From assembly GCA_030645235.1 (NCBI GenBank), contig JAUSMV010000012.1, forward strand, positions 186,001 to 250,000: 64,000 nt of DNA. Direction: 5' to 3'. The first letter of the stretch is position 1. Each line of letters opens with the position of its first letter. A program made the position numbers and the translations under genes. Below are positions 1-64,000 of the stretch, piece by piece. The notes under the pieces are model-generated. The model was not told the DNA's origin. It did not search any database and was given only the letters and a program-made list of their open reading frames with translations. The stretch comes from Parvibaculum sp. (GTDB lineage Bacteria > Pseudomonadota > Alphaproteobacteria > Parvibaculales > Parvibaculaceae).

Positions 1-478
1 CGCCGAGACGTTCGCTATAGTGGTTGCCCGCCATCAGGGTGACGAAGCCGCCGAACGAATGGCCGACAATCACGGGCTTGGGGCCAAGCTGTGCGTCAAA
101 GGCCACCGCGCCGATCTCATGGGCAAACGTGTCGCGTGTGTAAGACGTCCGCCAGTCGCTGTCGCCCATGCCGCCGAGATCCATCGAGGCGACATTATAT
201 TTGTGGGTCAGTAGTGGTGCGATGAAGGCAAACCAGAACGCATGTGCGCCATTGCCGTGTACGAATAAAAGTCCGGGCCGTTCGGGGTCATGGTTGCCCC
301 AGCGCAGGTAATGGATGTTCGTGCCGTCGACCTTCACCTTGCGGCTCTCATAAGGCGCGTCGAGCGCCTCGCGGAACCATTGCGGGCGATGGGTGATAAT
401 GTCCTCGTCGGGGAGCGAGCGGGACGCTGGTTCGGTCCGGTAATTATTAGGCGCTTCCGCCTTTTGATCATATGCCAT
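1..478 (-). CDS. alpha/beta hydrolase, 3' part outside window
   Basis: Reading minus from an ATG at 478-476 gives 159 codons that stay open to the left edge, so the C-terminal half is missing. The translation has the alpha/beta-hydrolase core: oxyanion segment VHGNGAHAFW (residues 73-82), the MGDSDWR segment (104-110) and the nucleophile elbow GHSFGG with Ser141. Substrate is unknown. It is clearly paralogous to the complete hydrolase at 17491-18459, sharing the HGNGAHA, GMGDSDWR and GHSFGG blocks in the same order and spacing. Its start is about 300 bp from divergent rpmJ. The catalytic Asp and His would lie beyond the window. Confidence 0.85.
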   Translation of the reverse strand, partial: MAYDQKAEAPNNYRTEPASRSLPDEDIITHRPQWFREALDAPYESRKVKVDGTNIHYLRWGNHDPERPGLLFVHGNGAHAFWFAFIAPLLTHKYNVASMDLGGMGDSDWRTSYTRDTFAHEIGAVAFDAQLGPKPVIVGHSFGGFVTLMAGNHYSERLG

Positions 479-570
479 AATTCTACATATTCCGCTGGCA
501 GGCGTAAAAATGACGCCTGCGCCAATTTCGAGTTAGGGTGGGTATAAAGCGAAAACGGGGATTGGAAAAG

Positions 571-640
571 GCTCAACGAACTGACTAACGATCTCTGCAT
601 GGAAACACTCGATCTCTTGCAAGAAATGCGAGCTCCGCGT
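571..640 (+). repeat. Degenerate copy of dispersed 145-bp element (copy 1)
   Basis: The core from about 576 to 628 matches the cores at 22 kb, 32.8 kb and 53 kb, including GATCTCTGCATGGAAACACT and TCTTGCAAGA. The distal half after 628 is unrelated. The upstream GGGGATT half-motif (557-563) is closer to the core than in the full copies (36 instead of 53 nt to the internal ATG). It lies just upstream of the rpmJ promoter. The rest of the 479-779 stretch holds only that promoter and the rpmJ leader. Confidence 0.8.
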
Positions 641-652
641 CAGAGAAGCGGG

Positions 653-681
653 TTGACAGCGTGAGGGCTGCCCACTAGGTT
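653..681 (+). promoter_or_regulatory. Probable sigma-70 promoter of rpmJ
   Basis: TTGACA at 653-658, a 17-nt spacer and TAGGTT at 676-681 match a housekeeping alphaproteobacterial promoter. The start of transcription would be near 688, leaving a leader of roughly 90 nt before the rpmJ ATG at 780. Assigned by eye. Confidence 0.6.
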
Positions 682-779
682 CCGCGCCTGTTCAGGGTGT
701 TCCGGTTCGCGCCGGTTGCGGGGCTTTTTGGCCGATCGCGCTCTCCCAATTTTAGAATTCTGACCTCGAAGGTTTCGCT

Positions 780-905
780 ATGAAAGTCCGTAACTCGTTG
801 AAATCATTGCGTGGTCGTCACCGCAACAACCGTCTCGTGCGTCGCAAGGGCCGTGTTTACATCATCAACAAGACCAACCCGCGCTTCAAAGCCCGTCAGG
901 GCTAA
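780..905 (+). CDS. rpmJ: 50S ribosomal protein L36, cysteine-free type
   Basis: The gene encodes 41 residues, beginning [17 protein letters not shown] and ending NPRFKARQG, which is the L36 family. It is a component of the large ribosomal subunit. The canonical zinc-ribbon Cys/His set is absent: there is no cysteine, so this is the zinc-independent C-minus form common in alphaproteobacteria. It is monocistronic, with its own promoter (653-681) and a terminator right after it (947-983). The basic composition and length are typical. Confidence 0.95.
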
Positions 906-946
906 GCCGTTGGACTTGGCGCGGGTTTGTCCCTCGCTCTGACATT

Positions 947-983
947 AAGGTCGCGCCTTCGGGTTGCGGCCTTTTTTGTTTTT
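947..983 (+). terminator. Rho-independent terminator of rpmJ
   Basis: AAGGTCGC and GCGGCCTT form an 8-bp stem with one G-U pair around an 11-nt loop, followed by TTTTTTGTTTTT. It separates rpmJ from the HAD hydrolase gene. Confidence 0.85.
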
Positions 984-1000
984 AATTCAAGGGGTTAGAG

Positions 1001-1615
1001 ATGGCCGGTGCGGTGACGAGTGTGGTTTTCGATATCGGCAATGTGCTGATCGGTTGGGACCCGCGCCACTTATACCGCAAGGTCTTTGCCACCGAGGCCG
1101 AGGTTGAGCGGTTTTTGGCCGAAATCTGCACTTTGGAATGGCACCTCGCGCATGATTTCGGGGTCTCTTTTGAGGAAAACGGGGCCAAACTCAAGACGAT
1201 CCACCCCCAACATGCCGAACTCATCGACTTCTGGCATACGCGTTATGCCGAGATGATTCCGGGACGTATCCCCGGTACAGCGGACCTCCTCCATACTCTC
1301 GAATCCAAGGGTCTCACGATCCATGGTTTGACGAATATGCCGGTCTCCGTCTTTGAGTTTCTGCGGGTCGAATATCCGGAATTGCAGCGATTTCAGAGCG
1401 TTGTCGTGTCGGGTGCGGAGGGTTTGGTGAAGCCTGATCCGCGTATTTTTGAGCTTCTGATTTCGCGTGCCGGACTTGTTCCGTCACGCACTCTTTTTAT
1501 CGACGATTCTCTGCCCAATATCGTAACGGCGGAAAAACTAGGATTTGAAACGCATCATTTCTCCGATGCCAAGACACTTGCCGCCGATCTTTCTCATCGT
1601 GGTCTCCTTGTCTGA
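1001..1615 (+). CDS. HAD-superfamily hydrolase, YihX/haloacid-dehalogenase type
   Basis: A 204-residue HAD hydrolase. Motif I is VVFDIGNVL (nucleophile Asp11, with Gly in place of the second Asp, as in YihX-type sugar phosphatases). Motif II Thr is in GLTNMP, motif III Lys in GLVKPDP and motif IV is FIDDS. The cap region lies between motifs I and II. It probably acts as a cytosolic phosphatase, but the substrate cannot be read from sequence; a haloacid dehalogenase is an alternative. The ATG has a short AG-rich segment upstream (GGGGTTAGAG). The next gene begins 57 bp downstream on the same strand. Confidence 0.85.
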   Translation: MAGAVTSVVFDIGNVLIGWDPRHLYRKVFATEAEVERFLAEICTLEWHLAHDFGVSFEENGAKLKTIHPQHAELIDFWHTRYAEMIPGRIPGTADLLHTLESKGLTIHGLTNMPVSVFEFLRVEYPELQRFQSVVVSGAEGLVKPDPRIFELLISRAGLVPSRTLFIDDSLPNIVTAEKLGFETHHFSDAKTLAADLSHRGLLV

Positions 1616-1672
1616 AGAGAATCCGTTATAGTCCCGACGGGGCTTAATGCTTTCGCTTGAGGACTGACAATA

Positions 1673-2731
1673 ATGTTGAACGACCGTTTCCTGATCTACG
1701 GTGCGACCGGCTATACCGGTAAGCTCGTTGCCCGCACCGCCAAGGCGCTCGGCATGCACCCCCTTCTTGGTGGTCGCAATGAAGCGCGGCTGAAATCAGT
1801 GGCCGGCCAGCATGGTTTTGATTTCCGTGCCTTTGATCTGTCCGATACGGCAACGCTCGAAACTGTTTTGAACGAAGTTGATGTGGTCCTGCATATCGCC
1901 GGCCCCTTCTCGCAAACATCAAAGCCGATGCTTGATGCCTGTATCCGCACCGGTACGCATTATCTCGACATTACCGGCGAAATTGATGTCTTTGAAGCAT
2001 GCGCCGCCCAGAATGAAGCTGCGAAAACAGCAGGTATTATGGTGCTGCCCGGCGTCGGTTTCGACGTGGTGCCAAGCGATTGTCTCGCCGCCCATATGAA
2101 GGCGCGTATGCCTGATGCAACTGAACTTTCGCTTTCCATTTCCGGTCTCACGTCGATGTCGCGCGGTACGGCGAAGACCGGCGTTGAAAGTATCGGACGC
2201 GGCACGCGTGTTCGCCGCGATGGTGACATCGTTGCGTTGAAGGTGCCGCCGCGTATCAATGTTGATTTCGGTCAGGGCATGCGTCCCGCTATCGGCATGG
2301 GCTGGGGCGATGTCTCGACCGCTTTTTATTCGACCGATATTCCGGCGATTACAGTCTATTTCGAAGCGAGCCCCGAGCTTGAACAAATGGCAGGGCTCAG
2401 TGGTTTCAAGCGTTGGGTTGCAAGTCTTGGCTTCATGCAGCGCCGCCTGAAAGCGCAGGTCGATCAGATGCCCGAAGGTCCGACGGACACAGAGCGTCGT
2501 GCCGGTCACAGCATCCTTATCGGCGAAGCGGTCAACGCGGCAGGTGATCGTGTCGTTTCGCGTCTCACGACGCCCGAAGGCTATACGCTCACCGCTATGA
2601 CAAGCCTTGAGATTGTGCGCCGTGCCCTGAGCGGTGACGTGCATCCGGGCTTCCAGACACCGTCGCTTGCCTATGGTGCCGATTTCATCACCGAGTTTGA
2701 TGGCTGCGTTCTTCAGGATCTCAATAGCTGA
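1673..2731 (+). CDS. Saccharopine dehydrogenase-like NAD(P)-binding oxidoreductase
   Basis: A 352-residue protein starting with a Rossmann fold, FLIYGATGYTGKLVART (GATGYTGK at residues 10-17). It is followed by segments typical of saccharopine-dehydrogenase-like and trans-acting enoyl reductase proteins: HIAGPFSQTSKPMLDACIRTGTHYLDITGE, then VLPGVGFDVVPSDCLA. It should be a cytosolic NAD(P)-dependent oxidoreductase. Lysine metabolism is unlikely from context, and substrate is unknown. It stands between the HAD hydrolase and the TPR protein, all on plus, and may be co-transcribed with them. Confidence 0.8.
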   Translation: MLNDRFLIYGATGYTGKLVARTAKALGMHPLLGGRNEARLKSVAGQHGFDFRAFDLSDTATLETVLNEVDVVLHIAGPFSQTSKPMLDACIRTGTHYLDITGEIDVFEACAAQNEAAKTAGIMVLPGVGFDVVPSDCLAAHMKARMPDATELSLSISGLTSMSRGTAKTGVESIGRGTRVRRDGDIVALKVPPRINVDFGQGMRPAIGMGWGDVSTAFYSTDIPAITVYFEASPELEQMAGLSGFKRWVASLGFMQRRLKAQVDQMPEGPTDTERRAGHSILIGEAVNAAGDRVVSRLTTPEGYTLTAMTSLEIVRRALSGDVHPGFQTPSLAYGADFITEFDGCVLQDLNS

Positions 2732-2772
2732 CACTCTTGGACGCAGGCTCCGCACATGCTTATGCTCAGTTT

Positions 2773-3381
2773 ATGATCCTGAACGTTCGCCCCTTCTTTT
2801 TGGCGACCCTGCTGATCGCATTTTGTGTTTCAGCTGGCCCGGTCATGGCCGAAATCGCGCCACCGCCACCGCAACTTGAAGAGCAGGACAGGCCACCGCG
2901 CGCTGCCCTTCTCGACTCGCTTTTTTCGGATCTCGCCAAAGCGCAATCGGAGCAGGAAGGCAAAGCGATTGAAGGCGCGATTGAACAGGTTTGGTTGCAA
3001 TCGGGCAGTCCCAGCATCGACATATTGATGCAGCGCGGTCTCGAAGCGTTTGATGCCAAAGACTACGAACGCGCGTTTTTCTATTTTAATGAAGTTGTGG
3101 TGTTGGAGCCCGAATTTGTTGAAGGCTGGCACAAACGCGCGACGGTCTATTACGTGCAGAATAATTTTTCCCGTGCGCTCTCCGATCTTGAGCAAGTCTT
3201 GCGGCTTGAACCGCGTCAGTTCGTGGCTATGGGCGGCCTTGCGCAGATGCTGATAGAGCTTGGTGACAAAAAGGGAGCGCTTGAAGTGTTCCGGCGCGCG
3301 CTTGCCATCAACCCGTGGCTTGATGGTGCGGCCGAAATTGAAAAATCATTGTCGATCGATGTCGAGGGGCGTGGCATCTGA
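2773..3381 (+). CDS. Periplasmic tetratricopeptide-repeat protein
   Basis: A 202-residue protein. I chose ATG 2773 because it places a clear signal peptide at the N-terminus (hydrophobic residues 8-20, VMA cleavage before Glu27). An upstream TTG at 2737 would bury it. A Pro-rich linker follows, then about three TPR-like helical pairs in residues 85-190 (DAKDYERAFFYFNEVVVLEP, NNFSRALSDLEQVLRLEP, GDKKGALEVFRRALAINP). TPRs mediate protein contacts; no enzymatic domain is visible. The stop codon overlaps the next start (TGATG), so it is translationally coupled to the hydrolase. Confidence 0.8.
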   Translation: MILNVRPFFLATLLIAFCVSAGPVMAEIAPPPPQLEEQDRPPRAALLDSLFSDLAKAQSEQEGKAIEGAIEQVWLQSGSPSIDILMQRGLEAFDAKDYERAFFYFNEVVVLEPEFVEGWHKRATVYYVQNNFSRALSDLEQVLRLEPRQFVAMGGLAQMLIELGDKKGALEVFRRALAINPWLDGAAEIEKSLSIDVEGRGI

Positions 3382-4361
3382 TGCTTATGTCGTTTGTTCT
3401 TATTGTTTCTGTGTTCGGCATCCCGCTCGCGCTTTATTCCGCCTACTCATTTGCAACGACCGCACGCGCCTTTCCGCCGCGCGGAAAATTTGTCTCCGCT
3501 GCAGGTGTTCAGCTTCACTATGTCGAGATGTCACCGTCTGAACCTGAAGGTGCCACAATCGTTTTGGTGCATGGGGCCAGCGGCAATCTCGGTGATATGG
3601 TCGAAAGCCTGATGCCGGAACTTGCAAAACGTCACCGTGTCATCGCTTTTGATCGTCCGGGTCATGGCTGGAGCGGCAGGCCGTCGCGCAATGATATCAC
3701 CGATCCCGCTGCGCAAGCGCAGGTGCTGCATGAGGCGATTAAGAATCTCGGTGTGACAAAGCCAGTCTTGCTCGGTCATTCATGGGGTGGTGCTGTCGTC
3801 ACGGCTTATGCGCTCGCGTTCCCCAATGATCTTTCCGGTCTGCTTGTTATGTCCGGCGCAACGCATGTCTGGGAGGGCAAGACGGCGTGGTATCATAAGC
3901 TCGTGCGCAAACCGCTGCTTGGTGAAGTATTTTTGCGCACGCTGATGGTGCCCGGCGGAAAGTTTTTAAGTGGCGCAGGCGTTGCAAATAACTTCGCGCC
4001 GAATGTTGCGCCGGAGAATTACGCCAATCGTATTGGATTGCCGCTCTTGTTCCGGCCTGCCAATTTCAGAGCGAACAGCGCGGACTCTTCGCGACTGCGC
4101 TCCTATCTCAAAGAGCAAAGCAAAAAATATCGCGCGATCAAAGTGCCGACCATCATCATCACCGGCAACCGCGATAAGACGGTCTGGGCGAAACTTCACT
4201 CATATGCATTGCATGATGAGATTGCAGGGTCCGAACTTATCAAGCTCGTGGGCGTCGGTCACATGCCGCATTATGTGCGGCCTGATCTGGTGACGGACGC
4301 TCTGACGCGCCTCGCGCTGGGCGAGGTTCCCCGCGCTGGCACGCATGTGGTTGAACCTTAA
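3381..4361 (+). CDS. Membrane-anchored alpha/beta hydrolase
   Basis: A 326-residue protein with one N-terminal transmembrane segment (residues 4-26), then an alpha/beta-hydrolase fold. Visible features are the oxyanion HG at 64-65, the FDRPGHGWSG block (90-99), the nucleophile elbow GHSWGG with Ser134, the acid-region segment TGNRDKTVW, and the catalytic His in VGVGHMPHY. It resembles esterases and epoxide-hydrolase-like enzymes, but the substrate is not determined. It overlaps the TPR gene by one base and its stop overlaps the convergent stop of pyk by 4 bp. Confidence 0.85.
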   Translation: MLMSFVLIVSVFGIPLALYSAYSFATTARAFPPRGKFVSAAGVQLHYVEMSPSEPEGATIVLVHGASGNLGDMVESLMPELAKRHRVIAFDRPGHGWSGRPSRNDITDPAAQAQVLHEAIKNLGVTKPVLLGHSWGGAVVTAYALAFPNDLSGLLVMSGATHVWEGKTAWYHKLVRKPLLGEVFLRTLMVPGGKFLSGAGVANNFAPNVAPENYANRIGLPLLFRPANFRANSADSSRLRSYLKEQSKKYRAIKVPTIIITGNRDKTVWAKLHSYALHDEIAGSELIKLVGVGHMPHYVRPDLVTDALTRLALGEVPRAGTHVVEP

Positions 4362-5794
4362 TCCGCCGAACTTCCCATCTGTCCGACAAACGCGACGCGC
4401 AACATATTGGTCGCGCCCGGTGTGCCAAGCGGCAGACCGGCGGTCACGACAATGCGCTGGCCGGGCTGCGCATAGCCTTCGCGGAAGGCGATACCGCAAG
4501 CGCGCTCGGCCATATCGTCGAGGTCTTTGGCATCCTCTGTCAGCACACAATGCAAGCCCCAGACAAGGGCGAGGCGACGCGCGGTGGCGGGTACAGGTGT
4601 CAGCGCAAGGATCGACAACATCGGGCGTTCGCGCGCGACGCGCAGACCTGTTGAGCCTGAATTGGTCCAGCAGACAATGGCAGCCGCCTTCAGCGTGTCA
4701 GCGACCATGTGGGCCGCCGCGCTGATCGCGTCAGCACCTGTGGCTTCCGGTTCCGTGCGTTGCGCATAGATGATGCCGGGGTAAGTTTTGTCGCCTTCAA
4801 CTTCGACAGCGATGCTGTTCATCATGCGCACGGCTTCGACGGGATATTGTCCGGCCGCACTTTCGGCAGACAGCATGATCGCATCCGCGCCTTCAAAGAC
4901 AGCGGTGGCAACGTCTGAGACTTCGGCGCGTGTCGGCACGGGTGAGGAGATCATCGATTCAAGCATTTGCGTGGCGACGACGACGGGCTTGCCTGCGCGG
5001 CGTGCGGCGCGCGTGATGCGCTTTTGCCAGCCCGGCACTTGTTCGAGCGGCAGTTCGACGCCGAGATCGCCGCGCGCAACCATCAGCGCATCGGCCATTT
5101 CAATAATGTCATCGAGATGGACGAGGGCCTGTGGTTTTTCGATCTTGGCGAGGATCGAGGCGCGACCGCGTGCGATCTTGCGCGCTTCGGCAATGTCTTC
5201 GGGTCGCTGGATGAAGGAGAGCGCCACCCAGTCGACGCCGAGGTTGAGAGCCGCTTCAAAATCGCTGCGGTCTTTTTCGGTGAGCGCTGCGACGGGTAAC
5301 ACGGCTTCCGGCACATTGACGCCCTTGCGGTTCGACAAGATGCCGCCGACGATCACCTGGGTCTCGGCAAAGTCCGCCCCGCAGGCGGTTACGCGCAGGC
5401 GGATTTTTCCGTCGTCGAGCAGAAGCGAATGGCCGGTTTTAACGGCGGCGAAAATTTCGGGATGCGGCAGCGGCGCACGTTTCACAGTGCCCTTGGCCTT
5501 GTCGAGATCAAGCCGGAACGTCTGGCCGCTCACGAGTTCAATGGAGCCGCCTTCGATTTCACCGACGCGCAGCTTCGGGCCTTGCAGATCGGCGAGAATG
5601 GCGATCGGGCGATCAACTTCTTTTTCCACCTGACGGATATAGCCGTGAACGATTTTGAGATTGTCGTGATTGAGATGGCTCATGTTGAGGCGGAACACAT
5701 CGGCACCGGCATCGAACAGAGCGCGGATCATCTCAGGGTTGCTGGAGGCGGGGCCAAGGGTGGCGATGATTTTGACATTGCGGCGACGGATCAA
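4358..5794 (-). CDS. pyk: Pyruvate kinase
   Basis: A 478-residue pyruvate kinase catalysing phosphoenolpyruvate + ADP to pyruvate + ATP in glycolysis. Diagnostic blocks are KIIATLGPASS at the N-terminus, DVFRLNMSH, ILADLQGPKLRVG, SILAKIEKPQAL, the metal and substrate site VMVARGDLGVELPLE, VATQMLESM and DAIMLSAESAAG. The length is normal for a bacterial enzyme with A, B and C domains. It lies 33 bp downstream of the glycerate 2-kinase gene on the same strand. That pairing is common in alphaproteobacteria and makes sense because 2-phosphoglycerate feeds PEP. Confidence 0.97.
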   Translation of the reverse strand: MIRRRNVKIIATLGPASSNPEMIRALFDAGADVFRLNMSHLNHDNLKIVHGYIRQVEKEVDRPIAILADLQGPKLRVGEIEGGSIELVSGQTFRLDLDKAKGTVKRAPLPHPEIFAAVKTGHSLLLDDGKIRLRVTACGADFAETQVIVGGILSNRKGVNVPEAVLPVAALTEKDRSDFEAALNLGVDWVALSFIQRPEDIAEARKIARGRASILAKIEKPQALVHLDDIIEMADALMVARGDLGVELPLEQVPGWQKRITRAARRAGKPVVVATQMLESMISSPVPTRAEVSDVATAVFEGADAIMLSAESAAGQYPVEAVRMMNSIAVEVEGDKTYPGIIYAQRTEPEATGADAISAAAHMVADTLKAAAIVCWTNSGSTGLRVARERPMLSILALTPVPATARRLALVWGLHCVLTEDAKDLDDMAERACGIAFREGYAQPGQRIVVTAGLPLGTPGATNMLRVAFVGQMGSSAD

Positions 5795-5827
5795 AGGGGC
5801 GCGCTCCTCAAGGTTGGTCAGCTTATT

Positions 5828-7135
5828 CTAGGTCTTTGTAGCACTGCTTCGCTCAATCAGTATGACACGGAAGTCGTTGACATTTGTCATGCTTGGGCCG
5901 GTTTCGAGCAAATCTTTCAACGCGGCAAAGAAGTCGGTAGAAGCATGGGCGTCGAGTGCTGCTTGCGGGTCAAGGCCAAGTATATGGGCGCGGGCCAAAG
6001 TGGTCGCAAATATCAATGCACCCGCCGGGTCATCCGCCGATCCCGCGCCGCCGTCGATCCCGTCCGTGTCGCCCGCCAAGGCCGAAATGCCGTTTGCGCC
6101 GTTAAGCGCTAAGGCGAGTGCCAGAGCATATTCCTGATTGGGTCCGCCGCGTGCCTTTGTGGGTGTGTTGAACGTCACAGAAAGTTCGCCGCCTGAAAGG
6201 ATTGCCAGTTTTTGGTTTTTTGATTTGGCTTCAAGCGCCAGTGCGGCATGGACACGGGCGACGTCGCGTGCCTCGCCCTCAACGCGGTCACCGAGGTTGA
6301 GCACCTCATAACCCTGAGCGGTGGCGAGCTTAGCAGCGGCGGCAAGCGAACCGGCACCACTTGCAATGAGTTTGTATTCAGCGTGTTGAAAGCAGGGGTC
6401 GCTTGGTACCGGACTTTCGTCTGCCGCACTGATGGCAGCGGCGACATGCGCGGGCACATCGATATGCCAGCGATTGAGGACAGTGAGCGCATCTCCCTTC
6501 GTCGTCGGGTCAGGCACGGTCGGGCCGGACGCAATCACCGCAGCCTCATCGCCCGCAACATCGGAGATCGCCAGCGTCAGCGAGCGGGCAGGGGCGACGG
6601 CAGCGGCGAGGCGACCGCCTTTGATTTGCGAGAGATGTTTGCGCACCGTGTTGATGTCATGGATCGGCGCGCCCGACGCTAGAAGCTTGCGTGTGATGTC
6701 CTGCTTGTCAGTGAGACTCACACCGTCGATGGGCAAAGTCGCGAGCGCAGAACCGCCACCGGACAGAAGCACCAGTGCAAAATCATCTTCGTTCAGGCTT
6801 CGGGCAAGCGCCATGATGCGCCTGGCACCTTCAATACCGCTGGCGTCGGGCACGGGATGGCCCGCTTCGATCACTTCGATATGGCGTGTCGGCAGGCCAT
6901 GGTCGTGGCGTGTGAGCGCGATGCCTTCAAGCGGGTCTGTGTAATGGGCTTCTGCCGCCGCAGCCATGCTGGCCGCTGCCTTGCCGATGGCGATGATGAC
7001 GAGGCGGCCTTTTGGTCGTGGGGGCAGGTGATCGCGCAGAATCGCCGATGGCAGCGCGGCGCGCACCGCTTGCTCGTATAGCGCGGTGAGGAGCGTCCTT
7101 GTTGATGCGTCTTGTGTGCTGGAATCTTTGCTCAT
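5828..7135 (-). CDS. Glycerate 2-kinase (DUF4147/MOFRL), TtuD/GckA type
   Basis: A 435-residue protein from ATG 7135 (MSKDSSTQ); a TTG at 7156 would add seven residues. The N-terminal two thirds is the DUF4147 kinase domain (KGRLVIIAIGKAAASMA, VLLSGGGSALATLP, ISDVAGDEAAVIASGP). The C-terminal third is the MOFRL domain (LAILSGGELSVTF, GGPNQEYALALAL, AGDTDGIDGG). Members make 2-phosphoglycerate from glycerate and were earlier annotated as hydroxypyruvate reductase TtuD. Its location upstream of pyk suggests glycerate salvage into PEP. The start is only 20 bp from the divergent amidohydrolase start, so their control regions must overlap. Confidence 0.9.
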   Translation of the reverse strand: MSKDSSTQDASTRTLLTALYEQAVRAALPSAILRDHLPPRPKGRLVIIAIGKAAASMAAAAEAHYTDPLEGIALTRHDHGLPTRHIEVIEAGHPVPDASGIEGARRIMALARSLNEDDFALVLLSGGGSALATLPIDGVSLTDKQDITRKLLASGAPIHDINTVRKHLSQIKGGRLAAAVAPARSLTLAISDVAGDEAAVIASGPTVPDPTTKGDALTVLNRWHIDVPAHVAAAISAADESPVPSDPCFQHAEYKLIASGAGSLAAAAKLATAQGYEVLNLGDRVEGEARDVARVHAALALEAKSKNQKLAILSGGELSVTFNTPTKARGGPNQEYALALALALNGANGISALAGDTDGIDGGAGSADDPAGALIFATTLARAHILGLDPQAALDAHASTDFFAALKDLLETGPSMTNVNDFRVILIERSSATKT

Positions 7136-7155
7136 GTCTTGGGTATAATGCGGCA

Positions 7156-7977
7156 ATGGCTTGGCGTCACCTGAAGGCGGAAATTTTGGCGTTTGAATTG
7201 TTGAACAGCGAGCCGGGTGCTGCCGGAAATCTCGGCTTTCTTGTTGTCTGCGATCATGCCTCCAACGCCTTGCCGGAAGGCTATGGCACTTTGGGTCTGG
7301 CGGAAGCGGAATTTTCCCGTCACATCGCTTACGACATCGGTGCTGCCGAAGTCTCGCGCGGGCTTGCGATGGCGCTTCAATGTCCGGCGGTCCTTGCGCG
7401 TTATTCGCGTCTGTTGATCGACCTCAACCGTGGGGCGGACGATCCGACACTGGTGATGAAGCTCTCAGACGGTGCGATTATTTCGGGCAACCGTCTTGTC
7501 GATGCGTTTCAGGACAAGGCGGAGTTTACTCATCGTCTCAGCACTTATTATGAGCCTTATCATGCGGCGGTTGCGGCGGCGCTTGCCCGTGCACGCGCGG
7601 CAGGCGAAGTGCCGGTCATCGTATCGATCCATAGTTTCACGCCGAGCTGGCGGGGTGTGGCGCGCAAGTGGCATACCGGTATCTTGTGGGACCGTGATGA
7701 CCGTTTGCCCGCCGCGATGCTTGAAGGCTTACGCGCTGAACGTGGACTTATCGTCGGTGACAATGAACCCTATTCAGGTGCCCTCAAGGGTGATTGTCTT
7801 TATCGTCACGGCACGATGAACGGCTATCCGCATGTGCTGGTGGAAATCCGGCAGGATTTGATTTCCGGACCAAAAGGACAGGCCGAATGGGTGGCGCGGC
7901 TCGCGCATCTTGTTGGCGAAGCGATGAAAGCGCCCTATATGCGTGAGGTCAGATTCTACGGCTCGCGCACAGACTGA
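7156..7977 (+). CDS. N-formylglutamate amidohydrolase family protein
   Basis: A 273-residue protein. I chose ATG 7156 (MAWRHLKAEIL); an earlier ATG at 7099 in the same frame would overlap the divergent kinase gene. Family blocks are LVVCDHASNALP (Asp33, His34), YDIGAAEVSRGLA, SRLLIDLNRG and VSIHSFTPSW. The family hydrolyses N-formyl-L-glutamate at the end of one histidine-degradation route. No hut genes are nearby, so the substrate may be another N-formyl or N-acyl amino acid. It sits 19 bp upstream of the DUF1244 gene, a combination I recall from other alphaproteobacteria. Confidence 0.88.
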   Translation: MAWRHLKAEILAFELLNSEPGAAGNLGFLVVCDHASNALPEGYGTLGLAEAEFSRHIAYDIGAAEVSRGLAMALQCPAVLARYSRLLIDLNRGADDPTLVMKLSDGAIISGNRLVDAFQDKAEFTHRLSTYYEPYHAAVAAALARARAAGEVPVIVSIHSFTPSWRGVARKWHTGILWDRDDRLPAAMLEGLRAERGLIVGDNEPYSGALKGDCLYRHGTMNGYPHVLVEIRQDLISGPKGQAEWVARLAHLVGEAMKAPYMREVRFYGSRTD

Positions 7978-7996
7978 GATTTTCGGGAGATTTCAA

Positions 7997-8299
7997 ATGG
8001 ACAAGACCACGCAAACCGAAATTGAAGCCGCCGCTTTCCGCCGCCTTGTGGCGCATCTCAATGCGCGCACCGATGTGCAAAATATTGACCTTATGATCCT
8101 TGCGGGCTTCTGCCGGAACTGCCTTGGCGACTGGGTGCGCGACGCAAGCGCGGAGCGCGGCGTCGAGATGAGCAAGGACGAGGCGCGGGTCAGGATTTAC
8201 GGCATGCCCTTTGCCGAATGGAAGGCGAAGTATCAGCCGGAGGCGACGCCTGCCCAGCTTGCGGCATTTGAAGCCGCACAAAAGAAATCGCACGGCTAA
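7997..8299 (+). CDS. DUF1244 family protein
   Basis: A 100-residue conserved protein with the DUF1244 signature AGFCRNCLGDW followed by EARVRIYGMPFAEWKAKY. ATG 7997 is preceded by CGGGAGA at a suitable distance. The CxxC pair in CRNC could bind a metal, but the function is not established. It is probably co-transcribed with the amidohydrolase immediately upstream. Confidence 0.9.
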   Translation: MDKTTQTEIEAAAFRRLVAHLNARTDVQNIDLMILAGFCRNCLGDWVRDASAERGVEMSKDEARVRIYGMPFAEWKAKYQPEATPAQLAAFEAAQKKSHG

Positions 8300-8425
8300 A
8301 GGTCTTTTTTGCGTTTGGCGCCGGTAATATCCACAGGTTTGTGGCCGCTTGATATTGCTGGAGTGCCGCCCCGCCGATAGTGTCGGCAACCCAAAATACC
8401 CACCGGATAAATGGAGCGACGCATC

Positions 8426-8692
8426 ATGGCGGACGGCAATATCCCTGTGAATAATGGCGGCGTTGCACATGATCAGTTGCGTGCCGTCATCGAGCGCATT
8501 GAACGTCTCGAAGAAGAAAAAGCGGCCACCGCTGCCGACATCAAAGAAGTCTATGCCGAAGCCAAGGGCAATGGCTTTGACACCAAGGTGTTGCGTCAGG
8601 TCGTGCGCATCCGCAAGCAGGATAAGGCTGAGCGTCAGGAAGCCGAGGCGATCCTTGAGCTTTATATGCATGCTCTCGGCATGATCGAATAA
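8426..8692 (+). CDS. gapR: GapR, AT-rich/overtwisted-DNA-binding nucleoid protein (DUF2312)
   Basis: An 88-residue protein that matches my recollection of Caulobacter GapR over its whole length, including [30 protein letters not shown] and [14 protein letters not shown]. In Caulobacter GapR binds AT-rich and overtwisted DNA ahead of polymerases and supports replication and gyrase action. The N-terminal half is a long coiled-coil helix and the C-terminal half a basic segment. ATG 8426 is chosen because GGAGCG lies 8 nt upstream; an in-frame ATG at 8411 would add MERRI. It follows DUF1244 by about 125 bp and probably has its own promoter. Confidence 0.93.
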
Positions 8693-8796
8693 CTTCTGCC
8701 TTTTCGTCTCATCTGCTATAGGCATACGTGCATCATCGTGATGCGTCTTTGCCTATGCAGGAGCGATGCATTTTGCCGACCAGCGACACAGTAAAC

Positions 8797-9165
8797 ATGT
8801 CTTCAAACGGAAAGTCGCAATGGCCGCTTTCGCGCATTGCGCTCTGGGTCGGTGTGGGGCTGGCGTCGCTCAGTCTTGCGATTACCTTGCGCTATTTCGT
8901 CATCGAACCCCATGACATGGGCTTTGCCTGTGCCGACACGGTGGCGCCCTGGTGGTGCACACCACGTCAGGGCGTGGTGATGATGCATCTTTGGAAAGCC
9001 TGGGGCTGGATCGGCCTTGCGGGCGGCGCGCTCGGTCTTGCCTTTGGCTGGCGTCCGGCGGTCTGGATCGGCTTCGTGATGAGTCTGATGGGGCTCGTTC
9101 TTTACAATGCCGATCTTGCGGCTATCGGCCTGATGCTTACGTGTTTGCGATTGCCGCGGGCTTAA
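8797..9165 (+). CDS. Small integral membrane protein, unknown function
   Basis: About 122 residues from ATG 8797; other in-frame ATGs at 8728 and 8755 would add a polar N-terminus. Three to four hydrophobic segments are visible (IALWVGVGLASLSLAITL, AWGWIGLAGGALGLAFG, AVWIGFVMSLMGLVLY, then a shorter one). Between the first two is a periplasmic-looking loop with two cysteines (FACADTVAPWWC). I do not recognise the family. Its 3' end overlaps the convergent GH17 gene by 29 bp. A link to that cell-surface enzyme is only positional. Confidence 0.6.
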   Translation: MSSNGKSQWPLSRIALWVGVGLASLSLAITLRYFVIEPHDMGFACADTVAPWWCTPRQGVVMMHLWKAWGWIGLAGGALGLAFGWRPAVWIGFVMSLMGLVLYNADLAAIGLMLTCLRLPRA

Positions 9166-10792
9166 CAAAAAAGCTTTTCAGCGTTGCGACGCATTGGCCA
9201 AACCACGGCACAATGAAGATGAGGTTCAGGGCACACCATGCAAGAGCATGCATGTTGAGCAGGCCTTCTTCCTGCGCGATGAGACCGGCCGTCACCACAA
9301 ATAGCAGCGAGAACACAACCTCTTCACGACGGTCAGCGACCACGCGTTTTTGATCACCGCGATTGAAGGCGAGCAACGCAAAGCTTAAGGCGGGTAATGC
9401 GAAAGCGGCGAGCGGGAAGTCGCGGTAGCGGTTGTCAAAGCTCAGGCCCAGTGAGACAACGAGAGCGGAGAAGGTGGCGGCAAGCTGTGTGAGACCGAGA
9501 TAAAGCGCGATGCAACGACCATGTTTTGTCGGCTTGCGCAGCCAGTTCAGCGTGTCGTAAATCGACAAAGGGGCAATGCCTGCGCGCTTTTTTGTGATTT
9601 CCGGCAGCACGAAATAGAGAACCGCCAGCGAGATTAGAAAGAGCAGCACTTCGACAATGCCTTCAATGGGCGAGCGCCATGCGACATGTGAATGCATGAT
9701 CTGTAGCAGCAGCGCCGATCCGGCAAAGCCAGCGCCGAAGCCTGCGCCCAGTCCGCCTAACGCTTCGGGCCTGCCGCCGCGCCATGCCATGACCGTGAGG
9801 ATGATGAGTGAGAAGCCAAAGGCGATGCCGGCCTTCATGCGCCAATCGGGATGTTCGGAGACGGGACCAACCCAGGGAAATTTCGCGATGCGCTCGGTGG
9901 TGAAGAAGCCCCAAGCGCCGCCCACTGTGCCTTCCTGCGCGCGTTTCCACGGCTGGTCATAGGCTTCGATGAGATTGTAATCGAGGTCATGCGTTTCGGC
10001 ATAGTCGGCAAAGCTGCGCAAATAAAGCGCCTGCGAAACGATGGAGGGACGTGCATCTTCGCGTTCGCGACCTGCACTGGGGAATCCTGTCTCGCCGATG
10101 AAGATGCGCTTGCCCGGAAAATGCTCTTCTGCTTCGTGGCGGACCTGATCGAGATAGGCAACACCATTGGCGGCCGATGTCGGATTGTCTTCCCAATAAG
10201 GCAGAATGTGGATGGTGATGAAGTCAACCGCCTGGCTGAGTTCAATGGGGGCTTTCAGCCAGAAGTCGGTCACATCGGCATAGGTGACCGGACGCGTCGT
10301 GGCGGCTTTGACCTGTTGGATATAACGCAACAGATCTTCAGGCGCCTGCTCGCCGCGCAACAGAACTTCATTGCCGACAATGATGGCGCGGATCGCTTCG
10401 GGGTTGGCGTTGACGGTTTCGATGGCCTTGGCGATTTGCTTTTGATTGAACTCTTCGCTGAAGCCGATCCAAATTCCCAGCAGCACCTGCAAATTATGTT
10501 TGGCGGCGAGCGGCACGGCAGCATCCAGCCCGTGATCGACACTGTAGATGCGCACGCAATCAGTCACTGCCGAGAGTTGCGCAAAATCCTGATCCATATT
10601 GGCGGGATCGGCGACCAGCGTCTGATCAAAGGGGGTCTCGTCGCCGCGATAGGGTGTGTAGCTCACGCAATGAACCTTACCCGATGGCGCATCGACCATG
10701 GCGATGGGTGCGCCCAGATATTTCCAGATACAAACGCTGATCAGGGCAGCAGCGACGATGCCAAGCAGATAGGGAAGGGGCGCCATTTTCAT
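9137..10792 (-). CDS. Membrane-bound GH17-type beta-glucan enzyme
   Basis: A 551-residue protein. I chose ATG 10792 (MKMAPLPYLLGIV) because it starts a membrane anchor and because a terminator hairpin lies in the longer open frame upstream. After one N-terminal transmembrane helix there is a GH17-like catalytic domain (about 38-330) with acid/base IIVGNEVLL (Glu142) and nucleophile FIGETGFPSAG (Glu234). Six to eight hydrophobic segments follow (about 325-540). GH17-membrane fusions in proteobacteria are linked to beta-1,3/1,6-glucan or cyclic glucan processing. No glycosyltransferase is adjacent. It probably acts in the periplasm. Confidence 0.82.
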   Translation of the reverse strand: MKMAPLPYLLGIVAAALISVCIWKYLGAPIAMVDAPSGKVHCVSYTPYRGDETPFDQTLVADPANMDQDFAQLSAVTDCVRIYSVDHGLDAAVPLAAKHNLQVLLGIWIGFSEEFNQKQIAKAIETVNANPEAIRAIIVGNEVLLRGEQAPEDLLRYIQQVKAATTRPVTYADVTDFWLKAPIELSQAVDFITIHILPYWEDNPTSAANGVAYLDQVRHEAEEHFPGKRIFIGETGFPSAGREREDARPSIVSQALYLRSFADYAETHDLDYNLIEAYDQPWKRAQEGTVGGAWGFFTTERIAKFPWVGPVSEHPDWRMKAGIAFGFSLIILTVMAWRGGRPEALGGLGAGFGAGFAGSALLLQIMHSHVAWRSPIEGIVEVLLFLISLAVLYFVLPEITKKRAGIAPLSIYDTLNWLRKPTKHGRCIALYLGLTQLAATFSALVVSLGLSFDNRYRDFPLAAFALPALSFALLAFNRGDQKRVVADRREEVVFSLLFVVTAGLIAQEEGLLNMHALAWCALNLIFIVPWFGQCVATLKSFFVKPAAIANT

Positions 10793-10880
10793 GTGGGGAA
10801 CTTCTTGCGACCAAGGATCAAGCCGCGAGGGATAGCACCCTTTGCCCGATCTGATCAATCGACTCCCCCGCTTGCTAAAA

Positions 10881-10914
10881 GAAAACGGCGCAGGATCATA
10901 TCTTGCGCCGTTTT
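10881..10914 (-). terminator. Terminator after the NtrC-type regulator
   Basis: AAAACGGCGCA and TGCGCCGTTTT form an 11-bp perfect stem around a 12-nt loop. The flanks are T-rich on the minus strand (TTTTCTTTT). It stops minus transcription from the response-regulator gene and supports the downstream start of the GH17 gene at 10792. Confidence 0.85.
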
Positions 10915-10940
10915 GTCTCAATTACGGGAAGGGGGTGCGA

Positions 10941-12485
10941 TCAGCTTTCGCGGACCTCAAGGCCCAGATCGCGGACTTTGCGATAGAGCGTTGAGCGACC
11001 GATGCCGAGGCGACGGGCAACTTCCGTCATATGACCTTTATATTTGTCGATCGCGAGACGGATGAGTTCCGCTTCGATGTCTTCAAGCTTGCGCATGTTG
11101 CCCGCGTCATCGGTGATGGCGATGCCATCAGAGAAATTCGACATCGCAAACTCGGCAAGCGTGTTGCGGTTTTCAGGGGCGGCATAAGCGGGCTGTGCTG
11201 CCGGCTGTGCCACTGAAGAGATATAGGCCTGCGACGCAGGTTGAGGTGCGGCGTGAGAAGTGTCGCGCATGCCCGAAGGAATGGCGGCAGCTGCATAGCC
11301 TTCGACAAGGCTTGCCACTTGCGGGAAGTCAGAGACTTCCAGCATGTCGCCGTCGCAAAGCACGATGGCGCGGAACACAGTGTTTTCCACCTGACGCACA
11401 TTGCCCGGCCAGTCAAAGGCCATCAGCATGGTCATGGCTTCGCGCGAAATACCGACAACGGGTTTGCCTTCTTCGGCCGAGAGGCGGCGGATGAAATGGG
11501 CGACCAGATCGGGAATGTCGTCTTTGCGCTGGCGCAGAGGCGGCACGTTCATGGGGAAGACGTTGAGACGGTAATAAAGATCTTCGCGGAAGCGGCCTTC
11601 TTTGACCATCTGCAAGAGATCGCGGTTCGTTGCCGAGATCAAACGGATATCGACTTTGACAGGTTTTTTCGAGCCGACGGGATCGACTTCGCCCTGCTGC
11701 AACGCGCGCAGAAGTTTCACCTGCACATCAAGCGGCAGCTCGCCGATTTCGTCGAGGAAGAGCGTGCCGCCGCTGGCTTCCTGGAATTTACCGGCATGCT
11801 TGTCATTGGCACCTGTGAAGGCACCCTTCTCATGACCGAACAAAATGCTCTCGACGAGATTTTCGGGGATCGCACCGCAATTGACGGTGATGAAGGGCTT
11901 TCCGGCGCGGTCGCCTTCGCCCTGAATGGCGCTGGCGATCAGTTCTTTGCCGACGCCGCTTTCGCCTTCGATGAGAATCGGAATGTTTGACTGTGCGGCG
12001 CGTTTGCCGAGACGGATCACCTGATCCATGCCCTGACTGCGGGCAATGAGATCACCGAATGTCATACGTCCGGATTGTTTCTTTTGAAGCCGTGAAATTT
12101 CGCCGGTCAGGGCGTTAACTTTGAGTGCGTTGCGCATCGACACATGAAGCCGCTCAGGGCTTACAGGTTTGATGACAAAGTCGGTGGCCCCTTCGCGCAT
12201 CACGTTCACGACTGTCTCAATACCGCCATGAGCCGTCAGTACAATGATCGGAAGATTGGGTTTGTGCGGATGGACGCGTTTTAAAACTTCCATGCCATCG
12301 ACGCCGGGCATGACAAGATCAAGAACAACGAGCGAGATTTCAGCGCCCGATGGTCCCTCAAGATAAGCAATGGCTGCTTCGCCGCCATCAACAGGTACGG
12401 CGCGGTAGCCATCGCGATTAACGACTTCCTCCAAAATGCGTCGCTGCGCTGGGTCGTCGTCCACGATCAGGATGGCCTGAGTCAT
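10941..12485 (-). CDS. NtrC-family sigma-54-dependent response regulator
   Basis: A 514-residue response regulator. The receiver domain (1-120) has acidic DDD at 9-11, phospho-acceptor Asp56 and Lys106. The AAA+ domain (145-380) has Walker A GESGVGKE (174-181), the sigma-54 contact loop GAFTGA (221-226), Walker B LFLDEIGEL and the R-finger region. After a Pro/Ala-rich linker (about 395-440) comes a Fis-type helix-turn-helix at the C-terminus (EVARRLGIGRSTLYRKVRDL). It should activate sigma-54 promoters upon phosphorylation. No histidine kinase is adjacent. It resembles alphaproteobacterial TacA-like regulators, but I cannot assign a target. Confidence 0.93.
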   Translation of the reverse strand: MTQAILIVDDDPAQRRILEEVVNRDGYRAVPVDGGEAAIAYLEGPSGAEISLVVLDLVMPGVDGMEVLKRVHPHKPNLPIIVLTAHGGIETVVNVMREGATDFVIKPVSPERLHVSMRNALKVNALTGEISRLQKKQSGRMTFGDLIARSQGMDQVIRLGKRAAQSNIPILIEGESGVGKELIASAIQGEGDRAGKPFITVNCGAIPENLVESILFGHEKGAFTGANDKHAGKFQEASGGTLFLDEIGELPLDVQVKLLRALQQGEVDPVGSKKPVKVDIRLISATNRDLLQMVKEGRFREDLYYRLNVFPMNVPPLRQRKDDIPDLVAHFIRRLSAEEGKPVVGISREAMTMLMAFDWPGNVRQVENTVFRAIVLCDGDMLEVSDFPQVASLVEGYAAAAIPSGMRDTSHAAPQPASQAYISSVAQPAAQPAYAAPENRNTLAEFAMSNFSDGIAITDDAGNMRKLEDIEAELIRLAIDKYKGHMTEVARRLGIGRSTLYRKVRDLGLEVRES

Positions 12486-12850
12486 TTCGTGCCTCGGTTT
12501 TGTCTTCTCAAACAGCGTTCAGAAGAACGGGTCAGTGACGGATGCTGGCCCATAATGGGGCGAATTGGTAAACACGACCTTAACCCCGCCCGACATTCAA
12601 TATTGAGCGCATTTTACCCATAAAGCCGTGAAAACTGTGCATAAAATGGTTAATTCACAAATCGTCACGCAAGCGGAACAGTGTTGCCATCAAGTGACTC
12701 GTAGGTTGTAACTTGAGGCTTTTGGGCAAATCGGGTTGATGATTGCCCGGATTCCGTGCGATTACCTTACTCTGATGCAAGTAACCGGTACATCCGGACC
12801 GCGCGCCTTTCCGGTGTGTGGCTAGAGCATAAATAACGACGGAGATTGGG
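12486..12850. other. Divergent intergenic region, 365 bp
   Basis: This stretch separates the minus response-regulator gene from the plus lipoprotein gene and must hold both promoters. It is AT-richer around 12590-12665. I see no gene, no repeat copy, no convincing CtrA site (TTAA-N7-TTAA) and no sigma-54 GG-N10-GC element that I would defend. Confidence 0.5.
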
Positions 12851-13693
12851 ATGAAAATGATATCCCGCCTTATCGCGCTGGGAACTTTCCTTGTGCTGGC
12901 AGGCTGCGGCACATGGACCGCTGAATCGTATCTGCATGAAACGATCAGTGGCGACTCCTTTAATGCGTGTCTTGCTCGCGAATACCAAGAGCGCGCCACG
13001 TCTGAAGCCTATGTTGACTGCAACTGGGTGGATACAGCAGCAATCGTTGCCAAGGGTCGCGCCGCGGCCGCTGGTGAAACGGTTCTTCCCTGGGATCCCG
13101 CCACACGTGGCGTTCTCCCGGCGGACCTTCCTGAATTGCAGGAAGCTCGCGCAAAGCTTTTGGCCGTGCTTGACGCCGATGGCCGCACAGGTCCCCGTGC
13201 TTGCCAGTGCGCAAAGGCACAACGCTACTATGACGGTTGGGTCGAACAGGCCAGCGACAACAAGCTCGGAGCCAATGGCTCATGGCTTGGTGGCGAAGGC
13301 GGTCCGGTGCAGCCGGAACGCGTAGCTGCTGAAAAGGCTGCTTTCTATGAAGCCCTGACAGCTTGCGAAGCCAAAGAAGCTCTCGGCTGGACCATCTATT
13401 TCGGCTTCAACAAGTCGAACCTGACGCAGGAAGCTCAGGCCGTGATCGCAGAAATTGCGAAATCGGACGCCGCCTCCTTCGCCGTGACGGGTCACACCGA
13501 TACGTCGGGTAGCAATGCCTACAACGCCGCGCTCGGTGAGCGTCGCGCCGGTGCTGTTGCCGATGCTCTGAAGTCCAATGGCAAGGGAACTTGCAACGTG
13601 GTTTCGGAAGGTGAATCGAACCTCGCAGTCGCCACGGGCGATGGCGTGCGTGAGCCGCTCAACCGCCGTGCGGTTGTGTCGACCTGCCCGTAA
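12851..13693 (+). CDS. OmpA-family outer-membrane lipoprotein
   Basis: A 280-residue lipoprotein. The signal peptide MKMISRLIALGTFLVLAGC carries the lipobox LAGC with Cys19. The middle region (about 30-170) is of unknown fold with several cysteines. The C-terminal 100 residues are an OmpA-like peptidoglycan-binding domain: IYFGFNKSNLTQEAQ, VTGHTDTSGSNAYN and LNRRAVVSTC. It should tether outer membrane to peptidoglycan. GGAGATTGGG precedes the ATG. It is transcribed alone and ends in a strong terminator at 13717-13749. Confidence 0.9.
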   Translation: MKMISRLIALGTFLVLAGCGTWTAESYLHETISGDSFNACLAREYQERATSEAYVDCNWVDTAAIVAKGRAAAAGETVLPWDPATRGVLPADLPELQEARAKLLAVLDADGRTGPRACQCAKAQRYYDGWVEQASDNKLGANGSWLGGEGGPVQPERVAAEKAAFYEALTACEAKEALGWTIYFGFNKSNLTQEAQAVIAEIAKSDAASFAVTGHTDTSGSNAYNAALGERRAGAVADALKSNGKGTCNVVSEGESNLAVATGDGVREPLNRRAVVSTCP

Positions 13694-13716
13694 GGCATCG
13701 TCACTAACTTAATATG

Positions 13717-13749
13717 AAAGGCCCCGGTCGTGTGACCGGGGCCTTTTTG
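13717..13749 (+). terminator. Strong Rho-independent terminator of the OmpA lipoprotein gene
   Basis: AAAGGCCCCGGTC and GACCGGGGCCTTT form a 13-bp stem with a short GTGT loop, followed by a T run. It cleanly separates the lipoprotein from the pepF run. Confidence 0.95.
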
Positions 13750-13836
13750 TTTACCCCGTTATGTTCGTTTGATTGTTGAACATGGCTTGGCGCAGCGCGA
13801 TATAAGAGGGAACCGCCTTTCACCTCCGGAGCCTTT

Positions 13837-15660
13837 ATGTCCATTCCCCGCTCGCCTGCCGAACCGGTCTCTGCCGCCTCTCCGCGTGACCGGCTCCCCG
13901 TCTGGGACCTTACAGATCTCTATGCAGGCACCGACTCACCTGCGCTGAAAGCCGATCTCGATGACGCGGCAAAGGCGGCGCAGGCCTTCTCGGCAAGCTG
14001 GCGCGGCAAGCTCGAAGCTTTGGCAGTGGCCCCCAATGGCGGCGACCAGATTGCGGTTGCCATGCGCGATTACGAATCGCTGCAGGACAAGCTCGGTCGG
14101 GTCATGTCCTATGCCGGGCTTCTCTATGCGACCGATAATACCAATCCTGTGAATGCCAAATTCTACGGTGATATGCAGGAATGCGTGACCGTGATCTCGA
14201 CGGATCTTTTGTTCTTCACGCTTGAACTCAACCGCCTTGATGACACGGCCATGTCCTCGGCCCTCACATCGCCTGCGCTTGCCCATTACGCGCCGTGGCT
14301 GCGCGATCTGCGCACCATGCGGCCCTATCAGCTGTCTGATGACATTGAAACATTGCTGCACGAAAAAAGTGTGACGGGCCGCAGCGCCTGGAACCGTCTC
14401 TATGATGAAACTCTTTCGCGACTCACTTTCGGAATTGACGGTGAGATGAAATCGCTTGAGGCGGTATTGAGCCAACTCACGGATCGTAAGCAGGATAAAC
14501 GCAAACAGGCCGCCGATGCGCTTGCTAAAACCTTCAGCGCCAATATCGCCACCTTCACGCTTGTCACCAACACGCTCGCCAAAGACAAAGAGATCGAAGA
14601 CCGCTGGCGCAAATTTGCCGACATTGCCGACAGCCGCCACATTGCCAATTGCGTTGAGGCACCGGTTGTCGCCGCACTTGTTGATGCCGTGCGCAACTCC
14701 TATCCGCAATTGTCGCATCGCTATTACGCGATGAAGGCGAAATGGCTCGGGTTAGAGAAGCTCGAATACTGGGACCGCAACGCGCCGTTGCCGGATGCGG
14801 ATGACGCGCAAATCCCCTGGGGTCAGGCGCGCGATACGGTGTTGTCAGCGTATCGTGGCTTCACGCCGCAAATGGCTGAGATCGCCGAACAGTTTTTCGA
14901 CAAGGGCTGGATCGACGCGCCCTTGCGTCCGGGCAAAGCCACCGGCGCCTTCGCGCATCCCACTGTGCCGAGTGCGCATCCTTATGTGCTTGTGAACTAT
15001 CAGGGCAAGACGCGCGATGTGATGACACTGGCCCACGAGCTTGGTCACGGCGTCCATCAGGTGCTTGCCGCCAAACAAGGCGCGCTCATGGCCGACACAC
15101 CGCTGACACTTGCTGAGACGGCGAGCGTGTTCGGCGAGATGCTGACCTTCCGCAAACTCCTTGCCGACACCACCGATCCCAAGCGCCGCAAAGCGATGAT
15201 CGCGGGCAAGGTTGAGGACATGCTCAACACGGTGGTGCGCCAGATCGCGTTTTACACGTTTGAACGCCGCATCCACACCGCGCGGCGCGAAGGCGAGCTC
15301 ACAGCAGAACAGATCGGCAAGATCTGGCTCGAAGTGCAATCCGAAAGCCTCGGCCCCGCCATCAATATGAGCGAAGGCTATGAGACCTACTGGTGCTACA
15401 TCTCGCATTTCATTCATGCGCCGTTTTATGTCTATGCCTACGCCTTCGGTGATTGCCTCGTGAATTCGCTCTATGCCGTCTATGCGCAGGCGTCGGACGG
15501 CTTTGCCGAGCGTTATCTCGACATGCTGAAAGCAGGCGGCACGCTCCGCCACAAAGAGCTTCTCGCGCCTTTCGGTCTTGATGCCAGCGATCCCGCCTTC
15601 TGGGACAAGGGTCTCTCCGTTATCCGCGGGCTGATTGACGAGCTGGAAGCCACTGAATGA
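13837..15660 (+). CDS. pepF: M3-family oligoendopeptidase F-like metallopeptidase
   Basis: A 607-residue zinc metallopeptidase of family M3. The catalytic motif is HELGH (His400, Glu401, His404), and the third zinc ligand Glu is probably in TLAETASVFGEML. Further family blocks are AHPYVLVNYQG and YYAMKAKWLG. It cleaves short peptides in the cytosol; no signal peptide is seen. CTCCGGAGCC lies upstream of the ATG. Its stop overlaps the next start (ATGA), coupling it to the UbiB-like kinase, and the run continues through 18459. Confidence 0.93.
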   Translation: MSIPRSPAEPVSAASPRDRLPVWDLTDLYAGTDSPALKADLDDAAKAAQAFSASWRGKLEALAVAPNGGDQIAVAMRDYESLQDKLGRVMSYAGLLYATDNTNPVNAKFYGDMQECVTVISTDLLFFTLELNRLDDTAMSSALTSPALAHYAPWLRDLRTMRPYQLSDDIETLLHEKSVTGRSAWNRLYDETLSRLTFGIDGEMKSLEAVLSQLTDRKQDKRKQAADALAKTFSANIATFTLVTNTLAKDKEIEDRWRKFADIADSRHIANCVEAPVVAALVDAVRNSYPQLSHRYYAMKAKWLGLEKLEYWDRNAPLPDADDAQIPWGQARDTVLSAYRGFTPQMAEIAEQFFDKGWIDAPLRPGKATGAFAHPTVPSAHPYVLVNYQGKTRDVMTLAHELGHGVHQVLAAKQGALMADTPLTLAETASVFGEMLTFRKLLADTTDPKRRKAMIAGKVEDMLNTVVRQIAFYTFERRIHTARREGELTAEQIGKIWLEVQSESLGPAINMSEGYETYWCYISHFIHAPFYVYAYAFGDCLVNSLYAVYAQASDGFAERYLDMLKAGGTLRHKELLAPFGLDASDPAFWDKGLSVIRGLIDELEATE

Positions 15661-17021
15661 GTGATGATAAGCCTGACGAGGAAGGTAACAGCCTCGGACG
15701 GCGCATGAAGCGTTATGCGCAGGTCGGTGCGGGCATGGGCGGCATTGCGGCGAAAGTCGCGGGCCAGCGCGTCTTCGGCATGACGCCCAATAATGACAAG
15801 ACGGCGCGCGAGTTGAAGCAGGCGCTGGGTGGTCTCAAAGGCCCGATCATGAAAGTCGCGCAGATGCTCGCGACCGTGCCTGATGTGGTGCCCGCCGAAT
15901 TTTCGCTTGAATTGTCCGAGTTGCAATCCGCCGCGCCGCCGATGGGCTGGCCTTTTGTGAAGCGGCGTATGCGGGCCGAACTTGGCGCAGGTTGGGAAGC
16001 GAAGTTCAAATCTTTTGAACATGAGGCCGCGGCTGCCGCGTCTCTCGGTCAGGTGCATCGTGCCGTCTCGCTCGACGGCGTGCGCCTTGCCACCAAACTT
16101 CAATATCCCGATATGCAATCGGCAGTGGATGCCGATCTCAATCAACTGGGACTGATCTTCTCCATTCACCGCCGTCTCGATCAGACAGTTGATACGCGCG
16201 AAATCTATGCCGAAATCCGCGCGCGTCTTGTTGAGGAACTGGATTATGAGCGCGAGGCCGCGCATATGCGGCTTTATAAAAACATCTTTGCCGACGAGGC
16301 GCGCGTTGCCGTGCCTGATGTGGTGGACGCGCTTTCCACCCATCGCCTGCTCACCATGACATGGCTCGATGGCGCGCCGCTCTTGTCGTTCCGCGATCAC
16401 ACACTCAAAGAGCGCAACGCGATTGCGGAAGCCATGTTCATTGCCTGGTGGCGACCGTTCAATCAATACGGCGTCATTCACGGCGATCCGCATCTCGGCA
16501 ACTACACCGTGCGTCCCGACCTCGGCATCAATCTTCTCGACTATGGCTGCATCCGCATTTTCCCGCCCGCCTTTGTCGGTGGCGTGGTCGAGCTTTACCG
16601 CGCCTTGGAAGCAGGTGATCGTGACCGCGCGGCCCATGCTTACACGACATGGGGCTTCACCAATCTCAGCAATGAACTCATTGATGTGCTGAATGTCTGG
16701 GCGAGCTTCATCTATGCGCCGATGCTCGACAATCGTGTGCGCTCCATCGCCGATGGTGTGAAGCCCGCCGACTATGGCCGCAAGGAAGCTTTTGAGGTTC
16801 ATCAGGCGCTGAAGAAACTCGGGCCCGTGACGCCGCCGCGCGAATTTGTCTTTATGGACCGCGCGGCCATCGGTTTGGGCGGCGTGTTTCTTCATCTCGG
16901 CGCGGAGTTGAATTTCTACAAGCTCTTCAACGAAGCGATTGAAGGCTTTGAAACTGGTAAACTTGGCAAACGACAGGCAGCCGCGCTAAAGAAGGCGGGC
17001 GTTCCCGCTTCCCTGGCGTAA
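15657..17021 (+). CDS. UbiB/ABC1 (ADCK)-family atypical kinase
   Basis: A 454-residue protein of the ABC1/AarF/UbiB family. It has the Ala-rich loop AAAAASLGQVH, catalytic VIHGDPHLGNY and a DFG equivalent in LLDYGCI. The N-terminal family motif KxGQ reads KVAQ here (Lys66-Gln69), a Gly to Ala change. Family members support ubiquinone synthesis through an ATPase activity that may extract lipid intermediates. C-terminal membrane helices typical of UbiB are not evident, so it may be a paralogue rather than UbiB itself. It overlaps pepF by 4 bp. Confidence 0.87.
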   Translation: MSDDKPDEEGNSLGRRMKRYAQVGAGMGGIAAKVAGQRVFGMTPNNDKTARELKQALGGLKGPIMKVAQMLATVPDVVPAEFSLELSELQSAAPPMGWPFVKRRMRAELGAGWEAKFKSFEHEAAAAASLGQVHRAVSLDGVRLATKLQYPDMQSAVDADLNQLGLIFSIHRRLDQTVDTREIYAEIRARLVEELDYEREAAHMRLYKNIFADEARVAVPDVVDALSTHRLLTMTWLDGAPLLSFRDHTLKERNAIAEAMFIAWWRPFNQYGVIHGDPHLGNYTVRPDLGINLLDYGCIRIFPPAFVGGVVELYRALEAGDRDRAAHAYTTWGFTNLSNELIDVLNVWASFIYAPMLDNRVRSIADGVKPADYGRKEAFEVHQALKKLGPVTPPREFVFMDRAAIGLGGVFLHLGAELNFYKLFNEAIEGFETGKLGKRQAAALKKAGVPASLA

Positions 17022-17036
17022 TAAAAGAGTGCCCCC

Positions 17037-17486
17037 ATGACCGACGATCTGCTCGAAGACCATTCCTTCACGTTGCCCGAAGGCTATCAGCAGATGAACT
17101 GGATGCGCGGCTTCGGGCGTCAGATGGGTCCGCTGTTTGAAAAGCTTGACGGGCATGGCGGCTATACGCGCGCGTTCCGTGTGGAAGAACATCACGTCAA
17201 CGGTATGACCAATTGCCATGGCGGCATGTTGATGGCTTTTGCTGATATGGCCTTTGGTCATGTGATCTCGGTGAAGGCGCATAAATATTGGGTCACGGTG
17301 CGTCTTCTCACGGATTTTCTGTCGGGTGCCAAACTCGGCGAATGGGTCGAAGGCAGTGGCGAGTTGATCGCCGTCGAAGATGATTTTTACACCGTGCAGG
17401 GCCGCGTCTGGGTCGGTGATCGTACGATCCTCACTGGCAGCGCCATTTTCAAATCATTGGGCGACCGCCCTGCCGTGAAGGGTTGA
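17037..17486 (+). CDS. PaaI-type hotdog thioesterase
   Basis: A 149-residue hotdog-fold protein with the PaaI/YbgC-like block [16 protein letters not shown], then [25 protein letters not shown] and [22 protein letters not shown]. Members hydrolyse acyl-CoA thioesters in the cytosol. The true substrate is unknown. It starts 15 bp after the kinase gene and ends 4 bp before the hydrolase gene, so these are one transcription unit. Confidence 0.87.
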
Positions 17487-17490
17487 TCTT

Positions 17491-18459
17491 ATGGCCGACC
17501 ATCCCATGATCGCACCCGGCGACGAGCAGGGTCCGCTCATCACGCAAGCACCAGGCTGGTTCACCAAGGCGATTGCCGTTGAGCCGGAAGTGCGCTCCAT
17601 CATTGTTGAGGGCGCACGCGTTGAATATCTGCGCTGGGGCAATCCGGAAAAGCCGGGTCTGTTGCTGGTGCATGGCAATGGCGCACATGCGCGCTGGTGG
17701 TCCTTCATTGCGCCGTTTCTTGCCAATGAGTACTGCGTTGCCGCGATCAACGTCTCAGGCATGGGCGACAGCGATTGGCGCGACACTTATACGATTGAAG
17801 TCTTTGCCGAAGAGCAGATTGCCGTTTGCGAGGATGCGGGCTTTTTCAAAAATGAGGAGCCGCCGATCATTGTCGGTCATTCGTTCGGTGGTTTCATCAC
17901 CATCCTCACCGGCGCGCTTTACGGCGACCGGCTGGCGGGCACGGTGATTGTCGATAGTCCGGTCAATCCGCCGGAACGTCCGGGTGGCCCGCCGTCGCGT
18001 GAGTTCCGCCCGCACCGGATCTATCCGACCATTGAAGAGGCCATGGGCCGCTTCCGTCTGGCGCCGCCCCAGCCCAATGAGAATCAGTACATCGTCGATT
18101 ACATCGCGCGCCATTCGTTGAAGCCTGTAGAGGGCGGCTGGACATGGAAGTTTGATCCGGCCATCTGGCAGCGTTTTGATATCGGCGACATGGCGGCGCG
18201 ATTGGCTCAGACACGATGCCGTATCGCCATCATGCGCGGTGAGTTCTCCGTTTTGGTGCCGTCCGAGATCGGTGACTATATGTTCGGTCTGCTGGGCCGC
18301 ACGGCCCCCGTGATCGAAATTCCGCAGGCCCGCCATCACGTGATGCTCGACCAGCCGCTGGCCTTCGTGTCGGCCCTGAGGGCGCTTCTGGCCGATTGGG
18401 ACCATTCCAAGCCGAAGCGGCGCACCGACTTCCCCAAGGGCTCGCCCTTCGGTCAGTAA
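17491..18459 (+). CDS. Alpha/beta hydrolase, paralogue of the truncated gene at the left edge
   Basis: A 322-residue hydrolase. It has oxyanion LVHGNGAHARWW (59-70), VSGMGDSDWRDTY (88-100), nucleophile elbow GHSFGG with Ser131, and a catalytic His in IPQARHHVMLDQP near the C-terminus. An Asp or Glu following RGEFSVLVPSEIG may complete the triad. The N-terminal half is strikingly similar to the protein at 1-478, which indicates a duplication. Function is probably esterase or lipase-like. It is the last gene of the run that begins with pepF. Confidence 0.87.
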   Translation: MADHPMIAPGDEQGPLITQAPGWFTKAIAVEPEVRSIIVEGARVEYLRWGNPEKPGLLLVHGNGAHARWWSFIAPFLANEYCVAAINVSGMGDSDWRDTYTIEVFAEEQIAVCEDAGFFKNEEPPIIVGHSFGGFITILTGALYGDRLAGTVIVDSPVNPPERPGGPPSREFRPHRIYPTIEEAMGRFRLAPPQPNENQYIVDYIARHSLKPVEGGWTWKFDPAIWQRFDIGDMAARLAQTRCRIAIMRGEFSVLVPSEIGDYMFGLLGRTAPVIEIPQARHHVMLDQPLAFVSALRALLADWDHSKPKRRTDFPKGSPFGQ

Positions 18460-18619
18460 GCCAACAGGAGCCTTGTGCATTTCTGCCCATAGGTTTGCGG
18501 TCATTGGAGCCTCTTCGGGCGCCGCCTGACCTTGCCCAGAACCTGCTCTTTGCTATAGTCCGGCGCAACATGGCTCGCGCGCAACGCACCGGCTTCCCTA
18601 TCGCTAAAGAGGCAATGAC

Positions 18620-18769
18620 ATGACTGACAACAAATCGGCATCAGGCTGGGGCGCAGAGATGCAGCCCGACGCTCATATCGGCACCTATAATGGTTTCCTG
18701 ACCGGCACAAAGATCGGCAGCGCCATCCTCATCGTTATTTTGGTGGGTATGGCGATCTTCCTGCTCTGA
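18620..18769 (+). CDS. aa3-type cytochrome c oxidase subunit IV
   Basis: A 49-residue protein. The N-terminal half is soluble (MTDNKSASGWGAEMQPDAHI, then GTYNGFL) and the C-terminal half is one transmembrane helix (GSAILIVILVGMAIFLL). This is the bacterial aa3-type oxidase subunit IV family (COX4_pro_2), a small accessory subunit of the terminal oxidase in alphaproteobacteria. The other oxidase genes are not here. In this class the gene is often found just upstream of pntAA, as here. AAAGAGGC lies upstream of the ATG. Confidence 0.9.
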   Translation: MTDNKSASGWGAEMQPDAHIGTYNGFLTGTKIGSAILIVILVGMAIFLL

Positions 18770-18812
18770 GCTTCTGGCTCGCCGCAGGTTGGAGTCTAAG
18801 GGGGGCAGGGGG

Positions 18813-18855
18813 TTGACGGAGCCTCTTCCGGCCTCTAATTAGAATAATTCTAATT
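18813..18855 (+). promoter_or_regulatory. pnt promoter with a 19-bp palindromic operator over the -10
   Basis: TTGACG at 18813-18818, a 17-nt spacer and TAATTA at 18836-18841 form a promoter 60-90 bp upstream of pntAA. A perfect palindrome AATTAGAATAATTCTAATT (9-bp arms, one central base) covers 18837-18855, so it overlaps the -10 box where a repressor would act. The core TTAGAA-N3-TTCTAA resembles the iron-control element bound by Irr in Hyphomicrobiales as I recall it; another repressor is possible. Confidence 0.65.
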
Positions 18856-18900
18856 TGATCTACGGGTGGCTGGTGAGGCCCCTCTATCAAGGCACAGTTC

Positions 18901-20034
18901 ATGAAACTTGCGATCCTTAAAGAACGCCAAGACGGCGAAACGCGCGTAGCCGCGTCAGTTGAGACGGTGAAGAAGCTCGTGGGCCTCGGCCTCGACGTCA
19001 GCGTGGAAACAGGTGCGGGGGTTCACGCGAGCATCTCGGATGCGCTCTACAGCGAAGCGGGCGCGAAGATCGCGTCGGGCGCTGCTGATGCGCTGAAAGA
19101 CGCCGACATTGTTTTCAAAGTGCGCGGGCCGTCCGACGATGAGCTTGCCGGTTTCAAGAAGGGCGCCATGCTTGCCGCCATTCTGAACCCTTACGATAAC
19201 AAAGACCGTCTGGCGAAGTATGCAAGCGCGGGCGTCAATGCCTTCGCGATGGAATTCATGCCGCGCATCACGCGCGCGCAGTCGATGGACGTGCTGTCCT
19301 CGCAGTCCAATCTTGCGGGCTACAAAGCCGTCATCAATGCGGCGGCCGCCTTCACACGCGCCACACCGATGATGATGACAGCGGCGGGCACGATTGCGCC
19401 GGCGCGTGCTTTCATCATGGGCGTCGGTGTTGCGGGCCTTCAGGCCATCGCCACAGCAAAGCGTTTGGGTTGCATCGTGTCAGCAACCGACGTGCGCGCG
19501 ACGACCAAAGAACAGGTCGAAAGCCTCGGCGGTACGTTCGTGATGGTTGAATCAACCGAAAGCGGCGACGCGGCGGGCGGCTATGCCAAAGAAATGTCCG
19601 ACGAATACAAGGCCGCGCAGGCAGCCCTCGTTGCTGAACATATCAAGAAGCAGGACATCGTCATCACGACGGCGCTCATTCCGGGTCGTCCGGCACCCAT
19701 GCTCGTCTCCGAAGACCATGTGAAGTCGATGAAGCCCGGCTCGATCATCGTTGATCTGGCGGCAGAGCGCGGCGGCAACTGCCCGCTCACCGAACCCGGC
19801 AAAACGGTTGTCAAACACGGCGTCACCATTATCGGCGAACTCAATGTCGCCGCGCAGCTCGCAGTTGATGCGTCCGCGCTCTACTCCAAGAACCTTCTGA
19901 ATTTCATCACGCCGCTCATCAATACTGAGACGAAGTCGCTCAAGATCGATTGGGAAGATGAGATCATCACCGGCACTTGTCTGACCAAAGACGGGCAGGT
20001 TGTTCATCCCTCATTCCGTGCTGGAGGAAACTGA
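18901..20034 (+). CDS. pntAA: NAD(P) transhydrogenase subunit alpha part 1
   Basis: A 377-residue protein: the NAD(H)-binding domain I of proton-translocating transhydrogenase. It has [13 protein letters not shown] at the N-terminus, the Rossmann region [20 protein letters not shown], and the RPAPMLVS and [12 protein letters not shown] blocks. The enzyme couples hydride transfer from NADH to NADP+ with proton entry and makes NADPH. The alpha subunit is split here into two genes, as in Rhodospirillum and other alphaproteobacteria. It begins the pntAA-pntAB-pntB operon behind a palindromic operator (18837-18855). Confidence 0.97.
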
Positions 20035-20035
20035 G

Positions 20036-20350
20036 ATGGAAACAGTTATTGATCCCCTCGTTTATCGTCTTGCGATTTTCGCGCTTGCCATTTTCGTCGG
20101 CTATTACGTCGTCTGGAGCGTGACACCTGCGCTGCACACGCCGCTCATGTCCGTCACCAATGCCATTTCATCCGTCATCATCGTCGGCGCTCTGATCGCT
20201 GTCGGTGTTGATCTGGTGGCAGCGGGCGATGCGGGCTGGATGTCCAAGGGTCTCGGCTTCCTCGCTGTGATCCTCGCATCGGTCAACATTTTCGGCGGCT
20301 TCCTTGTCACCCAACGCATGCTTGCCATGTATAAGAAAAAAGATCGCTGA
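20036..20350 (+). CDS. pntAB: NAD(P) transhydrogenase subunit alpha part 2
   Basis: A 104-residue membrane protein from ATG 20036, two bases after the pntAA stop, with the upstream CTGGAGG acting as ribosome site. It supplies transmembrane helices of domain [38 protein letters not shown] and [18 protein letters not shown]. The sequence ends with [11 protein letters not shown], as is typical for this subunit. It should assemble with PntAA and PntB in the inner membrane. Confidence 0.96.
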
Positions 20351-20362
20351 GGGACCAAGGAC

Positions 20363-21769
20363 ATGTCAGCCAATTTAGCGGCCCTGCTTTATCTCGTCTC
20401 CGGCGTCCTGTTCATCATGGCGCTCAGAGGCCTCTCTTCTCCTGAAAGCTCACGCGGCGGCAACCGCTATGGCATGATCGGTATGACCATTGCCATTGTC
20501 ACAACACTCGCTGTGCTGCAGGCACAAAACGAAACCACATGGGCGCTTGTTGTCGTCGGTATTGTGATCGGCGGCGGCATCGGTGCCGTTGTCGCGCGCC
20601 GCATCGCGATGACATCCATGCCGCAGCTTGTGGCCTTCTTCCATTCGCTGGTCGGTCTCGCCGCCGTGCTCGTCGCCTGGGCCGCTTACTTCTCGCCCGC
20701 TGCTTACGGCATCGGTGAGTTCGGTGCGATCCATCCGGGCAATCTCGTGGAAATGTCGCTGGGTGTGGCCATCGGTGCCATCACCTTCTCCGGTTCCATC
20801 ATCGCGTTTGCGAAACTCAACGGCAATATGTCGGGCGCGTCCATCATGTTGCCGGGCCGTCACGTCATCAATGCGGCCCTCGGGCTCGCCATTGTCGGTG
20901 GTGTCGTTTACCTCTGCATGGATACGGCGAACCAATCGGTTGAACTCTTCCTCGCGATCACGCTTCTTGCCTTCGTGTTGGGCTTCCTCATCATCATCCC
21001 CATCGGCGGCGCAGACATGCCGGTCGTGGTGTCGATGCTGAATTCCTATTCCGGTTGGGCGGCGGCGGGCATCGGTTTCACGCTCGGCAATCTCGCGCTT
21101 ATCATCACGGGTGCGCTTGTGGGGTCATCGGGCGCGATCCTTTCCTACATTATGTGCAAAGGCATGAACCGCTCCTTCATCTCCGTCATTCTTGGCGGCT
21201 TCGGTGCGGATGCGGCGGCCGTTGGAAATGGCAAGGTCGAGACGCGTCCTGTGAAGCAGGGTTCGGCAGACGATGCTGCCTTCATCATGAAGAATGCCGG
21301 TTCTGTCATCATCGTGCCGGGCTACGGCATGGCGGTGGCGCAGGCCCAGCACGCGCTGAAAGAAATGACCGACCATTTGAAAAAAGAAGGCGTGAAAATT
21401 TCTTACGCCATTCATCCGGTCGCCGGTCGTATGCCCGGTCACATGAACGTGCTGCTCGCTGAAGCCAACGTGCCTTATGATGAAGTCTTCGAGCTTGAAG
21501 ACATCAACAACCAGTTCGCGCAGGCCGACGTTGCTTTCGTTATCGGAGCGAACGACGTGACAAACCCGTCAGCGAAGACGGACACATCAAGCCCGATTTA
21601 CGGCATGCCGATCCTCGACGTCGAGAAGGCCCGCACCGTCTTGTTCATCAAACGCGGCATGGGGTCAGGTTATGCCGGCGTCGAAAATGAACTCTTCTTC
21701 CGCGACAATACAATGATGCTTTTTGGCGACGCCAAGAAGATGGTCGAGCAGATTATTAAAGCTCTGTAA
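20363..21769 (+). CDS. pntB: NAD(P) transhydrogenase subunit beta
   Basis: A 468-residue protein. The first 280 residues hold about eight or nine transmembrane helices (domain II). The C-terminal 180 residues form the NADP(H)-binding domain III, with VIIVPGYGMAVAQAQHAL, IHPVAGRMPGHMNVLLAEA and FVIGANDVTNPSAKTD. It completes the transhydrogenase. It starts 12 bp after pntAB and ends the operon, with a terminator at 21790. Confidence 0.97.
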   Translation: MSANLAALLYLVSGVLFIMALRGLSSPESSRGGNRYGMIGMTIAIVTTLAVLQAQNETTWALVVVGIVIGGGIGAVVARRIAMTSMPQLVAFFHSLVGLAAVLVAWAAYFSPAAYGIGEFGAIHPGNLVEMSLGVAIGAITFSGSIIAFAKLNGNMSGASIMLPGRHVINAALGLAIVGGVVYLCMDTANQSVELFLAITLLAFVLGFLIIIPIGGADMPVVVSMLNSYSGWAAAGIGFTLGNLALIITGALVGSSGAILSYIMCKGMNRSFISVILGGFGADAAAVGNGKVETRPVKQGSADDAAFIMKNAGSVIIVPGYGMAVAQAQHALKEMTDHLKKEGVKISYAIHPVAGRMPGHMNVLLAEANVPYDEVFELEDINNQFAQADVAFVIGANDVTNPSAKTDTSSPIYGMPILDVEKARTVLFIKRGMGSGYAGVENELFFRDNTMMLFGDAKKMVEQIIKAL

Positions 21770-21789
21770 GCGGAATATATTGGTTTGAA

Positions 21790-21824
21790 GAGGGCGGCCT
21801 TCGCAAGAGGGTCGCCCTTTTTTC
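21790..21824 (+). terminator. Terminator of the pnt operon
   Basis: AGGGCGGCC pairs with GGTCGCCCT (9 bp, one G-U) around a 10-nt loop and is followed by TTTTTTC. Confidence 0.88.
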
Positions 21825-21828
21825 TTGG

Positions 21829-21881
21829 TCCTCTCCCCCTCCTTCATGTTCGCGCTTACGCGCGAGTGGGAGAGGGAGTTT
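21829..21881. repeat. CTCTCCC/GGGAGAG inverted intergenic repeat
   Basis: CCTCTCCCCCTCC and GGGAGAGGGAG flank a CGCGCTTACGCGCGAG block. The same arrangement, with CGCGCCTACGCGCGAG, recurs at 53236-53290. It belongs to the pyrimidine/purine-arm family also seen at 28189-28213, 53372-53412 and 60748-60862. Confidence 0.75.
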
Positions 21882-21915
21882 TCGTTTCAAGTGAGCATTT
21901 CTTTTATTTCGGTGC

Positions 21916-22115
21916 TATCCCCGCCCGGGGATTGTTTTTTGCGGGGATAATGTTCTGAACACGCAGAATATCCCCCATCGGGGATAGCCTTTTTTCCCCG
22001 ACCCTCAGAGGCTCATCGAAGCGACTAGCAATCTCTGCATGGAAACCTCGAATCTCTTGCAAGAAATGTTGACTGACACGTGTTGTTTTCGTGTCCGAAA
22101 ACCACTTATCCCCGC
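21916..22115 (+). repeat. 145-bp dispersed element, copy 2, with an extra palindrome
   Basis: The element proper runs from TATCCCC-CATC-GGGGATA (21969-21986), through the core with internal ATG at 22039 and TCTTGCAAGA, to TTATCCCCGC (22106-22115). Palindrome-to-ATG spacing is 53 nt and ATG-to-TATCCCC is 68 nt, as in the copy at 53 kb. Upstream is a further palindrome TATCCCC-GCCC-GGGGATT (21916-21933) and a half site at 21952. It fills the gap between the pnt operon and the DUF4345 gene. Confidence 0.85.
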
Positions 22116-22182
22116 CCTTTTCATTTGGAGGCGGGGGGTCGCCGCATTACGATCTCACGCAACATAAACGGGAGTTGAAATC

Positions 22183-22560
22183 ATGATTTGGGTTGCACGT
22201 ATCGGCGTCGCGTTGGCGGGTTTGTTTTCATTGCTCATGGGCGTTCAGGCATTCCTGACACCCGTTGAACTCGGGCAGATGCTCGGCCTCGCCGGGACGT
22301 CGCCGCTCGGTGAGAATGCGTTGCGCGCTGATATCGGCGCGTTTTTTCTCGCCAGTGCCATCGCTTGCATACTCGCGCTCTTTGCCAAACGTCCGCATTG
22401 GCTTTACGGCGCGGCGCTGCTTTACGGTCTCGCCGTGAGCGGACGATTGCTGGGTGTCATCGTTGAAGGCCCGCCTGCCGGTGTTGCTGTGCCGATGATC
22501 GTTGAAGCCGTGCTCGTCGTGCTTCTCGTCTTCGGTGCGAAGAAATTGCCTTCGGCTTGA
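22183..22560 (+). CDS. DUF4345-like small membrane protein
   Basis: A 125-residue integral membrane protein with four predicted helices: IGVALAGLFSLLMGVQAF, GAFFLASAIACILALF, WLYGAALLYGLAVSGRLLG and VPMIVEAVLVVLLVF. The pattern GENALRADIGAFFLA and ALLYGLAVSGRLLG recalls the DUF4345 family, whose function is unknown. It lies 7 bp upstream of the Rieske oxygenase start, suggesting co-transcription. Confidence 0.75.
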   Translation: MIWVARIGVALAGLFSLLMGVQAFLTPVELGQMLGLAGTSPLGENALRADIGAFFLASAIACILALFAKRPHWLYGAALLYGLAVSGRLLGVIVEGPPAGVAVPMIVEAVLVVLLVFGAKKLPSA

Positions 22561-22567
22561 GGTGCAT

Positions 22568-23644
22568 ATGACGCGCGGCTCTGACGTTTACGAAGATGTG
22601 TCCGGCCGGATTGAAACGGCGCTTGCTTTGCCGCGTCTGGCTTATTTGGACGAAACGGTTTTTGAAGACGAGAAAGCGTCTGTCTTCCGGCGCGAATGGA
22701 TTGTTGTTGCGCGCGTTGAACAACTCGCATCGACGGGAAGTTTTCTCTCCGTTGACGTCGCCGATGTGCCGCTCGTCATCACGCGCGACGGGGATGGAAC
22801 GTTTCATGCCCTGTCGCGCATTTGCCGCCATCGCGCCATGCCGGTGGTCGCGGGTTGCGGCACGACCAAAGCTTTCACATGCCCCTATCATCTGTGGCGC
22901 TACGGGCTTGACGGGAGGCTTCTCTCGGCACCGGCGATGGAGAAGTCAGAAGGGTTCGACGTTTCCAAACTTGGCTTGCAGCGTTACCGCGCGGAGGTTT
23001 GGCAGGGTTGGATTTTCGTCAATCTAGACAAGGATGCGCCGCCGCTCGTGCAGCATTTTGAAAAGCTGACGCCTTTCATCGCGGCGGATGGTCTTGCCGA
23101 TATGAAGATCGTTCATTCGCAGACATTCCCCTCGCCGTGGAACTGGAAAGTCTTTGTCGAGAATTTCGCCGAGTCCTATCACCATGCCGGACCACACGCA
23201 GAAAGCCTGCAGCACAGCAATCCGGCCTTTGGTACCTATGCGCTGGAGCTCCCTGATGATGCACCTTTCATGGTGCTCGAAAATCCGCCTGCGGAAGGCT
23301 CTGATCCCTTTTCCGTCTATGTCGGCTTCCCGACTTTTCTCCTGGCGGTGCAGCGCGGTGACGTGACGACCGCCGTCTGGTTTCAGATGAACATCATCGA
23401 TCGTATGAACTTCAACGTCACCATCCACGCGATGATGCCTGAGGCGATTGCATCGGATGCATCACTCGTTTCATTTATGGCGGACGTGCTGCGCCAGATT
23501 CATCTGGAAGACATTGGTGTATGCGACGGCGTGCAGGCGGGGCTCAACAGCCCCGTGATGGTGCCGGGCCCGCTCAGTCATCTTGAGCGAGGGGTTTGGC
23601 AGTTTCATCGCTATTTGCAGCGGAAGATGCGGGCTGCCGGATGA
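22568..23644 (+). CDS. Rieske non-haem iron oxygenase alpha subunit
   Basis: A 358-residue ring-hydroxylating oxygenase. The Rieske [2Fe-2S] centre is Cys86-x-His88 and Cys105-x2-His108 (CRH...CPYH). The mononuclear iron site lies in ENFAESYHHAGPH (candidate ligands His205 and His210, with an acidic ligand expected near the C-terminus). Such enzymes hydroxylate or demethylate aromatic, sterol or quaternary-amine substrates with electrons from a separate reductase, which is not nearby. ATG 22568 follows TTGAGGTGCAT. Substrate is unknown. Confidence 0.9.
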   Translation: MTRGSDVYEDVSGRIETALALPRLAYLDETVFEDEKASVFRREWIVVARVEQLASTGSFLSVDVADVPLVITRDGDGTFHALSRICRHRAMPVVAGCGTTKAFTCPYHLWRYGLDGRLLSAPAMEKSEGFDVSKLGLQRYRAEVWQGWIFVNLDKDAPPLVQHFEKLTPFIAADGLADMKIVHSQTFPSPWNWKVFVENFAESYHHAGPHAESLQHSNPAFGTYALELPDDAPFMVLENPPAEGSDPFSVYVGFPTFLLAVQRGDVTTAVWFQMNIIDRMNFNVTIHAMMPEAIASDASLVSFMADVLRQIHLEDIGVCDGVQAGLNSPVMVPGPLSHLERGVWQFHRYLQRKMRAAG

Positions 23645-23654
23645 AGGATGCCGG

Positions 23655-23963
23655 ATGGTAGAGGTCAACATAACTCCCGCAGGTTGGATATTGATGGCTT
23701 TGTCGCTTAGCACGGCGGCAAACGGCTTTTATATGCTTTGGTACTTGCGGAAAAACCATAACGAGGTTTGGCGCGAGATCGGAGGTCCGAGCCTTTTGGG
23801 CGGTGTCCATCCTCGCTATGCACTGGAGTATTTGGGTTTCTTTTTGGGTCCGCGATACAAGAGTCTATACGACCCGCATTTGACGATATGTATGTGGTGT
23901 CTTCGGTGTCAGTTGCTCATCGGATTTATTTTGTTTTTTTACGTTCAAGATCATCTGCGATGA
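23655..23963 (+). CDS. Small membrane protein of atypical composition, unknown function
   Basis: About 102 residues from ATG 23655 (MVEVNITPAGWIL), 10 bp after the Rieske gene. It has two hydrophobic helices, AGWILMALSLSTAANGFYML and CQLLIGFILFFYV, with a loop containing GGVHPRYALEYLGFFLGPRYK and a CMWCLRC cysteine cluster. Codon use is more AT-rich than in the neighbours. I recognise no family. The cluster could bind metal or be a redox site, which would fit an electron-transfer accessory for the oxygenase, but that is a guess. Confidence 0.55.
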   Translation: MVEVNITPAGWILMALSLSTAANGFYMLWYLRKNHNEVWREIGGPSLLGGVHPRYALEYLGFFLGPRYKSLYDPHLTICMWCLRCQLLIGFILFFYVQDHLR

Positions 23964-23974
23964 GTTTGAGGTGC

Positions 23975-24000
23975 TGGGATGCCTCGCAATGACGGAACGC
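23975..24000 (+). repeat. Partial copy of the GCAATGACGG intergenic repeat
   Basis: GGATGCCTCGCAATGACGGAA resembles the 3' end of the longer copy at 32931-32960, whose consensus is GATTGCTTCGC and then GCAATGACGG. It lies between the small membrane gene and the rpsU terminator. Confidence 0.6.
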
Positions 24001-24007
24001 GAGACAA

Positions 24008-24042
24008 ACAAAAACGCCCCCGAAAATCGCGGGGGCGTTTTT
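24008..24042 (-). terminator. Terminator of rpsU
   Basis: AAAAACGCCCCCG and CGGGGGCGTTTTT form a 12- to 13-bp stem around a short AAAATCG loop. It carries T runs on both strands, so it also can stop plus transcription from the Rieske cluster. Confidence 0.93.
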
Positions 24043-24065
24043 CGTATCCGGCGTGAGCCGAAAAA

Positions 24066-24296
24066 TTACATGGGCGGGCGGGGTTTCGCCACGATGCCGC
24101 TTTCGCGCTGGACGCGTTTGCGCGCGAGCTTGCGGGCGCGGCGGATGGCTTCGGCCTTTTCGCGCGCCTTCTTCTCTGAGGGCTTCTCATAGAAGTTGCG
24201 GAGCTTCATTTCACGGAACACGCCTTCGCGCTGAAGTTTCTTCTTCAGGGCTTTCATAGCCTGATCAACGTTATTGTCGCGGACGAGTACCTGCAC
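24066..24296 (-). CDS. rpsU: 30S ribosomal protein S21
   Basis: A 76-residue S21 with the signature [42 protein letters not shown] and a basic C-terminal tail. S21 takes part in initiation on the small subunit. It is monocistronic with a strong terminator. The divergent def gene starts about 220 bp away. Confidence 0.97.
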
Positions 24297-24516
24297 GAGC
24301 CAAATCCTGTCTGGGATTTCCCTATCGGGATCAATATGTTAGCCGCAATAGGGGTAAACCCCTTTGCGAGAGAGCCGCTTTCTAGCAAAGGAATCGGGGC
24401 TTGTCCACTCTGGCCCGCCTCAAATGCGGCTGAAAGGGCGGATTCTTTGTCGCGGGCAGGGCCTGAAAGCGGCGTCCCCCGTTGCCGAACGCCCCATGCA
24501 CAGCCATATTCTGCCT

Positions 24517-25083
24517 ATGTCCATTCTCAAAATAGCCCGTATGGGCCATCCCGTCTTGTCGAAGGTCGCCAGTGCCGTCAAAGACCCGACTGCGCCCGAA
24601 ATCCGGCGTCTGGTCGCCGATATGGTCGAGACCATGATCGACGCCAACGGGGCAGGCCTTGCCGCGCCTCAGGTCTATGTGCCGCTCCGCGTCGTTGTCT
24701 TTCAGGCCCCGCCGGAGCGTGCGCCGGAAGGGATCGACGAAGAGGAAAGCTATGACCATACGGCGGAGCTCACTGTCCTCATCAATCCCGAGATCGAAAT
24801 TCTGACCGAGGAGACGGAGGACGGCTGGGAGGGTTGTCTCTCCGTGCCGGGCCTCAGAGGCCTCGTGCCGCGCTATACGGAGCTCATTTATCGCGGCGTC
24901 GGTCTCGACGGTCAGGTGATTGAGCGGCGCGCCAGGGGCTTCCATGCCCGTGTGGTGCAGCATGAATGCGACCATCTGGACGGTGTGCTCTATCCGCAGC
25001 GCATGGATGATCTCGGCGAGTTGATCTTCGAGAGCGAGATTCGTCACCGGATCGAGGAAGATGAGGATGGCGACGATGAGTGA
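24517..25083 (+). CDS. def: Peptide deformylase
   Basis: A 188-residue peptide deformylase that removes N-formyl from nascent proteins. Motif I is GAGLAAPQ (45-52), motif II EGCLS with metal ligand Cys107, and motif III HECDH with ligands His149 and His153 and catalytic Glu150. An insertion of about 20 acidic residues (APEGIDEEESYDHTAE) lies between motifs I and II. ATG 24517 begins at the conserved ILKIARMGHPVL; upstream in-frame ATGs (24496, 24364) add sequence unlike the family. Its stop overlaps the COQ9 start by 8 bp. fmt is not adjacent. Confidence 0.93.
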   Translation: MSILKIARMGHPVLSKVASAVKDPTAPEIRRLVADMVETMIDANGAGLAAPQVYVPLRVVVFQAPPERAPEGIDEEESYDHTAELTVLINPEIEILTEETEDGWEGCLSVPGLRGLVPRYTELIYRGVGLDGQVIERRARGFHARVVQHECDHLDGVLYPQRMDDLGELIFESEIRHRIEEDEDGDDE

Positions 25084-25765
25084 CGTGCCCCCTAAAGCCG
25101 GTCCGGCGAAGCCCCGCGCTGACGACCATATCGCCAAGGCGCGCGCCGCGATCCTTGCTGCCGCCTTGCCAAATGTCGCCTTTGACGGTTGGACGACGAA
25201 GGTGATGGCGGATGCGGCGGCAGCAGCGGGTGTGAGCCATGGTCAGATGCGGTTGGCCTTTCCCGGCGGTGTCATTGATCTCGTTGATTGCTTTCTCGCC
25301 GATGGCGACCGGCGCATGGGCGAGGCATTGTCCAAACGTGATTTTGGTGCGCTGAAAATCCGCGAGCGCATCACGCTTGGGGTGCGTACCCGCATTGAAG
25401 TGGATTTGAAGGACCGCGAGGCGGTGCGCCGCGCGGTGACGCTGCTTGCGCTGCCGCTGTCGGGCACCACGGGGCCGCAGGCGCTTTACCGCACCGTGGA
25501 CGCGATCTGGCGCGCGGTCGGCGATATATCGACAGATTTTAATTTTTATACGAAGCGGGCGATTTTGGCCGGTGTCTATTCGACGGTCCTGATCACATGG
25601 TTTGGCGATGAGAGCGAAGACTATGCCGACACATGGGCGTTTCTCGACGCGCGGATCGGCGATGTGATGCAGATTGAAAAAGCAAAGGCGAGTGTGAAGA
25701 AACTTACAGCGTTTCTGCCGGACCCCTTCGCGCTGCTCGGAAAGCTTCGCTACCGCAAGTCTTAA
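25076..25765 (+). CDS. COQ9-family ubiquinone biosynthesis protein
   Basis: A 229-residue protein with a TetR-like N-terminal helical region (AILAAALPNVAFDGWTTKVMADAAAAAGVSHGQMRLAFPGGVIDLVDCFL) and the COQ9 C-terminal domain (TDFNFYTKRAILAGVYSTVLITWFGDES). COQ9 binds lipids and presents quinone intermediates to the hydroxylase COQ7. It should act at the inner membrane in ubiquinone synthesis. The start (ATG 25076) lies inside the def stop region, so translation is coupled. ubiX is also in this window (31.7 kb). Confidence 0.9.
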   Translation: MSDVPPKAGPAKPRADDHIAKARAAILAAALPNVAFDGWTTKVMADAAAAAGVSHGQMRLAFPGGVIDLVDCFLADGDRRMGEALSKRDFGALKIRERITLGVRTRIEVDLKDREAVRRAVTLLALPLSGTTGPQALYRTVDAIWRAVGDISTDFNFYTKRAILAGVYSTVLITWFGDESEDYADTWAFLDARIGDVMQIEKAKASVKKLTAFLPDPFALLGKLRYRKS

Positions 25766-25806
25766 GGGAGGGCTACCGGAAATCCTGATTACGGCTTTAC
25801 TTTATT

Positions 25807-26406
25807 TCAGGGTTTTTCCGGCGGCACACCAAAGCCGAGATCGATCCATTCCGCTGACTGAATATCCGTTCCTGCTTGTGTGCGCTCAATCGGTGCAGCA
25901 TAGCCTGCATCTTCTTCGCGACAGACCATGCCGACAATGCGCGCATTGCCGCTGGCCGGTGCCTTCAATGGCAGATAGATGGTGGTGACAATGCCTGAGC
26001 GGCCGGAACTGTAATGATTGGCATAGCGCGCCACCATGCCACAAGGTTTGGAGATGATGGCTTCGTAGGCGTTGATCACGCGCTCGCGTGAAACGTCCGA
26101 CTGGTTGGTGAGAACATTTTCGCGGGTGAAGTCAAAGCCGATGCGGTCAACCATGGCGGTACCTGCAAAGCGTGCGATGACATTATCGCGGGCGACGATG
26201 TCGAGCAGCATGATGTTGGGGAGCCATTGCGTCAGAGCGAGCAAATCAAATTTATCCGCACGCGGCAGATCGCCAGCCTCGCGGCCGGAGTTCCAATAGT
26301 CGTAGAGCTCAGAAAAACCGCTCAGCTCACGCCAGTTTCTCACATCTGCCTTGTGGCCTTGTCCGCCACCTGTATCGTTCGGTGAATAGTGCATGTCTGT
26401 ACCCAC
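25807..26406 (-). CDS. PAS_5-family protein
   Basis: A 199-residue single-domain protein. It has the PAS_5 signature LYDYWNSGREAGDLPRADKFDLL, LLDIVARDNVIARFAGTAMVDRIG and SGRSGIVTTIYLPL. The family is abundant in alphaproteobacteria and stands alone as a sensor-like domain with no output; function is mostly unknown. It is transcribed alone on minus between the COQ9 gene (convergent) and purK. Confidence 0.85.
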   Translation of the reverse strand: MGTDMHYSPNDTGGGQGHKADVRNWRELSGFSELYDYWNSGREAGDLPRADKFDLLALTQWLPNIMLLDIVARDNVIARFAGTAMVDRIGFDFTRENVLTNQSDVSRERVINAYEAIISKPCGMVARYANHYSSGRSGIVTTIYLPLKAPASGNARIVGMVCREEDAGYAAPIERTQAGTDIQSAEWIDLGFGVPPEKP

Positions 26407-26477
26407 GTGCCACCAACGTCCTGTCCGATGGCCTACAATACAGTTGTTTTACCGCCGCTGTCCTTAACGGAGTGTTT

Positions 26478-27617
26478 TTAACGCGGAGTTTTCGGACCTA
26501 AACCAAAAGGATAGAGGCGCGTTAAATGCCCCATCTTCCGGTCCGGGCGGGCCTCGGCTTTGCCGTAGAGATGCAGCGCCGTGCCGGGTTCGGCGGCCAG
26601 CGAGGCCCAGTCGTTCACTTCATCGCCGATGAGGTTCAGCATGATGGCGTCGCTGTGGCGTTTGGGGCTGCCGAGCGGCCAGCCGCAGATGGCGCGGATG
26701 TGCTGCTCGAACTGGCTCACTGTGCAGGCATCCTGTGTCCAGTGGCCGGAATTGTGAACGCGGGGTGCAATCTCGTTGACGAGAAGACGCGGGCCTGAAG
26801 CATCCGCACCCAGAACAAACATTTCAACACCCATGACGCCGACATAGGCGAGGTCAGCCACAATATGCGCGGCGATGGCGCGGGCTTCATCGGCGAGTTT
26901 CGTGTCGATGCGAGCAGGCGCGAGGCTCTGATCGAGAATGTGGTTTTTGTGGATGTTCTCGACGGGATCGTAAGCCGCCGTCGTGCCGTCCACCCCACGC
27001 GCGACGATGACGGATATTTCGCACTTGAAGGGGACGAAGCCTTCGAGGATGGCGGGGGCGCGGCCGATGGCGTCGTAAGCGGCGAGGGCGTCGGCGGGCG
27101 TTGATATTTTCGCCTGACCTTTGCCGTCGTAGCCGAAGCGGCGCGTTTTGAGAATCGAGGGTGTGCCGATCAACTCAATGGCTTTCAGCAGCGCGGCTTC
27201 ATCGGGAATGTCGGCGAAGGGGGCGGTCGGGATGTTGTGCGATTTCAGAAAGTTTTTTTCGACGATGCGGTCCTGTGCGGTCGCCAGCGCTGTCACGCCG
27301 GGGCGCACGGGCGCGTGCTCGGCGAGGATGCGCGCGGTCTCAGCGGGGACGTTTTCAAATTCATAGGTGACGACATCGACGCTATCGGCAAAGCGGGCGA
27401 GCGCTTCGGCATCATCATAGGCCGCGCGTGTTCTGCCTGCAGCGACGTCCATCGCCGGGGCCTCAGTGTCGGGGCAGTAGATGTGGCTTGAGAGACCAAG
27501 CTCGGCGGCGGCGAGTGCCAGCATGCGGCCAAGCTGACCTCCGCCCAAAATGCCGATGCGTCCACCGGGGGCGACCACTTTCGGCGCGAGGGGAGATTTA
27601 TTCGTCAACTGGGACAT
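26478..27617 (-). CDS. purK: N5-carboxyaminoimidazole ribonucleotide synthase
   Basis: A 379-residue ATP-grasp enzyme from ATG 27617 (MSQLTNKSP). It contains [46 protein letters not shown] and [16 protein letters not shown]. It converts AIR, ATP and bicarbonate to N5-CAIR in purine synthesis. It overlaps the purE end by 20 bp, a tight purEK operon. An upstream in-frame ATG at 27668 would extend it further into purE and is less likely. Confidence 0.96.
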
Positions 27618-28089
27618 CACCAACAGCGGCGGTCTGGGCGGCGCGATAGGCGTCGAGACGTTTGGCAAGGGCAGGGTCCATCAGTGCCAATACAGCGGCG
27701 GCGAGGAGGCCCGCATTTTTGGCACCGGCATCGCCGATGGCCAGCGTGCCGACGGGAATGCCGCCCGGCATCTGGACGATGGAGAGAAGGCTGTCCTGAC
27801 CGCTCAGGGCCTTGGACTGGATCGGTACACCGAAGACGGGGAGCGGCGTCATGGCGGCGCACATGCCCGGCAGATGGGCGGCGCCACCGGCACCGGCGAT
27901 GATGACTTTGAGGCCGCGCTCACGGGCGGTTTTGGCGTAATCGACGAGGCGGTCGGGGGTGCGGTGGGCCGAGACGATGCGGCACTCATGCGCCACGCCC
28001 AATTCGGCGAGGGTGTCGGAGGCGAGTTTCATGGTTTTCCAGTCCGACTGGCTTCCCATGATAATGCCGACGCGTGCTTGCTCTGCCAT
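27598..28089 (-). CDS. purE: N5-CAIR mutase
   Basis: A 163-residue class I PurE from ATG 28089 ([17 protein letters not shown]). It has [34 protein letters not shown] and [17 protein letters not shown]. It isomerises N5-CAIR to CAIR, the step after PurK. A longer frame to 28185 adds a non-conserved, cysteine-containing extension and was not chosen. It is the first gene of the purEK operon. Confidence 0.96.
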
Positions 28090-28188
28090 GTCTTTCCGAA
28101 TCCAGATGACGCCTTTAGCGGCGCGGAAAGCGGCGCAGTATAGGCATGGAGAGGTCTTTGGCAAGGAAGGAAGTGAGACCTTCACCCA

Positions 28189-28213
28189 ACCCTCTCCCAG
28201 AGAGGGAGAGGGT
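28189..28213. repeat. ACCCTCTCCC hairpin of the pyrimidine/purine-arm family
   Basis: ACCCTCTCCC, a 5-nt AGAGA loop and GGGAGAGGGT form a perfect 10-bp inverted repeat just downstream of the monooxygenase stop (minus) and upstream of purE. It could act as a transcription barrier but lacks a T run. Confidence 0.75.
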
Positions 28214-28228
28214 CAGGAAGGAAGGGAT

Positions 28229-29707
28229 TTAAGCCGCTTTCTTCTTTGCGGGCGCTTTGTTTGAAAATTCCATGGCGCCGTCCTCGACCTTGCCGAATTT
28301 GAGGCTGAAGAGATCGAGCGCGTAGTTCTGATAGAGTTTCCACGGGGCTTTGGAGCCCTGTTTGGGGAACTGATCGATCGAGCGCTGGACATAGCCCGAC
28401 GAGAAGTCGAGCCAGGGTTCGGGCGTCACGGTCGACTCGTCGATGCGCGGTGTGGCCTGACGGGTGCCGGTGCGATCCATGTGGTTGATCAGGCGACAGA
28501 CATATTCGCAGGTAAGGTCGCACTTCAATGTCCATGAGGCATTGGTGTAGCCGAAAGACGAAGCGAGGTTCGGCACGCCTGAATACATCATGCCTTTGTA
28601 GGCATAGGTCTTCGACAGATCGATGCGCTTGCCGTCAACCGTGACTTCAAGCCCGCTCAACAGCTGGAGGTTGAGGCCTGTTGCGGTGACGATCAAATCG
28701 GCTTCGAGTTCTTTGCCGGATTTGAGTTTGATACCTTTTTCCGTGAAGGTCTCGATGTGATCGGTCACAACGTCGGCGCGGTTTGATTTGATCGCGTCGA
28801 AGAGATCACCATTGGGTACGAGGCAGAGACGCTGATCCCACGGATTATAGGTCGGCGTGAAATGCTTTTTGACGAGATCGTCGCCCAGCTGCTCGCGCAC
28901 CATGTTGAGAATATAGGCTTTGACCTGCTGGGGCTTGTTGCGCGCGAGGCGGAAGAAATACATGCCAAACAGCACGTTTTTCCAGCGTGTGAGGCCGTAA
29001 GCGATTTTGGCGGGCAGATATTTGCGCAGCTTGTTGGCGAGTTCATCTTCAGCAGGGCGCGACACAACGTAAGTCGGTGAACGCTGCAGCATGGTGACGT
29101 GGGCGGCGTCCTTTGCCATTTCCGGCACAAGCGTGACGGCGGTGGCCCCGGAGCCGATTACGATGACGCGCTTGCCTTTGTAGTCGATGTCGGGCGTCCA
29201 TTTTTGCGGATGAACGATGCGGCCTTTGAAATTTTCCGCGCCGGGGAATACAGGCGTGTAGCCGCCAGCATAGTTGTAGTAGCCCGAGCACATGAAGAGG
29301 AAGTTGCAGGTGTATTGCGTGATCTTCTTGTCTTCACCGACTTCGACTTCGACGGTCCATGCCGCGTCCTCGCTCGACCATGAGGCGCGTCTGACCATGT
29401 GGCGGAAGCGGATGTGACGTTTGATGTCGTTCTCGTCCGCCGTCTCATGCAGGTAGCTGAGGATCGCGGGACCATCGGCAATGGCTTTGGCCTGTGTCCA
29501 TGGTTTGAACGAATAGCCCAACGTGTACATGTCGCTGTCGGAGCGGATGCCGGGATAGCGGAAGAGATCCCATGTGCCGCCCAGAGCCTCGCGGCCCTCA
29601 AGGATCGCATAGGTCTTGGTCGGGCAGTTCACACCCAGATGATAGGCCGCGCCGATGCCTGAAATACCGGCACCCACGATCAGCATGTCGAAATGTTCGG
29701 TGGTCAT
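28229..29707 (-). CDS. Flavin-containing / Baeyer-Villiger-type monooxygenase (EthA-like)
   Basis: A 492-residue class B flavoprotein monooxygenase. The FAD site is GAGISG (12-17), the NADPH site GSGATA (185-190), and the fingerprint F-x-G-x3-H-x3-W falls at residues 160-170 (FKGRIVHPQKW). The end is Lys/Ala-rich (NKAPAKKKAA). The overall sequence recalls EthA-type Baeyer-Villiger monooxygenases that convert ketones to esters or oxidise thioamides. It is monocistronic. Two overlapping palindromes stand 25-60 bp upstream of the ATG and probably bind a repressor, perhaps TetR-like, which is not encoded next to it. Confidence 0.9.
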   Translation of the reverse strand: MTTEHFDMLIVGAGISGIGAAYHLGVNCPTKTYAILEGREALGGTWDLFRYPGIRSDSDMYTLGYSFKPWTQAKAIADGPAILSYLHETADENDIKRHIRFRHMVRRASWSSEDAAWTVEVEVGEDKKITQYTCNFLFMCSGYYNYAGGYTPVFPGAENFKGRIVHPQKWTPDIDYKGKRVIVIGSGATAVTLVPEMAKDAAHVTMLQRSPTYVVSRPAEDELANKLRKYLPAKIAYGLTRWKNVLFGMYFFRLARNKPQQVKAYILNMVREQLGDDLVKKHFTPTYNPWDQRLCLVPNGDLFDAIKSNRADVVTDHIETFTEKGIKLKSGKELEADLIVTATGLNLQLLSGLEVTVDGKRIDLSKTYAYKGMMYSGVPNLASSFGYTNASWTLKCDLTCEYVCRLINHMDRTGTRQATPRIDESTVTPEPWLDFSSGYVQRSIDQFPKQGSKAPWKLYQNYALDLFSLKFGKVEDGAMEFSNKAPAKKKAA

Positions 29708-30029
29708 AGGTCGTCACCTTCCCAAAGGCGGCGTCAGTTTCTGTTAAAACTGACAAATTGTCTGTTATGGCCGTTCTTGTACTCTGAAAACGAGTAAAAT
29801 CACAGAAGTTTCGTATTCCCCTTGGTCAAATTGGGGGCGGACGGGATCAAATTGGCAGGTTCTGGCCTTTTTGGACGATTAATGGCATCTTTGATTCGGT
29901 CGGTTTGGCTGTAATCATCGTTTATATTTGGTTACGACCTATCGCGGGTTGAAGGTTTCAGGCAGGCTTTAGCAGTTGCGTATAGGCCGAACGGATTAAG
30001 GCCTAAGGGTCGGGAGATCGAGGTCGGAG
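29708..30029. other. Divergent intergenic region, 322 bp
   Basis: Apart from the dyads at 29733-29765, this AT-rich divergent region holds the promoters of the monooxygenase (minus) and the diguanylate cyclase (plus). I see no gene, terminator or repeat copy in it. Confidence 0.5.
29733..29765 (-). promoter_or_regulatory. Overlapping palindromes upstream of the monooxygenase
   Basis: GTCAGTTT-N6-AAACTGAC (29733-29754) is an 8-bp perfect dyad. It overlaps GACAA-A-TTGTC (29752-29762), a second dyad. They sit 26 bp and more upstream of the monooxygenase ATG, a typical repressor operator position. Confidence 0.6.
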
Positions 30030-30776
30030 ATGAAAGTCGGAGACAATCGGCCGCTTGAGCAGAACCCGATCGTGGCGCGTGAACGCGCCGAAGCACTTGC
30101 GCGCCAGCCCGCCACATTCACGACAGTTCCCGCGCCGTCCGTCGGCTCCGGGCGCACAATCACCGATGCCGTGAGTTTCATGGGCATCCCTGCGACCGAA
30201 ATCACGCCCACTGTGCGCGACGCGCTGATGTCGCTGATGTCGGAAGTCGACAAGCTGCGCCGGGACGTTGAAAAAATGCGTACCCGTATCCGCGAGGCTG
30301 AAAAGCTCGCGGACCATGATCCGATGCTGCCAGTGCTGAACAGGCGGGCCTTCATGGCTGAGCTTGGCCGCGTTGTCGCCTATGCGCGCCGTTATAAAGA
30401 GCCTGCGGGGCTTGCCTATCTCGATATCGATAATTTCAAGCAGATTAATGACACCTATGGCCATGCGGCAGGCGATGCGGCGTTGCGCCACCTGATCGAG
30501 ATCGTCAGCGGCAATGTGCGCGAGACCGATATTGTCGGGCGGCTGGGCGGCGATGAATTCGGCGTCATCCTTGTGCGCAGCGATGAAAAAAGCGCTCACG
30601 CCAAGGCGGAAGCGCTGCGGCTGCTCATATCGCTCCATCCGTTGCTGATGGACGGCGTTGAGATTCCGATGTCGATTTCGGTGGGGGCGATTGCCATGGA
30701 CGGTACGATGGAGCCGCAAGCGGCTTTGGCGCTGGCTGACAAGGCGATGTACAGTGCCAAGCGTCAGGCCCAATAA
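30030..30776 (+). CDS. Diguanylate cyclase, GGDEF domain
   Basis: A 248-residue protein. Residues 1-90 contain a Pro-rich stretch and a coiled-coil-like helix (SLMSEVDKLRRDVEKMRTRI). Residues 95-245 are a GGDEF domain with intact GGDEF (173-177) and an inhibitory-site RxxD, RETD at 164-167, five residues before it. It should make c-di-GMP with product inhibition. There are no membrane helices or sensor domain; the coiled coil may drive dimerisation. It converges on the DUF465 gene, ending 2 bp before it. Confidence 0.92.
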   Translation: MKVGDNRPLEQNPIVARERAEALARQPATFTTVPAPSVGSGRTITDAVSFMGIPATEITPTVRDALMSLMSEVDKLRRDVEKMRTRIREAEKLADHDPMLPVLNRRAFMAELGRVVAYARRYKEPAGLAYLDIDNFKQINDTYGHAAGDAALRHLIEIVSGNVRETDIVGRLGGDEFGVILVRSDEKSAHAKAEALRLLISLHPLLMDGVEIPMSISVGAIAMDGTMEPQAALALADKAMYSAKRQAQ

Positions 30777-30778
30777 AC

Positions 30779-30985
30779 TTACGCAATAATATCCGGTAAT
30801 ATCTGATCGTCGATCTCGCGGATGCGGTCGCGCAGGTAGAGTTTGCGTTTTTTCAGACGTTTGATTTGCAACGTGTCGGGCATGGGTTTGCTTTCGAGCG
30901 CCATGATGGCGTCGTCGAGGTCACGGTGTTCTTCTTTGAGCTGCGCTAAAGCCTGCAGCAGCTCTTGTTCTTCCTGTTCGGTCAT
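30779..30985 (-). CDS. YdcH/DUF465 family protein
   Basis: A 68-residue helical coiled-coil protein: EEQELLQALAQLKEEHRDLD then LQIKRLKKRKLYLRDRIREI. This is the DUF465/YdcH signature; function is unknown, and such proteins are small and highly helical. ATG 30985 is preceded by GGAAGAGT on the minus strand. It is one of two DUF465 genes here; the other is at 32477. Confidence 0.88.
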   Translation of the reverse strand: MTEQEEQELLQALAQLKEEHRDLDDAIMALESKPMPDTLQIKRLKKRKLYLRDRIREIDDQILPDIIA

Positions 30986-31198
30986 ACTCTTCCGATTTAC
31001 CTGGCCCGATTTTTAAGCAGGCGCTTGGCCGGTCATGTGTCGGCCGCTTGCGCCATGCCTTGTATCATCGTGGCGAAGGAGGTGCATCAGGGCAAGCCCG
31101 CATCGGCCTTGCGGGCGCAATAATTTCAGGTTCGTTTGCACCTGTTCCAATTTGCAGACAGTCTTAGCCTGTCCCACAAAAATTGACTGCGAGGGGTT

Positions 31199-31711
31199 AT
31201 GAGTTCTGAAGCCCAAACCGCCGCTGCTAACGCCTTCTGGGGTTTCTCAACCGCGCTTTATGCAAAGCCCGGCGTTGAGACGGAGTTGTTGGCCCTGCAG
31301 GACGGTGACGGGTTGGAGGTCAACCTTGCGCTCTTCTGCCTCTATGCGGCCATGCGCGGGCAGGCGCTGGATTATGCGGCTGTTGAAGCCATGCGCGGTG
31401 TCGGACTTGCCTGGGGGCATGGGGTTGTCGCGCCTTTGCGGCAGGCGCGGCGATTGCTGAAACCGAGTGCCAGCGGGAGTGATGAGGCGGCGCGGTTGCG
31501 CAATGAGGTGAAGGCGATTGAACTGGCGGCCGAGAAGGCGATGCAGGGAGTGCTTGCCGAATTGCTGGTGACAGCGGCGTCACCCGACACACATGCGCAA
31601 CGTCTGCTCGCGGCGCAAAACTTTGCGGCGTGGTTTGATGAAGAAGGGATCGATGATGAAGGTCCGCGCGCGGGCGTTACCTATCTCATCAATGCCGCGT
31701 TTCCCCTTTAG
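31199..31711 (+). CDS. TIGR02444 family protein
   Basis: A 170-residue protein with the family pattern FWGFSTALYAKPGVETELLALQ, NLALFCLYAA and ARRLLKP. It is an all-helical conserved protein of unknown function, mostly in proteobacteria. GCGAGGGGTT precedes the ATG. Its stop overlaps the convergent ubiX stop. Confidence 0.82.
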   Translation: MSSEAQTAAANAFWGFSTALYAKPGVETELLALQDGDGLEVNLALFCLYAAMRGQALDYAAVEAMRGVGLAWGHGVVAPLRQARRLLKPSASGSDEAARLRNEVKAIELAAEKAMQGVLAELLVTAASPDTHAQRLLAAQNFAAWFDEEGIDDEGPRAGVTYLINAAFPL

Positions 31712-32346
31712 GATTTTTTAGCGGGCCGCACAGGGCTGCGCTTGCCGCCTTTGAGGTCTTCGCCCCAACGCTTCGTCACATCTGTTTCGATGTCGAAGAG
31801 ATCGAGCACGCGGGCGACCGATTGCGTGACGATATCGTCGATGGATTTTGGCGCGGCGTAAAAAGCGGGCATCGGCGGCGCGATGATGGCGCCGATTTCT
31901 GACAGATGCGTCATGGTGCGCAGATGGCCTGTGTGCAGCGGCGTCTCGCGCACCATCAGCACAAGGCGGCGGCGCTCTTTCAACACGACGTCGGCGGCGC
32001 GTGTTAACAAATTGGAGGTGACGCCCGTGGCGATTTCCGACATGGAGCGGATCGAGCAGGGTGCAACCACCATGCCCAGTGTTTTAAACGAACCGCTTGC
32101 GATGGCTGCGCCGATGTCACTCAACTGGTAGCGTGTATGGGCCAGTGCCTCGATGTCGCGTGGTGACATGCCCGTTTCATGGGCGAGCGTCAGTTCTGCC
32201 GCTTTGGTCATAACCAGATGCGTTTCGATTTTTTGGGCTTTAAGAATCTCCAGTAAACGCACGCCGTAAATTATGCCGGATGCGCCGGAAATGCCGACGA
32301 TCAGCCGTTTTGTATTTGGTTTCGGGGTCGCGCGCGCTTTTGCCAT
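31708..32346 (-). CDS. ubiX: Flavin prenyltransferase UbiX
   Basis: A 212-residue protein. It has GISGASGIIYGVRLLEIL at the FMN site, then SGSFKTLGMVVAPCSIRSMSEIATGV and RETPLHTGHLRTMTHLSEIGAIIAPPMPAFY. UbiX makes prenylated FMN for the decarboxylase UbiD in ubiquinone synthesis. ubiD is not in the window. Length and motifs are normal; the C-terminal tail is basic. Confidence 0.95.
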   Translation of the reverse strand: MAKARATPKPNTKRLIVGISGASGIIYGVRLLEILKAQKIETHLVMTKAAELTLAHETGMSPRDIEALAHTRYQLSDIGAAIASGSFKTLGMVVAPCSIRSMSEIATGVTSNLLTRAADVVLKERRRLVLMVRETPLHTGHLRTMTHLSEIGAIIAPPMPAFYAAPKSIDDIVTQSVARVLDLFDIETDVTKRWGEDLKGGKRSPVRPAKKS

Positions 32347-32476
32347 AGATGAGATTTAGCTTTTCTTTCCCTTATTTGCGAGGGGTCAAAAATATTTCTG
32401 TGAATTGTTCGACAGACCGTCAAAAAAGAGTCATGCTTTTCATGTCACCAACCACGGACATAAAGGTAGGTACACT

Positions 32477-32656
32477 ATGGCGCTGGAGTCGCATATCGCT
32501 GAGCTGAGTAGCCGGCACAAAGCTCTCGAAAGTCAGATTGAGAGTGAACTTCACCATCCCGCAAGCGATGATCTTCATATAGCTGAGTTGAAAAAACTCA
32601 AACTCAGACTGAAAGAAGAAATCGAAAAACTGTCCGGACACAGATCCGCGGCCTGA
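32477..32656 (+). CDS. YdcH/DUF465 family protein, second copy
   Basis: A 59-residue coiled-coil protein (MALESHIAELSSRHKALESQ and HIAELKKLKLRLKEEIEKL). ATG 32477 has a good ribosome site AAGGTAGG upstream. It is smaller than the first DUF465 protein and matches YdcH-like sequences. Function is unknown. A terminator hairpin follows at 32700. Confidence 0.85.
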   Translation: MALESHIAELSSRHKALESQIESELHHPASDDLHIAELKKLKLRLKEEIEKLSGHRSAA

Positions 32657-32699
32657 CATTTTCCCCCAACATCTAACCAAATGTCACAGACATTCGCTT

Positions 32700-32730
32700 G
32701 CGCCGGGCCTTCATGCCCGGCGTTTTGTTT
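32700..32730 (+). terminator. Terminator after the second DUF465 gene
   Basis: CGCCGGGC, a 6-nt CTTCAT loop and GCCCGGCG form an 8-bp stem followed by TTTTGTTTTG. Confidence 0.88.
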
Positions 32731-32741
32731 TGTGAAAAAGC

Positions 32742-32887
32742 GGGGATAGAGCGTGTTTTGGGCTCGAAAACAACACGTGTCACTCAACATTTCTTGCAAG
32801 AGATCGAGTGTTTCCATGCAGAGATCGTTAGTCGGTTCGTCGAGTGCGCGCGGCGCATGCGCGGCGCACTATCCCCACCCGGGGATA
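32742..32887 (-). repeat. 145-bp dispersed element, copy 3
   Basis: On minus the element runs TATCCCC-GGGT-GGGGATA (32887-32870), a 53-nt step to the internal ATG (32817), TCTTGCAAGA (32792-32801), and TATCCCC (32748-32742) after 69 nt. It shares ACACGTGTTGTTTTCG with copy 2. It lies in the 32657-33047 gap between the DUF465 and DUF2946 genes. Confidence 0.88.
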
Positions 32888-32930
32888 GAAATATAGGGTG
32901 CTGCAAAATAAAGTTATGCCCGGGCAAAGA

Positions 32931-32960
32931 TGGATTGCTTCGCTTTGCACGCAATGACGG
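32931..32960 (+). repeat. GATTGCTTCGC...GCAATGACGG intergenic repeat
   Basis: GGATTGCTTCGCTTTGC followed by ACGCAATGACGG is a widespread alphaproteobacterial intergenic repeat type as I recall it. It adjoins copy 3, so this gap is a repeat mosaic. The remaining bases up to 33047 hold the promoter region of the DUF2946 gene. Confidence 0.65.
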
Positions 32961-33047
32961 AAGTAGGGAAGACCCGTACCCAGTGCGGCCATTTGACGTT
33001 TGCCACTCTGATTGTCAGATTTCCCAGGTTCAGCTATTGAATTAGTC

Positions 33048-33452
33048 ATGAGAACGAGTGGGGCACACAGGGGATTTGCGGCGATCGCATTGTTGGCGAT
33101 CCTTGTGCGCGCAGTCTTGCCTGATGGTTGGATGCCTACACCTCCTGTTGCACATAAAGATGCAAATTGGGTGCCCTTCGTTATCTGTACGTCAGACGGT
33201 CTGGTTCAGCATTTAAGTGCCGACTCTGACGAGGAGCCGGTGAAAGACGACGGGACGGGATCTCGTAATTTTGCACCTTGTCCCTTTGCCGCCGCTGCAC
33301 ATTTGGCCCCGGTCGATAACCATGCCGCGACGTTGTTGCCGCAAACAGTTGTTTATCATCCTGCCGAATTTGCCGTTCAGGTGGATGCACCGCATCTGCG
33401 TGACGTTTTTGAACGCAAACGTTCCCGTTCTCCGCCCCTGCTTCTGATCTGA
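33048..33452 (+). CDS. DUF2946-like protein, partner of the copper receptor
   Basis: About 134 residues from ATG 33048 (MRTSGAHRGFAAIALLAILV). A signal anchor is followed by ILVRAVLPDGWMP, a CTSDG segment and CPFAAAAHLAP, the cysteine pattern of DUF2946. Such proteins often precede copper-type TonB receptors and may bind metal in the periplasm. It lies 55 bp upstream of the receptor. An earlier in-frame ATG at 33012 is less likely because it would precede the hydrophobic start by twelve polar residues. Confidence 0.72.
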   Translation: MRTSGAHRGFAAIALLAILVRAVLPDGWMPTPPVAHKDANWVPFVICTSDGLVQHLSADSDEEPVKDDGTGSRNFAPCPFAAAAHLAPVDNHAATLLPQTVVYHPAEFAVQVDAPHLRDVFERKRSRSPPLLLI

Positions 33453-33507
33453 CGCTTTCATGCGGCTCTTGCCGCTCGTTTCACATCAGATTGCAAGGTA
33501 TAATTCT

Positions 33508-35721
33508 ATGTCAATCCATCATGATGGACGCGCATATGAGCGTGTCCGTGGCCTCGTGCCACTCTTTCGTTCCGGCGTTTCCGTGGTCGCGCTTCTTTGC
33601 CTGACCGCGCCTGCCGCCTTTGCCGGTGAAATCTCGTCACCTGACGAAACCCCGCCGCCCGACGCGACGTTACCCGCGCTTGTTGTGGAAGTTCCGGCTT
33701 TTCCGCAACCGTCGCTCAATACTGATACGCCTGGGTCTCTCGACCTTCTGCGTTCGCTTGCCCGTAGTGCCGACAGTGCGGCGTTGCTGTCGGATTCGCC
33801 TGGCGTGTCGCTCTACAAGGCGGGTGGCATATCCAGCCTGCCTGCGCTGAACGGCATGGCCGATGACCGTGTCAATGTTTTGCTCAACGGCATGCAAGTC
33901 AGCGCCTTCTGCGCCAATCACATGAATTCGCCGCTGTCCTACATCGATCCGACCAATGTCGGTAAAGTTGTTGTTGTCGCGGGGATTACGCCCGTCAGTC
34001 TTGGCGGTGACAGTATTGCCGGAACGATTGCCGTGGATTCTCCCATAGCGATTTTCGGCGACAGTGCTTCGCCCGAGCTTGTTGCAGGCAAGTTTTCGAC
34101 ATTCTATCGCAGCAATGGTGATGGCCTGAGCACTTCTGCCAGCGCGACGATGGCGACTGACAAGGTCAGTGTCGGCTATACCGGCTCATACGCTGCCGCA
34201 CATAATTACGACGGAGGCGGAAATGATGGTGAGGTGCGTTCGAGTGAGTACAAGTCCTTCAATCATGAATTGACCCTCGCTCTGCGTGACACCAATCACT
34301 ATTACGAGCTTCGCGCCGGTCAGCAATATTCACCCTATGAAGGTTTCCCGAACCAGCGCATGGACATGACCGAGAACCGGTCGGTGCATGTGAACGGTCA
34401 CTTTGTGGGTGGTTATGATTGGGGCGATCTGGATGCGCGTGCCTATTACCGGCATGTTGAGCATGAGATGAACTTCCTTGACGATAAGGGTGGCGTGGCG
34501 GATGGCGGCATGCCGATGAATGTTCGCGGCAATGATTTCGGCTACAAGCTGCAAGCCACGATCAATGCTGATGCCGCGAATAGCTACCGGATTGGTAGCG
34601 AGTTTCATGGCGAACGCATGGACGACTGGTGGCCTGCCGTTCCCGGTAGCATGATGATGGCGCCGGATACCTATCACAATATCAATGGCGGTAAGCGTGA
34701 CCGGCTCGCCATTTATGCGGAATGGGAACGCCAGTGGGCACCGGACTGGTCGAGCGAGATCGGTTTGCGCAACGATACGGTATGGATGAACACAGGTGAC
34801 GTTCAGTCCTATGGTTGCGGTATGATGTGCGCTGCGGATACTGCCGCTGCGGCGGCCTTCAATGCGCGGGACCATGATCGTGTCTTTGTTAATTTTGACG
34901 CCACGGCGATGGCGCGTTATCAGGCGAGCGAAAAGACGGCGCTGGAATTCGGTGTCGCCCGCAAGTCACGCGCGCCCAACCTCTATGAGCTTTATGCCTG
35001 GGGACGGGGCAATATGGCCGCGACGATGATCGGCTGGTTCGGTGACGGTAATGGTTATACCGGCAATCTTGATCTTGATAGTGAAGTGGCGAACACGGTC
35101 AGCGCCACGGCGAGTCTGGGGTCTGATGAGGATGTCTTCAGCGCCAAGGTGACGCCCTATTACACTTATGTGCAGGACTTCATCAACGTCGCGCCTTATG
35201 CGACTTTTACGGATATGAACGGATACAGTTTCACGAAGTTCATGTTCGTGAATCATGATGCCGAGCTTTACGGCTTTGACATTGCCTCACGCTGGCGCGT
35301 TTGGAAGACTGAGGAGGCCGGTGAGTTCGCAATCAAGGGCAAGCTCTCCTATACGCGTGGCCGCGACCTCACCACGGATGGTGATCTTTATCACATCATG
35401 CCGTTCAATGCGTCGGTCACGCTGGAAGAGACTTTCGGCGCATGGGCCGGTCAGGTTGAATTCAAAGGCGTAGCGCAAAAGGACAAAGTGGACCAGCTTC
35501 GCACTGAGCCTCAGACACCGGCTTATCTGCTTGTGAATCTCGGCAGCTCATACACCTGGCAGAATGTCCGGTTTGATGTCGGCGTCGATAATCTGCTTGA
35601 TCGTGCCTATGACGAGCCGCTGGGCGGGCTTTCCATCGGTGATGAAGTGGCAACGGGCGTGTTGCGTCCTCTGCCGGGCATGGGACGTTCGGTCAATTTT
35701 GGCGTGACCTTTAGCCTTTGA
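33508..35721 (+). CDS. TonB-dependent receptor, copper (OprC/NosA) type
   Basis: A 737-residue outer-membrane receptor from ATG 33508. The signal peptide (hydrophobic GVSVVALLCLTAPAAFA) precedes a plug domain with ALNGMADDRVNVLLNGMQVSAFCANHMNSPLSYIDP, the block of OprC-type copper receptors. A 22-strand-like barrel ends GRSVNFGVTFSL. Loops are rich in Met, His and Cys: HVEHEMNFL, GGMPMNVRG, PGSMMMAPDTYHN, CGMMCAADT. It should import copper or a copper chelate with TonB-ExbBD energy. A terminator at 35741 follows. Confidence 0.88.
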   Translation: MSIHHDGRAYERVRGLVPLFRSGVSVVALLCLTAPAAFAGEISSPDETPPPDATLPALVVEVPAFPQPSLNTDTPGSLDLLRSLARSADSAALLSDSPGVSLYKAGGISSLPALNGMADDRVNVLLNGMQVSAFCANHMNSPLSYIDPTNVGKVVVVAGITPVSLGGDSIAGTIAVDSPIAIFGDSASPELVAGKFSTFYRSNGDGLSTSASATMATDKVSVGYTGSYAAAHNYDGGGNDGEVRSSEYKSFNHELTLALRDTNHYYELRAGQQYSPYEGFPNQRMDMTENRSVHVNGHFVGGYDWGDLDARAYYRHVEHEMNFLDDKGGVADGGMPMNVRGNDFGYKLQATINADAANSYRIGSEFHGERMDDWWPAVPGSMMMAPDTYHNINGGKRDRLAIYAEWERQWAPDWSSEIGLRNDTVWMNTGDVQSYGCGMMCAADTAAAAAFNARDHDRVFVNFDATAMARYQASEKTALEFGVARKSRAPNLYELYAWGRGNMAATMIGWFGDGNGYTGNLDLDSEVANTVSATASLGSDEDVFSAKVTPYYTYVQDFINVAPYATFTDMNGYSFTKFMFVNHDAELYGFDIASRWRVWKTEEAGEFAIKGKLSYTRGRDLTTDGDLYHIMPFNASVTLEETFGAWAGQVEFKGVAQKDKVDQLRTEPQTPAYLLVNLGSSYTWQNVRFDVGVDNLLDRAYDEPLGGLSIGDEVATGVLRPLPGMGRSVNFGVTFSL

Positions 35722-35740
35722 GAGGTCGGAGGTTATAAGA

Positions 35741-35776
35741 ACGGCCTGCCTTCATACAAAGGCAGGCCGTTTTTTT
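35741..35776 (+). terminator. Terminator of the receptor gene
   Basis: ACGGCCTGCC and GGCAGGCCGT form a 10-bp perfect stem around TTCATACAAA, followed by seven T residues. Confidence 0.93.
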
Positions 35777-35794
35777 ACACAGGACGGTTCGGCT

Positions 35795-37423
35795 CTAAAG
35801 CTCACCCGCCATGTCGCGGAGTTTGAATTTTTGCACTTTGCCGGTTGAGGTTTTCGGTAGTTCCGTGAACACCACCGTCTTGGGGCATTTGAAGTGAGCG
35901 AGGTTTTCGCGGCAATAGGCGATCACCTGTTCGGGTGTCAGCGTTGAGCCTGTTTTCAAGGCGATGAAGGCGCATGGCGTCTCGCCCCATTTTTCGTCGG
36001 GCCGCGCGACGACGGCGGCTTCGATAATGTCGGGGTGTTTGTACAAAATATCTTCGACTTCCAATGATGAGATATTTTCGCCGCCGGAAATGATGATGTC
36101 TTTGGAGCGGTCTTTGAGCTGGATGTAATTGTCGGCGTGCCATACACCCAGATCGCCCGAATGGAACCAGCCGCCTTCAAAGGCTTCGGCGCTGGCTTTG
36201 GGGTTTTTCAAATAGCCCTTCATCACGACATTGCCCTGAAACATCACCTCGCCCATGGTCTCGCCGTCGCGCGGGACTTCGAGCATGGTTTCGGGATCGC
36301 GGACCGAGAGGCCTTCCAGCACGGGATAGTTGACGCCCTGGCGCGCTTTCACCTGCGCGCGGGCACCTGCCTCCAACTCGTCCCATTCGTCATGCCATGC
36401 GTTGACCACAGCGGGCCCGTAAGTTTCGGTGAGGCCGTAAACATGGATGACGTTGAAGCCTTCGCTTTCGAGTTTGCGGATCGTTGCGGCAGGCGGCGGC
36501 GCGGCGGCGGCGAAGAAGTGGACCGTGTTGGGCAGCGGTTTTTTCTCTTCTTCGGTCGCGTTGATGAGAAAGCCCATGACGGTGGGTGCACCGCCCATAT
36601 GGGTCACGCCATATTTTGAAATCGCATCGAAAATGTTTTTGGCCGTGACGCGGCGCAGACATACATGCGTGCCTGCCACGACGCTCATCGACCATGTGAA
36701 AATCCAGCCGTTGCAATGGAACATCGGCACGGTCCAGAGATAGACCGAATTATGCGTCATGCCGGCGGTGACGATATTGCCCATGGCGAGGAGGTAAGCG
36801 CCGCGGTGATGGAAGACGACGCCTTTGGGATTGCCTGTTGTGCCGGACGTGTAATTGAGGCTGATGGCCTGCCATTCGTGTGTGGGGAGATGCCAGACGA
36901 AATCTTCGTCGCCTTCTTCAAGCAGGCTTTCATAGTCCGTCTCGCCGATGGCCTCACCCGCGCCGTCATATTCGGGATCGTCAATGTCGATGACGATGGG
37001 TTTTACTTTGGCGGCGGCCACAGCTTCCTTGCCAAGGCTTGCAAATTCGCGATCGACAAAGAGCATCTTGGCTTCGCCGTGATCGAGCATGAAGCCGATG
37101 AGCGGTCCGTCGAGGCGGATGTTCATGGTGTTGAGCACCGCGCCGATCATCGGCACGGCATAATGAAGCTCAAGCATTTCGGGTGTGTTGGGGGCGATGA
37201 CCGAGACCGTGTCGCCGAGGCCGAGCCCGCGCTTTTGCAGCGCCGAGGCGAGTTGGCAGCAGCGGGTATAGAACTCCGCATAGGAACGGCGGAGGTCGCC
37301 ATGCATCACGGCGATGGTGTCGGGATAGACCTCGGCGGCGCGTTTCAGGAAGGAGAGCGGCGACAAGGCCTGATGGTTGGCCGGGTTCTTATCAAGGTCG
37401 GTATCGTAGGGGTTCTTGCTCAT
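35795..37423 (-). CDS. Long/medium-chain acyl-CoA synthetase
   Basis: A 542-residue AMP-forming ligase from ATG 37423 (MSKNPYDTDLDKNP). The P-loop is LNYTSGTTGNPKGVVFHHRG, followed by MFHCNGW, VHVYGLTETYGP-like VIHVYGLTETYGP, GDLGVWHADNYIQLKDRSKDIIISGGENIS and catalytic Lys in LPKTSTGKVQKFKLR. It activates a carboxylic acid, probably a fatty acid, to acyl-CoA. An upstream in-frame ATG at 37513 adds a basic non-conserved stretch overlapping the PAP2 gene. It is 34 bp downstream of the PAP2 gene on the same strand. Confidence 0.9.
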   Translation of the reverse strand: MSKNPYDTDLDKNPANHQALSPLSFLKRAAEVYPDTIAVMHGDLRRSYAEFYTRCCQLASALQKRGLGLGDTVSVIAPNTPEMLELHYAVPMIGAVLNTMNIRLDGPLIGFMLDHGEAKMLFVDREFASLGKEAVAAAKVKPIVIDIDDPEYDGAGEAIGETDYESLLEEGDEDFVWHLPTHEWQAISLNYTSGTTGNPKGVVFHHRGAYLLAMGNIVTAGMTHNSVYLWTVPMFHCNGWIFTWSMSVVAGTHVCLRRVTAKNIFDAISKYGVTHMGGAPTVMGFLINATEEEKKPLPNTVHFFAAAAPPPAATIRKLESEGFNVIHVYGLTETYGPAVVNAWHDEWDELEAGARAQVKARQGVNYPVLEGLSVRDPETMLEVPRDGETMGEVMFQGNVVMKGYLKNPKASAEAFEGGWFHSGDLGVWHADNYIQLKDRSKDIIISGGENISSLEVEDILYKHPDIIEAAVVARPDEKWGETPCAFIALKTGSTLTPEQVIAYCRENLAHFKCPKTVVFTELPKTSTGKVQKFKLRDMAGEL

Positions 37424-37457
37424 GGCTCGTCCTCTGGCGCGGCGGGTCTTTGAGCAG

Positions 37458-38441
37458 CTAATCAAACCCCTGCAGGGCTTGCAACGTTTCAATCGCGACT
37501 GCGGGTTTTTCACGGCGTGTCAGCGCGTGACGCACGGCGACCGCCACGACAACAAGCAGACTGCCCACGGCGACGTCAGCCAGATAGTGCCCGCCTTCGG
37601 TGAGTGTGGCGAGGAGCATGAGCCCGTTATAGACAAGTCCCAAGCCCAGCGCCCAAGGCAGGCGCCGCAGGCTCCATGTCATCATCAGAGCGAGCGCCGC
37701 ATGGAACGAGGGAAAGGCAATGATGCCTTCCATCGCCGCGAAGTTGAACGTGTCATATGTGCCCGCGCGCAAGGAAAGATAATCCGGCAGGAAGACCATG
37801 CCAGCGGTGGGCCAAACGACCGTGAAATCGTCGGGCTTCAGACCATAGAAGGCGTAAGGGTCAACGGCCGGAAAAAGGGCCGACAGCGTGATCGCCATAA
37901 GAAGCGTCAGCCAATAGACGTCGACGAGCTCGCGCAACTCTTCGAGGCGGCGCATGAGACCGAGGAAGAGGACGATCAGAGCGAGTTCAGGGAAAGCCGT
38001 GTTGTAGGTCGCGCTGGTGAGACGTCCGAAGGTTTCATGCGTGTTGACGAAATGAAGGAGGCCGATCCAGTCGAAACCGAGCGCCTCATCGAAGGCGACG
38101 AGCTGCGCATCGACCAGCGGCAGACTGAGGCTCGCGGCGAGGTAGCTCAAAATCACCGATGTGGTGGAGAAGGTCACGACAAAGAGCGTGGCCGACGACC
38201 ATGCGACGACGCCCGCAAGATCATCACGTCCGCGCCCGTAGATGGCAAAGCCCGCGAGCATTACGAAGGCGACGAGTGCGAGGCCGAGGCTCGACAGCGA
38301 ATTGGGCGAGAGGTGATAGGCGCCGAGCACGGCCCAGACAATGTCCGTCATAATGACAAGCGCCAGCACGCCCCAGGCCAGTGGCGAAGGGTAGGGGAAA
38401 GTTGTGCGGGCCCATTGGGCAATATGACGAATACGGGACAT
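37458..38441 (-). CDS. PAP2-superfamily membrane phosphatase / inositolphosphotransferase-like
   Basis: A 327-residue polytopic membrane protein with about nine or ten hydrophobic helices. PAP2 motifs are in the second half: GIIAFPSFHAALAL (PSxH) and EGGHYLADVAVG (SRxxxxxHxxxD type, with catalytic His and Asp). The DPYAFYGLKPDDFTVV region fits inositol-phosphotransferase-like PAP2 (Aur1/Ipt1). It may dephosphorylate or transfer lipid phosphates at the inner membrane. It is divergent from prpE. Confidence 0.82.
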   Translation of the reverse strand: MSRIRHIAQWARTTFPYPSPLAWGVLALVIMTDIVWAVLGAYHLSPNSLSSLGLALVAFVMLAGFAIYGRGRDDLAGVVAWSSATLFVVTFSTTSVILSYLAASLSLPLVDAQLVAFDEALGFDWIGLLHFVNTHETFGRLTSATYNTAFPELALIVLFLGLMRRLEELRELVDVYWLTLLMAITLSALFPAVDPYAFYGLKPDDFTVVWPTAGMVFLPDYLSLRAGTYDTFNFAAMEGIIAFPSFHAALALMMTWSLRRLPWALGLGLVYNGLMLLATLTEGGHYLADVAVGSLLVVVAVAVRHALTRREKPAVAIETLQALQGFD

Positions 38442-38584
38442 GGGATGGCCTGAACTTGCGCAGGCCTCAGACTAGGCAATCGGCCCTAAGGAAAGCTAAA
38501 TTTGGACCGTCGCGGGGCTTGCATTGCCTGTCTCAGGTTGAAACATTGGCGCGACAAAAGGTTTGTTTGAGGGAGAGAAGGCGG

Positions 38585-40480
38585 ATGGGGCGCTACAAAG
38601 AGACTTATGCGAATTGGCAAAAAGACCCGCATGCTTTCTGGGCAGAGGCCGCCAAGGACATTGATTGGGTGAGCGCGCCCCGTGAAATCTATGGCCCGTC
38701 CGGTTGGTTTCCTGATGCCACCTGCAATACCTGCTGGAATGCCGTTGACCGCCATGTCGCGGGCGGGCGCGGCGACCAGCTGGCGCTTATCTATGACAGC
38801 GCCATGCTGGGTCGCGTCAAGAAATTCACCTATGCGGACCTCCTCGACCGCGTGGCGACTTTTGCCGGTGTGCTCCAGCGCCACGGCATCGTCAAAGGCG
38901 ACCGCGTTATCATCTATATGCCGATGGTGCCGCAGGCCGTTGTTGCCATGCTTGCCTGCGCGCGGCTCGGCGCGATCCATTCGGTTGTCTTTGGCGGCTT
39001 TGCGGCGAAGGAGCTTGCGACGCGCATTGATGATGCGAAACCGAAGCTCATTGTTTCGGCGTCATGCGGGTTGGAGCCCGGCCGTGTCATTGCCTATAAG
39101 CCGTTGCTTGATGCCGCGATTGATCTTGCCGCGTTCAAGCCCAAAGGGACGATCATTTTGCAACGCGAGCAGTTGCGGGCCGACCTCATCGACGGGCGCG
39201 ATTTTGAATGGTCGATCGAAATGGAAAAGGCGCGGGCTGCCGGATTGAAGCCCGCTTGCGTGCCGGTTGCTGCCACCGATCCGCTCTATGTGCTCTACAC
39301 ATCCGGCACCACCGGCATCCCGAAAGGCGTCGTGCGCGACAATGGCGGGCATATGGTGGCGCTCAAATGGTCGATGCAGAATATCTATGGCATCAATCCG
39401 GGCGAGGTGTTCTGGGCAGCATCGGATGTCGGCTGGGTCGTGGGGCATTCCTATATTGTCTATGCGCCGCTTTTACATGGCTGCACCACGGTGCTTTTTG
39501 AAGGCAAGCCCGTGGGCACGCCGGATGCGGGCACGTTCTGGCGCGTGATTGCGGATCACGGCGTCAAGGCGCTCTTCACCGCGCCGACGGCTTTTCGTGC
39601 GATCAAGAAGGAAGACCCGAAGGCTGAGCTCGTCAAAGATTATGACCTGTCGAAATTCGAGATGCTGTTTCTCGCGGGCGAGCGCGGCGATCCTGATACT
39701 ATTCAGTGGGCGGAGCGTGCGCTGAAGGTGCCTGTCATTGACCATTGGTGGCAGACCGAAAGCGGCTGGCCGATGGCGGCGGTGCCGATGGGGATTGAAC
39801 GGCTGCCGGTGAAATACGGCTCGCCCGGCGTGCCTGTGCCGGGCTTTACGATCCATGTGGTGGACGAGGCATCAAAGCAAGTCGCGGCGGGTGTCACCGG
39901 CGCTATCGTTATCAAACTGCCGCTGGCGCCCGGTTGCCTGCCGACGCTGTGGGAGAATGATGAGGGGTTCCGCAAGAGCTATCTCGCGGATTTTCCGGGT
40001 TATTACAAAACAGCCGATGCCGGTTTTATTGATGAAGACGGCTATCTCTATGTGATGAGCCGCACGGACGACATTATCAATGTGGCGGGGCATCGTCTCT
40101 CCACCGGTGGCATGGAAGAGGTGCTGGCGGGGCATCCTGATGTGGCCGAATGTGCGGTGATCGGCGTTGCCGACGCGATGAAGGGTCAGGTGCCGCTCGG
40201 TTTCCTTGTCATCAATAAGGGTGTGAACCGCCCGATGGTTGATATTGAGAAAGAGGCGGTGCAATTGGTGCGCGACAAGATCGGGCCGGTGGCAGCGTTC
40301 AAGACGGCGCTGGTGGTGCAGCGTCTGCCGAAAACACGGTCGGGGAAAATCCTGCGCGGGACGATGCGCAAGATTGCGGATGGCGAGCAATGGACCACAC
40401 CCGCGACGATTGATGATCCGGCGATTTTGACGGAGATCGGCGAGGTGTTGTCAGGTGCGGGGTTTGGGAAGAAGGTCTGA
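38585..40480 (+). CDS. prpE: Propionate-CoA ligase
   Basis: A 631-residue acyl-CoA synthetase of the acetyl/propionyl-CoA type. ATG 38585 has the ribosome site GAGGGAGAGAAGGCGG just upstream. It has YKETYANWQKDPHAFW, DATCNTCWNAVDRHV, VLYTSGTTGIPKGVVRDNGGH, ASDVGWVVGHSYIVYAPLL, the WWQTESGWPM block and catalytic Lys in RLPKTRSGKILRGTM. It converts propionate with ATP and CoA to propionyl-CoA. prpBCD are not in the window, so it may serve other short-chain acids. The 143-bp divergent gap to the PAP2 gene carries the promoter. Confidence 0.93.
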   Translation: MGRYKETYANWQKDPHAFWAEAAKDIDWVSAPREIYGPSGWFPDATCNTCWNAVDRHVAGGRGDQLALIYDSAMLGRVKKFTYADLLDRVATFAGVLQRHGIVKGDRVIIYMPMVPQAVVAMLACARLGAIHSVVFGGFAAKELATRIDDAKPKLIVSASCGLEPGRVIAYKPLLDAAIDLAAFKPKGTIILQREQLRADLIDGRDFEWSIEMEKARAAGLKPACVPVAATDPLYVLYTSGTTGIPKGVVRDNGGHMVALKWSMQNIYGINPGEVFWAASDVGWVVGHSYIVYAPLLHGCTTVLFEGKPVGTPDAGTFWRVIADHGVKALFTAPTAFRAIKKEDPKAELVKDYDLSKFEMLFLAGERGDPDTIQWAERALKVPVIDHWWQTESGWPMAAVPMGIERLPVKYGSPGVPVPGFTIHVVDEASKQVAAGVTGAIVIKLPLAPGCLPTLWENDEGFRKSYLADFPGYYKTADAGFIDEDGYLYVMSRTDDIINVAGHRLSTGGMEEVLAGHPDVAECAVIGVADAMKGQVPLGFLVINKGVNRPMVDIEKEAVQLVRDKIGPVAAFKTALVVQRLPKTRSGKILRGTMRKIADGEQWTTPATIDDPAILTEIGEVLSGAGFGKKV

Positions 40481-40560
40481 GAGCGGCCTAAATCTCCAGT
40501 CTTTCCGCCCGCTACCATGCCGCAATTGACGTTTGGGCTATATCGCCGCATCTTCCCGCC

Positions 40561-42588
40561 ATGGAAGCTGCAAAACCCCTCTTTTCCTATCGCAAGCATT
40601 GGGCGCACCGTTTTGGTGTTGCGCCCTTTCTGCCCATGTCACGGGCGGAAATGGATATGCTTGGCTGGGACCAATGCGATGTGATCCTCGTCACGGGCGA
40701 TGCCTATGTCGATCATCCGAGCTTTGGCATGGCGATTATCGGGCGGTTGCTCGAAGCGCAGGGCTTTCGCGTCGGCATTATTTCGCAGCCTGACTGGCAG
40801 TCGGCCGAACCGTTCAAGGCGCTCGGCAAGCCCGCGCTTTATTTCGGCGTCACCGGCGGCAATATGGATTCGATGGTCAACCGCTACACGGCTGATCGGC
40901 GTCTGCGCCATAATGACAGCTACACGCCGGGCGGCGAGGGCGGCAAGCGGCCTGATCGCTCGACCATCGTTTATGCGCAGCGTTGCCGCGAAGCTTATAA
41001 AGATGTGCCGATTATGCTGGGCGGCATTGAAAGCTCGCTGCGCCGGATCGCGCATTATGATTATTGGTCCGACAAGGTGCGCCGCTCGATCCTTGTGGAT
41101 GCCAAGGCGGATATTCTTCTTTATGGCAATGCCGAGCGCGCGGTTGTTGAAGTCACGCATCGTATCGCCAAGGGCGATAAGTTCAGCGAGCTTGATGATG
41201 TGCGCGGCATCGCGATTTTGAAATCAGCGGTGCCTGACGGCTGGACCGAGCAACATGCCGACGATATTGACGAGGCTGATGAAGGTGCGCGCGCGAGCAA
41301 CGCGCAGACCGTCATTCGTCTGCCGTCTTATGCGCAGGTCTCAGGCGATCCTGAAACCTATGCACGTGCGAGCCGCGTGCTTCACCGCGAAAGCAATCCC
41401 GGCAATGCGCGGGCACTGGTGCAACGCCATGGCGACCATGATGTGTGGCTGACGCCGCCGCCTATTCCGCTCACCACACCGGAGATGGACGGGGTTTACG
41501 ATCTGCCTTATGCGCGGAGCCCGCATCCTGATTATGACGGCGCGAAAATCCCCGCATGGGACATGATCAAAACATCGGTCACGATTATGCGCGGCTGCTT
41601 TGGCGGCTGTTCTTTCTGCTCCATCACCGAGCATGAAGGCCGCATCATTCAGAACCGCTCGGAAGAGTCGATTTTGAAAGAAATCGAAACCGTCCGCGAC
41701 AAGGTTGAAGGTTTCACCGGCATCATTTCCGATATCGGCGGGCCGACGGCGAATATGTATCGCATGGCCTGCAAGGACGAACGCACGGAAGCGCTGTGCC
41801 GCAGGCCTTCGTGTGTCTATCCCGGCATCTGCCCCAATCTCAATACGAGCCATGAGGCGCTGATCGGTCTTTACCGCAAGGCGCGCGAAATTCCGGGCAT
41901 CAAGAAAGTCATGGTCGCGTCGGGCGTGCGCTACGATCTCGCGGTTGAAAGCCCGACCTATATTAAAGAACTCGTGACGCATCATGTCGGCGGGTATCTC
42001 AAAATCGCGCCGGAGCATACCGAGCACGGGCCGTTGACCAAGATGATGAAGCCTGGCATCGGGACCTATGACCGCTTTAAGAAAATGTTTGATGACGCCA
42101 CCAAGAAGGCGGGCAAAAAATATTTTCTCATTCCTTATTTCATTGCGGCCCATCCCGGCACCGAAGATGAGGACATGATGAACCTCGCGATCTGGCTGAA
42201 GCGCAATGAATATCGCGCCGATCAGGTGCAGACGTTTCTGCCGTCACCGATGGCGCTGGCCACCGCGATGTATCATTCGGGCAAGAACCCGCTCAAAGCC
42301 GTTCGCCGCGGTGTGTCGGAAGAGGTTTCGACCATCAAAGGTTTGAAGCAACGCCGCTTGCACAAGGCTTTTCTGCGCTATCACGATGCGGAAAACTGGC
42401 CGTTACTGCGCGAAGCTCTGAAGAATATGGGCCGCGCGGATTTGATCGGGCCGGGGAAGAAACATCTGATCCCGAACTGGCAACCGGCAGGTACGGGCAA
42501 GACCGGCGGCGAAGGCAAACGTCTCGGCGTCAAACACAAGGCGCAGACCTTTACGACCAAGGGGAACTATCCCAAAGGGTTGAAGTAG
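40561..42588 (+). CDS. ygiQ: YgiQ-family radical SAM protein
   Basis: A 675-residue radical SAM protein. The cluster motif is [11 protein letters not shown] with Cys346, Cys350 and Cys353. Family blocks at the N-terminus are [23 protein letters not shown] and GISSQPDW-like [10 protein letters not shown]; later come [18 protein letters not shown] and [10 protein letters not shown]. The substrate is not known. It is widely conserved in bacteria. It ends 14 bp before the convergent hybrid kinase. Confidence 0.93.
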
Positions 42589-42602
42589 GGCTGTCGGCCG
42601 CC

Positions 42603-44525
42603 TCATTCTGTCTCGTCAATGATCCGTCGCAGGTGTTGCGCCAGTGCTGCTTTGCGATAGGGCTTGTGCAGCACTGCCGTGCCGATGTCTATGCGTCCGC
42701 GTGAGGTGAGTGCGTCGAGCGCATAGCCGGATGTCAGCAGCACTTTCAAATCCGGTCGGAGTTTTCGCGCGTGTTCGGTGAGTTCAAGCCCGTTCATGCC
42801 GCCGGGCATTACAATATCGGTGAACAGCACGTCGGGTTCGGAGCCCTGAGATAAAAGAGCGAGCGCCTCGTGTCCGCCGCTTGCTGAAATCACTTTGTAG
42901 CCGAGACTCTCGAGACAGGTGACGGCATAGGCCCGTACAAAATCATCGTCTTCGGCAATGAGAATGGTCTCGCGCCCGCCCGGTGTTTTCTCATTGTCGC
43001 GTCGGTGGAAATTCGTCTTGCCGTCTGCCTTGGTGATGGTCGATGGCAGATAGATGCGCACTGTCGTGCCAAGTCTCGGCTCGCTGTAGATGGAGACATG
43101 GCCGTTTGATTGTTTGACAAAGCCATAGACCATGCTGAGGCCAAGGCCGCTGCCTCTGCCGACTTCCTTTGTTGTGAAGAATGGCTCGAACACTTTTTTC
43201 AAAATGTCGGGCGGCATGCCTTCGCCTGTGTCTGTCACAGAGATCATGACATAATAGCCCGGCGGGACTTCGGGATTGGTGACTTGATACTGCTCATCAA
43301 GCGGCACGTTGGCCGTGCTGATGATGAGATTGCCGCCGTCCGGCATCGCATCCTGCGCATTGATGGTGAGGTTCAGGATGGCGGATTCAAGCTGTGACGG
43401 ATCGGCGAAGGCTGACCAGAGATCAGATTCCAACTCTGTTTTGATATTGATGTTCTCACGTAGTGTCCGCAGGAGCATCTGCTGCATTTCGTTGACGAGA
43501 TGATTGCAGTTCACCTCAACCGGCAAAAGGGTCTGGCGGCGACTGAAGGCAAGCAGGCGTTGTGTGAGTTCGGCGCCGCGTTCACCTGCAGCAATAATCA
43601 TGTCGATATAGCGCAGGAGATCGGGCCGCGGTTTTAACAGGTCTGAAATCGCTTCGGCATTGCCGATGATGACGGTCAGCAGATTGTTGAAGTCATGCGC
43701 GATGCCGCCTGAGAGCTGACCGACCGCTTCCATCTTTTGGGCTTGTACGAGCAATGCTTCTGATTGTTTGCGGCTCGTAAGATCATGAATGATGCCGACA
43801 AAGATCGATGCGCCGTCCTGCTTGGCTTCACCCACGGAGAGGTCCATCGGAAAGTTTGACCCGTCCTTGCGCAGTCCCTGAACTTCGCGACCGATGCCGA
43901 TGATCTTGCGCTCATGGGTGCGATGATAATTGGAGAGATAGCCGTCGTGTTCGCGTTGATAAGGTTGCGGCATCAGCATTTTGACATTTTTGCCGATCAC
44001 CTCCTCGTCCTTATAGCCAAAGAGCCGCTCGCAGGCCGGATTGAACATCAACACTGTGCCGCTATCGTCAATCAGGATGACGCCGTCAACGGCGGTTTCA
44101 ACGACGGCCTGCATGCGGGCGGCGGCTTCGCGAATGACTTTTTCGCTCCGTTCGCGTTCGGTCAGATCGTGAATGATGCCGACAAAGATTGAGGCGCCTT
44201 CTTGCTTGGCCTCGCCCACAGAGAGGTCCATCGGGAAGACCGACCGATCCTTGCGCTGTCCCTGCACTTTGCGACCAATGCCAATAATCTTGCGTGCGCC
44301 GGTGCGGTGATAGTTGCCGAGATAGCTATCGTGCTCGGATTGATAAGGATCAGGCATCAGCATTTTGACATTCTTGCCGATGACCTCATCGGAAGAGTAA
44401 CCAAAAAGCTTTTCGCAGGCCGGATTGAACATCAGGATATTGCCGACAGCGTCAATCAGAATGACGCCATCAACGGCTGTTTCAACAACAGCGCGTAGTC
44501 TTGCCTCTTCGCTGAATTCGACCAT
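42603..44525 (-). CDS. Hybrid histidine kinase with two FixL-like haem-PAS domains
   Basis: A 640-residue soluble sensor. Two near-duplicate PAS domains (10-122 and 136-250) each carry the FixL haem pocket: proximal His in the E-H-D-x-Y segment (His65, His193) and distal Arg in IIGIGR exactly 20 residues later (Arg85, Arg213), matching BjFixL His200/Arg220. Then come HisKA with GGIAHDFNNLL (His277), an HATPase domain, and a receiver (about 518-640) with Asp570 and Lys621. It probably senses O2 or NO and phosphorelays to its own receiver. No partner regulator is adjacent. There are no membrane segments. Confidence 0.92.
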   Translation of the reverse strand: MVEFSEEARLRAVVETAVDGVILIDAVGNILMFNPACEKLFGYSSDEVIGKNVKMLMPDPYQSEHDSYLGNYHRTGARKIIGIGRKVQGQRKDRSVFPMDLSVGEAKQEGASIFVGIIHDLTERERSEKVIREAAARMQAVVETAVDGVILIDDSGTVLMFNPACERLFGYKDEEVIGKNVKMLMPQPYQREHDGYLSNYHRTHERKIIGIGREVQGLRKDGSNFPMDLSVGEAKQDGASIFVGIIHDLTSRKQSEALLVQAQKMEAVGQLSGGIAHDFNNLLTVIIGNAEAISDLLKPRPDLLRYIDMIIAAGERGAELTQRLLAFSRRQTLLPVEVNCNHLVNEMQQMLLRTLRENINIKTELESDLWSAFADPSQLESAILNLTINAQDAMPDGGNLIISTANVPLDEQYQVTNPEVPPGYYVMISVTDTGEGMPPDILKKVFEPFFTTKEVGRGSGLGLSMVYGFVKQSNGHVSIYSEPRLGTTVRIYLPSTITKADGKTNFHRRDNEKTPGGRETILIAEDDDFVRAYAVTCLESLGYKVISASGGHEALALLSQGSEPDVLFTDIVMPGGMNGLELTEHARKLRPDLKVLLTSGYALDALTSRGRIDIGTAVLHKPYRKAALAQHLRRIIDETE

Positions 44526-44837
44526 GGGTCTTACTCATAGGAGGGGATTGCGCCGCAGAATTTTGCGGCTTTTGGAAAGTGTGAAAGCAACAGTCCGCTA
44601 TTGTCCGAATGTCAGCGTTCGGATTTCTTTTTGTTTTCTGAAGAATAGATGCCTGTATTTAGCCCCGTTTCCCCAGCGGCATTGGGCCCATTGTTTAGCT
44701 AAAATTTATGTTTTTCAAGTGCTGAATTTTTGGGCAGGCACTTTCGTCATTTGACAGTATACGGAATAGGGTGATGAGAACGGTGAGCGATTTTTTGCTT
44801 TGCGTATTGTAGCAACGCAATCGGAGCTGCTTACTAC
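44526..44837. other. Intergenic stretch, no gene seen
   Basis: This region between the start of the hybrid kinase and the trcR terminator is AT-rich near 44690-44820 and must carry the kinase promoter on minus. I see no gene, and no repeat copy. A TTGACA at 44753 on plus has no downstream gene. Confidence 0.5.
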
Positions 44838-44873
44838 AAAAAAACCCTCCGGCATTTCTGACGGAGGGTTTTT
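44838..44873 (-). terminator. Terminator of trcR
   Basis: AAAACCCTCCG and CGGAGGGTTTT form an 11-bp stem around a GCATTTCTGA loop; the minus strand gives a T run of seven. It ends transcription from the DUF1013 gene. Confidence 0.9.
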
Positions 44874-44894
44874 GAATTTCAGAAGAGGAAAATC

Positions 44895-45632
44895 TCAATC
44901 CTCTTCGTCTTCTTCGATCTTTACGTTCTTGAGGCTCGCGAAGACGCTGTCGGCGTTGTAGGACTTGCGGCTTTCGTCTTCTTCCGGTTTCACTTCCGGC
45001 GCGGCGATTGTAGCGTGCTGGACTTCCGGCGCGGTTGTTTCCGATGCGGGCAGCAGCGTCTCGCTGGGGCGACCGGCGGCCTTGTCGGCTTTCTTGCGTT
45101 CGCGGTCGAGTTTGCGACCGGCCTTCTGCACGGCGGCGTCGAGTTCGATCTGGGTCGAGAGACCGAGCGTCACGGGATCGACCGGTTTAATGTTGGCCGA
45201 GTTCCAATGCGTGCGTGTTTTGATCGATTCAATCGTGGGCTTCGTTGTGCCCACGAGTTTCGAGATCTGTGCGTCGGTGAGTTCGGGATGATTGCGCAGC
45301 AACCATGCCACGGCGTCGGGGCGGTCCTGACGGCGTGAGACGGGTGTGTAGCGCGGGCCTTTGCGCGGTGCTGCCGGCGGCACCTTGTATTTGCTTTCGG
45401 CGCGCATCAGGCGCGTCGCCGGATTGCCCTGACAGCGTTCGATTTCGGCGCGTGAGAGCTGGCCTGAGACGATCGGGTCCATGCCTTTGATGCCCTGGGC
45501 AACATCGCCGTCGGCAATACCCTTCACTTCGAGCACATGCAGGCCGCAGAAATCAGCGATCTGGTCGAAGGTGAGCGCGGTGTTTTCGACGAGCCAGACG
45601 GCCGTCGCTTTGGGCATGAGGGGCTGAATCAT
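44895..45632 (-). CDS. trcR: TrcR (DUF1013) cell-cycle transcriptional regulator
   Basis: A 245-residue protein beginning MIQPLMPKATAVWLVENTAL and continuing TFDQIADFCGLHVLEVKGIADGDVAQG, the DUF1013/TrcR signature. Helix-turn-helix-like segments are near residues 20-40 and 110-150 (LTDAQISKLVGTTKPTIESI). The C-terminus is acidic (IEEDEED). In databases the family is named cell-cycle transcriptional regulator TrcR, restricted to alphaproteobacteria. The gene is alone, followed by a strong terminator. Confidence 0.88.
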   Translation of the reverse strand: MIQPLMPKATAVWLVENTALTFDQIADFCGLHVLEVKGIADGDVAQGIKGMDPIVSGQLSRAEIERCQGNPATRLMRAESKYKVPPAAPRKGPRYTPVSRRQDRPDAVAWLLRNHPELTDAQISKLVGTTKPTIESIKTRTHWNSANIKPVDPVTLGLSTQIELDAAVQKAGRKLDRERKKADKAAGRPSETLLPASETTAPEVQHATIAAPEVKPEEDESRKSYNADSVFASLKNVKIEEDEED

Positions 45633-45744
45633 ATGGGTTCCTCTGATCCATCCGGGGCCACCGGACGAACCCTTGTCTCGTCAATGAGATTGGGTATGGC
45701 GGTTATATAAGGGGAAACCCTGATCAAAGGAAGGAAAATCCCGT

Positions 45745-46737
45745 TCACATGGTCAGAATGATCTTGCCGATATGACTACTTTTTTCCATAAGCTCGTGGG
45801 CCTTGGCGGCGTTGGCCAGCGGAAAGGTGGCGTCGATCAGGGGTTTGACGCGGCCTGCATCGAGGAGCGGCCAGACTTTTTCCCTCAGCGCGTCGGCAAT
45901 CGAGGCTTTTTCGTTGATGGTGCGGGGTCTGAGCGTTGAGCCGGTCAGCGTCAGGCGTTTCAGCATGACGGGCATGAAGTTTACTTCCGCGACCGAGCCG
46001 TTGAGGAAGGCGATGGAGACAATGCGTCCGTCGCGGGCGGCGGCCTCAATGTTGCGGGGGATATAGTCGCCGCCGACCATGTCGAGGATGACGTCCACGC
46101 CGCGATTGCCGGTGAGGGCTTTGACCTCGGCCACGAAGTCCTGTGTGCGGTAGTTGACGGCGGCTTCGGCACCGAGTTCGAGGCAGGCGGCACATTTTTC
46201 AACGGAGCCTGCGGTCGTAAAGACGCGGGCGCCGAAAATTTTGGCGAGTTGAATGGCTGTGGTGCCGATGCCGCTGGAGCCGCCGTGGACGAGGAAGGTC
46301 TCGCCGCCTTTGAGACCGCCGCGCTCGAACACATTGGTCCAGACGGTGAAGAAGGTTTCGGGCAGGCCCGCCGCCTCAATCGCGTTAAAGCCATGCGGTT
46401 GAGGCAGGGCGTGGCTTTCGTGCGCTATGCAATATTGGGCATAGCCTCCGCCACCGACCAGTGCACAGACATTGTCGCCAACGGCCCAGCGCGTCACACC
46501 CGCGCCGATGGCGACGACTTCGCCCGCGACCTCGAGGCCCGGTGTGTCGGGGGAGCCGGGTGGCGGGGCGTAAAAGCCCATGCGCTGGATCGTGTCGGGC
46601 CGGTTGACGCCTGCGGCCTCCACACGGATCAGGATTTCGCCGACGCTTGGGACGGGCGTGTCGATTTCGGTGAGCTGAAGCACCTCAGGACCGCCTGGCT
46701 TGGTGATCGCGATTGCTTTCATGCGGGCTGGGATCAT
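45745..46737 (-). CDS. Zinc-free quinone oxidoreductase / MDR-family dehydrogenase
   Basis: A 330-residue medium-chain dehydrogenase/reductase of the NADPH:quinone oxidoreductase type. It has ITKPGGPEVLQLTEIDTPVP at the start, PGLEVAGEVVAIGAGVTRW and the Rossmann segment VHGGSSGIGTTAIQLAK. The catalytic zinc ligands of alcohol dehydrogenases are absent. It reduces quinones or enones in the cytosol. ATG 46737 follows AAGGTGA; MKAIAI at 46722 is an alternative. It diverges from the DUF1192 gene. Confidence 0.9.
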   Translation of the reverse strand: MIPARMKAIAITKPGGPEVLQLTEIDTPVPSVGEILIRVEAAGVNRPDTIQRMGFYAPPPGSPDTPGLEVAGEVVAIGAGVTRWAVGDNVCALVGGGGYAQYCIAHESHALPQPHGFNAIEAAGLPETFFTVWTNVFERGGLKGGETFLVHGGSSGIGTTAIQLAKIFGARVFTTAGSVEKCAACLELGAEAAVNYRTQDFVAEVKALTGNRGVDVILDMVGGDYIPRNIEAAARDGRIVSIAFLNGSVAEVNFMPVMLKRLTLTGSTLRPRTINEKASIADALREKVWPLLDAGRVKPLIDATFPLANAAKAHELMEKSSHIGKIILTM

Positions 46738-46825
46738 TGCGTCACCTTTTTACTTATTCGTGGTTCTGCCCGTAACATAGGCGGAGATGAGAAATATGAC
46801 AGACCCAAGAGCGGGGAGGCCCTTC

Positions 46826-47026
46826 ATGAACGCTGACGATCTGGAACCGCGCAAAAGGCGCAGTGACGCGCTGGCGGCGCTCGCTAAAGAAGATCTCGAT
46901 TTGCTAGGTGTCGAAGAGCTGAAAGACCGAATCACTCAGCTCGAAACAGAGATCGTGCGCATTCAGGCCCAGCTTGAACGAAAAGAAGGCACGCGATCTG
47001 CTGCTGAAGCATTGTTTAAAAAATAG
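46826..47026 (+). CDS. DUF1192 family protein
   Basis: A 66-residue coiled-coil protein from ATG 46826 (MNADDLEPRKRR). The family pattern is VEELKDRITQLETEIVRIQAQLERK. ATG 46826 follows GGGGAGG; 46796 and 46787 are earlier options. DUF1192 proteins are small, alphaproteobacterial and uncharacterised. A candidate sRNA with its own promoter follows. Confidence 0.83.
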   Translation: MNADDLEPRKRRSDALAALAKEDLDLLGVEELKDRITQLETEIVRIQAQLERKEGTRSAAEALFKK

Positions 47027-47117
47027 GCAGAAATTTTCTAAACCCTTCATTCCATATGGTTTTTAGAATTTCTAGGGTGAAATTCGGAATCTGTAATAAA
47101 ACTGAGAACATGTCAGT

Positions 47118-47146
47118 TTGTCGCAGGCTTAACCTTTTGATAAATA
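47118..47146 (+). promoter_or_regulatory. Promoter of the candidate sRNA, with near-match CtrA site
   Basis: TTGTCG (47118-47123), a 17-nt spacer and TAAATA (47141-47146) form a plausible promoter. Within it TTAA-CCTTTTG-ATAA (47129-47143) is one base from the CtrA consensus TTAA-N7-TTAA. No other explanation is offered for this stretch. Confidence 0.5.
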
Positions 47147-47152
47147 TAGGAC

Positions 47153-47266
47153 TGCTAGGGTGACCTTGCGTAATCCAGTGTTCCTGGATTTCTGAGTGGT
47201 TCACTCCACTCTGTTTGACGCCTCCCTGTTAGAACTGAGCCGCGGTATTTCCGCGGCTCTTTTTTT
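47153..47266 (+). ncRNA. Candidate trans-acting small RNA of about 110 nt
   Basis: Between the DUF1192 gene and rcdA there is no open reading frame. Starting 6 to 10 nt after a plausible -10, three hairpins follow in order: AATCCAG/CTGGATT (7 bp, loop TGTTC), GAGTGG/CCACTC (6 bp) and GAGCCGCGG/CCGCGGCTC (9 bp, TATTT loop) followed by seven T residues. Single-stranded CGCCTCCCTG lies between the second and third hairpins and could pair with Shine-Dalgarno sequences. The CCUCCCU core is reminiscent of the alphaproteobacterial alpha-r8/mmgR sRNAs as I recall them. Confidence 0.6.
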
Positions 47267-47400
47267 GCTCAAAATCCGGGCGTATGACGTCCGGCTTTGC
47301 GGTCTTGATGCCTATAGGCGGTCGGTCTGGCATGAATGTTGATCCTCTAAACCCATGATGTGCCGCAATGGCACGGGGGCGGGTTCAAAGGGCAGAATTT

Positions 47401-47949
47401 ATGACGACCGATAATTTTGACGATCAGGATGTGGTGTTCGCGGGCGACGATACGAATGTTACGTTGGCCGAATTCATGTCCACCGGCGTTTTCCAGCGTA
47501 CCTATCGTGAAGGCATGGACCTCGTCGAGGAAGCCTCGACCTATCTCGATGGTCCGGGCCGCGAAGCCTCGCGCAATCTGTCGCGTGAGGCCTCTCTGGC
47601 CTATGCGGGCGAGAGTATGCGTCTCACCACCCGTCTGATGCAGGTTGCCGCCTGGCTTCTCGTGCGCAAGGCCGTGCATGAGGGTGAGATTTCAGCCGAA
47701 GAGGCGCGGTCGGAGAAGTATCGTCTGTCCTCCAAGCAAATCGCCCGTTCGGCCCGTCTGGCCGGCTCGGCGGCGCTTCCTGCCCGTCTTCTTGAGATTA
47801 TCAGCTATTCCGAGCAGCTCTATGCCCGTGTCGAGCGTCTGGACAGCGAACTCCGCCGCCATGCCGGCGTCACGGATATGGCGCATCCTTTTGCCGATCA
47901 GCTCAATCGTGTTGAAGCTTTTTTCCGGGAAAGCACCACGCGCTTTTAA
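47401..47949 (+). CDS. rcdA: RcdA, regulator of CtrA degradation (DUF1465)
   Basis: A 182-residue protein with a long match to Caulobacter RcdA as I recall it: FQRTYREGMDLVEEASTYLDG, SLAYAGESMRLTTRLMQVAAWLL and LSSKQIARSARLAGS. RcdA is an adaptor that delivers CtrA and other substrates to ClpXP. It is an all-helical cytosolic protein. ATG 47401 (MTTDNFDDQD) is chosen as the conserved start; 47368 is an earlier option. It is monocistronic and downstream of the candidate sRNA. Confidence 0.92.
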   Translation: MTTDNFDDQDVVFAGDDTNVTLAEFMSTGVFQRTYREGMDLVEEASTYLDGPGREASRNLSREASLAYAGESMRLTTRLMQVAAWLLVRKAVHEGEISAEEARSEKYRLSSKQIARSARLAGSAALPARLLEIISYSEQLYARVERLDSELRRHAGVTDMAHPFADQLNRVEAFFRESTTRF

Positions 47950-48011
47950 TTGAGACGATTGCCTCAAACTGAAACACATGTCGCGGTGAGCCATGATGAC
48001 GGATAGCTATG

Positions 48012-49283
48012 TCAGGACGCCTTGGCCCGTGAGATCAAATAAAAGACAAATGCCAAGACGCAGCCGGCGATGATGCCCACGGTCAGGTCCTCGATCAGCG
48101 TTAACAGAAACGTGGCGAGCAACACAATCGCTGTCGGCCAGCTTCTGAGCAGACCTGCAAACTCATCTCTCTCAAACATGTTCCACGATACGACAACAAG
48201 AACACCTGCCAGCGCCGCGAGCGGAATATAGCTCGCAAGAGATGCCGCGAAGATCATGAACATCAGCAAAAACGCCGAGTGCATGATGCCTGAGAGAGGA
48301 CTTTTCGCACCCGCCCGGACATTCGTCGCTGTGCGCGCAATGGTGCCGGTCACGCTGATACCGCCAAACAATGCTGAGCCAATATTGGCTATGCCTTGCG
48401 CGACAAGCTCCATATTGGAGCGGTGAACGCGTCCTGTCATGCTGTCGGCGACCTTTGCTGAAAGCAGGCTTTCAATACCGCCAAGCAAAGTGAACGTCAG
48501 TGCTGTCGGAAAAATCTCTTTTATTAGTGACCAGGAGAAAGCGGGAAGCCTCGGCCATTCCAGTCCGTGCGGGATACCGCCGAACTTCGTACCAATCGTT
48601 TCCACGGGTAAATGAAAAAAGGCTGACGCTGACGATGCCAATACGACAGCGATCAACATGCCCGGCCATGTGGGACGCAGCCGTTTCAATCCGAATATGA
48701 TCAGCGCCGACATCAATCCCAGCACGAGTGCGGAAGGTGTGAAGCTTGGCAAGGCTTGCGTAAGGGCTGCTATCTTTGGAAAGAACGGCCCCGGTTCCCC
48801 GCCTGGCAATTTCAAGCCCGCAATATCCTTGAGCTGGCTTGCCGCAATGGTCACGGCGATGCCGCATGTAAATCCAACGGTCACCGCATGCGGAATGAAG
48901 CGTATCAGTGAGCCGATCCTGAGTAGTCCAAGGATCGTGAGCATCGCCCCTGAGAGCAAAACTGTAAGAAGAAGGCCTTCGATGCCGAACTGCGCAACCG
49001 TAGCGGCAACCAGAACAATAAAGGCGCCTGCCGGACCGCCGATCTGAAACCGGCTGCCGCTCAGCATTGAAACCAATGCGCCGCCGATGACCGCCGTATA
49101 AAGGCCTCTCTCCGGCGACACGCCGGAGGCGACGGCGATAGCCATAGATAAGGGAAGTGCCACAATCGCCACCGTTAACGCGGCGATCGCATCCTTGCGC
49201 AGGAGATCAACGGAATAGCCCTCAGCCAAAACTGTGAGCAGCTTTGGACGGTAAAGACCAGAAGTGGAGAAGCCGTCAGGCAT
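48012..49283 (-). CDS. SulP-family anion transporter lacking the STAS domain
   Basis: A 423-residue transporter from ATG 49283 (MPDGFSTSGLYRPKLL). It carries the SulP/SLC26 core: DAIAALTVAIVALPLSMAIAVASGVSPERGLYTAVIGG and FQIGGPAGAFIVLVAATVAQFG, with about twelve helices. The sequence ends right after the last helix (FVFYLISRAKAS), so the usual cytoplasmic STAS domain of about 100 residues is missing. It may move sulphate, bicarbonate or another anion. An upstream in-frame ATG at 49397 adds a non-conserved stretch. No carbonic anhydrase gene is adjacent. Confidence 0.9.
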   Translation of the reverse strand: MPDGFSTSGLYRPKLLTVLAEGYSVDLLRKDAIAALTVAIVALPLSMAIAVASGVSPERGLYTAVIGGALVSMLSGSRFQIGGPAGAFIVLVAATVAQFGIEGLLLTVLLSGAMLTILGLLRIGSLIRFIPHAVTVGFTCGIAVTIAASQLKDIAGLKLPGGEPGPFFPKIAALTQALPSFTPSALVLGLMSALIIFGLKRLRPTWPGMLIAVVLASSASAFFHLPVETIGTKFGGIPHGLEWPRLPAFSWSLIKEIFPTALTFTLLGGIESLLSAKVADSMTGRVHRSNMELVAQGIANIGSALFGGISVTGTIARTATNVRAGAKSPLSGIMHSAFLLMFMIFAASLASYIPLAALAGVLVVVSWNMFERDEFAGLLRSWPTAIVLLATFLLTLIEDLTVGIIAGCVLAFVFYLISRAKAS

Positions 49284-49465
49284 GCAAAACACGTCATTGA
49301 GGTTGCTTGAATGATGCGAGCCTAGCTTTTGCCCCCAGACATGACTAGGAAAAGGGCGAGATGCGGCTCTATCGCGCCCGTAAAAGGCCTGCGGCATTTA
49401 CGACTTCAAACGCATTCTCCAGATGGCGCGCTTAAAACCCTGAGAACAAAGAATTGAGCTAAAGA

Positions 49466-49497
49466 AAAAGCCCCGATTGAATATCGGGGCTTTTGTC
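49466..49497 (-). terminator. Terminator of rpmE
   Basis: AAAAGCCCCGAT and ATCGGGGCTTTT form a 12-bp stem around a TGAAT loop, with a T run on minus. It also can stop plus transcription. Confidence 0.93.
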
Positions 49498-49531
49498 GTT
49501 CGGGCTCTCTGCCGGAGTAAGGCAGTGCTGC

Positions 49532-49762
49532 TCAGGCCTTCTTGGTGCCCAGCGTGCCGAATTTCTGATTGAAGCGGCTGACGCGGCCGGCGCGGTCAAC
49601 GAGCTGTGTGCCGCCGCCTGTCCAGGCCGGGTGCGTGGTCGGATCGATATCGAGGACCATCGTGTCGCCTGCGGCGCCGTAGGTCGAGCGGGTCTGGAAG
49701 GTGGTCCCGTCGGTCATGGTCACGGTGATCATGTGGTAGTCGGGATGCGTATCTTTCTTCAT
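49532..49762 (-). CDS. rpmE: 50S ribosomal protein L31, cysteine-free type
   Basis: A 76-residue L31 from ATG 49762 ([19 protein letters not shown]). It contains [14 protein letters not shown] and RVSRFNQKF. Like L36 in this window it has no zinc-binding CxxC, the normal form in alphaproteobacteria. It is monocistronic with its own promoter and terminator, divergent from the ABC exporter gene. Confidence 0.95.
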
Positions 49763-49829
49763 GGCTCTGACTTCTCGGATGGCGAAAAAGGAAGGGGCGC
49801 TGCCCTGAAGGCGCGCCACCGAATGGGGG

Positions 49830-49858
49830 CTTATAGCGAACCCCCATGGCCTTGGCAA
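49830..49858 (-). promoter_or_regulatory. Promoter of rpmE
   Basis: On minus, TTGCCA (49858-49853), a 17-nt spacer and TATAAG (49835-49830) give a good housekeeping promoter, with an expected start near 49823. Confidence 0.6.
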
Positions 49859-50014
49859 GTCTCAGGGCCCGGCCCCCGATCCCTTTGCGCGACCATGCCG
49901 CAGCCCTGAATTTCCGCGAAGATTGGCGCTTTCCGGAGGGCATTGCTATATGAAAGCCCTAAGCAAATGCGCATGCGCCCCGCGCGCCCCTCGCGCCAAA
50001 CAAAGCCGGTCCTC

Positions 50015-51865
50015 ATGAGCGAAGCCTCAAATCCTGCCGTTGACGCCATCGAAGAAGAGGCCCAGCGCCGCAAACCGGCCAAGGCCGTCGGCCCGATTAT
50101 GAAGCTCGCGCCTTTCGTGGGCCGCTATAAGCCGATGATCGCGGCGGCTATCTTTTCGCTCATTCTGGCGACGCTTTCGACGCTGGCCTTTCCCATGGCC
50201 GGCGGTCGTTTGGTTGACATGCTCCGCAGCGAGCACGTGTCGGAGACCGGACATTTCATCAACCAGTATTTCCTCGCGCTCATTCTGGTGGCGCTTGTTC
50301 TTGGCGTGGCGTCGGCCTCGCGCTTTTATTTTGTGAGCTGGATCGGTGAGCGCGTCGTCGCGGATCTGCGCAATGCGGTCTATGCGCATGTGCTGAAACT
50401 CTCACCGTCCTTCTTTGAAATCACGCGCACCGGCGAAGTGCTTTCGCGCCTCACGGCTGACACGACACTCATCAAAACCGTCGTGGGATCGTCGGCCTCC
50501 ATTGCGCTGCGCAATGTGTTTCTCTTTATCGGTGCGGCTTTCATGATGGTCTATACGAGCCCGCATCTGTCGGGTCTCGTGCTGCTTGCCATTCCGATGA
50601 TCGTGTTGCCGCTTGTTATCTTTGGCCGTTGGGTGCGCCGACTGTCGCGCGCGAGCCAGGACCGCCTTGCCGATACATCGGCCTTCGGTTCGGAAAGCCT
50701 TAATGCCATTCAGACCGTGCAGGCCTTCACGCATGAAGAGCTTGACCGCAAATTCTTCTTCAACACGGTCGAGCGTTCGTTCGACACGGCCCGCTCACGC
50801 ATCGTTGCGCGGTCTGTTCTCACGGCCCTTGTGTTCTTTCTCGGTCTCACCAGTGTCGTCGGTGTGCTCTGGTTCGGCATGAGAGACGTGATGGCCGGTG
50901 AGATGACCGGCGGTCTTCTTGCGCAGTTCATTCTCTATGCGCTTTTTGCGGCGGGGTCATTGGCCGCGCTGTCTGAAGTCTGGGGCGATGTGCAAATGGC
51001 AGCAGGTGCCACAGAGCGTCTCATTGAACTTATCTCGACAGAGCCTGACATTGCCGCGCCTGCGCATCCCATCGCACTTCCTGTGCCTGCGCGCGGCGCG
51101 ATTGCTTTCGATAACATCACGTTTTCTTATCCGACGCGGCCTCACGCGGCGGCGCTCCATAATTTTTCGCTGCGCGTGGCGCCCGGTGAAACGGTTGCGA
51201 TTGTCGGCCCGTCAGGTGCGGGCAAAAGCACGGTGTTCCAATTGCTGCTGCGTTTTTATGATCCGCAGGCGGGTCACGTTTCGCTTGATGGTGTCAATGT
51301 TGCCGCCGCTGATCCGGTGGATGTGCGCCGCCGTCTCGCCGTTGTGCCGCAGGAGACGGTCGTGTTCGGCATGACCATCGGCGAGAACATTCGCTATGGC
51401 CGCCCCGGTGCTTCGGATGACGAAGTGCGCGCTGCGGCGGTTGCCGCGCGTATTGATGATTTCATTTGCTCGCTGCCGCTCGGTTATGACACGCAGGTCG
51501 GTGAGCGCGGCGTGACGCTTTCAGGTGGTCAGCGTCAGCGCATTGCCATTGCGCGTGCGATCTTACGTGATGCGCCTGTGTTGCTGCTTGATGAAGCGAC
51601 AAGTGCGCTTGATGCGGAAAGCGAAACGCTGGTGCAGGCCGCGCTTGAAGGTCTGATGCAGGGCCGCACAACGCTCGTCATCGCGCATCGCCTCGCCACT
51701 GTGCTCAAAGCCGATCGCATCATCGTCATGGAAGAGGGCCGCATTGTCGCAAGCGGTACGCATGATGAATTGATGAAGCAGGGCGGTCTCTATTCGCGTC
51801 TTGCGCGTCTGCAATTCACAGGCGACATTCTTGGCGGTGAAACTCAATCCGTCGCTCTCCACTAA
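50015..51865 (+). CDS. ABC exporter, fused permease-ATPase (MsbA/lipid exporter-like)
   Basis: A 616-residue half-transporter from ATG 50015 ([15 protein letters not shown]). Six transmembrane helices in residues 40-330 are followed by an ATPase domain: Walker A GPSGAGKS (398-405), Q-loop [10 protein letters not shown], signature LSGGQRQR, Walker [13 protein letters not shown] and H-loop VIAHRLATV. It would dimerise and export lipid or hydrophobic molecules. The nearest alphaproteobacterial group is generally next to rpmE, as here. The lactonase gene follows 22 bp later. Confidence 0.92.
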
Positions 51866-51887
51866 ACCCGTAAAAAGGATAAGCTCC

Positions 51888-52985
51888 ATGTCGAAACTCA
51901 AAGGCTGGCTCATCGTGGCAGGCATTCTCTGCCTTACCATGCTCAGCATTTTCACATGGCGCTTTCTTGCCGCGGCGGGATATTTCACCGCGATCAAACT
52001 TGAAGTGCCTGCCATCTGTTCGGTTGTGCCTTCGCCGCCCGGACCGGAAGATATTGAAGTTGACCGCGCGCGTGGTCTCGCTTTCGTTTCGGCCTCTGAT
52101 CGTCGTGCGCTGATGGCGGGTAACACAGCGGCGCGGGGCGGCATCTATGTGATCGATCTCACCGCGCCGTCTGAGCATTGGCAGTTGCGCCCCGTGACGG
52201 CGCAGGAGCCCGCTGATTTTCATCCGCACGGATTGTCGCTCTATACAGGTGCTGACGGTGCGCGTCGTTTGTTTGTCGTCAATCACCGCAGCGATAAGTC
52301 CCATTCGGTTGAGATTTTTGACGTTGCGGGTGATGGCAGTCTGACATTCGTACGCAGTGTGACCGATCCGCTTTTGATCTCGCCCAATGATGTTGTGGCT
52401 GTTGGTCCTGACAGTTTTTACGCCACCAATGATCACGGCACGGCGAACAAGACCAAGGCGATGCTTGATGATCTTCTTCTGTCGCTCAATTCCAATGTCG
52501 TTTATTTCGACGGTCAGAAAATGTCCGTCGCTGCAGGAAGTCTGAGCTTTGCCAATGGCATCAACAAAAGTGCTGATGGCAAAGTCATTTATGTCGCCGA
52601 GACAATGGGGCTGCGGCTGCACATCTATGATCGCGATGATGTGACGGGTGCGCTGGTGCCGAAAGATTCAACGCCGCTCGGCACGGGTCTCGACAATATC
52701 GATGTGCTTGATGACGGCGCGCTTCTCATCGCGGCGCATCCGAAAATCACATCCTTCATGTCGCATGCGGGCGATGCGGCTGAACTGTCGCCGTCGCAAG
52801 TGATCCGTGTTGAGCTTGATCCCAAAGGCGCGGGCGGCAAGGCCGGTACGATCTATCTCAACCTCGGTAAAGAAATTTCCGGCATCTCGGTTGCCGCCGG
52901 ATACCGCGATCTGATGCTGCTCGGCAATGTGTACCAGCCGAATATTCTGGTCTGTCAGCAGTCGAAAGTGATCAAGGGTTATTGA
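51888..52985 (+). CDS. Paraoxonase-like arylesterase/lactonase, membrane anchored
   Basis: A 365-residue protein from ATG 51888. A signal anchor (GWLIVAGILCLTMLSIFTWRF) is followed by a six-bladed beta-propeller like paraoxonase/SMP-30: GPEDIEVDRARGLAFVSASDRRA, FHPHGLSLY (candidate catalytic His), LISPNDVVAVGPDSFYATNDHG (calcium-binding Asn/Asp) and TGLDNIDVLDDGALLIAAHP. It probably hydrolyses lactones or aryl esters in the periplasm. An earlier in-frame ATG at 51801 would overlap the exporter gene. It is probably co-transcribed with the exporter. Confidence 0.85.
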   Translation: MSKLKGWLIVAGILCLTMLSIFTWRFLAAAGYFTAIKLEVPAICSVVPSPPGPEDIEVDRARGLAFVSASDRRALMAGNTAARGGIYVIDLTAPSEHWQLRPVTAQEPADFHPHGLSLYTGADGARRLFVVNHRSDKSHSVEIFDVAGDGSLTFVRSVTDPLLISPNDVVAVGPDSFYATNDHGTANKTKAMLDDLLLSLNSNVVYFDGQKMSVAAGSLSFANGINKSADGKVIYVAETMGLRLHIYDRDDVTGALVPKDSTPLGTGLDNIDVLDDGALLIAAHPKITSFMSHAGDAAELSPSQVIRVELDPKGAGGKAGTIYLNLGKEISGISVAAGYRDLMLLGNVYQPNILVCQQSKVIKGY

Positions 52986-53007
52986 GTTTTCCGCCGCTCG
53001 CAAAAGC

Positions 53008-53152
53008 GGGGATAAGGGAAAATGAAGCCCGACATCTGCTCGAAACACTCAACATTTCTTGCAAGAGATTGAGTGTTTCCATGCAGAGATCGCTAGTCGG
53101 TTCGTCGAGTGTTTGAGCGGAGGGCGCGGGCGCCTATCCCCGGTGGGGGATT
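53008..53152 (-). repeat. 145-bp dispersed element, copy 4
   Basis: On minus the element runs AATCCCC-CACC-GGGGATA (53152-53135), 53 nt to the internal ATG (53082), TCTTGCAAGA (53057-53066) and TATCCCC (53014-53008) after 68 nt. A perfect 10-bp inverted repeat AAACACTCAA/TTGAGTGTTT (53043-53052 and 53069-53078) encloses TCTTGCAAGA, showing that the core can fold into a hairpin. Confidence 0.88.
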
Positions 53153-53235
53153 GTTTTTGATTTTCGGGGACTTATCCCGCGAAAGTCATATTCAAGTGGG
53201 GATAGGGGGAAAAAATTATTTCCCCTCTTTTTGAA

Positions 53236-53412
53236 CCCTCCCCCTCCTAACTTTTTCGCGCCTACGCGCGAGGTGAGGGAGGGTCAAACGGCGACTTCGC
53301 CGTTTGGGGAGGGGGAACGACGACGATCGCAAATTTAGAGCGTGACGAGAGACCCAGACCCCGCCCCAAAAAATCAAAGAAGATTTTTTGACCCTCCCTC
53401 AAGGGGAGGGTT
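53236..53412. repeat. Composite pyrimidine/purine-arm intergenic repeats
   Basis: Two blocks are visible. At 53236-53290 CCCTCCCCCTCC and GTGAGGGAGGG flank CGCGCCTACGCGCGAG, as at 21.83 kb. A perfect hairpin AAACGGCGA/TCGCCGTTT (53286-53305) follows. At 53372-53412 CAAAAAATC, GATTTTTTG and CCCTCCCTCAAGGGGAGGG recur from 60.77-60.86 kb. The stretch 53153-53429 contains no gene. Confidence 0.75.
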
Positions 53413-53429
53413 GAAGGAAGTCGGAAGCG

Positions 53430-54434
53430 CTATCTCTCGGTGAGCTTGAATTCAATGCGGCGGTTGCGTTTGAGCGCTTCGGCTGATTTGCCTTTGTCGA
53501 GCGGTTGGAACTCACCGAAGCCGGCGGCGACCAAGTGCGAGGGCGCGACGCCTTCCTTCACCATGAAGTTCACGACCGCGATGGCGCGTGCGCTCGACAG
53601 ATACCAGTTGGAGGGATATTGCGCCGTCTTGATCGGGTTCACGTCCGTGTGGCCGTCGATGCGGATGACCCATGAAATATCGTCCGGGATCTGGCCCGCG
53701 ATTTCGCGTACGGCATCGGTGATCTTGCGCAACTGTTCGACGCCGGAGGGATTGAGATCAGCCGAGCCGGAGCTGAAGAGAATTTCGGATTGAATGACGA
53801 AGCGATCGCCAACAATTTCGATGTCGGGCCGATTGCCTAAAATCTCACGCAGGCGTCCGAAAAATTCCGAACGGTATTTGGCAAGCTCTTGTACCTTTTG
53901 GGCGAGGGCGGCGTTCAGGCGTTTGCCCAAATCAGCAATCTGCGCCTGACTTTCTTTGTCGCGCAGTTCTGACGCATCGAGGGCGGCTTCCAGCGTGGCG
54001 AGCTGGCGGCGCAGGGCCGAGATTTGCTGGTTGAGCAATTCGACCTGTGCGAGCGCCTCGTTTGAAATTTCTTTCTGCTTGGTCAGTTCGTCGGTGAGGA
54101 CCGCCATTTTGCCGCCGTCGCCTGCTGATGCGGCGAGCTTGTCTTTTTCGATGGTGGCTGCCACGAGGTCTGATTGCAGGCTCGCAATCATCGCCTGCAT
54201 GTCAGAATTTTCCTGTTTGGACAAAGCGAGCTGGCTCACAAGTTCGGCAAGCTGATTGCGCAGGCTATCGAGCGCGCTGTCCTTGCTTGAGACGAGTTGT
54301 GACAAGACAAACTGCGTCAGCATGAAAATCGTGATGAGGAAAATGAGGACGAGCAAGAGGCTCGACACGGCGTCCACAAAGCCCGGCCAATAGTCTCCGC
54401 CTGATTGCGTCCGCCTGCGTCTTGAATAGGCCAT
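53430..54434 (-). CDS. MotB-like protein with OmpA domain
   Basis: A 334-residue protein from ATG 54434 (MAYSRRRRTQSGG). One transmembrane helix at 22-45 (AVSSLLLVLIFLITIFML), a long coiled coil (50-195) and a C-terminal OmpA/MotB peptidoglycan domain (about 215-330) with ILFSSGSADLNPSG, VIRIDGHTDVNPI and RNRRIEFKLTER. It is the third gene of a trio with a MotA/ExbB-like channel; the gap is one base. It would anchor a proton-driven complex to peptidoglycan. No flagellar genes are nearby, so a flagellar stator role is unlikely. Confidence 0.9.
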   Translation of the reverse strand: MAYSRRRRTQSGGDYWPGFVDAVSSLLLVLIFLITIFMLTQFVLSQLVSSKDSALDSLRNQLAELVSQLALSKQENSDMQAMIASLQSDLVAATIEKDKLAASAGDGGKMAVLTDELTKQKEISNEALAQVELLNQQISALRRQLATLEAALDASELRDKESQAQIADLGKRLNAALAQKVQELAKYRSEFFGRLREILGNRPDIEIVGDRFVIQSEILFSSGSADLNPSGVEQLRKITDAVREIAGQIPDDISWVIRIDGHTDVNPIKTAQYPSNWYLSSARAIAVVNFMVKEGVAPSHLVAAGFGEFQPLDKGKSAEALKRNRRIEFKLTER

Positions 54435-54435
54435 G

Positions 54436-55419
54436 TTATTTGCCCAGGCGCGTGACGAGGCGCTCAAGCAGCGCTGAAATCGACGCCTGATTGTCCGCCA
54501 TGTTTTTGATGAGATGCTGTTCGTCGCGCAATTGTTCGGTGAGGGCCGCGATTTGCCCCGCAAGTGCCATGGTGGTGGCGTGATCGCCCCCACCTTTGGC
54601 AAGGGGGCCCGCCGCACCGCCGCCTGTCAGCGCCTGTTCGATGCGTTCGAGTTTTTTCATTGTGTCGCCGAGCATGCCGGGGCTGCGGTCAAAATCCTGA
54701 CTCAAGTCTGTGACGGTCGAGAGCCATTCTTCCAGTTCATTGTAAAAGCGGCTCTGCGCCTGTCCGGCCTGCAAATCGAGAAAGCCCAGAATGAGTGATC
54801 CGGCGAGACCAAAGAGGGAGGAGGAGAAGGATGTGCCCATGCCTGAAAGCGGACCTTCAAGCCCGGCCTTGAGGTTTTGAAAGACGACGACCGGATCACC
54901 GGCTTCAACGCTTAAGCCCCGGATCGTCTCGCCCACTGATGTGACTGTGGTGATGAGACCCCAGAATGTGCCAAGGAGGCCGAGGAAGACAAGGAGGCCG
55001 ATCATGTAGCGCGAAATTTCGCGGCTTTCATCGAGACGCGAGCCGATACTGTCGAGGATTGAGCGCATTGAGAGGGCATTCAATTGCATCCGTCCGCGCC
55101 GGTCACTCAACATTGTCGCCATGGGGGCGAGCATCACAGGCGGGTTTGAATGTCCCAGGCCCGGATCGGCGCGGCGAAAATTGTTTACCCAGCGCACTTC
55201 GGGGCGTAGCCTCATCACCTGCTGATAAGCATAGAGAATGCCGAAAATCAGTACAAAGATGATGAGACCGTTGAGGCCCGGATTGGCAAAGAAGGCCTTC
55301 TGCAATTGCGGCAGAAGCACTGCCAGCACGAGGCTGACAAGTACCAGAAAGATGCTCATGCGCGTGAGATAGGGCCGGGCATTGGAAAGGGCGGTGCCCT
55401 CGGTGAAGTCCTTGGTCAT
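54436..55419 (-). CDS. MotA/TolQ/ExbB-family proton-channel protein
   Basis: A 327-residue protein from ATG 55419 (MTKDFTEGTALSN). Four helices are visible at about 22-37, 48-66, 138-160 (YMIGLLVFLGLLGTFWGLI) and 196-216 (SSSLFGLAGSLILGFL), with a cytoplasmic loop of about 70 residues between helices 2 and 3. A C-terminal helical tail follows to 327. It is the MotA_ExbB domain that pairs with the MotB-like protein downstream and is 4 bp after the OmpA-like gene. The substrate or effector is unknown. Confidence 0.9.
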   Translation of the reverse strand: MTKDFTEGTALSNARPYLTRMSIFLVLVSLVLAVLLPQLQKAFFANPGLNGLIIFVLIFGILYAYQQVMRLRPEVRWVNNFRRADPGLGHSNPPVMLAPMATMLSDRRGRMQLNALSMRSILDSIGSRLDESREISRYMIGLLVFLGLLGTFWGLITTVTSVGETIRGLSVEAGDPVVVFQNLKAGLEGPLSGMGTSFSSSLFGLAGSLILGFLDLQAGQAQSRFYNELEEWLSTVTDLSQDFDRSPGMLGDTMKKLERIEQALTGGGAAGPLAKGGGDHATTMALAGQIAALTEQLRDEQHLIKNMADNQASISALLERLVTRLGK

Positions 55420-55423
55420 CGTC

Positions 55424-55990
55424 CTACTCCTCGCGGCCTGATTTCGTAATATCAACGCGGTCCTGCGGACCATTATCCCTTGCGCCACCCAAAGCGCGGA
55501 CATCGAGCCGGTCGGGTTTGATGCCTTCGGCCATCAGCACGTCGCGCACCGCGAGCACGCGGCGTAAGGACAGGCGGCGCTCGTTGGAACCGGTGGAGCC
55601 GGGTGTGCCCGCATAGCCCCTGAGCGACACGCGACCGCCGCGCTCCTTGAAACTGTAGGCAAAGGCTTTGATGTCTGAAACCGCCTCATTGCTGAGTGTG
55701 TCGTCATCGTCATCAAAGGTGATGCGCATGATTGACGGTGCGGGGTTCGGCAGATTGGCGGGGTCGAAGAGGTCTGCTTGGACGGGGGCCGGTGCCTGTA
55801 TCGGAGCCGGTGCCTGCGGGACGTCGTCGTCGGCCTTGTCCATGGTGCGGATCGGGCTCATGGGGATCGCCATCGGTTCGGCGTCCACGGGCGCGGCCTG
55901 TGCCTGACCAAATGCCAGGGTGCAGAGAACCGCAACGGCGCACAGAGGCAGGGCGCGCGCCGAAATCCTAAATCCGCTCAATGCCTTCAT
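55424..55990 (-). CDS. Periplasmic OmpA-domain protein
   Basis: A 188-residue protein from ATG 55990 (MKALSGFRISARALPLCAVAVL). A signal peptide ends near AQAAPVDA, a Pro/Ala-rich linker (about 40-75) follows, and an OmpA-like domain (about 85-188) reads RITFDDDDDTLSNEAVSDI, RVSLRGYAGTPGSTGSNERR and LGGARDNGPQDRVDI. It is the first gene of the trio with the MotA-like and MotB-like genes. The final OmpA segment has no NRRVEF motif and ends KSGREE. Its role may be to assist the complex at the wall. Confidence 0.82.
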   Translation of the reverse strand: MKALSGFRISARALPLCAVAVLCTLAFGQAQAAPVDAEPMAIPMSPIRTMDKADDDVPQAPAPIQAPAPVQADLFDPANLPNPAPSIMRITFDDDDDTLSNEAVSDIKAFAYSFKERGGRVSLRGYAGTPGSTGSNERRLSLRRVLAVRDVLMAEGIKPDRLDVRALGGARDNGPQDRVDITKSGREE

Positions 55991-56108
55991 ATTCCCCATC
56001 GTCCCCGACACGTTATCCGATTTGGCATAAGTCTAGCCGCGTTCGCGTTGACGAGACACGCCTAAAGACAAATTCCGGCGGAAGTTGGACGGGGTGGGGG
56101 AGGGACGA

Positions 56109-56912
56109 TCAGGCGGCGTTGCGGGCGGCTTTCAGCACCTTGCCGAGTTGGGCATGGATCATCTCGTTGCCGGCCATGATTGAGCCGCTGCCGAGAATAT
56201 CGTCGCCGCCTTGCGCATTGCTGACGGTGCCGCCTGCTTCGCGCACCAGCACGATGCCTGCCGCCATGTCCCAGGGGGCGAGCGCGCGTTCCCAGAAGCC
56301 GTCGAAGCGTCCGGCGGCGACATAGGCCAAATCGAGCGAGGCCGCGCCCATGCGGCGCACGCCTGAGCAGTTGAGCATCACGGCGCGTTCTTCGGTGATG
56401 AATTCCTCGTGGCCCGGACGGCCGATGTGAGGGATGCCGCAGCCGATGACGCATTGGGTGATGTCGCGGCGGGCGGACACGCGGAGGCGGCGGTCATTGA
56501 GGAAGGCACCCTGACCTTTTTCGGCAAGGTAGAGCTCGTCCGTGACCGGATTATAGATAACGCCTGCCACCATCTGGCCGTCGCGCTCAAGGCCGAGGGA
56601 GATGGCGAAATGGGGAATGCCGTGGAGGAAGTTTGTGGTGCCGTCGAGCGGGTCGATGATCCAGCGGTGGGATTTGTCGGCGCCTTCGACGACACCTGAC
56701 TCTTCCATCAGGAAGCCATAGCCGGGCCGCGCCTTGCTCAGTTCTTCAAACAGAACCTTCTCGGCCTTTTTGTCGGCGGCGGAGACGAAATCGCCGGGAC
56801 CCTTCATCGAGACCTGCAGGTTCTCGACTTCGCCAAAGTCACGCTGAAGCCCCCGCGCGGCCTTGCGGACGGCGGCGACCATGACGGTCATGACGGGGGT
56901 GTGACGCGACAT
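56109..56912 (-). CDS. suhB: Inositol monophosphatase family protein (SuhB-like)
   Basis: A 267-residue enzyme with metal site residues in WIIDPLDGTTNFLHGIPHF and WERALAPWDMAAGIVLVREAGG, and a Glu in FLMEESG. It hydrolyses inositol 1-phosphate or a related sugar phosphate, and in other bacteria SuhB also affects rRNA antitermination. ATG 56912 overlaps the efp stop by one base, so efp and this gene are translationally coupled. Confidence 0.93.
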   Translation of the reverse strand: MSRHTPVMTVMVAAVRKAARGLQRDFGEVENLQVSMKGPGDFVSAADKKAEKVLFEELSKARPGYGFLMEESGVVEGADKSHRWIIDPLDGTTNFLHGIPHFAISLGLERDGQMVAGVIYNPVTDELYLAEKGQGAFLNDRRLRVSARRDITQCVIGCGIPHIGRPGHEEFITEERAVMLNCSGVRRMGAASLDLAYVAAGRFDGFWERALAPWDMAAGIVLVREAGGTVSNAQGGDDILGSGSIMAGNEMIHAQLGKVLKAARNAA

Positions 56913-57478
56913 TATTCGGCGCGACGCAGATAGGTGAGTTCGTTTGTGTCAACGACGATGCGCTCGCCCGATGTGACGAAGGGGGGCACCATGACGCGGA
57001 CGCCGTTTTCGAGAATGGCGGGCTTGTAGGAGCTGGTCGCCGTCTGGCCCTTCACGGAAGGTTCGGTTTCAGCGATGGCGAGCGTCACCTGATCGGGGAG
57101 CGAAATGCCGAGCGCCTTGCCTTCGTGGCTTTCGACGGTGACTTTCATGCCGTCCTGCAGGAAGGCGGCGCGATCACCGACCCAGTCGCGGGCGAGTTCG
57201 ATCTGCTCGTAGGTTTCATTGTCCATGAAGGTCAGCATGCCATCGACTTCGTAGAGATACTGGTAGTCCTTCTGCTCAAGACGGATGCGCTCGACGGCTT
57301 CGGCGGAACGGAAACGCTCGTTGAGCTTGCGGTTATCGACGAGGTTCTTCAACTCGACCTGCGCGAAGGCACCGCCCTTGCCGGGCTTCACATGCGCCAC
57401 TTTCACGGCAGCCCAGAGGCCACCCTGATGCTCGATGACGTAGCCGGGGCGAATTTCGTTACCGTTGATCTTGGGCAT
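56912..57478 (-). CDS. efp: Elongation factor P
   Basis: A 188-residue EF-P from ATG 57478 ([20 protein letters not shown]). The N-terminal loop is [17 protein letters not shown], with the lysine that is modified in species with EpmA. It relieves ribosome stalling at polyproline. A longer frame to 57574 adds a non-conserved stretch and was not chosen. It is coupled to the inositol monophosphatase gene. No epmA or epmB is in the window. Confidence 0.96.
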
Positions 57479-57595
57479 GGGCAGCTTTCCAGGGATGTCG
57501 CTAATTTGGGCTTGCGCAATTTCCCGATCAGTGGGGCCCTGACGGGCGCACAAGCGCCGTTCTGATAGCATCAAGCAGGGCCAAAGGCCAAGCCT

Positions 57596-58303
57596 TTATA
57601 GGTTTTCGTGCAGTTGAAGGAAGAGTTGGTTAAAGGCTGCCACGGCCGCTTTCGGCCCGCCGGCATGGGCCCAGACGCCGCCTGAAACGGCGAGGAAATC
57701 CGCGCCAGCGCTCACCAAAGGCGCTGCATTCGCAACCGTGATGCCGCCTATGGCGACGGAGGGGACGACGAACATCTCCGCCCACCAGGTCAGCAAATCG
57801 ACACCAGCGCGGCTTTTTGCCTCTTTGGTCGCGGTGTCGAAGAACGCGCCGAAAGCGACATAATCAGCCCCTGCTTCGCCTGCTTCCATCGCAAGGTGGC
57901 GGCTGTCATGGCAGGTGACGCCGACGATGCGGTCGGGGCCGACAATGGTGCGGGCTTTCTTGTAGGACATATCGTCCTGACCGACATGCACCCCGTCCGC
58001 GCCCATTTCGATGCAGAGATCGGGGCTGTCATTGATGATGAAAGCCGCGTTGTAGCGCATGGCGATGGGCATCAATGTTTCGGCAGCGCGGCGCACGGCA
58101 TCGTCGGGGGCGTAGGCGCCGTCCTCAGCCTTCAGGCGCAGTTGCAGCGAGGCGATGTCGCCGCCGTCGAAGGCCGCCTTCAGCGTCTCGGCGAAGGCCA
58201 CAGGCTCGAAGCGTGGCGGCGTGATGAGATAGAGGCGGCAGGGATCGTTGGTCTCGACGACCTTTTGTGTCTGCTTGGGTTTTGTCTTCGTCTTTTTGCT
58301 CAT
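57596..58303 (-). CDS. thiE: Thiamine-phosphate synthase-family protein
   Basis: A 235-residue TIM-barrel protein. It has [38 protein letters not shown] and [15 protein letters not shown]-like [15 protein letters not shown], the ThiE signature, plus [16 protein letters not shown] and [32 protein letters not shown]. It couples HMP-PP and the thiazole phosphate to thiamine phosphate. The N-terminal 20 residues are Lys-rich and dispensable. The other thi genes and a TPP riboswitch are not visible. It is between efp and tex on minus. Confidence 0.88.
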
Positions 58304-58330
58304 GGCACTTTGTAGCGCGAAGGACGCGTC

Positions 58331-60742
58331 CTAGTCGAGTTTCATGCCCGCACGGCGAAGGGCGTCGGCGAGGGCACCGCCTGCTGCGGGCGCTGTGGGT
58401 TTGGGCTGGGCGTTTGTGACCTGACGCTGTTGCTGGGCGCGGTTCGGGCTGCGTTCGCGCTTTTCACCGGCGACGGGCAGCTCGTCGGACATGCGCATGG
58501 TGAGGGCGACGCGTTTGCGCTGCACATCGACTTCAAGGACTTTCACTTTCACCACGTCGCCGGGTTTTGCGACGTCGCGCGGGTCTTTCACGAATGTGTC
58601 GGACATCGCTGAAATATGGACCAGACCGTCCTGATGGACGCCGATATCGACGAAGGCCCCGAAGGCGGCGACGTTTGTTACCACGCCTTCGAGCATCATG
58701 CCGGGGGTGAGGTCGGATAGTTTTTCAACGCCGTCTTTGAAGGTGGCGGTCTTGAAGGCGGGACGCGGATCGCGGCCGGGTTTTTCCAGTTCTTTCAGAA
58801 TGTCGGTGACGGTGGGCAAGCCAAACGTCTCGTCGGTGAAATCTTTGGCGTTGAGTTTGCGGAGCGCGCCTGCATTGCCGATGATGTTTTTCAATTCATC
58901 GCCGGTCTTTTCGATGATGCGGCGGACGACCGGATAGGCTTCGGGATGGACCGACGAGGCGTCGAGCGGATCGTCGCCATCGGGGATGCGCAGGAAACCG
59001 GCGCACAACTCAAAGGCTTTGGCACCGAGGCGGGGTACCTGTTTCAATGCCGCGCGTGTTTTGAACGGACCGGTTGCATCACGATGCGCGACGATCGATT
59101 GCGCGAGGCTTTCGCCGATGCCGGAGACGCGGGCAAGCAGCGGCACGGAAGCGGTGTTTGCATCCACGCCGACGCCGTTGACGCAGTCTTCGACGACGGC
59201 ATCCAATGACTTTGAGAGTTTATGTTCGCCGATATCGTGCTGGTACTGGCCGACGCCGATGGATTTCGGATCGATCTTCACGAGTTCGGCGAGCGGGTCT
59301 TGCAAACGCCGCGCGATGGAGACGGCACCACGGATCGAGACGTCGAGATCGGGGAGTTCGGCGGATGCGTAAGCGGAGGCGGAATAAACCGATGCGCCTG
59401 CTTCTGAGACCATGGCTTTCGTCAGTTTCAAATCAGGGTGACGCGCCATCAGATCAGCGGCGAGCTTGTCGGTTTCGCGCGAGGCCGTGCCGTTGCCGAT
59501 GGCGACGAGATCGACTTTATGGGTTTTGCACAGACGCGCCAGTATCGAGATGGCTTCGTCCCAACGGTTTTGCGGCTGGTGCGGATAGATCGTTTCGTGG
59601 GCTACGACTTTGCCGGTCGCATCGACGATGGCGACTTTGACGCCGGTGCGGAAGCCCGGATCGAGGCCGAGCGTGGCGCGTGTGCCGGCAGGCGCGGCGA
59701 GAAGAAGATCGCGCAGGTTGCCGGCGAAGACTTTGGTGGCTTCGTCTTCGGCGAATTGGCGCAGGCGCATGCGCAGATCGAGATTGATGTGGAGGAGGAT
59801 TTTTGTGCGCCATGTCCAGCGCACGGTTTCCACGAGCCATTTGTCAGCGGCGCGGCCCTGATCGGCAATGTTGAAGCGATGGGCAATGCGGCGCTCGAAG
59901 GTTGAGGGCATTGTCTCTTGTCCGGCGGGGACGTCTTCCGGCACAAGCGTCAGCGACAGCATCTCTTCTTTTTCGCCGCGGAACATCGCAAGGATGCGGT
60001 GCGAGGGGAGTTTTGTCAGCGGTTCGGAGAAGTCGAAATAGTCGGCGAATTTTTCGCCCGCCTGTTCTTTGCCCGTCTGCATTTTTGAAGCGAGCTTACC
60101 GCGGGTCCAAACTTCTTCGCGTAAGGCGCCCACAAGGTCGGCGTCTTCGGAAAAGCGTTCGATGAGGATGGAGCGTGCGCCGTCGAGGGCGGCGGCGGCG
60201 TCAGCGATGCTTTTGTCGGCGTCGATGTAAGTCGCGGCGATTGCTTGCGGGTCAAGTTTCGGGTCGGCCATCAGGGCGTCGGCGAGCGGTTCCAGCCCTG
60301 TTTCGCGCGCGATCATCGCCTTGGTGCGGCGCTTGACCTTGAAGGGGAGGTAGATGTCTTCGAGGCGGGCTTTTGTTTCGGCTGCGGCGATGGACGCGCG
60401 AAGAGCGTCCGTCATTTTGCCTTGTTCTTCGATGGAGGAGACAACGGCGGCGCGGCGGATTTCCAACTCGCGCAGATAAGAGAGACGTTCTTCCAGAGTG
60501 CGAAGCTGCGTGTCGTCGAGTGTGCCGGTGACTTCTTTGCGGTAACGCGCGATGAAAGGCACGGTCGCGCCGCCGTCGAGGAGTTCAATGGCTGCCACCA
60601 CCTGTTCTTCACGGACGGAGAGTTCTTCGGCGATACGGGCGGCGATGGATTTCGGCGTTGGTGATTTCACGGGGGCACTCACGACAGAGGAATCGGGGGG
60701 TGTTGTTTTTACCCCGTCTGACGTGGAGTTGCAGCAAAACAA
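58331..60742 (-). CDS. tex: Tex-family RNA-binding transcription accessory protein
   Basis: An 803-residue protein. N-terminal Tex domain: IAARIAEELSVREEQVVAAIELLDGGATVPFIARYRKEVTGTLDDTQLRTLEERL. A YqgF-like domain contains LGLDPGFRTGVKVAIVDATGKV. A helix-hairpin-helix region has NTASVPLLARVSGIGESLAQSIV. The C-terminal S1 domain is GMMLEGVVTNVAAFGAFVDIGVHQDGLVHISAMS. It ends with a Pro/Gln-rich tail. Tex affects transcription and RNA turnover. A start later than MFCCNSTSDG is possible. Confidence 0.95.
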   Translation of the reverse strand: MFCCNSTSDGVKTTPPDSSVVSAPVKSPTPKSIAARIAEELSVREEQVVAAIELLDGGATVPFIARYRKEVTGTLDDTQLRTLEERLSYLRELEIRRAAVVSSIEEQGKMTDALRASIAAAETKARLEDIYLPFKVKRRTKAMIARETGLEPLADALMADPKLDPQAIAATYIDADKSIADAAAALDGARSILIERFSEDADLVGALREEVWTRGKLASKMQTGKEQAGEKFADYFDFSEPLTKLPSHRILAMFRGEKEEMLSLTLVPEDVPAGQETMPSTFERRIAHRFNIADQGRAADKWLVETVRWTWRTKILLHINLDLRMRLRQFAEDEATKVFAGNLRDLLLAAPAGTRATLGLDPGFRTGVKVAIVDATGKVVAHETIYPHQPQNRWDEAISILARLCKTHKVDLVAIGNGTASRETDKLAADLMARHPDLKLTKAMVSEAGASVYSASAYASAELPDLDVSIRGAVSIARRLQDPLAELVKIDPKSIGVGQYQHDIGEHKLSKSLDAVVEDCVNGVGVDANTASVPLLARVSGIGESLAQSIVAHRDATGPFKTRAALKQVPRLGAKAFELCAGFLRIPDGDDPLDASSVHPEAYPVVRRIIEKTGDELKNIIGNAGALRKLNAKDFTDETFGLPTVTDILKELEKPGRDPRPAFKTATFKDGVEKLSDLTPGMMLEGVVTNVAAFGAFVDIGVHQDGLVHISAMSDTFVKDPRDVAKPGDVVKVKVLEVDVQRKRVALTMRMSDELPVAGEKRERSPNRAQQQRQVTNAQPKPTAPAAGGALADALRRAGMKLD

Positions 60743-60747
60743 AATTA

Positions 60748-60862
60748 CCCTCTCCCTCCTCTTGAGGGAGGGTCAAAAAATCTAAGGCGATTTTTTGAGC
60801 TTCGGCGGGAAATTGGTCCACCGGACCAATTTCTTTTCCGCCTGCGACCCTCAAGGGGAGGG
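60748..60862. repeat. Composite intergenic repeat between tex and fba
   Basis: CCCTCTCCCTCCTCTTGAGG and a mirror block CCTCAAGGGGAGGG flank AAAAAATC/GATTTTTT and a perfect 10-bp dyad AAATTGGTCC/GGACCAATTT with a 3-nt ACC loop. Most blocks also occur at 53372-53412. There is no gene in 60743-60880; the hairpins may act as a transcription barrier after fba. Confidence 0.75.
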
Positions 60863-60880
60863 TTGAATATTCCGAAAGCT

Positions 60881-61897
60881 TTAAGCCTTTTCGAGGTCGG
60901 CTTTCCATGTGCCGAGCGAGGCGAGGCTGTTCATTTTGGCGCGGTGCGCAAAAGCTTTTTGCGCGGCGGCGACGTTTTCTTTTTTGCCTGCCCATGCTTT
61001 TTGCGGGGCGGCTTGCAGCGCGCGGCCGTAGGAGAAGGAGAGCGCCCACGGCAAAGGTCCGAGTTTGTTCATCGCGTCGAGATGGGCGGTGGCCAACTCA
61101 TCGGACTGGCCGCCGGAGAGGAAGACGATGCCGGGAATGGCAGCAGGCACCGTGCGCTTGAAGACTTTGATGGTCTTTTCAGCGACTTCCTGAACACCGG
61201 CTTGCGTTGCGCATTTTTTGCCGGAGACGACCATGTTGGGTTTCAGGATCGTGCCTTCGAGGAGCACGTTGTGACGTGCGAGTGCGTTGAAGAGCGAGCG
61301 GAGCGTCGTTTCGGTGACTTCGAAGCAACGGTCGGCTGTGTGGTCGCCGTCCATCAGCACTTCGGGTTCGACGATCGGGACGATGCCGTTCTTCTGGCAA
61401 AGAGCCGCGTAGCGTGCGAGGGCTTCGGTGTTGGCTTCGATGCAGGCATTGGTCGGGATCACGGGGGAAATGTCGATCACGGCGCGCCATTTCGCAAAGC
61501 GGGCGCCGAGCTTGTAATATTCGGCGAGGCGTTCATCGAGACCGTCAAGGCCTTCGGTGATGGTTTCGCCGGGGAAGCCCGCCATCGGCTTTGCGCCTGC
61601 ATCGACTTTGATGCCGGGGATGGAGCCTGCGGCTTTGATGATGTCCACGAGCGGTGTGCCGTCAGCGGCTTTCTGGCGGATGGTTTCGTCGTACAGGATG
61701 ACGCCGGAAATGTGGTTCTTCATCGCGTCGGTGGTGCGGAACATGAATTCGCGATAATCGCGGCGGCTTGTTTCCGTCGATTCAGTGTTGATGGCGTCGA
61801 AACGCTTTTTGATCGTGCCTGAGCTTTCGTCGGCGGCGAGGATGCCCTTGCCGGGCGCGACCATGGCTTTTGCGATCTGTTCCAGTGATTCAGTCAT
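60881..61897 (-). CDS. fba: Class I fructose-bisphosphate aldolase
   Basis: A 338-residue class I aldolase. Conserved blocks are GKGILAADESSGTIKKRF, DETIRQKAADG, VIDISPVIPT, IVPIVEPEVLMDGDHT and the Schiff-base segment ILKPNMVVSGKKC with the catalytic Lys. It cleaves fructose 1,6-bisphosphate without a metal. Most bacteria use class II, so class I is a useful character. It is 18 bp from pgk and follows it on minus, giving gap-pgk-fba. Confidence 0.95.
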   Translation of the reverse strand: MTESLEQIAKAMVAPGKGILAADESSGTIKKRFDAINTESTETSRRDYREFMFRTTDAMKNHISGVILYDETIRQKAADGTPLVDIIKAAGSIPGIKVDAGAKPMAGFPGETITEGLDGLDERLAEYYKLGARFAKWRAVIDISPVIPTNACIEANTEALARYAALCQKNGIVPIVEPEVLMDGDHTADRCFEVTETTLRSLFNALARHNVLLEGTILKPNMVVSGKKCATQAGVQEVAEKTIKVFKRTVPAAIPGIVFLSGGQSDELATAHLDAMNKLGPLPWALSFSYGRALQAAPQKAWAGKKENVAAAQKAFAHRAKMNSLASLGTWKADLEKA

Positions 61898-61915
61898 GTC
61901 TATCAGTCCTCTAAG

Positions 61916-63124
61916 TTAGTTACGTGCCAGCGCCGCAACGCCGGGCAGTTCAATGCCTTCCATCCATTCGAGGAAGGCTCCGCCAGCGGCGGACACATAG
62001 GTAAAGTCTTCAGTGGCACCGGCTTCATTGAGGGCGGCCACTGTGTCGCCGCCACCGGCGACGGAGATGAGCGAGCCCATTTTTGTCAGCATAGCGACGT
62101 GACGCGCGGCTGTGACCGTGCCGGTGTCGAAGGGCGACATTTCAAAGGCGCCGAGCGGGCCGTTCCAGACAACCGTCTTTGCCGTTTCGATGCGCCCGGC
62201 GATATAGGCGAGTGTGTCAACGCCGACATCGAGGATCATGCTGTCTTCGGGCACTTCGGAGACGGGGACCGTGACGCAAGGCGCACCGGCTTTAAACTCT
62301 TTGGCGACGACAACGTCGGTCGGCAGGATGATTTCGCAATTGGCGGAACGGGCGTTCGCCAAAATGTGACGCGCCGTGTCGAAGAGGTCGCGTTCGCAAA
62401 GCGACTTGCCCACCGCTTTGCCCTGAGCGGCGAGGAATGTGTTGGCCATGCCGCCGCCGATGACGAGGGCATCGACTTTTTTCACGAGATTGCCCAGCAG
62501 CGAAATCTTGGTCGAGACTTTTGCGCCACCGACAATGGCGACAACGGGATGCGTCGGATTGCCGAGCGCTGCGTCGAGCGCCTTGAGTTCGGCTTCCATC
62601 GCGCGACCGGCATAGGAGGGCAGTTCATGCGCGATGGCTTCGGTGGAGGCATGCGCGCGGTGGGCGCAGGAGAAAGCGTCGTTCACATAGACATTGCCAT
62701 TGGCGGCAAGGGCTGCGGCAAAATCGGGATCGTTGTTTTCTTCGCCTGCATGGAAGCGCGTGTTTTCCAGAACGATGACACCGCCATTGGGCAGTGCGTC
62801 GATGGATTTTGTTGCGAGGTCGCCGATGCAATCATGGGCGAAGGCGACTTTGCGTCCGAGGAAAGGTTCAAGCGCGGCGGCAACAGGCGCGAGCGAGTAT
62901 TTTGCTTCCGGTGCGCCTTTGGGGCGACCGAAATGCGAGAGCACAATGACCTTGGCGCCGCGATCGGACAGTTCCGTCAGCGTGCCCGCCACGCGTTCGA
63001 TGCGCGTTGTGTCGGTGATCTTGCCGTCTGCCATCGGCACATTGAGATCGGCGCGCACAAGCACCTTCAGGCCTTTGAGGCCGACGGCTTTGAAGAGATC
63101 ATCGAGGGTCTTATGCGTGGACAT
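61916..63124 (-). CDS. pgk: Phosphoglycerate kinase
   Basis: A 402-residue enzyme. It has [65 protein letters not shown] and a C-terminal GGGDTVAAL region. It converts 1,3-bisphosphoglycerate and ADP to 3-phosphoglycerate and ATP. It lies between gap and fba on minus; gap has a terminator, so pgk and fba need a second promoter or read-through. Confidence 0.97.
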
Positions 63125-63167
63125 TTGTTTGGTCTTTGTCGGAAAGAGTTACTTGCAAAGCAGATAG

Positions 63168-63202
63168 AAAAAACCCCTTCCCTCAAATGAGGAAAGGGGT
63201 TT
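63168..63202 (-). terminator. Terminator between gap and pgk
   Basis: AAACCCCTTCCCTC and GAGGAAAGGGGTTT form a 14-bp stem with one mismatch around an AAAT loop, and minus gives a T run of six. It ends gap transcription before pgk at 63124. Confidence 0.85.
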
Positions 63203-63210
63203 CAAGCAAA

Positions 63211-64000
63211 TCACTTCAGCAGCTTGCCCATCGCCACGGCGGTGTCGCCCATGCGGTTGGAGAAGCCCCATTCATTGTCGTACCAGGCGAGGATACGCAC
63301 GAGCTTGCCGTCGATAACCTGTGTCTGTGTCAGATCGAAGGTGGACGACGCCGGGTTGTGGTTGAAGTCAACGGAGACGAGCTTTTCGTCTGTTGTCGCC
63401 AGCACGCCTTTGAGCGGGCCTTTCGACGCGGCGATGATTGCGGCGTTCACTTCTTCGGCGGATGTCTTCTTCTTCGCGGTGAAGACGAGGTCGATCACAG
63501 AGACGTTGGCTGTGGGCACGCGGATCGATGTGCCGTCGAGCTTGCCTGCGAGTTCCGGCAGCACGAGGCCGACGGCCTTGGCGGCGCCCGTTGATGTCGG
63601 GATCATGGAGAGACCGGCGGCACGCGCACGCCGCGCGTCCGAGTGGAGCGTGTCCACTGTGTTCTGGTCGCCCGTATAGGCATGGATCGTCGTCATGTAG
63701 CCCTGTTCGATGCCGACGGCTTTGTTGAGCACAGCGGCGACGGGGGCGAGGCAGTTGGTGGTGCAGGAGGCGTTCGAGACGATCTTGTGGCTCTTCTTCA
63801 ACTGCTGATGGTTCACGCCGTAAACGACGGTGATGTCGGCGCCTTCAGCGGGGGCCGAGATCAGCACGCGCTTTGCGCCGGCTGTGAGATGCATGCCGGC
63901 TTTTTCTTTAGAGGTGAAAATGCCTGTGCATTCAAACGCAATGTCGATGCCGAGTTCGCCCCAGGGGAGCTTGGAGGGATCGCGTTCGGCCAAAACTTTG
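63211..64000 (-). CDS. gap: Glyceraldehyde-3-phosphate dehydrogenase, 5' part outside window
   Basis: The last 263 codons of GAPDH are present. The catalytic site is [12 protein letters not shown], and other blocks are [55 protein letters not shown] and [17 protein letters not shown]. The NAD-binding N-terminus lies beyond the right edge; reading continues into it without a stop. It is the head gene of the glycolytic run. Confidence 0.97.

Follow-up and report, generated by a model that had tools for sequence, protein, structure and literature searches.

We studied a repeated element in the Parvibaculum genome G000 (3.83 Mb), starting from a window of 64 kb. A sequence-only reading of the window had described a dispersed unit of 145 bp resembling MITE or REP sequences.

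Copies in the window

The three full copies that had been reported proved real, with positions and lengths as described (145, 146 and 145 bp, on strands +, - and -, respectively). The dyad TATCCCC-N4-GGGGATA, said to be common to all of them, was exact in two copies and one base off (GGGGATT) in the third. Allowing up to three mismatches, the dyad had five matches in the window against 1.05 expected, and none of 100 shuffles reached five. The word TCTTGCAAGA occurred four times, always exactly; at one mismatch 16 of 100 shuffles reached four, and taken alone the word is not significant. The observation rests instead on longer stretches of 57-125 nt shared among the copies, 78-96% identical or complementary. 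The features are listed below; the core is a fragment of the host gene uup (see below), an origin missed by the sequence-only reading, which had noted its conservation.

21969-22113, + strand: site copy 1 (dyad, spacer, core, tail and 3' TATCCCC box), G000:C55:208017; neighbours, a PNTB gene (20363-21769, +) and a DUF4345 gene (22183-22560, +)
21969-21986, + strand: dyad of copy 1, TATCCCC-CATC-GGGGATA
22009-22068, + strand: uup-derived core of copy 1
22107-22113, + strand: 3' TATCCCC box of copy 1
21916-21933, + strand: extra dyad upstream of copy 1, TATCCCCGCCCGGGGATT
21943-21949, + strand: extra GGGGATA box upstream of copy 1
32742-32887, - strand: site copy 2, G000:C55:218740
32788-32844, - strand: uup-derived core of copy 2
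32870-32887, no strand assigned: dyad of copy 2
53008-53152, - strand: site copy 3, G000:C55:239046; neighbours convergent, an Arylesterase-domain ORF (51801-52985, +) and an OmpA-domain ORF (53430-54617, -)
53053-53114, - strand: uup-derived core of copy 3
53135-53152, no strand assigned: dyad of copy 3, one mismatch
53198-53204, + strand: extra GGGGATA box beyond copy 3
567-628, + strand: fourth copy, core only, dyad missing at the usual place, C55:186563; its counterpart in the sister species G003 is locus L206

Elsewhere in the window, two 300-nt direct repeats, 78% identical and spaced 384 nt, occupy 43766-44449 and probably represent a repeated protein domain.

Genome-wide family and anatomy of a site

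A sequence-only profile made from 35 copies was run on G000; of its 1164 first-look candidates 150 were scored, giving at least 115 matches at E<=1. Ninety-seven matches had E<1e-5 and corresponded to 96 distinct sites, the one in uup included; the further copies with the same spacing foreseen by the earlier reading were found as a dispersed family with fixed internal spacing. Positions are counted here from the A of ATGGAAAC. A dyad ATCC(C/T)C-N4-G(A/G)GGAT was present in 73 of 92 copies and started at -69 in 59 of these, which is likewise its distance in uup. Other words also had preferred places: CTCGA at -27 (44 of 92 copies), +9 (54), +8 (24) and -6 (17); TCGAG at +39 (34 of 92) and +50 (13), and also at +61 in G003, whose zero point is one base off in this count; and the candidate terminal-repeat words G(A/G)GGAT at -59 (55 of 92) and ATCC(C/T)C at +69 (21 of 92) or +70 (9 of 92). 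Among the 38 best-scoring copies, which were selected by core similarity, pairwise identity was 0.84 in the core and 0.45 in the spacer between dyad and core (random 0.26), and mean identity to uup was 0.87 and 0.33, respectively.

The site extends beyond 145 bp, as GGGGATA/TATCCCC boxes are concentrated on both sides of the core, between about -350 and +140. Counted in 50-bp bins around 91 copies, GGGGATA-type boxes reached 10-15 per kb within ~150 bp of the core and fell to 0-0.7 per kb outward from ~400 bp upstream and 150 bp downstream. The sequence GGGGATAG was found 82 times upstream of cores and never in the background (the expectation of 0.08 is a pseudocount), and by eye the boxes also gather around copies inside genes. 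Avoidance of GGGGATA elsewhere in the genome was rejected (10 observed, 6.9 expected), as were clusters of DnaA boxes, TTATCCACA being present at 0.02 per kb near the G000 sites and 0.01 per kb far from them.

Two variants were noticed. A 21-bp unit within the core is tandemly duplicated (CTCGATCTCTGCATGGAAACA / CTCGATCTCTTGCAAGAAACA) at G000:C58:1282257-1282386, C58:1437264-1437337 and C55:726062-726136. A subfamily that is distinct by eye mostly carries CTATCCCC-(A/G)CCTGA(T/G)TATTTC, often with AACGAAAAACCAACGATCTC and a TTGATGGATAA tail (G000:C58 670200, 1125932, 600797, 417308 and 50699; C55 639150; C36 28020).

uup as the source of the core

The core of ~60 bp is a piece of the host uup gene and in frame reads LDEPTNDLDMETLDLLQEML. 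One site of the family lies inside an ORF of 609 aa encoding an ABC-F ATPase, presumably of the Uup subtype; Pfam ABC_tran and ABC_tran_CTD matched its last 443 aa, and LDEPTNDLDMETLDLLQEML is presumably the Walker-B/D-loop stretch. This peptide was identical in four of the five other genus members compared (G003, G022, G012 and G001), G008 differing at a few residues. Because only G003 among the members compared is known to have the family, uup is its source and not a target.

The majority base of the G000 copies was the uup base at 18 of 19 positions from -28 to -9, 22 of 24 from -9 to 15 and 15 of 15 from 15 to 30. Through the DEPTND codons the match with uup extended over 18 of 19 positions in G000 and 10 of 19 in G003; therefore, in G000 the sequence flowed from uup to the copies, a movement that would demand templated copying. 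The 24-nt stretch between dyad and core differed from uup (5 of 22 majority bases; 0.33 identity, near the random 0.26), and at position -2 just 27 of 91 G000 copies had the uup base, 62 having G. No extra synonymous constraint was detected in the uup core (0.58 versus 0.59).

Fixed positions and a concerted core in the sister species

In G003, the closest relative (88% identity in uup), a related family occurs whose core is particular to that species, approximately CCTCGACATGGAAACACTCGAATTC.GACAGGAAAACCTCGG (33 matches at E<0.1). The sites keep their positions between the two species: a G003 query gave 29 loci (L194-L223, uup left out; two are one site, and some are weak matches), 27 of which had flanks that matched those of a G000 copy, and the G000 loci span, by arithmetic, ~8% of the genome. 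As read from the table, 21 of 26 pairs, one of them uup, had the same orientation in both species, and their distances to the flanking genes agreed to within ~140 bp. The five others (L176, L189, L191, L195 and L209) were discordant in offset or orientation; for L176, the HemK locus, the G000 copy is not among the 92 used.

Core identity, averaged over all 26 pairs with the discordant ones taken in, was 0.62 for orthologous copies, 0.61 for non-orthologous copies across species, 0.79 within G000 and 0.69 within G003; the within-species values are inflated by the choice of copies through core words or core scores (in G003 the exact word TCGACATGGAA, for both box and identity counts), and in the pair-identity and box counts the G003 positions are shifted by one base. 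Tail identity was 0.58 for orthologous and 0.48 for non-orthologous copies, and in the upstream zone orthologous copies reached 0.54, the other values for the two zones ranging from 0.47 to 0.50. The tail and upstream zone follow orthology and the core does not; the flanks thus still show common descent, of which the core has lost the trace.

From -16 to +32 the two uup genes differ at nine positions. Bases of the species' own uup outnumbered those of the other uup at all nine in the G000 copies and at eight in the G003 copies (one of them by 8 to 7), the G003 zero point being right in this comparison. The exception was +17, where 20 of 25 G003 copies had the G000 base. Outside the core there were five differing positions, and the rule held at three of them in G000 and four in G003.

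Copies inside genes: replacement and addition

All copies of the window lie between genes, as had been claimed, and this did not extend to the whole genome: by a crude gene call nine of 92 copies, uup included, were in genes, and weaker copies outside this set were located in HemK-, QueD- and AddB-like genes. The names HemK/PrmC, TlyA, QueD, SDR, AddB, SpoU, PBP1C, RimP and saccharopine dehydrogenase were assigned from motifs and are presumptive. Among the 25 genus genomes with a PrmC/HemK gene (27 searched), only G000 and G003 had it overwritten by the site, reading GNDLDMETLNLAQENA and GIDLDMETLEIAQENA, respectively; the pattern LDMETL..AQENA was confined to these two, and the other 23 genomes had forms such as GVDISPEALKVAERNA, with no gap. 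Length at the site was also equal in QueD (against G003 and G001), in SDR and AddB-2 (against G003) and in the saccharopine-dehydrogenase-like protein. Additions in G000 that are missing in G003 were found in TlyA (7 aa) and AddB-1 (18 aa); SpoU and PBP1C showed length differences of a few residues at the site, and alignment of RimP across the site was not achieved. The copies occur in both sense and antisense of genes, which points to a role of DNA and not of RNA.

Comparison of orthologous intergenic regions, proposed by the sequence-only reading as a check on mobility, cut both ways. Gaps were clearly longer than in the outgroup G001 in four of eight comparable cases (one measured 268 bp in G000, 3 bp in G001 and 183 bp in G003), in favour of insertion; the positions common to the sister species spoke against a mobile element. 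Equal-length sites on the one hand and longer genes and gaps on the other mean that replacement and addition both occur.

Chromosomal placement

With gene calls from a home-made hexamer score, 83 of 92 copies were intergenic. Convergent junctions held 45 of the 81 copies with both neighbours, and among 51 further gaps taken from these loci six were convergent (P=4e-7). The copies were also evenly spaced: on four large contigs the mean distance was 31-39 kb with coefficients of variation of 0.41-0.63, and the overall coefficient was 0.585 against 0.94 under a null of uniform placement alone, none of 4000 simulations being as low. With two sites 828 bp apart counted as one, there were 90 spacings, of which none was below 5 kb (~12 expected by arithmetic) and seven were below 10 kb (21.8 expected).

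Such regularity would suit nucleoprotein sites for chromosome organisation or segregation, where a protein of the clade would bind boxes and core and the motif would co-evolve with the protein. The preferred distances of the dyad (-69), CTCGA (-27, -6, +8/+9) and TCGAG (+39, +50, and +61 in G003) are consistent with this, as is the DNA-level role suggested by sense and antisense copies in genes. It leaves unexplained, however, the identity of the G000 consensus with ~60 nt of uup coding sequence, and no factor was found among the candidates looked for; we regard this explanation as clearly unlikely.

Distribution in other genomes

The dyad pattern had 86 matches in G000 against six for the reversed pattern. 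In the 26 other genomes of the genus it had 1 to 17 matches, most of them near the reversed-pattern control; G026 (17 versus 4), G017 (14 versus 3), and G003 and G007 (11 versus 3) were above control, all far below 86. A search with the G000 core gave a match in 15 of 146 genomes, G000 included, and eleven loci from it (L062-L072) all aligned to the Uup protein (31-88% identity). Few candidates per genome were scored in this search, which brought up one match in G003 where dozens are present, so diverged families may exist elsewhere. Twenty-two stretches carried an exact 18-mer, and 11 of these belonged to a single Parvibaculum MAG, probably G003. Thirty G001 loci, retrieved with anchors taken from the G000 flanks, shared no long word; repeat hits on one anchor make these fewer than 30 distinct sites, and the G003 comparison set also holds some sites twice. 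The family has so far been seen only in the G000 species and its sister G003, its absence from other genus members being tested directly in G001 and read elsewhere from the dyad count and the HemK site.

Mobile-element, RNA and foreign-origin tests

What stands of the earlier suggestion of a MITE-like or REP-like mobile element is the dispersed family, its fixed internal spacing and the four of eight gaps longer than in the outgroup; no Y1_Tnp/RAYT gene was found in G000 or G003, the palindrome arms lacked covariation, the sister species shares the positions, and several copies replace coding sequence without insertion. MITEs are short, non-coding, mostly intergenic and have inverted ends; the sites are likewise short, non-coding and mostly intergenic, with candidate inverted ends in part of the copies. 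The conserved positions and orientation and the in-place replacement at several sites set them apart. A MITE-like element that had picked up a piece of uup, multiplied in the common ancestor of G000 and G003 and since become immobile would account for the gaps clearly shorter in G001 (four of eight), the inverted GGGGATA/TATCCCC boxes and the intergenic majority (83 of 92). We consider it improbable in view of the length-preserving copies in HemK, QueD, SDR, AddB-2 and the saccharopine-dehydrogenase-like gene, the core that changes in concert and not by descent, and the Y1 transposase not found in G000 and G003.

Y1_Tnp (PF01797) had no match at E<=0.001 in G000 or in G003 (92% complete); it matched in one of 27 genus genomes, G019, whose dyad count was at control level. 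REPIN or REP sequences moved by a RAYT transposase would share the short inverted boxes, the extragenic bias and the species-specific sequence of the sites. With no RAYT found in either species and the only PF01797 match in G019, this explanation was rejected as scarcely credible.

No covariation of the dyad arms was found in 73 copies. One dyad pair was C-A in 28 of them, i.e., the arms are not perfected, and quasi-palindrome correction was rejected as the origin of the dyad. The best core pair reached a covariation z of 2.7, uncorrected, and RNAalifold gave four pairs over 125 columns. Against shuffles, 45 copies folded on the forward strand with mean z of -0.8 (core and tail), -1.6 (dyad to tail), -2.0 (upstream) and -0.4 (control), a surplus that inverted boxes can explain without covariation. 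A structured RNA element or 3'-UTR regulator would agree with this somewhat better folding; the four RNAalifold pairs, the missing arm covariation, the sense and antisense copies and the lack of any Rfam match above gathering score at the window copies led us to reject it as very improbable. The sole Rfam match in the window was the alphaproteobacterial sRNA BjrC1505 at 47122-47266 (+; 68.4 bits, gathering score 50).

A phage or plasmid origin was rejected, one 261-nt query each, from one copy, giving no match; viral contigs had no exact match to one 25-mer pattern, and ten single 16-mer matches were taken for chance. A reverse transcriptase as shared engine was also rejected, with two RVT_1 matches in G000 and none in G003. 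One of the two (L316:1327-2271, G000:C55 ~455.6 kb) is a 314-aa reverse transcriptase best fitted by the PADLOC type VI retron RT model (E 1e-74), and the profile matches included no family copy at this locus; the other, G000:C33:325-780 (L322), lies in an ORF of 500 aa.

Proposed copying and maintenance of the sites

Sequence flow, fixed positions and fixed block distance need to be explained jointly, and we therefore favour, tentatively, sites that matter as DNA: templated copying from uup would have seeded them and would keep re-homogenising them, and selection or a transfer-type drive would preserve them. The core would have been copied from the host uup in the G000/G003 ancestor, and the copies would since have been re-homogenised within each species along with uup, by putative gene conversion or templated copying of tracts some tens of bases long. 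Selection or drive on DNA, as with DNA-uptake-sequence dialects, would keep the sites at ~35 kb intervals; positions that stay, and two conserved blocks at a fixed distance across an unconserved spacer, suggest as much. With the same reserve, we see the sites not as independent transposon insertions but as a positionally fixed family of ~96 multi-box DNA sites.

Some observations fit templated copying with DNA-level maintenance less well. Among the candidates looked for in G000 and G003 (RAYT, reverse transcriptase) no trans-acting factor was identified; a DNA-binding or DNA-transfer factor, like any function, is putative. Insertion also occurs (four of eight gaps, 7 aa in TlyA, 18 aa in AddB), the uup-unlike 24 nt between dyad and core would not be predicted by contiguous conversion alone, and the uup core is free of extra synonymous constraint. 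The bases at -2 and +17 also deviate, as do the failures of the own-uup rule outside the core (two of five in G000, one of five in G003).

A purely mutational process would require no function: at stalled forks or post-replication gaps, mostly near convergent junctions, template switching would repeatedly copy the uup segment into partly similar sequence, and the sites would be its scars. Own-uup bases in core copies, in-place replacements with in-frame additions, and the convergent bias all agree with it; we nevertheless find it somewhat unlikely, as conserved positions, even spacing, the fixed 69-bp dyad distance across an unconserved spacer and boxes over ~400 bp would be left unexplained. 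E. coli Uup is reported to act on branched DNA when templates are switched (PMC7470958). This role next to a uup-derived core is notable and may be a coincidence.

Relation to known systems

Uptake signals are evenly spaced, and a DNA uptake sequence is a short word in hundreds to thousands of copies. The present sites differ in having a ~60-bp core with boxes over ~400 bp, at 96 sites ~35 kb apart, and a core copied from a housekeeping gene; the likeness to uptake signals lies in sequence and placement. Species dialects with intragenic copies were found here, and a short word in hundreds to thousands of copies was not. As outlined by Frye et al. 2013 (PMC3630211), uptake sequences of the Neisseriaceae share with our sites the species dialects, intragenic copies in permissive regions and inverted intergenic pairs, and such dialects serve as the nearest working model. 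Extending it, the sites could be start or recognition sites of a putative DNA-transfer system of the clade (transfer, packaging or uptake): the uup segment would have become the recognition sequence, and biased transfer would have driven copies to ~35 kb intervals, recoding host genes and changing dialect per species. We consider this decidedly unlikely.

REPIN/RAYT populations, as outlined in PMC8049555, are likewise persistent intragenomic sequence populations with inverted boxes; here no RAYT was found, the core is homogenised in place and some copies replace codons. The Wolbachia palindromic elements also place repeated palindromic DNA inside reading frames, but the account in PMC4224334 describes them as insertions, whereas several of our sites replace codons with length unchanged. 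In the concerted evolution of prokaryotic paralogues, too, copies within a species are more similar than orthologous copies; in the present case the converging sequences are short non-genic segments and parts of unrelated genes, and not gene duplicates. No described equivalent of such a site family was found in the literature, as judged on titles and abstract openings, and the part consulted of the P. lavamentivorans genome paper (PMC3368416) mentions just a CRISPR.

If true, bacteria would have a molecular drive of a new kind, in which a segment of a housekeeping gene has spread to ~100 fixed places, evolves within each lineage together with the gene it came from and alters codons in conserved genes unrelated to it. 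Whether DNA words can be imposed on coding sequence by template switching, by gene conversion or by biased DNA transfer thus becomes open to test, and the sister genomes G000 and G003 offer a ready comparison.
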